Source: Planctomycetaceae bacterium (GTDB taxonomy: Bacteria; Planctomycetota; Planctomycetia; Planctomycetales; Planctomycetaceae). Taken from it: DNA of 36,857 nt. The notes under the pieces were generated by a model. That model searched no databases. It was not told the DNA's origin and saw only the letters and a list, made by a program, of their open reading frames with translations. The position numbers and the translations under genes are program-made. The stretch lies in contig CANHVD010000002.1 in the NCBI GenBank assembly GCA_947463775.1, positions 1 through 36,857 on the forward strand, given 5' to 3'. Below are positions 1 through 36,857 of this stretch, one piece after another. Numbering within the stretch: position 1 is the first letter of the stretch; the number at the start of each line of letters is the position of its first letter.

Positions 1-522
1 GAACACTCGAAATGCGTCCCATTCGTTTCCAAGGTATCCGCCTTCCGGGGTCACGAAGCCGCTCGGCGCGAGTGCGACGTGTTGAGGAATCTCAATCTTG
101 GCGTCGGGCAATTCATGGGCTGCGATCGCACCGAGTGTGGGATACTTCAGAGTCGGCTCAGGGCGATATCCGGTCTTCACAAAGGCTGAACCTCGCTCAT
201 GATCGCCTTCTTTGGAGGTCAACGATCGAATCAGAGTGCACAGGTGCATTTGCTCGGCAAGTTGTGGCAGCATTTCCGAGATGCGCATGTCCTTAGCGGA
301 CGTACTGATGTCCTTCACTTCACCACCGGTCGGTGTCCCAGGGTGTGGATCCCATGTCTCCAATTGACTCATGCCACCGTTCATCCAAAGTGTGATCAGA
401 GACTTTGGACGCTCTTCACGCCGTCGTGAGGCTGCTCGAGCTGACATACCTGGCAAGGCCAGAGTCAGTCCGCAAACGGAGAGCATTTGCAGGATTCGTC
501 GACGACTGATTTCTGTGTTCAT
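1..522 (-). CDS. DUF1501 domain-containing protein, 5' part (runs off left edge)
   Basis: Own reading of the minus strand from ATG at 522: MNTEISRRRILQMLSVCGLTLALPGMSARAASRRREERPKSLITLWMNGGMSQLETWDPHPGTPTGGEVKDI..., with a Tat-like RRR signal and the DUF1501 'MNGGMSQLETWDPHPGT' motif. Open to the window edge, so absent from the ORF track. Confidence 0.9.
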   Translation of the reverse strand, partial: MNTEISRRRILQMLSVCGLTLALPGMSARAASRRREERPKSLITLWMNGGMSQLETWDPHPGTPTGGEVKDISTSAKDMRISEMLPQLAEQMHLCTLIRSLTSKEGDHERGSAFVKTGYRPEPTLKYPTLGAIAAHELPDAKIEIPQHVALAPSGFVTPEGGYLGNEWDAFRVF

Positions 523-581
523 GATGAATACTCAGAATGCAGGGCTGGTTTGAGAATCTGATTCGTTAGCGAAGGAAGCGG

Positions 582-2279
582 TCAATGATTCCATGAGAAT
601 TCGGGGCTATTGAAGAGCGTCCAGAAAATGTCCTGAACAACTTCCGCTCTTGAACGATCCGGCTTTGGATCCATTTCTGGAGCACCCGGCGATGCTTCGC
701 GTTTCTTCGTGTCCGCCTCGTAGGTCTTGTCGAGCATCGCCACGAAATACTCTTTTTCTTCGTCCGACGGGCGTCTCGCAAGACAAGTCAGGTAGCTGTT
801 CTCAACGACCGCCTCATCGTTCGGTGAAAAATCGAGTATCTGTCCGGCGGCTGTCAGCAATTCTGCTTTGCTGAGTTCCGAAGAGAATCGACCATTCATC
901 CTGAGCAAGGCTTGTGGAATAGTGCCGACCTGCTGCAGGAGTTCGTCGTCACCCATGTCACCGTATTCGTTGAGGAAGTCGTTTTCATTCCCGAACTTTT
1001 GAGCGCGGGCGATCAGATTGGAGTTCTGGTCGATCGTGCGAATGTGAGCCGCCTGAAACAGCGATCCAATGACCTGTTCTGGACGAAGTCGAACGAGCGG
1101 GAAAGTGGACCAGGCATCGACCTGCGTCTGATATTCGGATTCATCAGTGGCACTTGATTCCGAAGAGAGCCGAAAAGCATCTGACAACGCAATCATACGT
1201 ATCAGCACACTAAGCCTGTCTCCACGGGCGCGAAATTCCTGTCCAAGAATGTCCAGGGCATCCTGCTCACCATCAACCGGATGAGGCAGATCGTCGACAG
1301 GGTCATGCAACGGTTTACCGAACATGAATCCCCAGACTCGATTCGCGATCGCCCGTTCGTAACGGCGATTGTCCTTGTGAGTGATCCATTCTGCCAGGCG
1401 ATGTCTCAATCCACCTTCTGCTGGCAGCCATTCTGAGTTGAATGGCACTGCTTCCGGAATAATTCTGGCTTCCGATTCTTCTTTGCCTGGGTCGACAACC
1501 TTGTAAGCCACTTTCTGTTTTTTGTCATCAAGGCGACTATCAGTGACGCCTCCGAAGGTCACGCCGGCCTGACAGAAAAAAGCGGCCAGCGCTTCAAAGT
1601 GATGCTGCTTCCACTGCTGGTCGAATGGATGGTCATGACACTGAGCACAGTCAATTCGCTGACCAAGAAATGTTCGCACCGAACGGCCTGCCAGCTTGTT
1701 GACGTTGATCGTCTCATCATCCTGCCGAGCGATCGTGATAAAATTGGCGGCCGGAGAATCCGTCCAGAGTCCTTCGGCGGCAATCAGTTCTTTGGTCATT
1801 TCGGACCATGAGGCATCCTTCCGCAGTTGATCAGCCAGCCATGCCGTCATGCGGTCGCGGCGGAAAATGATAAACGGCCCGCCTTCGACGCCGACAAGAC
1901 TACGAGCCAGGCGCTCTGCAAAATAGTCGCTGTATCTTGAATCCTTGAGCATATCGACAACCCAACGATCGATTCGATCGGGCTGTTCATCGGCTTCAAA
2001 TCTACGAATATCTTCAAGCGAAGGCACCGTCCCGAATAGAGCCAGCGAAAGGCGTCGAAGGACAGTCAGATCATCTGCAAAAGCCGCGGGGTGAACATTC
2101 TCCGCCTGCCACTGTTTCTGGAATTCCGCATTTAAACGACTGACTGCGTCTACTAACTGCTGCTCGGCTGCGACAGCCGCAGGAGGGGCAGGGCGATGGT
2201 CAATGCGGCCAGCGACCTCGACCACTTTCAGGGCAAGAATTACGACGGAGACGGCAAAGAGGACAACGATTGCTCTCAT
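582..2279 (-). CDS. DUF1549 / DUF1553 domain-containing protein
   Basis: 565 aa with N-terminal TM/signal. Contains 'FLGQRIDCAQCHDHPFDQQWKQHHFEALAAFF' (DUF1549 CxxCH motif) and 'ANRVWGFMFGKPLHDPVDDL' (DUF1553). Upstream of and co-oriented with the DUF1501 gene, a standard planctomycete pair. Confidence 0.92.
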   Translation of the reverse strand: MRAIVVLFAVSVVILALKVVEVAGRIDHRPAPPAAVAAEQQLVDAVSRLNAEFQKQWQAENVHPAAFADDLTVLRRLSLALFGTVPSLEDIRRFEADEQPDRIDRWVVDMLKDSRYSDYFAERLARSLVGVEGGPFIIFRRDRMTAWLADQLRKDASWSEMTKELIAAEGLWTDSPAANFITIARQDDETINVNKLAGRSVRTFLGQRIDCAQCHDHPFDQQWKQHHFEALAAFFCQAGVTFGGVTDSRLDDKKQKVAYKVVDPGKEESEARIIPEAVPFNSEWLPAEGGLRHRLAEWITHKDNRRYERAIANRVWGFMFGKPLHDPVDDLPHPVDGEQDALDILGQEFRARGDRLSVLIRMIALSDAFRLSSESSATDESEYQTQVDAWSTFPLVRLRPEQVIGSLFQAAHIRTIDQNSNLIARAQKFGNENDFLNEYGDMGDDELLQQVGTIPQALLRMNGRFSSELSKAELLTAAGQILDFSPNDEAVVENSYLTCLARRPSDEEKEYFVAMLDKTYEADTKKREASPGAPEMDPKPDRSRAEVVQDIFWTLFNSPEFSWNH

Positions 2280-2505
2280 ACAATTCTGATCCCCATTACA
2301 CAGATTTGTTCACGCATTGACGGCGTGTTCACAAATTGAATCATCCCCCACAGCCAGCGCTGTGACTGGAGGTCCGATTGCTCATCAAATACAGAGACTT
2401 ATTCGAACCATCTTTCGGAAACCTGGACTCTGTTGTCTAATTCTGATCGGTATTCGCCGAATTGAGCAAGTGCGATCACCTACAAGCAGCACAAGGAATC
2501 CGATT

Positions 2506-3762
2506 ATGAGCGTCCTGCAAGAGGAAGCTCCTCCTCGTTTGCCAATTGGCACACCGTCGTCTCCTGAGGAGCATTCTGAGGTTCAGCCGGAGGCTATGCC
2601 GCCGATCGAACAGAGGATGGGGCCGGGAAAATTCCCCGGGTTATGGAAACCAGTGCGTTCTGCGTTCTGGGCGGTTCACGTCGCTTTCGGCTCGGCATGC
2701 CTAATCCTGATCCTGGCGATTCTGGCAGCTATCCCCGGATTGAATATCCTCACCCTGGGCTACCTTGTCGATCCTCAGCGACGAGTTGCCAACAGTGGTC
2801 GACTGCGCGATGGCTTTCCGTTGATGACGTTGGCACCGCGTCTTGGCGTCATTGTCTTCTTTTCGATTCTGTTCCTGATCCCAATTCGACTTCAGGCAAC
2901 TCGAACCAGTGACGCCGCTGTGATTCTTGGTGAGTCGCACGAACGGGTAATGCAGATGGCCTCCAATCTGCGCATTCTGCAGTACATCGTTGCGACTCAT
3001 CTGATGCTTGCGATTGCTCGTGGGGGCACGGTGGGATGTTTTCTGCGGCCCATCAAGAATGCGATGTGGATCTGTCGAAAAGTCTTCAGCTCGAAAGGTC
3101 GTGAAGAGATGTCTGCCGGGCTGGAGCAGGTCCTTGAACTTGTTCGCCCCGTTCATCATTTTCTGATTGGCCTGAAAGCGTTCTTCGGAGCGGTGCTTTG
3201 GCTGATTGTTCCAGCCGGGTTGATGGTCGCCTATTCCGCACCGAATCGCACATCGCCTCTTTTCGGGCTGCTGTCGTTTCTTGGTGTGCTGATCATGATT
3301 CCTGTAACAGCCTGGCTTCCACTGCTACAGGTTCACCAGGCTGTGACTGGGAAGTTTCGTTCGATCTTCAAGATCAGCGTCGCTCGTCGAGTTATCCGTA
3401 ACGCTCCGTTGAGCTGGATGTTGACGACAGTGCTGATGTATGCCATGACGTTTCCGTTGTATCTCGCGAAGATTCGATTGCTTCCGGCCGACGCGATGTT
3501 GTTGCTGACACCGTTCTTTATCATCCTGACGTACCCCGCAAGAATTCTGGTTGCATGGGCCTATCATCGCGGGATGGCTCAGGATCGACTTGCCTGGTTT
3601 CCGCTTCGCTGGGGTATTCGGCTGTTGATGCTGCCCGTTTTGTTTGCTCATGCGGGATTCCTGTTTGTCACGCCGACAATCAGTGAGCTTGGCAAGAACG
3701 CGCCTCTGGAGAATCAGGCCTTTCTTGGTCCAGTGCCTTATGCTCAATGGCAACGCAAATGA
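2506..3762 (+). CDS. Polytopic membrane protein of unknown function (DUF4013-like)
   Basis: Several hydrophobic segments (e.g. LILILAILAAIPGLNILTLGYLV). The ORF track start at 2317 is probably too early; ATG at 2506 (MSVLQEEAPPRLP) is more plausible. Confidence 0.65.
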   Translation: MSVLQEEAPPRLPIGTPSSPEEHSEVQPEAMPPIEQRMGPGKFPGLWKPVRSAFWAVHVAFGSACLILILAILAAIPGLNILTLGYLVDPQRRVANSGRLRDGFPLMTLAPRLGVIVFFSILFLIPIRLQATRTSDAAVILGESHERVMQMASNLRILQYIVATHLMLAIARGGTVGCFLRPIKNAMWICRKVFSSKGREEMSAGLEQVLELVRPVHHFLIGLKAFFGAVLWLIVPAGLMVAYSAPNRTSPLFGLLSFLGVLIMIPVTAWLPLLQVHQAVTGKFRSIFKISVARRVIRNAPLSWMLTTVLMYAMTFPLYLAKIRLLPADAMLLLTPFFIILTYPARILVAWAYHRGMAQDRLAWFPLRWGIRLLMLPVLFAHAGFLFVTPTISELGKNAPLENQAFLGPVPYAQWQRK

Positions 3763-4045
3763 TGGCGAACAGGGGGCTAATTGGGTTCTTTGGGGCTTGA
3801 GTAAATCCTTGCGGTGGCAGAGTAGCAAATTGTCGGCAATTGCTCATGATCTGGTGCGTGTCAGTGTCGTCGCCGATCATTTCTGAGCTACCGAGTACCG
3901 TTCCATGCCCCGTCGATCGCGTTCCGAGTTGCAGGCGTCTGTTTGTCTCGTGGGGCAGAGCAGCATCGAATCGAGTCGCTACGCCCGACACTACGTTTCG
4001 AATGTCGAAAGATGCGTGAGTGTCTGGCAAACTCATGTCCGTCCA

Positions 4046-5686
4046 ATGTTCGAGCCCGCGTGTCGCGCCCTGTGGATAGTGTTGATCACGGCGATGGTTT
4101 CGCTGGGTTCCGCTTCTTATGGGCAAACTGATCGAAACCTGGATCCGAACGGAATCTCTGGCACATTGATTCTCGTTGGTGGTGGCGAAGTTCCCGATGG
4201 TGTCACTGAGCTTCTCAGGAAGAAATCAGAGGGCACATCCATTGTGATTCTGGCCGATGCGTCGTCTGAACCACTCGAGGCTGCTGAATTGGCTCGACAG
4301 TGGCTGAGCGAACATGGTCTTTCAAATGTCATTTCCGTTGATCCGGGACTCCCTGCGCCGGAGAAGTTTGCGGAGACAATTAAGGCGATTGAGAAGGCCG
4401 GCGTTGTCTGGATCTGTGGCGGGCAACAATCGCGGCTTGCAGAAGTGTATGCTGGCTCAGGAGTGGAGAATGCTCTTCGAGCGATGCTGCAACGCGGTGG
4501 CACAATCGCTGGCACATCTGCCGGAGCTGCCATCATGTCGAAAGTGATGATCGCCTCCGGAAAAGATCAGCCTGAAATCTCAGTGGGTTGGGATCTTCTG
4601 CCGGACGGCATTGTTGATCAGCATTTTAGCGAACGGAATCGACTGAATCGTTCTCGGATTGCCGTCGATCAGAATCCGGGTTTTTTTGGACTCGGGATTG
4701 ATGAATCGACGGCAGTGATTGTCTCAGGCAGAAGTCTTCAGGTGACAGGGAAGGGCAAGGCAACGGTCCTTCTGGCGAAGTGCAATTGTCGCGATGCCGA
4801 GTCTTATGAGATTGCTGCTGGCGGAGTTGCCGATCTTACGCAGTTGAGACGCTCAGCTCTGCAAAGGAAATCGGGAGTCAATCCCGGTGAGCCAGCCCCG
4901 GGGCCTCCAGAATTGAAATCGGGATCACTGGTCATTGTCGGCGGAGGCTCAATGCCGAAGGACGTGGTTGATCGATTCATTGAACTCGCAGGAGGACGCG
5001 ACGCCAGAATCATCGTACTGCCAACAGCGGTTCCTCGAGCTGAAACCACGGACGAAGTGCCCGGCTTCCTGAAACGAGCTGAAGTCGCGAACATCACCGT
5101 GCTGACTCAGCGATATGGGGAAGTTGAAACTGACGCATTTCAGTCTGCCCTGAAATCGGCGACTGGCGTTTGGTTCGGGGGCGGTCGTCAGTGGAATTTT
5201 GTTGACGCCTATGAAGGCACCACGGCAGTTGAATTGTTTCACGATGTGCTTCGTCGCGGTGGCGTTATTGGAGGAAGTTCCGCCGGAGCGACGATTCAGG
5301 GTGAGTTTCTTGTTCGAGGCCATCCCCTGGGGAATACCGTCATGATGGCGGAGGGCTACGAACGAGGATTTGCGTTCTTTCCCGGCGTTGCGATTGATCA
5401 GCATTTTGCTCAACGAGGTCGTCAGCCTGATTTGTTGCCAGTAATCAAACGTCATCCCAAACTGCTTGGGATCGGAATTGATGAGGGCACTGCTGTCGTC
5501 GTGACTGGCTCTAAAGCTGAGGTCATTGGTCAGCATTCGGCGCACTTCGTGTCCGCTCAACACCTAAAGTCGATGCCTACGGAGGCGTCCTTGCCGTTGG
5601 ACGTGAGTTCTGCTGCCGCTCTTTACACAACCGTGAATACTGGCGATTCAATTGAGCTACGGACGCTCATTGAAGATCAGCCATAA
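4046..5686 (+). CDS. Secreted tandem cyanophycinase-like protein (peptidase S51 family, two domains)
   Basis: Signal peptide MFEPACRALWIVLITAMVSLGSASYGQ if started at 4046. Two S51-like halves: 'GTLILVGGGEVPDGV...GGTIAGTSAGAAIMS...DQHFSERNR...GIDESTAVIV' and 'GSLVIVGGGSMPKDV...GGVIGGSSAGATIQG...DQHFAQRGRQ...GIDEGTAVVV'. Confidence 0.85.
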   Translation: MFEPACRALWIVLITAMVSLGSASYGQTDRNLDPNGISGTLILVGGGEVPDGVTELLRKKSEGTSIVILADASSEPLEAAELARQWLSEHGLSNVISVDPGLPAPEKFAETIKAIEKAGVVWICGGQQSRLAEVYAGSGVENALRAMLQRGGTIAGTSAGAAIMSKVMIASGKDQPEISVGWDLLPDGIVDQHFSERNRLNRSRIAVDQNPGFFGLGIDESTAVIVSGRSLQVTGKGKATVLLAKCNCRDAESYEIAAGGVADLTQLRRSALQRKSGVNPGEPAPGPPELKSGSLVIVGGGSMPKDVVDRFIELAGGRDARIIVLPTAVPRAETTDEVPGFLKRAEVANITVLTQRYGEVETDAFQSALKSATGVWFGGGRQWNFVDAYEGTTAVELFHDVLRRGGVIGGSSAGATIQGEFLVRGHPLGNTVMMAEGYERGFAFFPGVAIDQHFAQRGRQPDLLPVIKRHPKLLGIGIDEGTAVVVTGSKAEVIGQHSAHFVSAQHLKSMPTEASLPLDVSSAAALYTTVNTGDSIELRTLIEDQP

Positions 5687-5715
5687 GTTCAGCGGAGTAC
5701 TTCAGGTGTGCGGCC

Positions 5716-6117
5716 TCAGGACGATTCCCAATCTTCGATAGCCAAACCTGAAACCCTCGCAAACTCCGACGTGTTAGCGGTCACCAATATTAGGTCGTTT
5801 GCACGTGCGATTGCGGCAATCTGAAGATCATAAGGACCAATCGTACGGCCTTGTGTGGCGAGATCTGCCCGAATGTCGGCGAAATGTAGAGCTGCATTCA
5901 GTTCAAAGTCGTAAGATTTGAAATGATGAACAAAAGGCAGCAGTACCGCTAATGTTTGTTCTTTTCGTTTCGACTTTGCAGCTCCAAAAAACAACTCTGC
6001 CACTACGACCGAACACAGACACTTTTTGCCCGCAGGCACTGACAGCATTTTCTTCCTCAACGGTTCACTTCGGCCTTCGAGAAAGCGAATGCAAACGTTT
6101 GTGTCGAGAAGAAACAT
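5716..6117 (-). CDS. vapC: PIN-domain toxin, VapC family
   Basis: 133 aa, MFLLDTNVCIRFLEGRSEPLRKKM...CSVVVAELFFGAAKS...TIGPYDLQIAAIARANDLILVTANTSEFARVSGLAIEDW: PIN acidic residues and typical C-terminal motif. Confidence 0.92.
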   Translation of the reverse strand: MFLLDTNVCIRFLEGRSEPLRKKMLSVPAGKKCLCSVVVAELFFGAAKSKRKEQTLAVLLPFVHHFKSYDFELNAALHFADIRADLATQGRTIGPYDLQIAAIARANDLILVTANTSEFARVSGLAIEDWESS

Positions 6118-6359
6118 TACGGAAGTTCCAGACGATTCTCGAAATCTCCCTGCGGTGCTCGCTCAGGGAAGTCCGGTAACGCGCCGAAGAAAAGGTCAGC
6201 GGCAAAGTCTGGAGTATCCGCCTTGCCCTGTGCTGAAGGGGTGACCGACTCAGCAGCATCGATCGCCAGGAAAATGACCTCGGTACGTCGATTACGAAGC
6301 TCTTCAGGCACCTGAATCACGTCGGCGAGCTGTTCGTGAATTTGTCGAATGGCGATCAC
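6117..6359 (-). CDS. VapB-type antitoxin (GTG start)
   Basis: 80 aa small ORF directly upstream of vapC with a 1-nt overlap (TAATG at 6117). 'IRQIHEQLADVIQVPEELRNRRTEVIFLAI' resembles antitoxin N-termini. The start codon is GTG (CAC at 6357-6359 on + strand). Confidence 0.75.
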   Translation of the reverse strand: MIAIRQIHEQLADVIQVPEELRNRRTEVIFLAIDAAESVTPSAQGKADTPDFAADLFFGALPDFPERAPQGDFENRLELP

Positions 6360-6589
6360 TTTGCGGTCCCCTGCACACTGCTGTTCTGCTCGAATTCCAA
6401 TGGCTGAAATCTTTCGGCATCGAACACCTTCCCTGTATTCTACAAACTCACAGTTGCCAATAGAAGCAGCAACAATACAGTGGCAGAGGTGCGGAAGGGA
6501 ACTTCACTTCTCACACCCTGCGACCTTTCGCATTTTGACATAAGGCAGCGCGGTAAGTGAGTTTCCGACGAAATTGTGGACAAAGTTGT

Positions 6590-7192
6590 CTATTCAATCG
6601 CCCGCAGTCCAATGTTGAATTTCAGCGCCAATAGGCGTAGCAGAACAACAAGGGTCACGCTGATTGCAAAGTCTGCCGACGTGGGCAGAGGCAGGAGTTT
6701 ACAGCCAATCAGGACCCAGCCTCCAAGAAAAGCGCACGTCGCGCAGAGAGGTGTCATGGGGCGGAAGAGACTGGGCACTTCGTTGCATGCGATGTCGCCG
6801 ATCACACCGCCGAATGTCCCCGTCATGACTCCGAAGAGCACTGCCACAAAAGGAGCGACGTCCTGCTCCAGGGCGATCTCCGTTCCAAGGATACTGAAGA
6901 GACCCAGACCGAGTGCGTCCGGGAAATACAAAAACGTCTCGACCCAATCAGGGACACGTGGAACCATCGACACCGCAGCGGCTACAACAAACACGATCAC
7001 CGGGTACCACGAGTACTGAATCCAGAACAGCGGGTGACGATCCAGCAGCACATCGCGCAACGTGCCCCCACCGAACGCTGTCATGAACGCGACAGAGAAG
7101 ACTCCGACAAAGTCCATGCCTTTGCGGCGTGCCAGCAGCACTCCAAAAATCGCGCCGCTGATTACAGCGGCGACTTCGATTACCAGCATCAT
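6590..7192 (-). CDS. TRIC-type trimeric intracellular cation channel family protein (UPF0126/YadS-YicG family)
   Basis: 200 aa with repeated glycine-rich TM motifs 'FMTAFGGGTLRDVLLDRHPLFWI' and 'GVMTGTFGGVIGDIACNEVPSLFRP'. Confidence 0.9.
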   Translation of the reverse strand: MMLVIEVAAVISGAIFGVLLARRKGMDFVGVFSVAFMTAFGGGTLRDVLLDRHPLFWIQYSWYPVIVFVVAAAVSMVPRVPDWVETFLYFPDALGLGLFSILGTEIALEQDVAPFVAVLFGVMTGTFGGVIGDIACNEVPSLFRPMTPLCATCAFLGGWVLIGCKLLPLPTSADFAISVTLVVLLRLLALKFNIGLRAIE

Positions 7193-7770
7193 GGTGCAGG
7201 CTTCTCCGACGAGGAATGTTCCGGAGGAACTGTTGTCGGCGGGCCACCCTCAGGAGCAGGACGATTGGCGATGATCGGGTTGCCGGTCAGATCCACTTCA
7301 ACCCATTCGACGGGGTTTCTGAAGTCCAGACGGAACGAGCGTTCACGGATCTCCTGTTCCTGGATCAACTGATAAACGTAAAGTTCGATGACATCCAGTT
7401 CCCAATCCAACTTCTGCATTTCGACCTTTTCTCTGACAAGATCATGAATTCGAGTTTGCAGGTTCGCTATCAAGGCGACGGACTTGGGATCGCCGGATGT
7501 GGGATCAAACTTCAGCTTCATTCCAATCTGCAGCATTCCAGGAGTGTCTTTGTGCAGCTTGCGTTTGCCGCCATTGACCCGTGGAGCGGAGCCTGGGAAC
7601 TCGGCAACGATCGCCTCCTGTAACGGCATGAACGGCATCAGATGCAGCGTCCAGTAGCCGTAGAGAAATGCAGTGGCACAAATCCCCATCAAAAACATTG
7701 AGGCCACGACCTTGCGTCCGGTCAAAAATGGGCGTCTGGTGGGCACTTCAGGATTTGACATGGAATACAT
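7189..7770 (-). CDS. Hypothetical single-pass membrane protein
   Basis: 193 aa with one N-terminal TM (VVASMFLMGICATAFLYGYWTLHLM). Stop overlaps the TRIC gene start by 4 nt (ATGA), implying coupled translation. Confidence 0.7.
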   Translation of the reverse strand: MYSMSNPEVPTRRPFLTGRKVVASMFLMGICATAFLYGYWTLHLMPFMPLQEAIVAEFPGSAPRVNGGKRKLHKDTPGMLQIGMKLKFDPTSGDPKSVALIANLQTRIHDLVREKVEMQKLDWELDVIELYVYQLIQEQEIRERSFRLDFRNPVEWVEVDLTGNPIIANRPAPEGGPPTTVPPEHSSSEKPAP

Positions 7771-7903
7771 CTCGGCGAATTAACAGGGATTGATACATCG
7801 CAATCTTAGACCGCAGATCGTCCAAGTCAGCCCAATATGGGCAGTCTGGACAGCCAGATTCCCGCGAACGATGCGAAGCCGCGTAAACTCTGACACTTTC
7901 TCG

Positions 7904-7933
7904 TTGACGTTTGGGCTGCCGATCTTTTACAGT
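7904..7933 (+). promoter_or_regulatory. Candidate sigma70-like promoter of the leader/cimA transcript
   Basis: TTGACG (7904-7909), 18-nt spacer, TACAGT (7928-7933). 5/6 and 4/6 matches to the housekeeping consensus. By eye only. Confidence 0.35.
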
Positions 7934-7940
7934 TCCGCTC

Positions 7941-8018
7941 ATGAGCTTCAGCATTATCAGCATTCAGATTATCGGACTCGGCGGCATTATTACCGCTCGA
8001 CCGCCGCTTTATGCCTGA
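7941..8018 (+). CDS. Isoleucine-rich leader peptide, 25 aa
   Basis: ATG AGC TTC AGC ATT ATC AGC ATT CAG ATT ATC GGA CTC GGC GGC ATT ATT ACC GCT CGA CCG CCG CTT TAT GCC TGA = MSFSIISIQIIGLGGIITARPPLYA: 7 Ile of 25 residues, including tandem Ile-Ile three times, just upstream of a terminator hairpin and cimA. Confidence 0.85.
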   Translation: MSFSIISIQIIGLGGIITARPPLYA

Positions 8019-8070
8019 GGATCGCAGAAACTGAATTTCGCAGCCCTCAGGACACCCTGAGGGTTTTTTT
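8014..8070 (+). promoter_or_regulatory. Transcription attenuator: mutually exclusive antiterminator and terminator
   Basis: Arm 2 CCTGAGG (8014-8020, overlapping the leader TGA) is the exact reverse complement of CCTCAGG (8045-8051), which also forms the 5' arm of the terminator. Confidence 0.8.
8044..8070 (+). terminator. Intrinsic (Rho-independent) terminator upstream of cimA
   Basis: CCCTCAGG (8044-8051) - ACAC loop - CCTGAGGG (8056-8063) - TTTTTTT (8064-8070): perfect 8-bp stem, tetraloop, 7 Ts. No +-strand gene precedes it apart from the leader peptide. Confidence 0.9.
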
Positions 8071-8092
8071 ATTGGTACCGAAAGTTTTCGAC

Positions 8093-9673
8093 ATGTCCCG
8101 TATCCAGCTGTATGACACAACCTTGCGTGATGGTTCTCAGGGAGAAGGCGTTAATTTCTCGCTGCAGGACAAGCTGATGATTGCACAGCGGTTGGATTCA
8201 TTGGGATTCGACTACATCGAAGGCGGATACCCACTCTCCAATCCTAAAGACGAAGAATTCTTTCAGCGAATTGCTGACATGGACCTGAAACACGCCCGTG
8301 TTTCTGCCTTTGGGATGACTCGCCGAAAAGGCGTGGCGGCCGAAGACGACATCGGCATGCAGGCGCTGATTCGATCAATGGCTCCAGCGGTGACCATTGT
8401 TGGCAAGACATGGGATTTGCATGTTACGGAAGTCCTGCGAGTCTCGCTGGAAGAAAACATCGCGATGATCAGAGACTCCATTGGATATGTTGCATCGGAG
8501 GGAAGGGAAGCAATCTACGACGCGGAGCATTGCTTCGACGGCTGGAAGGCGAATCCTGACTACGCGTTGCAGACATTGCAGGCCGCAGCAGAAGCCGGAG
8601 CCAGTATGATTGTCATGTGCGACACCAACGGAGGAACGCTGCCGGAACAAATTGCGGAGTTCGTTTCAGCTCTGAAGGCCGCTGTGAAAGTGCCAATCGG
8701 AATTCATTGCCACAATGACTGTGAACTGGCCGTTGCGAATTCGTTGGCGGCCGTAAAGGCTGGGGCGATGCAGGTTCAGGGAACGATCAACGGAATTGGC
8801 GAACGCTGCGGGAACGTGGATCTTGTTTCCGTCGCCGCAAACTTGAATATCAAACTGGGTTATGAAGTTCTTGTCCCCGGTGGTATTCAGAGGCTTACAG
8901 AACTGTCTCGCTATGTGTACGAACTGGCGAACATGAATTTCCGTTCCGGGCAACCCTTTGTCGGCACAAGTGCCTTTGCCCACAAGGGAGGCATGCACGT
9001 CCATGCTGTCAATCGACTGGCCAGAAGTTACGAACACATTACTCCCGAAGCTGTGGGCAATGAACGTCGAATTCTGGTCAGTGAGTTATCCGGTCGATCG
9101 AACATCGTGGCCAAAACAACGAAGTTCAACATCAGTCAGGACAACGAACTGATGGCGCGGATTCTGAATGCCGTTCAGGATCTGGAGAACGAAGGATATC
9201 AGTTTGAGGCTGCTGAGGCGTCGTTTGATTTGCTGGTGATGAAACAGGCTGGCAGTTATCAGCCAGCGTTTCAGCTCGAACATTATCGAGTGCATGTTGA
9301 AAATCAGGCCCGCGACCCTATGACAGAAGCTGTGATCAAGCTGGCAATCGACTCAGCTCGACAACACGTTGTCGGCGAAGGCGATGGCCCGGTAAATGCT
9401 CTGGACAGTGCGTTGCGAAAGGCACTGACTCCAGCCTATCCGGGACTCGCGGAAATGGCTCTTGTCGACTACAAGGTGCGTGTGATTAACAGCTCCGAGG
9501 GAACGGCGGCCAAGGTTCGGGTTGTGATTGAAAGTCGTGATCGCAACAGTGTCTGGAGTACTGTTGGGGTCAGTGAAAACATCATCGAAGCCAGCTGGAT
9601 CGCTCTGGTGGACGCCGTCGAATACAAGATTCACATGGATCGTGGAGTCATCCGAAGCGGTGGCAACGCCTGA
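8093..9673 (+). CDS. cimA: (R)-citramalate synthase
   Basis: MSRIQLYDTTLRDGSQGEGVNFSLQDKLMIAQRLDSLGFDYIEGGYPLSNPKDEEFFQRI... HMGL-like catalytic domain plus a C-terminal LeuA-type allosteric domain. The ORF track start (7790) would include the promoter and attenuator; ATG at 8093, 22 nt after the T-tract, is the credible start. Confidence 0.9.
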   Translation: MSRIQLYDTTLRDGSQGEGVNFSLQDKLMIAQRLDSLGFDYIEGGYPLSNPKDEEFFQRIADMDLKHARVSAFGMTRRKGVAAEDDIGMQALIRSMAPAVTIVGKTWDLHVTEVLRVSLEENIAMIRDSIGYVASEGREAIYDAEHCFDGWKANPDYALQTLQAAAEAGASMIVMCDTNGGTLPEQIAEFVSALKAAVKVPIGIHCHNDCELAVANSLAAVKAGAMQVQGTINGIGERCGNVDLVSVAANLNIKLGYEVLVPGGIQRLTELSRYVYELANMNFRSGQPFVGTSAFAHKGGMHVHAVNRLARSYEHITPEAVGNERRILVSELSGRSNIVAKTTKFNISQDNELMARILNAVQDLENEGYQFEAAEASFDLLVMKQAGSYQPAFQLEHYRVHVENQARDPMTEAVIKLAIDSARQHVVGEGDGPVNALDSALRKALTPAYPGLAEMALVDYKVRVINSSEGTAAKVRVVIESRDRNSVWSTVGVSENIIEASWIALVDAVEYKIHMDRGVIRSGGNA

Positions 9674-9754
9674 GATTTCCACGTCAGAATTCTGCCGAAG
9701 TGTCTGCAGACTTGTGTCATTGCTTCCGTTCTCTTCTGATTCCTGCGATGGGCC

Positions 9755-10717
9755 ATGACTGACTCAGATTCCTCCATATCGCCTGAGTTACTCTCCGTGC
9801 TGCGAAACCCGGCGGATGGTTCCGCCTTGGTTGTGGATGCAGACGGTGTTGGTATTAGATCGCAGGATGCGAAGGACCGCTGGCGAGTCATAGATGGGAT
9901 TCCAAGATTCGTCAGTGATCAGCATCTGGAGAGTTTCGGTCACCAGTGGACGACATTTGAAGTCGCGCATGATGATGAAGATCGCGCGACGTTTGAGGCG
10001 AAGACTGGTATCGACCTGAATCAGCTGCGTGGAATTCGAGTGCTTGATGCTGGATGTGGTGGTGGTCGTTACTCGAAGATCTGTGGTGAAAGTGGTGCTG
10101 TTGTTATCGGGGCCGATCATACTCGAGCCGTCGATAAGGCTCGTCAGCTTTGTGTGCATCTGACTGATGTGCATTTTGTTCAGGCAGATCTGAAGCAGCT
10201 TCCACTGGAAAAGGCCTCATTCGATTTTGTTTTCTCGATCGGCGTAATGCATCACGACGCCAACACACGGGCAGTGTTTGAGGCTGTCGCGAAGATGGTG
10301 AAGCCTGGAGGGCGATACTCGGTCTGGCTCTATCGCCGAAATCAATGGTGGCAGGAGCTGATCAATACTGGCCTGCGTGCTGTGACTTCACGCTTACCAG
10401 CGGCCGTGTTGATGCCGTTTTGCCATCTCGGGGCTATTCTGGGAAGCATTCCCTTGGTTAATCGGGCACTCAATAAGGTCGTTAATTTCAGTGCGCACCC
10501 GAGTTATGAAAACCGAGTGTGTGACACTTTTGACTGGTGGGCCCCCACGTTTCAATATCATCACACTGTGGATGAACTGAGAGGATGGTTCGCGGAAGCA
10601 GGATTTTCGCAGCTGAAAGAATTGCCCCCCGAAAAGTCGGGCCGGTTTTATCGCTGGGCTTATGAGAATAATCTACTGATCGGCAGTGGCGTCAATATCA
10701 CGGGAATTCGCCAATAA
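9755..10717 (+). CDS. SAM-dependent methyltransferase with N-terminal Trm112-like segment
   Basis: N-terminus 'ELLSVLRNPADGSALVVDADGVGIRSQDAKDRWRVIDGIPRFV' is Trm112-like. 'GIRVLDAGCGGGRYSKI...FDFVFSIGVMHHDANTRAVFEAVAKMVKPGGRYSVWLY' is a class I SAM methyltransferase. Confidence 0.85.
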   Translation: MTDSDSSISPELLSVLRNPADGSALVVDADGVGIRSQDAKDRWRVIDGIPRFVSDQHLESFGHQWTTFEVAHDDEDRATFEAKTGIDLNQLRGIRVLDAGCGGGRYSKICGESGAVVIGADHTRAVDKARQLCVHLTDVHFVQADLKQLPLEKASFDFVFSIGVMHHDANTRAVFEAVAKMVKPGGRYSVWLYRRNQWWQELINTGLRAVTSRLPAAVLMPFCHLGAILGSIPLVNRALNKVVNFSAHPSYENRVCDTFDWWAPTFQYHHTVDELRGWFAEAGFSQLKELPPEKSGRFYRWAYENNLLIGSGVNITGIRQ

Positions 10718-10876
10718 TTGCTTCATTGAGCAATGCAACTTAGACTTGCCATTCGCGGAAGTTCGATTTTCGAGTGATCCGCATCAACGAATCCTACGAT
10801 GGCGTCCTTCACTCAAGGTGCTGGACTCCGTTTTCTCAGAGAGCAACGCAGGTTTCTCTGCCTGTCAGAACAGACG

Positions 10877-12979
10877 ATGTCAGAAATAATACCTGAATTT
10901 ACCAATCGTGAACTTAGTTGGCTGGAATTCAATCAGCGAGTTCTTGATGAGGCATGTGATCCCTCTGTACCGCTGTTGGAACAATTGAGGTTTCTCGCGA
11001 TTACCGCCTCAAACCTTGACGAGTTCTTCATGGTCCGTGTCGGCAGCCTGCTGACTTCGATCAGAGCAGGTGAGACGGCTCCGGATCCTTCAGGGATGTC
11101 ACCGCTCGAACAGATCAATGCGATCAGCATTCGAACTCAGAAAATGGTGGCCGATCAGCATCAGGTTTACCTGCGGCAGATGGAGCCGCACTTGGCAGAG
11201 GCCGGAATTCGCCGTCGCCGTCCCAGCGAACTGAATGATCGTCAGGTCGACTTTGTTGACACGGTTTTTCAGGAACAGATTCAGGCGGTGCTTACACCGA
11301 TCGCCGTCCATGATCCGGCCAGGTTTCCGCTACTGTTCGGGCGTACTGTGAATGTGGCCGTGCAGTTGAAAGGGAAGTCGGAGGCTGAGCCATTTCGTTT
11401 TGCCGTGATTCCTTTCGGACGATTTGATCTGCGATACATCACGTTGCCTAGCGCGGGAGGCTATGAGTTTATCCTGACAGAAGATGCTATCACGTTGATG
11501 GCAGGACGGTTCTTTCCGGGTGAAGAAGTTGTTGCGACGGTTCCCTTTCGAGTCACTCGTAACGCCGATTTGACCGTCAGTGACGAAGATGGCGCTGATT
11601 TGCTGGCCGAGATGGAAGATGTCCTGGACTATCGCAAAGACAGCTTCTGTACTCGTGTTGAAATCTCCGACCAGGTGACCCGTCCGATTCTTGAGTTCCT
11701 GAAGGCACTGCTGCGTGTCGGTGAGCGAGATATCTATGTTGTGCCGGGGCCGGTTGGGCTGAGTGACCTGATGCAGCTTTCCAACGTTAGTGGATTTGAT
11801 CAGCATTTGTATCCTGCGTGGTCACCCTGTGATTCTCCGAAGATCGATCCTTCAGAATCGATTTTCGACACGATGAAGTCTCAGGACGTGATGTTGTTTC
11901 ATCCTTACGAGTCCTTTGAACCGGTATTGCGATTGCTGGCTGAAGCTGCCGAAGATCGTGACGTCGTTGCGATTAAGCAAACCCTCTACCGCACAAGCCG
12001 AAACAGCCCGATCGTCAAATCGTTGATGCGAGCGGCAGAGAATGGAAAGAACGTTACCGTCATCGTGGAGTTGAAAGCTCGTTTCGATGAAGCTCGCAAC
12101 ATCGAGTGGGCAAGGCAGCTTGAATACAGCGGAGTACAGGTCATTTACGGTGTGCGCGGTTTGAAGACGCATGCCAAAGCCTGCATTGTCGTGCGGCGGG
12201 AACCACAGGGATTTCAGCGATATTGTCACTTCGGCACCGGTAACTACAATGAGATCACCTCACGTTTTTATACGGACCTGAGCCTTCTTACCTGCAATCG
12301 CGATCTGGGAAATGATGCCATTTCCTGGTTCAATGCGGTAACCGGATCATCACAGATTCAGCAGTTCTCACAGATTGAATCCGCACCGATCGGGCTGCGT
12401 GAGAAGCTGCTGGAAATGATCAACGTAGAGAAAGAGCGAGCCCGCAATGGAGATAAGGGCCATATCATTTTGAAGCTGAATTCTCTGGCTGATCCAGTCA
12501 TGATCTCCGCGCTATATGAAGCATCGCAGGCTGGTGTGGAGATCGAACTGAGCATTCGTGGTGTGTGCTGTCTCAAGCCCGGAGTTCCTGGTATGAGCGA
12601 GAACATCCGCGTTACGAGCATCATCGATCGTTTTCTTGAGCATACACGAGTTATGTACTTCCACCACGGTGGCGACGAGCGGGTCTTTATTTCAAGTGCC
12701 GACTGGATGCCTCGTAATCTGGATCGCCGCGTTGAGTTGCTGGTTCCTGTGCTTGACGACAACTGCAAACGCAAAGCCATCAATATTCTGAAGACCTGCC
12801 TACGGGACAACATGAAGGCACGTACCCTGACCCGTGATGGCTCTTTCGAGCAGCCTACAGGTTCTCCCGTGAAGCCTTACCGCAGTCAGCTTGAATTTCA
12901 GCGGAGATCTCGCGAAGCCGCCGAAAATGCATTTGAGAGAAATCGTACTACGTTTGTACCGGTGGAACCGAATTCATAG
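10877..12979 (+). CDS. ppk1: Polyphosphate kinase 1
   Basis: MSEIIPEFTNRELSWLEFNQRVLDEA...LRFLAITASNLDEFFMVRVGSL...HPYESFEPVLRLL...AIKQTLYRTSRNSPIVKSL...GLKTHAKACIVVRRE...HFGTGNYNEITSRFYTDLSLLT. Start at 10877 preferred over the track start 10799. Confidence 0.96.
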   Translation: MSEIIPEFTNRELSWLEFNQRVLDEACDPSVPLLEQLRFLAITASNLDEFFMVRVGSLLTSIRAGETAPDPSGMSPLEQINAISIRTQKMVADQHQVYLRQMEPHLAEAGIRRRRPSELNDRQVDFVDTVFQEQIQAVLTPIAVHDPARFPLLFGRTVNVAVQLKGKSEAEPFRFAVIPFGRFDLRYITLPSAGGYEFILTEDAITLMAGRFFPGEEVVATVPFRVTRNADLTVSDEDGADLLAEMEDVLDYRKDSFCTRVEISDQVTRPILEFLKALLRVGERDIYVVPGPVGLSDLMQLSNVSGFDQHLYPAWSPCDSPKIDPSESIFDTMKSQDVMLFHPYESFEPVLRLLAEAAEDRDVVAIKQTLYRTSRNSPIVKSLMRAAENGKNVTVIVELKARFDEARNIEWARQLEYSGVQVIYGVRGLKTHAKACIVVRREPQGFQRYCHFGTGNYNEITSRFYTDLSLLTCNRDLGNDAISWFNAVTGSSQIQQFSQIESAPIGLREKLLEMINVEKERARNGDKGHIILKLNSLADPVMISALYEASQAGVEIELSIRGVCCLKPGVPGMSENIRVTSIIDRFLEHTRVMYFHHGGDERVFISSADWMPRNLDRRVELLVPVLDDNCKRKAINILKTCLRDNMKARTLTRDGSFEQPTGSPVKPYRSQLEFQRRSREAAENAFERNRTTFVPVEPNS

Positions 12980-13766
12980 CTGGCGCATGGAGTTTGGCAA
13001 GCGGGCCAAAGGGAACGAGCGGATAGCCTGAGACTTTTTGCATGTAACTCAAGTACGGTTCGCCAAGGTAAAATGATAAACGGCGATCTTTGAGCACACT
13101 TCCGATGGCTATGTAGACAGTCCAGATGCCGGTTAATACCGCATGGTCCAGTGTCATTGTCGGCGTAAACCAGATGAGTCCGAGGAAGCTCAGGTAGACA
13201 GGGTGTCTGAGATAGCGATAGGCGCCACGAGGAACGAAGTCGCGGCGAGGCATCTTCTTATGCTGGTACCAGTGCATCCATTGAGTCCAGCCGGTCTGGA
13301 AACCGAGCCCTGTCAGATGAATGCTGTAGAGCATGCTTGCCCACGAAAACAAAAAACAGCCCACAACAGCGTTTGCCGCCAAGCCATCCAGATCCCACAG
13401 AATGGTTGTAGTCCGTCGCCAGAAGGCAAACATCAATAATAGGCTGATGCACGTACAGACGCAGAAGAAGGCACCGTAGAACTCTGATGGAACCCAATGC
13501 TTCAATGCCGATCGAGTTCTCGGGTGCAGCAGCAGGCTGTGGGGAATGGCAAACTGCAATGCCAGCAGGCAGTCAATCAGAATCCATGAACCGGAAGATT
13601 GAGTCGCGCCATATCGCAGGAACGAAAACAATCCAACAACAGTGATTGCAAACAGCGCCTGAGTTCCAATGCCAAATGTAAATCCCGCGAGACGACGAAG
13701 AGAGAACTCTGAGGATGCCTGATGGGTACATTCAGAATTGAGCAACGAGGCAGACATTTCAGACAT
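12948..13766 (-). CDS. Membrane methyltransferase of the isoprenylcysteine-carboxyl-methyltransferase / NnrU-like fold
   Basis: Multi-TM 272 aa. C-terminal 'PRGAYRYLRHPVYLSFLGLIWFTPTMT...GSVLKDRRLSFYLGEPYLSYMQKVSGYPLVPFG' matches the RHPxY...ExxL/YxxYxxxV pattern of this superfamily. Confidence 0.75.
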   Translation of the reverse strand: MSEMSASLLNSECTHQASSEFSLRRLAGFTFGIGTQALFAITVVGLFSFLRYGATQSSGSWILIDCLLALQFAIPHSLLLHPRTRSALKHWVPSEFYGAFFCVCTCISLLLMFAFWRRTTTILWDLDGLAANAVVGCFLFSWASMLYSIHLTGLGFQTGWTQWMHWYQHKKMPRRDFVPRGAYRYLRHPVYLSFLGLIWFTPTMTLDHAVLTGIWTVYIAIGSVLKDRRLSFYLGEPYLSYMQKVSGYPLVPFGPLAKLHAPAMNSVPPVQT

Positions 13767-13891
13767 CCTTGTTCTGAAAATTCATATACATTGATACGGC
13801 CACCATGCTGACTCAAGTCGCTGGTGATTCAGTCGACAACGATACACATCCTTTGATTTCGTTGGAGACCGTTTGTTTCAATTTGACTGCG

Positions 13892-14725
13892 TCAGATCTT
13901 TTCCGCAATGAAGCAACCATACTTCATCGCCCCTGTGTTGTAGGCGTCAAGGAGGGTTTGGAAACGGTCGATAAAAATGACCTGACCTGGATCAATGATC
14001 GAAGCAATGCGACGTATCCCAAATCGATGGACTCGATCACGGCAGATTTCCCATGTTCTGGATACTCGAGTAGTCCAGTTATGCACACGAGTCATCTTCA
14101 GGCCTGCGGCTGTTAGCCAGTCACAATAGTCCTGTTCTGAGCCGAGCGAAGGGCAGAAAAATCCTTCGCAAACATCGTAGACAAGCTTTGTCTGTGAGTC
14201 GCTTAAAGGTGAATCACCGGCAAGCCATGCACAAATAGCAACTTTGCCTCCAGGGCGCAGCCAGGTCGCCATTTTTCGAAAAAAGGCAGGCTTGTCGAAC
14301 AGATGTTCCGTGCACTCGACACTCCACGCGACATCAAAGCTGCCGACCGGAAGTTCCACCTTTTCCGCGTCTTCACATAAAAAGGATGTTTTGCTTGAGG
14401 TTCCCGCGAGACGCGATGACCAGGTTGCGTAGCGTTTCTGGAAGGAACTGATCGTTACACCGGTGACTTCACACTTCAGGTGTTTGGCGAGGTGGATCGA
14501 TGAGCCTCCCATCCCGCAGCCGATATCGACTACTCTGTCTCCCTGGCGAATGTCGGCTTCTCGCGCGAGTTGTTCGGTCAATTGACGTGCCGCAACCTTG
14601 GGAGATTCATTGGCAGACCATAGTCCATGATGGATATGCTGCCCCCACAGAATTCTGTAGAAGATCGTGGAAATGTTGTAGTGTTGTCTGATGACGTTCT
14701 TCTGAACGTCCGGGCAAGAGATCAT
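13892..14725 (-). CDS. SAM-dependent methyltransferase resembling gamma-tocopherol/quinone C-methyltransferases
   Basis: 'VIRQHYNISTIFYRILWGQHIHHGLW...DRVVDIGCGMGGSSIHLAKHLKCEVTGVTISSFQ...AWSVECTEHLFDKPAFFRKMATWLRPGGKVAICAWL'. ATG at 14725 preferred; the track uses a TTG. Confidence 0.85.
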   Translation of the reverse strand: MISCPDVQKNVIRQHYNISTIFYRILWGQHIHHGLWSANESPKVAARQLTEQLAREADIRQGDRVVDIGCGMGGSSIHLAKHLKCEVTGVTISSFQKRYATWSSRLAGTSSKTSFLCEDAEKVELPVGSFDVAWSVECTEHLFDKPAFFRKMATWLRPGGKVAICAWLAGDSPLSDSQTKLVYDVCEGFFCPSLGSEQDYCDWLTAAGLKMTRVHNWTTRVSRTWEICRDRVHRFGIRRIASIIDPGQVIFIDRFQTLLDAYNTGAMKYGCFIAEKI

Positions 14726-14779
14726 TCTCAAGTTACTCGCTGCAGGATTATGCTGTGTGTTTCTCGCCGGAGCAGGATG

Positions 14780-15496
14780 CTAAGGAGCATCGCCTGAAGC
14801 GATCCACAAATCGCCATGAATTATCAGCTGATCGGCTACACCGACTGCACCCAGTGCTTTTCGAAATGGCGTGATTCCGTACTGGGTTTGCAGGATCGCA
14901 AAACGCCCGTGGACGTGAGTCATGTTGTCCTTTTGCTCCGCTTCGGCTTCGAGTTTGATGGGCCGAGTCTTGCCTCGAAGCGTGAACTCACCAGTCAGCT
15001 CATACAAAGGAGCACCAGTTCGACTCTTCTTCTCCAGCAGCGTCGCCGATTTGATCGTAAACGTGGCAGTGGGAAACTGACTAACATTCAGGATCGATGT
15101 GTTCTTCATGTTGTCGTTGACCTGTCGACGAGTCGACGCATCAGTCGATCCGCTCAATCCGACGTAACGTCTGGCGGCATCGGTGTCAGCATCAAAGCTG
15201 TTCATGTCGAAGACCAATTCCCCGGCCTCTTCACCGGCACCGAGGGTTAGTGAGCCGCTCTTGAGTCGTCCTTCGACACCATGCGGATGCCCCAGGCCAG
15301 TCTTGTCGACGAAGATATAAACCCGACTTTTCTGGACACTGATCTGATGGGGCTCCAACTGCTCAGCTTCTACCGGCTTCGCTTGTTTCTGCAGCTTGCC
15401 GGGCTGCTGCGGCTCCGCAAGAGAAACAGAATGAACGAATACGGATGCGACGCCAAGAACCAAGCTCAGAACAAGAAAGCTGCCAGTCCGAACCAT
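14780..15496 (-). CDS. YceI-like family protein (lipid/polyisoprenoid-binding lipocalin-like fold), exported
   Basis: Signal peptide MVRTGSFLVLSLVLGVASVFVHSVSLA. Then 'VDKTGLGHPHGVEGRLKSGSLTLGAGEEAGELVFDMNSFDAD...FPTATFTIKSATLL...YELTGEFTLRGKTRPIKLEAEAEQKDNMTHVHGRFAILQTQYGITPF'. SD-like GGAGG precedes ATG at 15496. Confidence 0.85.
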   Translation of the reverse strand: MVRTGSFLVLSLVLGVASVFVHSVSLAEPQQPGKLQKQAKPVEAEQLEPHQISVQKSRVYIFVDKTGLGHPHGVEGRLKSGSLTLGAGEEAGELVFDMNSFDADTDAARRYVGLSGSTDASTRRQVNDNMKNTSILNVSQFPTATFTIKSATLLEKKSRTGAPLYELTGEFTLRGKTRPIKLEAEAEQKDNMTHVHGRFAILQTQYGITPFRKALGAVGVADQLIIHGDLWIASGDAP

Positions 15497-15699
15497 AGAC
15501 AAATCCTCCACTGAAAACGGTCACTCCACATGGAATCACCACGAGTAGCAATAACTTAAGCGGACTGTTGCTGTCGAGAGCGAATTACTACAATTGTCAT
15601 AGTCGGTGATGTCGAAAGCATGTTTTTTTCATTTTCTGCGATCTGCAGAACCTCTCTATGTTGCTTGATCTGCGATCACGAAATCTCCAGTCTGAGTTA

Positions 15700-16425
15700 A
15701 TGGATGATCCGTCCCTCGACGGCGTCTCACATGAGCGGGCTTTGACTGGACTACGGCGGATTAACTGGTGGAGTCGGACTGATCTGGCAGTCTGGCGAGC
15801 CATTCGAAGGAGTCTCAAGGGCGTCAGTTATGACCGCCCTGTTTCCATTCTGGACATTGCCTCCGGCGGCGGAGATCTCGCCATTCGACTCTCTCGAAGA
15901 GCTGAACGGGCGGGGATCGCGGTAGATATTGAAGGCTGCGACATCAGTCCCACCGCCATCGGATTTGCCACGCGGCAGGCTTCGGCGGCGAATCGTGGAA
16001 ATGTCCGGTTCACACTTTGTAACGCGTTGCAGGAGCCGCTTCCGCAGGCCCAATATGATGTTGTGATGTGCAGCCTGTTTCTGCATCACCTGACGGCAGA
16101 AGATGCCGTGCTTTTGATGCAGAAAATGCAGGCCGCAGCTCGCTCGCTCGTATTGATCGATGATTTACAGCGTACCCGTCTGGGTTACTGCCTTGCCTGG
16201 CTGGGGTGTCGTCTCCTGACGCGTTGTCATGTTGTTCATGTTGATGGCCCCATGTCCGTCGAAGGTGCATTGACCGTCGCTGAAACGCAGAAGCTTGCAG
16301 AGCGAGCTGGCATTCGGAATGCGGTCTTCGAGACTCACTGGCCAGAACGATTCATTATGACCAGTCTTCAGAGTAAGTGCCTTGAGTCCCCAGTCAGTGC
16401 TGAGGCGACCTATGCACGGCAATGA
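15700..16425 (+). CDS. SAM-dependent methyltransferase in the T3PKS operon
   Basis: 'PVSILDIASGGGDLAIRLSRRAERAGIAVDIEGCDISPTAIGFATRQA...YDVVMCSLFLHHLTAEDAVLLMQKM'. Track start is 15658; MDDPSLDGVSHERA at 15700 is also plausible. Confidence 0.88.
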   Translation: MDDPSLDGVSHERALTGLRRINWWSRTDLAVWRAIRRSLKGVSYDRPVSILDIASGGGDLAIRLSRRAERAGIAVDIEGCDISPTAIGFATRQASAANRGNVRFTLCNALQEPLPQAQYDVVMCSLFLHHLTAEDAVLLMQKMQAAARSLVLIDDLQRTRLGYCLAWLGCRLLTRCHVVHVDGPMSVEGALTVAETQKLAERAGIRNAVFETHWPERFIMTSLQSKCLESPVSAEATYARQ

Positions 16426-17647
16426 AACAATGGCGTCAGAGAGATATGACGTTGTGGTCGTCGGTGCCGGAATTGCGGGCTCATTAGCAGGGCTGTTTTG
16501 TGCTCGGAGTGGTTTCAGGACTCTGATTGTAGAGAGGCAGCTGTTTCCGCGTCATAAAGTCTGCGGCTGCTGTATCAATGGAAGAGCGTTGGCGATTCTC
16601 AATGACGCTGGTCTTGCGGGCTGTCTTCAGGAACTTATGCCAACGACAACGTCGTCGCTCGCTATTCGTTACGCTGGAAAAAAACTTGATATAGCGATGC
16701 CTCAGAATATCGCCGTGTCGAGAAAATCACTTGATCAGTGTCTCTTGAATGAGGCCAGAAAGGCTGGTTGCGATGTTGTCGAGCAGGCAACGGCGACGGT
16801 GGTGCCATCTGACGCTTCTGGCATAAGTCCCGCAGATGATTTTCGAACGATTTTCTTGAAGCATCGTTCCCAAAATCCGGCTGCGACTGATGTCGAAGCT
16901 TCAACCAGTGAGAACAGAGAGACGAAAGTCTGTGCTCGCGTCGTTCTGGTTTGTGACGGTCTGGGGCATCCGAGTTTGCACCTTTTCCCCGAATTTTCTT
17001 CTCCGCCAAAACGTGGATCTCGGATCGGTCTGGGAGCGGTGATTCCTCGTTGTGACGGCGACAGCTGGATTCCGCAGGGAGCTGTTCTGATGGCCATTTC
17101 TCCGCAAGGCTATGCTGGAGTTGTGGAGATTGAAGATCGACAATTGAATATCGCGGCGGCGATCGATCCGAGTCACTTGCAGCAGTCCAGATCCGCGTGC
17201 TCATCATTGATCAGCATTTTCGAGGCGGCAGGATTGCCCATACCGACTCATCTTGGAGAGGCGGCTGTAAAGGGCACGATCCCCCTGACTCGCACGGCAT
17301 CAAGAGTATCCGGGCACCGGATTTTTCTCTTGGGCGATTCTACGGGATATATCGAACCATTCACCGGTGAAGGTATGGCGTGGGCTGTTTCCGCTGCGCG
17401 GACAGTGATGCCTCTGGTCAAAACCGCAATCAATGAAACGTGGTCTCAAAGTCTTGAGCTGAGTTGGGAAACGGCATTCAGAACCATCGTTAGTGGCGAA
17501 CAGAAAGTATGCCGACTTCTTTCAGCCGCACTTCGAAAACCGTGGTTGCTGACACCAGTGTTGACCGCTTGTCGGGTCTTTCCGTCTCTGACACAGCATC
17601 TTGTTGGCCGAATTAATCGAGTGCCTCGGGCACTGGAAAGTGTCTGA
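16412..17647 (+). CDS. FAD-dependent oxidoreductase (geranylgeranyl reductase / aromatic hydroxylase-like)
   Basis: 'YDVVVVGAGIAGSLAGLFCARSGFRTLIVERQLFPRHKVCGCCINGRAL' Rossmann and 'FPRHKVCG' motifs; 'GHRIFLLGDSTGYIEPFTGEGMAWAVSAA' GD motif. Overlaps the end of the preceding methyltransferase (or start at 16430). Confidence 0.9.
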   Translation: MHGNETMASERYDVVVVGAGIAGSLAGLFCARSGFRTLIVERQLFPRHKVCGCCINGRALAILNDAGLAGCLQELMPTTTSSLAIRYAGKKLDIAMPQNIAVSRKSLDQCLLNEARKAGCDVVEQATATVVPSDASGISPADDFRTIFLKHRSQNPAATDVEASTSENRETKVCARVVLVCDGLGHPSLHLFPEFSSPPKRGSRIGLGAVIPRCDGDSWIPQGAVLMAISPQGYAGVVEIEDRQLNIAAAIDPSHLQQSRSACSSLISIFEAAGLPIPTHLGEAAVKGTIPLTRTASRVSGHRIFLLGDSTGYIEPFTGEGMAWAVSAARTVMPLVKTAINETWSQSLELSWETAFRTIVSGEQKVCRLLSAALRKPWLLTPVLTACRVFPSLTQHLVGRINRVPRALESV

Positions 17648-18765
17648 TGTCGTTTGTCATTCTAGGTCTCGGAACAGCGTTGCCTGAACACTGCATCTCA
17701 CAGCAGGGTGCCGCTACATTCGCAACAACGTGCATAGCAGCCGATGCTGCGGAGTCGAGCAAAGTTCCTGCACTGGTGCAGGCGTTGTATCGGCGTGCCG
17801 GCGTGCAGCAGCGATACAGTGTCCTTCTGGAATCGTCTTCCGACGGGGAGGCAACGGCCGAGCGATTCTATCAGTTTGCGAAGTCCGCTGAGGATCGTGG
17901 TCCGACGACTTCTGAACGTATGCAGCGTTATGAAAAAGAAGCAGGGAGACTCGTGGTCTCTGCAGCCGGAAAGGCTCTGAGCGAATCAGGGATTGGTGCT
18001 CACGAGATTACTCATCTGATTACTGTTTCCTGCAGTGGATTTGCCGCGCCGGGTGCTGATTTACAGTTGATTCGAGAACTGGGGCTTACAGCAACTGTCG
18101 CAAGAACTCATGTTGGTTTCATGGGATGCCATGGAGCACTCAATGGCTTGCGAGTCGCCAGAGCATTTGCCGATTCAGATCCTCAGGCCGTCATTCTGGT
18201 GTGTGCCGTTGAACTGTGTTCCCTGCACCATCAATATGGCTGGGATCCTCAGAAGATTGTCGCCAATTCGCTCTTCGCCGATGGTGCCGCTGCAGTTGTT
18301 GGTCGCTCTGGTCTGTCGATAGATTCAACGGCGTCACCAAAGCACGGGACGCTGGTCGACAATGGTTGTTGCGTCATCCCTGACTCCGAAGATATGATGA
18401 CCTGGAGGATTGCAGACAATGGATTCGAGATGTCGCTTTCGCCGGAAGTTCCAGGCATCATTACTCGACATCTTCCTGGTGTGCTTGAGCAATTCCTGAG
18501 TCGTAACGGTCTGGCAATAGCAGATGTTTCAAGCTGGGCGATTCATCCTGGCGGCCCCAGAATTCTGGCGGCCACAGCGGAGGCTGCCGGACTAACCGAG
18601 GAACAGATGAGTCCCTCGATTTCAATTCTTCAGCGATGTGGAAACATGTCGTCGCCAACAGTTCTGTTCATCCTGAATGAACTACAGATGCGAGCCGCGC
18701 GACGTCCTTGTGTTATGCTGGGGTTTGGTCCGGGCCTCAATGTTGAGCTGGCATTACTTCGGTAG
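17647..18765 (+). CDS. Type III polyketide synthase (chalcone/stilbene synthase family)
   Basis: 372 aa with Cys in 'HVGFMGCHGALNGLRVA', His in 'SWAIHPGGPRIL', Asn in 'LQRCGNMSSPTVLFIL', i.e. the Cys-His-Asn triad. Starts in a TGATG overlap with the FAD gene. Confidence 0.95.
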   Translation: MSFVILGLGTALPEHCISQQGAATFATTCIAADAAESSKVPALVQALYRRAGVQQRYSVLLESSSDGEATAERFYQFAKSAEDRGPTTSERMQRYEKEAGRLVVSAAGKALSESGIGAHEITHLITVSCSGFAAPGADLQLIRELGLTATVARTHVGFMGCHGALNGLRVARAFADSDPQAVILVCAVELCSLHHQYGWDPQKIVANSLFADGAAAVVGRSGLSIDSTASPKHGTLVDNGCCVIPDSEDMMTWRIADNGFEMSLSPEVPGIITRHLPGVLEQFLSRNGLAIADVSSWAIHPGGPRILAATAEAAGLTEEQMSPSISILQRCGNMSSPTVLFILNELQMRAARRPCVMLGFGPGLNVELALLR

Positions 18766-21148
18766 AGTGGCGTGATGAGCCTGGGGCGAAGAAACGGCCC
18801 GCGGGAGAAAGCAGCAGAGCTGGCAACAGTAATAAGTCTCCCAGCAGGGCAAGCAAAAGCAGAATAGCCATAAGAATCGCAAATCGACTGGTTGGTACAA
18901 AGTCACTGAAGGCGAACACCATCAAGCCAATGCCGCAGGAAACGGACGTCTGGATCATTGCAACGCCACAGTGCTGATAGGCAGATAAGACCGCTGAAAA
19001 TCGAGAGACTCCTGGTTGATTGACTGTTCGTCGAAAGAAGGCGAGGAAGTGCAGTGTGTCGTCCACTGCGATTCCCAATGCGATACTTGCTGTCATCACT
19101 GAGCCGATATCCATTGGGTGCTGAAGCCATCCCATCCATCCAAACGCAATTACGATGGGGAAGACATTCGATGCCATTGCCAGAATTCCACTGATGATTC
19201 CGGCTTCGACAATTGTCATGGTCAGCGTGATGACAAGAAAAGCAGAGACCAAACTGTTGAACAGGTCTGTCAACAACTGTCCCTGAATCTGATGCACCAG
19301 GGGCATGATTCCGGATGTTGTGACTGTCACACCTTTCGGGAGTTGCTTCTGTGAGTAGAGCTCATCGAGTACGACCTTGCGAACATTTTCGAGGATTTCG
19401 CCATAGTTAAGCGGTTCCAGAGCGCTGACATGAGCAGTCAGTCTCCAGATCTCTCCTTTTTCAGTTGTTCTCAATGTTCCCATCTCGTGGAACGCTGGTT
19501 TGGCCAGATGGACGGCTTTGTTCAGCATCGCTGCTTTCATTTTTTCAGGCAGCGATTCCATCGAGGGCAGGCGAGGAAAGACGGTCAGGGCAGAGGTCGT
19601 GGCGTGGACTGCCGAATGCTTTTGAACGGAATCGTTGATGCGCCACAACAAGTCCATCTTTAGTCGGTCGTTCATACGGCAGGTGTTATCGAAAGTCAGA
19701 AGGACTTCGATGGGAACAAGCGGGCCGAGGTGCTTTTCAAGCCACTCGTAGTCCTGCATGATGCGGCTATCGTGAGGAAATAGAGTTTCGATGCGAATTG
19801 ATGTCTGAAGCTTTGGCAGTCCGGCGACCCCCGTCAGCATGATGCCGAACAGCAAGAACAACGCTAATGGATTTCTGCGGTCAAGGAAAGAGGCCAGCCA
19901 CGACCAGAACATGGCTGTCCTCGAGTGCTGCAGAGGATTTGAGTTTTCCGTCTTGACGAGAACAGGATCCTCTCCGGATTCCTGGTTAAACGGACCATGC
20001 TCTGACTGGCTACTATGGTTGCGCCGGCCAATAAGAATCATGGAGCAGGGGATCACAGCGAGAACTGTTGCGGTGGTCGTCAACACTCCAATTGTGCCAT
20101 AGATTCCGAACAGTCGAATCGGCTCCAGTCCACTGACCATCAGCGATGCCGTTCCCATCGCAGTTGTTCCCAGCGAGAGGACACTTGGCAGCCAGCCTTT
20201 GCGAAAGGCTTCGATAGCCGCCGCATGTGGCGACAACGAAGTTGCCGCATTCTGATAGTAGTTCATCAGATGTATTCCGCCCGAGACGGTCAGGACCTGA
20301 ACCAGCGGAGGCAGAATAATCAGAAGAGCGCTGAGTGTTTCGCCGGTATAGTGGATTACAGCCAGCAGAACTGCCTGACAGAAGCAGGCTGTGAGAAAGA
20401 CAACAAGGCCACCAATCAATGATCGAAGCGACCACCAGCAGATGATGAAAACAACAATCGCTGACGGAGCAGCAAACTTCGTGAGAGACTGGTGGCTGGC
20501 TGCGTCGACCGTGAGACCGTCGATGACTGGTCCTGCCAAATGGATGTCTGCAAGCCGCACCTGACAGCAGTGCTGGATGCTTTCCTGAATAGCGGCAACG
20601 ACATCGGCTCTGACTGCGAGTCCTGCGGCATTGAGAGTGACAATCACACAGGTCGTGCGTCCATCCGGGCCAATCAGACTGCCTTGCAGACGCTGAACGG
20701 CAACTTCGGGGGTAATCTCCGGAGTAGCAGGTCCTGCTGGCATGTTCGGAGTTTCGAGTTCTTCGTCAGAACCCTGGCCCTTTGGCTCTGACACCCGTGA
20801 GCCCTGAGTGAGTTTCAGGACAACTTCGCGCCCGCAGACAACATGATACAGGAGAGACTCACCTGCGCTGTCACGGAAACGCGGAGATTGGCGGAGATCA
20901 TTGGTCAGCAGATCGAGACGCTCATCGGTCCAAAAACATTCGGGCCAACTGGCGATTACGACATCGCCGGGGCCAAACAGTTCAACAAACTCGTCGTACT
21001 GACGTCGCTCTGTAAAGGATGCATCAACCCAGTCGATGGGAGAGTTGTTACTCGACTTTAACGCATTGAAAGCGCCGAACGCGATTACCGGCAGCAGCAG
21101 CCCGACATAAATCGCAACTAAGCGAATGCGGGAGATAACAGCGTCCAT
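18737..21148 (-). CDS. MMPL/RND-family transporter
   Basis: 'VVFIICWWSLRSLIGGLVVFLTACFCQAVLLAVIHYTGETLSALLIILPPLVQVLTVSGGIHLMNYYQ' and 'ASIALGIAVDDTLHFLAFFRRTV': duplicated TM domain RND topology. Track start 21205 is a TTG; ATG at 21148 (MDAVISRIRL) is likelier. 3' end overlaps the T3PKS 3' end by 29 bp. Confidence 0.92.
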   Translation of the reverse strand: MDAVISRIRLVAIYVGLLLPVIAFGAFNALKSSNNSPIDWVDASFTERRQYDEFVELFGPGDVVIASWPECFWTDERLDLLTNDLRQSPRFRDSAGESLLYHVVCGREVVLKLTQGSRVSEPKGQGSDEELETPNMPAGPATPEITPEVAVQRLQGSLIGPDGRTTCVIVTLNAAGLAVRADVVAAIQESIQHCCQVRLADIHLAGPVIDGLTVDAASHQSLTKFAAPSAIVVFIICWWSLRSLIGGLVVFLTACFCQAVLLAVIHYTGETLSALLIILPPLVQVLTVSGGIHLMNYYQNAATSLSPHAAAIEAFRKGWLPSVLSLGTTAMGTASLMVSGLEPIRLFGIYGTIGVLTTTATVLAVIPCSMILIGRRNHSSQSEHGPFNQESGEDPVLVKTENSNPLQHSRTAMFWSWLASFLDRRNPLALFLLFGIMLTGVAGLPKLQTSIRIETLFPHDSRIMQDYEWLEKHLGPLVPIEVLLTFDNTCRMNDRLKMDLLWRINDSVQKHSAVHATTSALTVFPRLPSMESLPEKMKAAMLNKAVHLAKPAFHEMGTLRTTEKGEIWRLTAHVSALEPLNYGEILENVRKVVLDELYSQKQLPKGVTVTTSGIMPLVHQIQGQLLTDLFNSLVSAFLVITLTMTIVEAGIISGILAMASNVFPIVIAFGWMGWLQHPMDIGSVMTASIALGIAVDDTLHFLAFFRRTVNQPGVSRFSAVLSAYQHCGVAMIQTSVSCGIGLMVFAFSDFVPTSRFAILMAILLLLALLGDLLLLPALLLSPAGRFFAPGSSRHSTEVMPAQH

Positions 21149-21531
21149 GGAAGATGCAGTTCCGTCTGATTTGTTTCCGGGCGTCCTGTTCTCCGGCAGA
21201 GACAACAGCCGGGATTAATGAGGATTGTGTCAGATTCGTAAGTTCTGTGCGATCTCTGATGAGGATGGGCAAACAGAATTACCAGCCTCGTCGCCCCAGA
21301 GTGTTTTTCGATCTGCCGATTGGATCGAGTTGTCCCTGGGGCATGTGAGAAGCCATGTGTGTGGCGGCGGATTAGGAAGCACGTTCCCGCGTGGTGAGAT
21401 CATTCAGATGCTGGGAAGGCATGAGTGGAAAGTCTGGTCGGACGACGTTATGGGATTCGTTGAATAGGTCGTAGTCAGTTTTGCTCTTAGTAGGAGCAGT
21501 TTTTTTCGCAGTTGTCACGACTTGCGTGGAC

Positions 21532-24500
21532 TCAGCCGCTCGAATTCGAAGGCCTGTCTGGTGGTCGCACGCCTGATCGTGACTTCGATGCTGAGCTGTC
21601 TTCAATTCCTGAGGGATCACCCCGGGATGCACGGCTTGAGGAATCGTCGACAGCGACGGGGACCTTAATGACCTGCGCATCGAGTGGAATAAGAGTTGTT
21701 TCTGTACTTGCTTCGCGATTTCGAGCAAAGGCTGCTACTGAGAGCACAAAGAGTCCAACAACAAGTGAGAAGACGGCTGGCATCTCTCCCCGCTCGCTGA
21801 TTAACAAAGAGAATTCCTGATGCTCGGTGGAAATTTTGCAGGTGGCCGATGCATGGAGTCTTCGACCGGTCTTTTCGAATCTTTGAAGAAACTCATTGCG
21901 AAACGACAATTGTAGCCGGGCCAATGAATCACGGGAGGGGAGCATCTCCAGAGATCGTCCTGACTCAGGGACCGCTGATTCGGCGTGCAGGAGACTGACG
22001 TCAATGTCGGCCTGCTGTGCTGACGGCAGTGCCGTCAGGGAAGTAGCAGGCACGCCGGGACGAACAAATCGAGGTGTTCCGTTCTCTGCAAAGACGGTCA
22101 GAAAGCCTCGAGTCACACAGTTGACTGGGTAAGGCGGATAAAGTTCCAGTTCAGGTGAGGTGCCTTCGAGGTCAGTTCTGCGTCCCAGCCAACGCAACTT
22201 CAAAGTTGTCACTGGTTTCAGCAAATCTACCACGAGAGATTTATGGGAACCATCATCCCATCGCGTCGATTCGTCAGTCTCAACTTCTGTGACGACCGTT
22301 TCTGCCGGAATCTTTACGAGACACTTTGATGGTATGTCGGCCGCATAAAGCAGGACGAGAGTTTCCCCCACCGCCGACTGTCCTGAACAATACCAGACGA
22401 CGGTATCTGTGTTGGCAACGATCTCCCGAACCGTCTCGGCATTGCCGGAATCCTGAACAGCGGGGGCAGGAATGAGAAGTCTGGATTCGGTCAGATCTGG
22501 CCCGTCAGGCAGATTCAGGAGGCCTGACTTTTTGATCTCTGCCTCTTTGCCTACGGACAATGCGGCGTTGGAAAGCCATATTGGGATAGCCGACGACACA
22601 TTCTTCAGCGCTGCGGTGTGTTCTGCGGATCCGACAGAGGCATCTGTTGGAACCAGAAGCAAATTGTCCCATCGCATTTCGTGAAGAAGATCGGGGAACT
22701 CATAGCTGACAGAACGCTGGCGATCGTCCACTGTTCCAGCAGGCAAAGTCCAGATGACTGTGAACTCCGGCTGGTCGAACATTTCTCGAACGACACTCTG
22801 ATCTGCCACAAAGCTGTCTTCGTCATGAGACAATGTGAGTGCCCTCTGTTCGATCAATACGAAAGGTTCGCGAATAAAAGTCGGTGCTTTTTTAAATCTG
22901 ACCTGTAGTGGTCCATGGCTTCCTGACCACTGACTGATATGCAGAACGAATGTTACCTGATCGGCTGATCTGATCGCGGCTAGTGATCCCGTTGGCTCTA
23001 CGGGACGTGCTCGCACAAGAACGATGGGCTCAGTTTCATTCACCACCTGCATCCGGATAGGTGTTTCCGGTGGAATTGTATCGCCAGGACCTACGCGATT
23101 ATCCGGAACTGCTCCCCCGAGCTTTTGAATAGAGAGACCCAGTGCCTCCCGATCCTGCACTGTCATGGAAGATTCAAGGATCTGTGCATTCTGGAGATGC
23201 GGACTATGCAGCGACACGGTCGTATCATCCGGCCGAATTTTCTGCTGCCCTGTGAGTGTGATGCTGTGCGCGCCAGTAGTTCCTTCCTTTAGCTGGATTA
23301 CAAGCTGGTCGCCTCGTCGATGCCACGAGTCCAGACGGTTGGCTTCTCCTGCAACAACCTGCACATCGTTCACGACGACAGTCGAAGTGAGTGTAAGACG
23401 ATGACGAAAAACCGGAAGTACAGATGTCTCGACGTCAATCTGACACTTCCATTCGATTTCTCCTTCGCGAATATCTGCGTTCTGAGAGATGCGAACTTCA
23501 TTTACGCTGGTCCGTGGAACCAGGTTGATCTCAACTGTTTCATTTCCAGCGGGGACTCGAAAGACAACATCCGATCGCCGAAGCCATTGCCCCCAATCGG
23601 ACTGCAGCTCCGGGAAAGCGGCAGTTGAAACTTGTTCGCCTTGAGGAGGAAGCACTGAAAAGACAGAGTTGGTTCTTACGGCAAGCAACAAATCCGGAGC
23701 GACAACGCAATCCGAGAATTGTTGAAGCTCAGAAACTGGTACTGGCTGTTTCTGAACGTCTCCGGCAGTCAGACGGACCAATTGAAAAACCAGAACAAAG
23801 CTGTCGCCGGTACCGGGAGGAAGCTGAATCACCGCATTTTGGTCTGTTACCGACCATAACAGGTCTGTGATTACATCTGCACCTGTTGTCGCTGAGACCG
23901 TGTTCAGCCGAAATCCAGCAGGAACTCGGTAACGAACTTCGGGCGCTAATTTGTTCCACCGTGTAAATCGGCATATGCAGTTCATGATCTGTTGACCGGC
24001 GTTCGTTTCACAGATGCTTAGAATCTGAACTGTTGCTGAGCGTGGACTCCCTCGTTCAATTTCATTTTGGAGCAGCCGGAAATCGACCCCATCAGACATT
24101 CCGAGACTATTGAGTTCTGTTACACCTGCCGCAGGTTTCCACTGGACTGCTCCCTCCGGAGACTGTGCTCTTGCACTGGAGTATAGATCTGCAGGGCATA
24201 CAACTTCGACCGTGGTTTCGGGGCAGGGCAGGCTGGGTAGCCGGAATTGGACCCCCGATGTTTGTCTTGAGGTCACAGGCCGCAGTCGACACTCAATGGT
24301 GTGCATAGTGAAGGCATCAAGGGAGCCCGCATCCACGGAGGTTGAAATTGCTGAACGATCTCCTGCAGAGAGGAACGTAGAGTCTTCAACAGAACGAGAC
24401 GGGAGAAGACTGGAAGCAGGGATTTGGACAACGATAGAATCTGAGCCAAAAGGTTCCGGGAGGATCGGGATTCCGTCGACCCGGCATTCAACAAGATGAG

Positions 24501-27500
24501 AACCCTGCAGCGGAATACGCAACACCGAATCTTCCTCGCCGCTGATGGCAGAAACTCCCACTGTGAGCCGAACTTCAAGAGAATTCGCGGCCTCTGCCAC
24601 GATTTTCGCATGCAGCTTTGTGACCACAGCGGCTGGCATCAGACTCTTTTGATCAATCGTGTTTTGCTGAAAACGATCAAAGATATCACGGCGAACGTAA
24701 ACGATATCTGCGTCTGAAAACTCAACGTCTGGCATCAGGACGTCAATGCCTCGACTTTGTTTTGGAGGGATCACCTCTCCCGAATTGCCAGCGGTTCGCA
24801 GTAGGGGAGCAGTGCCGGGCGCTGGACTTTGCCATGCATTGGCAGTCTGGGAATAACCGATGACCACAATCACGACGCACGACTGAATCCAAAGGCCCTT
24901 CAAAGGCGTTCGGATCCAATTCCAGCGACTTAGCATCACGAATGTCAAACCAACGCATAGTCCCCAGAACGCTCCTTCAAGTGTTGCATTGACCACAGGA
25001 GTTTTTACGAGCACGCTGACAGCGAGAAACCCAAGAGCCACGAAGGCTGTTGGGACACGGTAGCGTGTTGCAAGATTGCGGAAGGCTATACAGCCGAATG
25101 CCAGTAAAAGAAAGGTTCCTACTGCGATCGCAAGTCGACGGCGCAACTGAGTCACCTGAATTGTCACCGCTGTTTTTGACTCGATAGTGTCGATCAGGGT
25201 CTGTGGCTGCCAGCCCTGAACTGCTGCAAGTTGCCATTGAATGATGAACTGCCGGATTTCCGCAGGAACGGAGCGTGAATCCTGAGACTGCATCATTCGG
25301 CTTCCGTCAGTCGCGCTGATCAGGAGTCGGTCCAGAATCCCGGAGATGACGGCAGGTTCAGTTGCAGCAAATGGATTCGCGGGGGACTGCAGTTCGAGTT
25401 CCGGATCGACGAGGAAGTGATGAGTGCATTGCGGAACTGCCAGTTCATTCATAAAAAGTCGTGGAAGTTCACGTTCTCCTGTGACGCGTCGTGAACGACT
25501 GGCTGATTCAGTCCATCGCACAATGACCTGGCAGTCTGCAGAGGTCAGAGGTAGTGGAATAGAAAAGCCCGCGGGTGTTTGCTGAAGCTGCACACGATGT
25601 CCGTCGACAAGAACCAGTGGACGCAGATGTTCCGGCAATGCCAGTGGCAATGAATTCTGTCCCGCGCTGCGAGCGACGTTTGCGACGGCCAGAAGTTCAC
25701 GGTGCAGGGATCCACTTTCCTCACTGATCAGGTGCAGAATATGCAGGTCGATTGCCTGACCTGACTCCAGCCCTGGATTCACATCAACTTTGACACGAAC
25801 AGCCGAAAGGCCAGGGGGTAACTTCCAGACCGTTGATTGTGGTTCTGAATCCCGATTGTCTCTGGCGAGGCCACTGACTGAGAGTAGTCCTTCATCGCTG
25901 GCGAATAACTGAAGCGTCCCTTCGAGTGGCAGTGTTGAGTCCGGTACAGGGATTGTTGCTGTGAATTCAGGACTTACCGTCCGTCGGGATTCGCACCGAA
26001 CAACAACAGACGATCCCGTTCCAGGGTTCTTTAATGGTATTGTCCATCGCTTCCATTCAGATGTCAGGTCGGGATCGTCTACACGTCGGGCTGCGACAGA
26101 TTCACCATCGACGGTCCATCTCAGGTCAGGACTCGCGCTGGACGTTACAGTCACAGTGACGTTGTTGTTCGTCTGCATTTCCGCAGGGATCTGAATTCGT
26201 GAATTCTCTACAATCAGCCCGTCTGTGATTCGGATTGTGTGCTCAAATTGTTGTTCAGTGCCAATCAGACTGTTGGCTGGAGAATAGATTTGTGGCGTTA
26301 ACGATATTGCATTTCCCGTTTCGAAGGCTTCCATACCGGAAAGAAAACGACTGGCCGGGAACCAGGACATCTGTTGCAGCACTTCGTCGCGACTCATGGA
26401 GCGACGTCCCATACTCCATCGTCGCTGGAGGTCTGTGTTCAGAGTAAATGCGGGTGGAAACATCACGACTGAAATGGTTCTTTCAGACTCCGGAATCGAC
26501 TGCAGCGGAAGTGCGAGTAACAGTTGGTCCGCATTGTCGGTCTGTTGCAACTGAATCTCGAGCAGACGCGATGCTCCCGGCTCAAGTGCTTCCGGAAGAT
26601 GAACTGTCAGCAAACTGACATCTGACGCAGAACTCACGTCGGTTGATTCAAAAAACAGAGAGCGGGAGTTAGACGCATAGCGGACTGAGATCACTTGCCA
26701 TCCCGGGGTTACAGGCCACTTCAGTTCTACAACAGGAGCCGCCTCACAACTGACATTTGTAAGGCAGCGAACTGTTGCGAGACGCCCGGCCGGCTCGACA
26801 ATGGTTGCAAGGGCTTCACTGATTCGTGGTTGGTTCGTTGACGTGCGAACGACTGCGGATGCCTCGGGCAGAAACTGAGTCAGTTGATACTCTCTTGACT
26901 GATCAGGGCGGGTAACAACATCTCGTTCCTGAATTCCAACCAGAGTCCACTCATCAAGCTTGATCGTCGACGGAAGTAGTACGCTGATCTGGCTCATCGG
27001 CAGAAGAATCAGTCCTTTATACTGATTATCCGTGCTAACCCAATGAGATGGCGAAAGCATGGGAAGGTTCCATGTTTCGGACTGAGGCAGTATGGACTCT
27101 GCTGAGATCGTTATCACGGCACCTGATGTCATCCTGGGGATCGACATCTTCAAAAGGAATTGATTATTCTCGTTCAGGACCGACCAATCAACGGGCCGCT
27201 TATCCTCAAGAGAAACCTCATTGACTCGCATGCCTTCCGGAATTCGAGCCACGATTGTAATCGGATGAACAACCGACGTAGGTAAGCCAATTGTCCAACG
27301 CGATGTCAGTACTTCTCCGGAAGCAATATGACTGGCAGTGAAACCGTTTAGCGTCAGAGATTCCTGAGACTTCAGGTCAGACTGGGGCCGACAACTTATC
27401 GTCAAACGTGACGAATCCCCCGGGATCAGAGTCCACGTCGAGCGCGACTCAGAAATCTCCGGGCCAAGAACTAAACTGCCAACGCTGCTGACCTGAATTC

Positions 27501-28155
27501 CGGGAGGAGTATGCAGCAGGAATTTCGAAGTTGTGGCTTTCGGCAGTGAGAACCGAAACATGACGACGTTGCCGGCCACAAGCCCATCGGCCGTCCATGT
27601 GCCGGAAAGAAGTGTTGGCACGCCGGATCGGAGCACAAATATCCGTCGTGAGGCGTCGGATCCTAGTGTCACGAGCCCCTGATCATCCGTTAGCTTCAGT
27701 TGCTGAAGGTTTGTTGTCCCCAACAACAGTGGCCCTCCAGTCGATCGGTCGGAACCGTTTCCGTTCTGAATTTCGGACTGAGACTGTGGAACCAAAGCGA
27801 GTTGGTCGTCGGTGCTGGCTGCTGAATGTTCTTCATTTTCATAGAATCGGAGTTCAACCTTGCCCGAGGTGATCTGTGAGCCCTCCAGAGTGGCTTCGTA
27901 CAAGGCGTTGCTGATTCTCGATCGATTCTTTGCGAACTCAGGTTGTTCGGATTCCTGACTCTTTGTTCGAATCTTGTCTAATTCGCTCCGCGGTACTGGA
28001 ACATATTCTCCGGCGTTTGCACGCTGTCTGATCTCATCAAGAGGCACTGTTTCAGTGGAGAGTCCATGAGCCTGGTTCTGCGCATGATCGTTCGGATTCG
28101 ATCCATCGGTCGAATTCTGCATCAGCATCATCAGAAGTAAGGCCAGAACGTTCAT
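21532..28155 (-). CDS. Giant exported/membrane-anchored protein of unknown function (2207 aa)
   Basis: One uninterrupted 6.6-kb frame. N-terminal signal MNVLALLLMMLMQ, a central hydrophobic cluster, a second signal-like segment (GLWIQSCVVIVVIGYSQTANAWQ) and a C-terminal TM (VFSLVVGLFVLSVAAFARNRE). Confidence 0.85.
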   Translation of the reverse strand: MNVLALLLMMLMQNSTDGSNPNDHAQNQAHGLSTETVPLDEIRQRANAGEYVPVPRSELDKIRTKSQESEQPEFAKNRSRISNALYEATLEGSQITSGKVELRFYENEEHSAASTDDQLALVPQSQSEIQNGNGSDRSTGGPLLLGTTNLQQLKLTDDQGLVTLGSDASRRIFVLRSGVPTLLSGTWTADGLVAGNVVMFRFSLPKATTSKFLLHTPPGIQVSSVGSLVLGPEISESRSTWTLIPGDSSRLTISCRPQSDLKSQESLTLNGFTASHIASGEVLTSRWTIGLPTSVVHPITIVARIPEGMRVNEVSLEDKRPVDWSVLNENNQFLLKMSIPRMTSGAVITISAESILPQSETWNLPMLSPSHWVSTDNQYKGLILLPMSQISVLLPSTIKLDEWTLVGIQERDVVTRPDQSREYQLTQFLPEASAVVRTSTNQPRISEALATIVEPAGRLATVRCLTNVSCEAAPVVELKWPVTPGWQVISVRYASNSRSLFFESTDVSSASDVSLLTVHLPEALEPGASRLLEIQLQQTDNADQLLLALPLQSIPESERTISVVMFPPAFTLNTDLQRRWSMGRRSMSRDEVLQQMSWFPASRFLSGMEAFETGNAISLTPQIYSPANSLIGTEQQFEHTIRITDGLIVENSRIQIPAEMQTNNNVTVTVTSSASPDLRWTVDGESVAARRVDDPDLTSEWKRWTIPLKNPGTGSSVVVRCESRRTVSPEFTATIPVPDSTLPLEGTLQLFASDEGLLSVSGLARDNRDSEPQSTVWKLPPGLSAVRVKVDVNPGLESGQAIDLHILHLISEESGSLHRELLAVANVARSAGQNSLPLALPEHLRPLVLVDGHRVQLQQTPAGFSIPLPLTSADCQVIVRWTESASRSRRVTGERELPRLFMNELAVPQCTHHFLVDPELELQSPANPFAATEPAVISGILDRLLISATDGSRMMQSQDSRSVPAEIRQFIIQWQLAAVQGWQPQTLIDTIESKTAVTIQVTQLRRRLAIAVGTFLLLAFGCIAFRNLATRYRVPTAFVALGFLAVSVLVKTPVVNATLEGAFWGLCVGLTFVMLSRWNWIRTPLKGLWIQSCVVIVVIGYSQTANAWQSPAPGTAPLLRTAGNSGEVIPPKQSRGIDVLMPDVEFSDADIVYVRRDIFDRFQQNTIDQKSLMPAAVVTKLHAKIVAEAANSLEVRLTVGVSAISGEEDSVLRIPLQGSHLVECRVDGIPILPEPFGSDSIVVQIPASSLLPSRSVEDSTFLSAGDRSAISTSVDAGSLDAFTMHTIECRLRPVTSRQTSGVQFRLPSLPCPETTVEVVCPADLYSSARAQSPEGAVQWKPAAGVTELNSLGMSDGVDFRLLQNEIERGSPRSATVQILSICETNAGQQIMNCICRFTRWNKLAPEVRYRVPAGFRLNTVSATTGADVITDLLWSVTDQNAVIQLPPGTGDSFVLVFQLVRLTAGDVQKQPVPVSELQQFSDCVVAPDLLLAVRTNSVFSVLPPQGEQVSTAAFPELQSDWGQWLRRSDVVFRVPAGNETVEINLVPRTSVNEVRISQNADIREGEIEWKCQIDVETSVLPVFRHRLTLTSTVVVNDVQVVAGEANRLDSWHRRGDQLVIQLKEGTTGAHSITLTGQQKIRPDDTTVSLHSPHLQNAQILESSMTVQDREALGLSIQKLGGAVPDNRVGPGDTIPPETPIRMQVVNETEPIVLVRARPVEPTGSLAAIRSADQVTFVLHISQWSGSHGPLQVRFKKAPTFIREPFVLIEQRALTLSHDEDSFVADQSVVREMFDQPEFTVIWTLPAGTVDDRQRSVSYEFPDLLHEMRWDNLLLVPTDASVGSAEHTAALKNVSSAIPIWLSNAALSVGKEAEIKKSGLLNLPDGPDLTESRLLIPAPAVQDSGNAETVREIVANTDTVVWYCSGQSAVGETLVLLYAADIPSKCLVKIPAETVVTEVETDESTRWDDGSHKSLVVDLLKPVTTLKLRWLGRRTDLEGTSPELELYPPYPVNCVTRGFLTVFAENGTPRFVRPGVPATSLTALPSAQQADIDVSLLHAESAVPESGRSLEMLPSRDSLARLQLSFRNEFLQRFEKTGRRLHASATCKISTEHQEFSLLISERGEMPAVFSLVVGLFVLSVAAFARNREASTETTLIPLDAQVIKVPVAVDDSSSRASRGDPSGIEDSSASKSRSGVRPPDRPSNSSG

Positions 28156-28305
28156 GAAGATCCGTCAGTCCCAGACCGGGAATTAGTCACGACAACTTTT
28201 GCGAAATGCATCATCCAGGGGAAAGTGGTATCCTCGAAGTCGAGGTGAAAAAGTTACTTCGTTAATCCTGAATTCAATTTGAAACTTAGGTAATTGACGG
28301 ACGGA

Positions 28306-31300
28306 TTAGCTCGCAGAACCCACTGTCACATCTGAAGCACGCGAGTTCTGTGCGGAAATCGGACCACCGGAATCCGGCAATGGTGACGTCATTACACCAG
28401 AGAAACCAAATACCGTGGGATACTCGTTAGCTTTTGAAGACCCGGAGAATCTCATTCTTCGTTCGCTGGTCATTCGCTGTATCGTGGCGGAAACAAATCC
28501 AAATAGTACGCCCATCGCGACGTAAGGAGCCACGATTAGAGTTCGCTCCGGGACAAAGAGCCACGCGGCCAGGCCGAAACAGATCAGTAGCAGGGTCGGG
28601 GCCGTGATTGTAAGTCCTCTGAAAAGCCAGGACGTCAGATAAAAAACAACACAAGTTAATGCACTAACCAGCAGCAAAGCGACATGTGGGACCAGATAAA
28701 GCTTAAGGGCACCGGATTCTGAGGAGCCAAAAAACAAATCATGGCGTCCGGGCTGCCCCAGCCATTCATCCGCTCGCTCGATAATCAAATTTTGGAGGTC
28801 CTCTGAGTATGGCGAAACTACAGCAAGAAGCTGTCGATCTGCCAGACTGCGAACCGTCTCACCTCCCGGAAGAATAGTCGCTCCTCGCTGGGTCAAAGAC
28901 AAGAATGTGGTGGATGCAGAAACGGCCTGAAACTCGTCCTGAGATCCAACGCACCAAACAACCGGAGCTGCCGCAGACTCACCGACGATAGATGCTCTAC
29001 GGAACAATGAAGATAACCACAGTGCTTTTGTTTCTGGTAGTTTTTCGCGAACGCGAATCTCGAAGAGCACGGGGCCATTGCCAATACCGTCGATCTTATC
29101 AACGGCAATTGTGCGACGAGTGACTCGCCGATCTGCGATCCTCTGGGGGGGCATGACAACGGAATCCGCACCACTTGCTCGCAATGTACGATCACCGAGC
29201 CGAATTGTTTCCAGCTTTAAGTCTTCAGGAGTTTCAATGACAATTGAGTTCGGGACTGAATCATAAACTGCAAGTGTTGAAGTAATAGCCTGGCCGCCAA
29301 TGATTGTCGTTCCAACGAAGACCAGATCCGGGCTTATGGACGCCGTCAGAGCCATCCGGTCTGTCCATTGAATTGGAATCACAGTCACAGGCTGTGTCGT
29401 TTGCATCGCGGATTCAAAAGTCTCTGAATAGACCGGAGACCATGTGGAATCATCCGGAACACGGAGTCCACTAAAAGAACTTGTTCCTGCAAGAATACTG
29501 AGGACCGTTGTGGACTCCGGAATAATCACCGGGAGTTGATACACATGATTCATTGGCTGTGCCGCCTCAAGCGGACTTGACCACAGATAAGTCACCTCGA
29601 CGTCGAGACTACCACGCCGACTTTCCGGAAGCCGGAAACTCCAGTTGGATGATTCAATGGTCCCTCGAAGCGGTTCGGTTGTCCCCGCGATTCTGACTGT
29701 GGGACGACGGATGCCATCCGGGACCTGTAGTTGAAGGCTCGTCAAGTCCCGATGTTCGATCTCGAAATGGATCAACTGTTGAACTTCAATGCCGTTCTCT
29801 CGAGGTTGTAATCCCACGGTGATTTCCGCGTTAACCGACGGCGCCTGCGCCGGTAGTTCGAGGCGAATAGGATTTGTTGGATCATCGTGAAGCCAGCTTT
29901 CCGACTTCAATCCGTCATCAACTCCAATCCCCGTCAACGCCCCCGCAACAGGTACAGACGGCAAGAGTTCTCCTGTTCCCATGTTGATGGGGCGAATAGA
30001 GTATTCATCAGACTCGATGGTTCGAATGACAAAAGGTTGTGCGCGTCGAGTTGCAACCTCCGGGCAACGTAATTGTATTGTTCCCGATCGCACTTCCGCC
30101 AGAGGCGCATACGCGCTGAAGACGACGGTAAATTGCCCGGATTGCCTTTCAGGGAACGTAACCTGAAGTATATCTTTATCTGTTTCTGAAGTTGTCCTTG
30201 TTAACGGAAAACTGTTCTTTCCTGTTTCCAGACGAAACGTACCTGGGACGATTTGCCATTCGTTAGCAGAGTAACCCGGCCAGATAATCGAGAGATCCAG
30301 CAGAGACCCTTTCAGCACATTCACAGGATAACGAACTGTCATCACCACGTTCTGTGGATCAGGTTTCAAACTGAGTTCCGGGGAAACCGCAAACTGAGCT
30401 TCGGTCTCCTCGACGTGCAGGACAATCAGAGATTCGGGTGATCGCATGCGAAAGGCTGTCGCAGCAACACTCAGATCGGCTTCCGAGGTCACACGAATTC
30501 GTTGAGCCCCCCGGAGTTCTGTTTGCTGAACCAGAAGTCCGGTCGGAGCAAGAATATCCAGATCTCCCGGCTGCTGACCGGCATCCCGAACCGACGGCAT
30601 GGAGACTCGGATATCCTGTGGAAATTGACGGCCCGTAAGCTCGAGGTCAAATGAGAGAGTCAGCGTACCTTCCAGTGCGGAGGTCAGACGATACAACGCC
30701 GCAACAGGACCGTCCGTGGGAGGACTTTCGAAATTGTTCAGGACGGAGACCCCGGCAGCGTTTCGAGCATCGGCTTCGACAAGTTGAAACCCCGCCGGAA
30801 ACGTAACCTGAATTTCACTCACTGGGCTTCCACTAATTTGAAGTACCTGAGTTCCTGTCAGCGTGACAGGAATTGTGGTCAGGTCCAGCTTCATGCGGTT
30901 CTGAACCTGAATAACAGGTTTCTGCGTGATTCGCGAAACGACCTGCGACCATGTCATTCCAAAACCAGGCCCCGGACCCCAGAATTCAACTTTACGCACG
31001 CCTTGCTCATCACGGGTGGTCTTGTCGACAGTGGATGCTGGAAGCTTCAACAGTTCAACTGGTCCACCAAATTGAAACATCGCATGTGAGATTGGGGCGG
31101 CCGGGAGATTGAGGCTGATCTGCGAAACGCCCGGTGACACGACCCTTGTTTTTCCAACGAGGTCCATCGAAATCGTGTGCAGCCCCTTACCTCGTAAATG
31201 CCACTGTTGAGTATTCTGCTCACCGGTGGTAAGCATTGATTGCCCATTCACCGCTGACGAGACTGCTTTCGGTGGACCGGCGAGATAAACATCCCCAAGG

Positions 31301-31683
31301 GCCAGAGGAACGATGACCCATTCTTTAACGGAGTTCACCTGGATCTGTAGATCAATTTTCAGGCGCACTTCGTCCTGATCAATGTTACCCTCAACTTCCA
31401 GTTGAGAGACTGTGAAGCGTGGCTCATTTCGCTGTTCTTCAACACGTTGGAGAATCTCGTCAACAATGCCGTTCCCCAGCAGATCAGAGACTGGGATCAG
31501 TTGGCCCTGAGGAGTCCGAAAAAGGATTGCCCCCGCCTCCACACTGGAATCAGCCGCAATTGCGGTAGTCGCTTCGTTCGTCCCGGATGGTGGCTGTGGG
31601 GCGTTGTCAGACTGAGCATAAAGCTCAGATTCAAACAAGATCATCCAAAGCTGCAGTGACAGCAGGCAGATTAATGGCCTCAT
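28306..31683 (-). CDS. Large exported protein of unknown function (about 1125 aa)
   Basis: Signal peptide MRPLICLLSLQLWMILFESELYAQS (ATG at 31683 preferred over track start 31704). Long beta-rich ectodomain; C-terminal TMs 'VALLLVSALTCVVFYLTSWLFRGLTITAPTLLLICFGLAAWLFV'. Confidence 0.85.
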   Translation of the reverse strand: MRPLICLLSLQLWMILFESELYAQSDNAPQPPSGTNEATTAIAADSSVEAGAILFRTPQGQLIPVSDLLGNGIVDEILQRVEEQRNEPRFTVSQLEVEGNIDQDEVRLKIDLQIQVNSVKEWVIVPLALGDVYLAGPPKAVSSAVNGQSMLTTGEQNTQQWHLRGKGLHTISMDLVGKTRVVSPGVSQISLNLPAAPISHAMFQFGGPVELLKLPASTVDKTTRDEQGVRKVEFWGPGPGFGMTWSQVVSRITQKPVIQVQNRMKLDLTTIPVTLTGTQVLQISGSPVSEIQVTFPAGFQLVEADARNAAGVSVLNNFESPPTDGPVAALYRLTSALEGTLTLSFDLELTGRQFPQDIRVSMPSVRDAGQQPGDLDILAPTGLLVQQTELRGAQRIRVTSEADLSVAATAFRMRSPESLIVLHVEETEAQFAVSPELSLKPDPQNVVMTVRYPVNVLKGSLLDLSIIWPGYSANEWQIVPGTFRLETGKNSFPLTRTTSETDKDILQVTFPERQSGQFTVVFSAYAPLAEVRSGTIQLRCPEVATRRAQPFVIRTIESDEYSIRPINMGTGELLPSVPVAGALTGIGVDDGLKSESWLHDDPTNPIRLELPAQAPSVNAEITVGLQPRENGIEVQQLIHFEIEHRDLTSLQLQVPDGIRRPTVRIAGTTEPLRGTIESSNWSFRLPESRRGSLDVEVTYLWSSPLEAAQPMNHVYQLPVIIPESTTVLSILAGTSSFSGLRVPDDSTWSPVYSETFESAMQTTQPVTVIPIQWTDRMALTASISPDLVFVGTTIIGGQAITSTLAVYDSVPNSIVIETPEDLKLETIRLGDRTLRASGADSVVMPPQRIADRRVTRRTIAVDKIDGIGNGPVLFEIRVREKLPETKALWLSSLFRRASIVGESAAAPVVWCVGSQDEFQAVSASTTFLSLTQRGATILPGGETVRSLADRQLLAVVSPYSEDLQNLIIERADEWLGQPGRHDLFFGSSESGALKLYLVPHVALLLVSALTCVVFYLTSWLFRGLTITAPTLLLICFGLAAWLFVPERTLIVAPYVAMGVLFGFVSATIQRMTSERRMRFSGSSKANEYPTVFGFSGVMTSPLPDSGGPISAQNSRASDVTVGSAS

Positions 31684-31782
31684 CGACCCGCTTCCTTTCT
31701 GCATCAGACGACGCGGACTCCGAAAATGACTCTCCTGTTAGTTTAGGCGGAATTTGGCGGCTGGTGAAGGCGTTGAAGGAAA

Positions 31783-32580
31783 TCAACGGAATGCGGCTAC
31801 GAGTTCCTGGCGAAGTGTCGCAGTACTGGCAGCAAGCAGGCTTGGAACGAAAATATCAAATTCATCGCCTGTAAGGGTTGTAATGGATCCTCCAGCCTCA
31901 GAAACCAGTAGGGCTCCTGCTGCAACATCCCATGCGTATAGACTGCTCGACCAAAACGCATCAATTTGACCGCAAGCGACGTAAGCCAGATTCAACGCTG
32001 CTGAGCCCGTCCTTTGGACAGTTTGCAGTTGTGTGAGCGCTTTCAGGAATCTCTTTACAGCCGGATTCTCGGGATCCGTTGCGACAGGCAAGCTGGCGAT
32101 TGCCATCGCAGTCTTCATTTCTGTCTCTCCACTCGTCTGAATTCGCAGTCCGTTGCGAAACGCACCTTGTCCAATTACCGCCGAGAAAGTTTCGTTGCGA
32201 GTTGGGTCATGGATAACACCGACAACAATTCGACCACCAACAGATAATGCGATCGACACGCAATAGTAAGGGAAGCTGTGCACGTAGTTTGTGGTGCCAT
32301 CGAGTGGGTCGATAATCCAGAAAGCATCTGTGCCCGGCGTTCGATCGTTGAGATTCTCTTCGCCGAGGAATCCATGGTTTGGAAAATGCCGCTTGAGACT
32401 TTCGACGATTGCCGACTGTGAGGCTTCATCCGCTTCGGTGACGAGATTGGACCGACTCTTCTCCCGGACAGAAAACCGTCCAATCCATTCCTGAAGAACT
32501 TTTCCACCCCGTTGCGCGGCTTCGACAGCGGCGGAGAGCCAGAGTTGCAGATCGTCCGCTTTGAATTCAGATGGCTTCAT
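31783..32580 (-). CDS. Inositol monophosphatase family protein
   Basis: 'GFLGEENLNDRTPGTDAFWIIDPLDGTTNYVHSFPYYCVSIAL' (IMPase metal site) and 'YAWDVAAGALLVSEAGGSITTL'. Confidence 0.95.
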   Translation of the reverse strand: MKPSEFKADDLQLWLSAAVEAAQRGGKVLQEWIGRFSVREKSRSNLVTEADEASQSAIVESLKRHFPNHGFLGEENLNDRTPGTDAFWIIDPLDGTTNYVHSFPYYCVSIALSVGGRIVVGVIHDPTRNETFSAVIGQGAFRNGLRIQTSGETEMKTAMAIASLPVATDPENPAVKRFLKALTQLQTVQRTGSAALNLAYVACGQIDAFWSSSLYAWDVAAGALLVSEAGGSITTLTGDEFDIFVPSLLAASTATLRQELVAAFR

Positions 32581-32965
32581 GATTTGATGAGTTACAAGTG
32601 GAGTCGAGAGAAGGGGGGCGTATTCGAAAGCTTCATCCGCAGAGTGAGCATCTTCTCACCGGGATTCTTCATTTCATCGGTATAACAATCAGTGCCAAAG
32701 GATAGCAGTCCTTATGTGCTTTAAGAAGACTTCAGCCGATGTTCAGAAGAATCTGCCGACGTGTGCTCATCAAGGAAGCAAACTGCCGGACAAAGGACAG
32801 GTTGAAGAGGAATACGTCATATCATTCGCAGAAACGACACCCTGTCAGCATTTGAAAAATGCCGACCATTACACCTAATAACCAGACGGCACCGCGCGAT
32901 CCGAACAATGATTGATGCTGCGCTTGTGCGTTGAGTATGTCCGTGGTCAATGGTCGGGAACTTCT

Positions 32966-34108
32966 ATGCTGTCTCGTCGTACGCTGATTTGCATCCCGAT
33001 CGTTCTGCTTTTCGCCGCGAATTTTCGGCTAGCGAGAGGCGAAGAGCCTTTCCTGAATGCTTTGCGGATCACGTCATTTGCAAACGACTCCGGGGATTCA
33101 AAGTTCACCCCCGTCTTTGTGTCACACCAAATGACAAAGACAATGAATCAGGAAAACGCATTAGAGAATGGCTCCTTGATTGAAGGTCCAGACGACTTAA
33201 AAAACACTGGTTATGACGTGAACGGTGCTGAAGACGGCACTTTTGAACCTGTGGGGTTCACTGACGATACAATTTGCGCGGAGCAGGATTGCGAACAATG
33301 CGGCGACTGTGAGATTCCCCTGGTTCGCCATCGAAATGGTTTTGTTCAGGGTGTTCAGGTGAGCTATGGTTCGATCGGCGATGATCCTGCCACTGGCATT
33401 GGCGTGCGGACGGTCGACACCAGCGCCAGTTTTGCGATCCCTCTGGGAAGTATGGACAATGTGATATCTATCACGCCTTACTTTCGGGCTGATTTACTTG
33501 AGGCTGCAGCGATCTTTGATGTTCCTGATTCACTCTACGATACTGGCGTCAAGATGTTTTGGCGTCGCCCGATCTCAGAACGACTAGGGTCAATGATCTT
33601 GGTGACCCCGTCGGTTCGAAGCGATTTTCAGACCAGCGATAACGCGTTTCGGCTATTCGGTCTCGGACTTCTGACCTGGCAATGGGTACCGAAGACACTT
33701 TCAGTTTCTGGTGGTGTTGTTTACACGGGGCGCCATGACTTTCCGGTTTTGCCAGCGATGGGTTTGCTTTGGACGCCCTCGCCACTATGGAAGTATGACA
33801 TTCAGTTTCCCTCACCCAGGATCTCCTACCGCCTGGCAAAGAGTGGTTCTGAGCATGAGACGTGGGGTTATGTTAGCGGAGTCTTTGGTGGCAACACCTG
33901 GGCTGTCAAGCGGACCGGTGGAGTCGCGGATGAACTTACGCTGAGCGACCTGCGGCTGGTATTCGGTCTGGAACATCTGCAGCCACAAAATCGATCTGTC
34001 TTTGTCGAAGCTGGTTATGTCTTCAACAGGTCCATCGAGTATACCAATACCGGTTTCCAGCAGGATCTGGACGCGGCGATGATGTTAAGGATGGGTGTTG
34101 CGTTTTAA
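32966..34108 (+). CDS. Putative outer-membrane beta-barrel protein (DUF6268-like)
   Basis: Signal peptide MLSRRTLICIPIVLLFAANFRLARG at ATG 32966. Alternating amphipathic strands, e.g. 'FVQGVQVSYGSIGDD...VDTSASFAIPLG' and 'VFVEAGYVFNRSIEYT'; C-terminal aromatic (MRMGVAF). Confidence 0.7.
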   Translation: MLSRRTLICIPIVLLFAANFRLARGEEPFLNALRITSFANDSGDSKFTPVFVSHQMTKTMNQENALENGSLIEGPDDLKNTGYDVNGAEDGTFEPVGFTDDTICAEQDCEQCGDCEIPLVRHRNGFVQGVQVSYGSIGDDPATGIGVRTVDTSASFAIPLGSMDNVISITPYFRADLLEAAAIFDVPDSLYDTGVKMFWRRPISERLGSMILVTPSVRSDFQTSDNAFRLFGLGLLTWQWVPKTLSVSGGVVYTGRHDFPVLPAMGLLWTPSPLWKYDIQFPSPRISYRLAKSGSEHETWGYVSGVFGGNTWAVKRTGGVADELTLSDLRLVFGLEHLQPQNRSVFVEAGYVFNRSIEYTNTGFQQDLDAAMMLRMGVAF

Positions 34109-34127
34109 CGGCGCTCGTCTCGTTGCT

Positions 34128-34865
34128 TCATGCAGCCTCGTCTTCTTCCTCGCTAGGTGTTTCAGCGATCGCGGGTAATGTTCTTTGTCTGCGAAGGGTC
34201 TCGAAATTTGGGAGATCTTCCAGCTTCCGCAGTCCAAACATCGACAGAAACTGTCGAGTCGTCTCGTAAAGAAAAGGTCGACCGAGAGAATCATCTTCTC
34301 CGCCGATTCGCAATAGCCCTCGATCCATTAACTGGCGAATCATCTCGGCCGACTGTACGCCTCGGATGGCTTCCACGTCGGCTCGCGTAACAGGCTGCTG
34401 GTAGGCGATAATCGTCAGCGTTTCCATCATGGGGGCTGACAGCTTCATTTCTGCTTGTCGATTGTGGAGACGGTCCAGCCAAGCCGACAGTGAGGCTCGC
34501 GTCATCAGAATGTAGCCGGACGCCGTTTGCTCAATTCGGAATGCAGACCGAGTTCGGTCATAGCCATCATTAAGTACCTGAATAAGTTGTTGCACTTCGC
34601 GAACGTCAATGAGTCGAGCGACTTGCGAGAGTTTCTTGGCTGGGGTCGCACCTTCAGCAATCAATAAGGCCGCTTCCAGTCGAGCAAGGCGAGTTGAACG
34701 AACGAGTCCGCCATCGGCAAGAATCTGAAACGCGCTGCGAGTGTCCCTCGGGGACGATCCGTTCGAGATCAGCCACTGAATTCGCTCTCGGTCTGTGCCA
34801 CCAGAAGAGACTGTTGACCAGGGCTGTCCGATTCGTGTCGATGTTCCGCGCGATGATGGGGGCAT
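34128..34865 (-). CDS. scpB: Segregation and condensation protein B
   Basis: 'RLARLEAALLIAEGATPAKKLSQVARL...FRIEQTASGYILMTR...LSAPMMETLTIIAYQQPVTRADVEAIRGVQSAEMIRQLMDRGLLRIGGEDDSLGRPFLYETTRQFLSMFGLRKLEDLP'. Confidence 0.93.
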   Translation of the reverse strand: MPPSSRGTSTRIGQPWSTVSSGGTDRERIQWLISNGSSPRDTRSAFQILADGGLVRSTRLARLEAALLIAEGATPAKKLSQVARLIDVREVQQLIQVLNDGYDRTRSAFRIEQTASGYILMTRASLSAWLDRLHNRQAEMKLSAPMMETLTIIAYQQPVTRADVEAIRGVQSAEMIRQLMDRGLLRIGGEDDSLGRPFLYETTRQFLSMFGLRKLEDLPNFETLRRQRTLPAIAETPSEEEDEAA

Positions 34866-35063
34866 GGCTGAGAGGAGTCGGCAGAGGAATCGAAAATTCC
34901 TCAGGGTTTTCGGCGTGCAGTTTCGAAGAGAGAAACGAGGAGTTTGGCAATGAGAAAAGTGAGCATGCGAGATTCGCCGGTCTGTGTAGAGATGTCGGAC
35001 CTGATAGCTCAGAAGAAACTTTAAGTGGTCATGGGAAACTCGTTGCAGAAAACCTCGAGATAG

Positions 35064-35699
35064 TTATTCCACAGTCTGTTCAGCCTGCCACTGCCTAACC
35101 TGATTCAGAACATTTCTTGCACATTCTTCACGTGACTGCCCTACGGCTTCGAATCGGATTCGGGTCAACTCAGTCTGACCACGAAAGAAAGCTGCGAACC
35201 CCACGGGAGTTTTTGAGCCAGCTTCAAACCACATTGTTCGCAATGCTCCGTTAACGTTAAGTTCTTCAACGATCCTCTCGGCACCTCCGGCCGTTTTCGG
35301 AGTTTGCGGCCCTGTGAGTGAGTCGTCAGATGATTCCTCAAGGTCGAACGGATTTGACAGGTCTTTGTCGAAGGCTTCTGTGGAGTCACGTTTCAATGGG
35401 CGGTCCGCGTCGGCCGATCTTGAATTACTAGCGGACGGAGACTCTTCAAATAGCTCGTCGAATTCCTCGCTGGCACCATCTGTTTCGCGGTCAGGACGCG
35501 TTTTTCGAGGTTCAGATTCAGACTCGACAATATCGAACTCATCAAGGAGTTCCTCTGCAGAGCCATCTGTTGCTTCGAGCGGCGTTGTAGAGACAGATGG
35601 CATCTGCCCCGGCGGGCGCAACAACGCCATGGCCGGCACCACGATTAGTGGTAACGTCATCAACAGCGTCGAAAGTAGTCCGCTGCGAGAGGATTCCAT
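35064..35699 (-). CDS. Hypothetical membrane-anchored protein with acidic, low-complexity linker
   Basis: 211 aa with N-terminal TM (LLSTLLMTLPLIVVPAMALL), Asp/Glu/Ser-rich middle, folded-looking C-terminus (ALRTMWFEAGSKTPVGFAAFFRGQTELTRIRFEAVGQSREECARNVLNQV). Confidence 0.6.
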   Translation of the reverse strand: MESSRSGLLSTLLMTLPLIVVPAMALLRPPGQMPSVSTTPLEATDGSAEELLDEFDIVESESEPRKTRPDRETDGASEEFDELFEESPSASNSRSADADRPLKRDSTEAFDKDLSNPFDLEESSDDSLTGPQTPKTAGGAERIVEELNVNGALRTMWFEAGSKTPVGFAAFFRGQTELTRIRFEAVGQSREECARNVLNQVRQWQAEQTVE

Positions 35700-36117
35700 T
35701 CCCGCATCCCGTCTTTTTTAAATAGGATTGCCGCTCCATCGGGCAATTTCTGCCGGAGTCTATCGGCCGACGGGAGTTATCACAATTCCAATTTTCGTTT
35801 GCCGTCAGGATGGTAGTTCAGTGAGTATTGGTTGTTTGCGGAGTCGGCGTTGAGAGGTGTTTTCATGTGCGGAGCCATCTCGTGAAGATATTCAGGCTCC
35901 GAGCCACAAACTGAATTTACAGGGATTCAGCGTTTGATTTTTTATGATGCGATATGGTTTAAATCAGCGATGGAGAGAAGAACAGGTTTCGTATGATTGT
36001 GGGAACCCGTGGATTACTGCGGCATTTCGGGGACCGGCGAAATTTGCTGGTGACCTTTCAAACGGCCCGCGTGATCGATGGATGTTACTGCACACTGCAA
36101 AAATTTGGAGATGCGGA

Positions 36118-36857
36118 ATGTCAGTCAAGCAGAATCATGTTAGTCAGAAAATGTCCCGACGTGGCTTCTCCGTGATGGTGTGCATGGCTGGTGCTTCGTT
36201 GGCTGTAAATCAGGGTTTGTCTGCCGATGAACGAGCGTCAGGCGCCGAGCATCCTCTGATGCCTGCATTGCGGCATGCCAAAAGCTGTCTTGTTAAAGCA
36301 CAGGAGATGAAAGGGTATGAGTGTACCTTCTCGAAGAAGGAAGTTGTGGGAAACGAATTGATTTCTCAGACCATGAAGATGAAGGTTCGCCATGAGCCGT
36401 TCAGCGTCTACATGTACTTTATGGAACCTTCAGAAGGCCGTGAGGTCATCTTCGTTGACGGAAAGAATGACAATAAGCTGCAGGTCCACGAAACAGGTCT
36501 CGCTGCTTTGATCGGTACCTTAACTTTGTCTCCCGAAGATTCTCGTGTGATGGCTGAGAATCGCTATCCAATCACGAAGGCCGGGCTCAAGAAGATGTTG
36601 GAGTCGATTGTACTTCAGTGGGAAGAAGAGACCAAGTACGCGGAGACGGAGGTCAAGTATTTTGAAGATGCGAAGGTGGGTGACTATAAGTGTCGCGTGA
36701 TTGAAAGCAGCCATCCGCAGCCTCGGAAACAGTTCAAGTTCCACATGACCAGGCTCTGGATCGACGAAAAGACCGGATTGGCCGTGCGAGTTCAGCAGTT
36801 CGGCTTCCCGAAAAAGAAGGACGCGAAGCCGCCGATGCTGGAAGACTACGCGTTCAC
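36118..36857 (+). CDS. DUF1571 domain-containing protein, 5' part (runs off right edge)
   Basis: Own reading from ATG 36118: MSVKQNHVSQKMSRRGFSVMVCMAGASLAVNQGLSADE...QEMKGYECTFSKKEVVGNELISQTMKMKVRHEPFSVYMYFMEPSEGREVIFVDGKNDNKLQVHETGLAALIGTLTLSPED. Open at window edge, absent from ORF track. Confidence 0.85.
   Translation, partial: MSVKQNHVSQKMSRRGFSVMVCMAGASLAVNQGLSADERASGAEHPLMPALRHAKSCLVKAQEMKGYECTFSKKEVVGNELISQTMKMKVRHEPFSVYMYFMEPSEGREVIFVDGKNDNKLQVHETGLAALIGTLTLSPEDSRVMAENRYPITKAGLKKMLESIVLQWEEETKYAETEVKYFEDAKVGDYKCRVIESSHPQPRKQFKFHMTRLWIDEKTGLAVRVQQFGFPKKKDAKPPMLEDYAF

Follow-up and report, generated by a model that had tools for sequence, protein, structure and literature searches.

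Described amino-acid attenuators and the planctomycete cimA leader

In the enterobacterial trp, his, leu, ilv and thr attenuators, a leader peptide rich in the end-product amino acid is followed by mutually exclusive antiterminator and terminator structures, with the leader stop codon near segment 2. The leader described here, upstream of the citramalate synthase gene cimA of a Planctomycetaceae bacterium, resembles them in its leader peptide, its predicted exclusive hairpins and the position of its stop codon near segment 2. It differs from them in phylum and in target gene, and none of the Rfam leader families, among them those for His, Leu, Thr and Trp, reached threshold, the best being His_leader with 18.3 bits against the 49 needed. 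A T-box, a riboswitch or another Rfam RNA was rejected for the same leader, as no Rfam match was obtained.

Several actinobacterial systems offer further points of comparison. In Corynebacterium glutamicum ilvBNC, the leader start codon lies one nucleotide from the transcription start, so that the leader is leaderless (PMC11857589). That attenuator and the planctomycete one are alike in this leaderless start, which is predicted for the latter, in their branched-chain amino acid (BCAA) codons and in an arm common to terminator and antiterminator, whereas C. glutamicum uses mixed Ile, Val and Leu codons on acetohydroxyacid synthase (PMC11857589) and the window uses Ile alone on citramalate synthase, the planctomycete ilvB having no such leader. 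In Mycobacterium tuberculosis ilvB1NC, a stall at BCAA codons likewise frees an antiterminator and a ribosome at the stop codon permits the terminator, but the codons are LVVI, the leader is 166 nt long and the gene is another one (PMC13236596). A run of Leu codons before leuA is shared with the LEU element, described with ilvB leaders in actinobacteria (PMC1262725); that element is, however, a pseudoknot close to the Shine-Dalgarno box of leuA, whereas the planctomycete leuA leaders end in ordinary intrinsic terminators. The full texts searched, mostly from outside the subscription journals, reported no leader in planctomycetes or on cimA, and an earlier sequence-only reading of this DNA likewise knew of no described planctomycete case of an Ile leader on cimA. 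The mechanism is classical, while the target gene and the phylum appear to be undescribed, and our reading would add citramalate synthase to the targets of end-product leader-peptide attenuation and Planctomycetes to the phyla that use it.

Anatomy of the cimA leader and its putative promoter

We analysed one stretch of 36,857 nt, referred to as the window. The features of the cimA leader, all on the plus strand, are as follows.

7904..7933, plus strand: putative sigma-70-type promoter TTGACG-18-TACAGT (consensus scan), with the -10 hexamer ending 7 nt before the leader ATG
7941..8018, plus strand: leader peptide ORF of 25 codons, MSFSIISIQIIGLGGIITARPPLYA and stop (ORF translation; Ile enrichment across relatives)
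7946..7951, plus strand: segment 1, candidate protector CUUCAG, able to pair with CUGAGG at 8015-8020 in untranslated RNA (minimum-free-energy fold of 7941-8070, this sequence only)
8013..8020, plus strand: segment 2, GCCTGAGG, which overlaps the stop codon of the leader and is the predicted antiterminator 5' half (conservation; pairs with 8045-8051)
8042..8070, plus strand: intrinsic terminator with stem 8042-8065 (core 8044-8063), loop ACAC and U-tract 8064-8070 (sequence, fold, covariation in relatives)
8044..8051, plus strand: segment 3, CCCTCAGG, common to the predicted antiterminator and the terminator (conservation, covariation analysis)
8093..9673, plus strand: cimA, (R)-citramalate synthase, the putative regulated gene (TIGR00977)

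Re-translation of the ORF confirmed the coordinates and sequence given by the sequence-only reading, including seven Ile codons (5 ATT and 2 ATC) and three Ile-Ile pairs. The rest of the arrangement it described was also recovered exactly: a spacer of 25 nt leads from the leader stop to a perfect 8-bp hairpin at 8044-8063 (CCCTCAGG-ACAC-CCTGAGGG), seven T follow at 8064-8070, and the cimA ATG lies 22 nt further on. Its assignment of the downstream gene to citramalate synthase was borne out by a TIGR00977 score of 704.9 bits (cut-off 450). The terminator stretch 8029-8070 folded with z = -3.9. Because the nearest upstream gene (7189-7770) lies on the opposite strand and is transcribed away from the cimA leader, the hairpin is not that neighbour's terminator.

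The Ile density of the leader was compared with chance. When the 120-nt leader was dinucleotide-shuffled 5000 times, 4 shuffles had seven or more Ile within 15 codons, and no other six-frame segment of the 36.9-kb window reached even six Ile in 15 codons. A search of the leader peptide against NCBIfam returned no match.

The promoter assignment rests on consensus matches, and chance alone would give about one sigma-70-like match per 2 kb. Judged by such matches only, 6-7 nt separate the end of the -10 hexamer from the leader start codon in 13 of 13 loci of the window's genus, and the predicted distance was about 20-60 nt in most other genera, where a Shine-Dalgarno sequence is sometimes present (TAGGAGG in the L049 leader). 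Because the hexamer ends so close to the start codon, transcription of the cimA leader in the window's genus is predicted to start at or next to the ATG, and the leader is hence probably leaderless. The first nucleotides of the RNA would therefore be the regulatory start codon.

Conservation and amino-acid specificity of the leaders

The sequence-only reading had proposed, as a check set beforehand, that an Ile-rich ORF and hairpin should recur before cimA in related planctomycetes. We collected DNA upstream of cimA by whole-genome search and from named records, which yielded 116 distinct regions. In 83 of these 116 regions, an intrinsic terminator follows, at a distance of 17-47 nt, the end of an ORF that has 3 or more Ile within 15 codons, a threshold that is weak for any single locus (null mean 2.3). 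The arrangement thus recurs widely, as this check required. In the window's genus, each of the 13 loci whose upstream region is complete carried both the Ile ORF and the terminator. For 79 representatives, the densest 15-codon run in the 120 nt preceding the terminator was compared with dinucleotide shuffles for all 20 amino acids, so that Ile was not singled out in advance. The results showed by far the strongest enrichment for Ile (z = 25.6), followed by Tyr (9.4, from ATTATT read out of frame) and Val (5.9), and 51 of the 79 representatives reached p <= 0.05 for Ile individually. On the reverse strand Asn, read from the complement of ATT, was also high (z = 20.6). The leader strand and frame are nevertheless settled, because Ile is the densest and both of its codons are used (ATT 228 times and ATC 115 times across the relatives' leaders).

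Beyond close relatives, the leaders keep their Ile content and their position before the stop rather than their peptide sequence, as the diverse peptides VSSIIIICEITGSL in L258, MLAGRISIIIRIFIG in L049 and MNIQNIIISIIINIGGD in L274, the last from outside the class, illustrate (each followed by a stop codon). Outside the class, Ile leaders on cimA occurred in scattered families (L267, L274, L277, L278, L292, L295), and most families examined there had no cimA leader. Within planctomycetes, cimA also occurs without a leader (e.g. L020, L022, L026, L039 and, in Isosphaeraceae, L121). In the window's genus, the nearly complete genomes G007 and G011 had no cimA match at E <= 1e-120 and kept leuA with its Leu leader.

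A different composition was found in Gemmataceae and relatives (L040, L107-L109, L115, L127), whose cimA leaders are rich in both Ile and Val. The leaders of L107-L109 end in VIGVVVVITTG, and several of the Gemmataceae type end in VVVVITTG or hold AQGVR followed by runs of Val. This suggests a mixed Ile/Val signal in that group, and together with the mild overall enrichment of Val it would fit attenuation by a combined BCAA signal (Ile with Val or Leu) in which Ile is one input. For the locus studied here we consider such a combined signal very improbable, as Ile dominates the leaders of the window's genus and the window peptide lacks Val codons altogether and has just two for Leu.

Other biosynthetic genes were also examined for leaders. 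Leu-rich leaders with an intrinsic terminator preceded leuA in 15 of 19 planctomycetes examined (L002, L159-L181), including the window's own genome, where the leuA leader (L002, G000:C86) reads MNNLLLTLGLLLLPS and stop, with a terminator after it. In the planctomycetes examined, no such leader preceded ilvB, ilvC, ilvD, trpE, hom (homoserine dehydrogenase) or the LeuA paralogue. Because leuA has Leu leaders and the other genes have none, the enriched codon fits the branch, Ile on cimA and Leu on leuA, and this match, read from the sequences, is the strongest argument against coincidence. A phylum-wide regime in which leaders stand only on the committed first enzymes (cimA for Ile, leuA for Leu) and not on the shared ilv genes, with a leaderless cimA leader in the window's genus, is somewhat better than an even bet. 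The threonine deaminase profile TIGR01127, which bears on whether cimA is the sole route to 2-oxobutyrate, gave matches only below its curated cut-off in 20 of 21 genomes. The Ile leaders lend support to annotating these cimA genes as citramalate synthases serving isoleucine synthesis.

Instead, the Ile ORF might be an accident of composition, standing before a terminator of the ordinary intergenic or 5'-UTR kind. L022 and L092 do have a similar CCTCAGG-type or CCTCGGG-type hairpin with no Ile ORF. Against this stand the chance tests given above (Ile z = 25.6; 4/5000 shuffles), the absence of leaders before the other biosynthetic genes and the complementarity of the spacer to the terminator arm, which leave an accident scarcely credible.

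Predicted switch and proposed mechanism

CCTGAGG at 8014-8020, in the stop-codon region, is complementary to CCTCAGG at 8045-8051, in the terminator 5' arm. Segment 2 has the invariant columns TGCCTGAGG across 11 close relatives. A conserved candidate antiterminator overlapping the leader stop codon thus exists, and it goes beyond the sequence-only reading, as do the predicted protector pairing, the putative promoter adjoining the leader ATG and the Ile+Val variants in Gemmataceae. That reading had also looked to compensatory changes in relatives. These were found in the terminator, where two pairs showed double changes and the covariation score was matched by 0 of 500 shuffles, but not in the 7-bp core of the antiterminator, which pairs in 96% of cells across 40 relatives and shows no covariation because it is almost invariant. 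Where the antiterminator extends into the terminator loop, matched classes were seen by eye: GTCGC with GCGAC or GCGGC, GTTGC with GCAGC or GCGGC, and GTCA with TGAC.

We folded the RNA of 67 representatives up to the terminator loop, with a ribosome masked either at the Ile codons or at the stop codon. The mean predicted probability that the terminator 5' arm was held upstream was 0.73 for a stall at Ile and 0.19 for a ribosome that had reached the stop codon, a contrast that is partly built in, since in the second case less RNA remains free for pairing. The leuA leaders gave 0.78 and 0.32 for the same two positions in the models. Because of this built-in component, the shuffle and swap controls weigh more. 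With shuffled spacers, the mean probability that the 5' arm was sequestered was 0.48 in the same 67 representatives. Native duplexes between spacer and arm averaged -17.7 kcal/mol, compared with -14.1 kcal/mol when spacers were exchanged between species (p = 6e-12), and exchange of the terminator loop alone also weakened the duplex (p = 2e-4), p-values that overstate independence because the loci are related. In these models, the antiterminator shares an arm with the terminator; a stall would free it, and a ribosome that has moved on to the stop codon would cover it.

The ORF could alternatively encode a small hydrophobic peptide in its own right, closed by a separate terminator, with another promoter for cimA behind it. 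The peptide is indeed hydrophobic and stands directly before the terminator, and although the distance from T-tract to cimA is only 22 nt in the window, the 40-270 nt in relatives give room for a second promoter. Outside close relatives, however, it is the Ile content of the peptide that persists, and not its sequence; moreover, the stop-to-terminator distance is constrained to 17-47 nt, spacer and terminator arm are complementary and match lineage by lineage, leuA has a parallel Leu leader and the peptide lacks an NCBIfam match. We regard the independent peptide as very improbable, marginally more so than the combined BCAA signal.

Regulation of cimA by ribosome-mediated (leader-peptide) transcription attenuation in response to isoleucine supply is strongly supported by the comparison, and we assign it a probability of roughly 0.9. 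Conservation of the leader and of the antiterminator thus supports the Ile-codon-dependent attenuation that the sequence-only reading had put forward. Transcription would begin beside the leader ATG, and a ribosome would translate the Ile-rich peptide. With charged Ile-tRNA plentiful, the ribosome would reach the stop codon and cover segment 2, and the 8044-8063 terminator would form. When Ile-tRNA is scarce, the ribosome would stall on the Ile codons and leave segment 2 (8013-8020) free to pair with the emerging 5' arm of the terminator, and polymerase would continue into cimA. In untranslated RNA, the 5' part of the leader could hold segment 2, which would favour termination. At equilibrium, the window RNA still folded preferentially into the terminator when the Ile codons were masked, so the switch would have to be kinetic, as attenuator switching is generally held to be. 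By the same sequence comparison, expression of cimA, the first enzyme of the isoleucine pathway, appears in many planctomycetes to require a ribosome stalled at the Ile codons of the leader.

A working attenuator needs transcription-translation coupling, about which the cell biology of Planctomycetes once raised doubts. The leaders also form a phylum-wide comparative set for how attenuators hold their function as peptide and RNA change.

Three other ORFs of the window were noted in passing. On the minus strand, 5716-6117 encodes a short protein starting MFLLDTNVCIRFLEGRSEPLRKK that by eye resembles a PIN-domain (VapC-like) toxin, and 21532-28155 is a very long ORF of 2207 aa. On the plus strand, the product of 3905-5686 consists of two halves in tandem, and a motif of the GGG...GTSAGA/GSSAGA type, by eye reminiscent of cyanophycinase, occurs in both.
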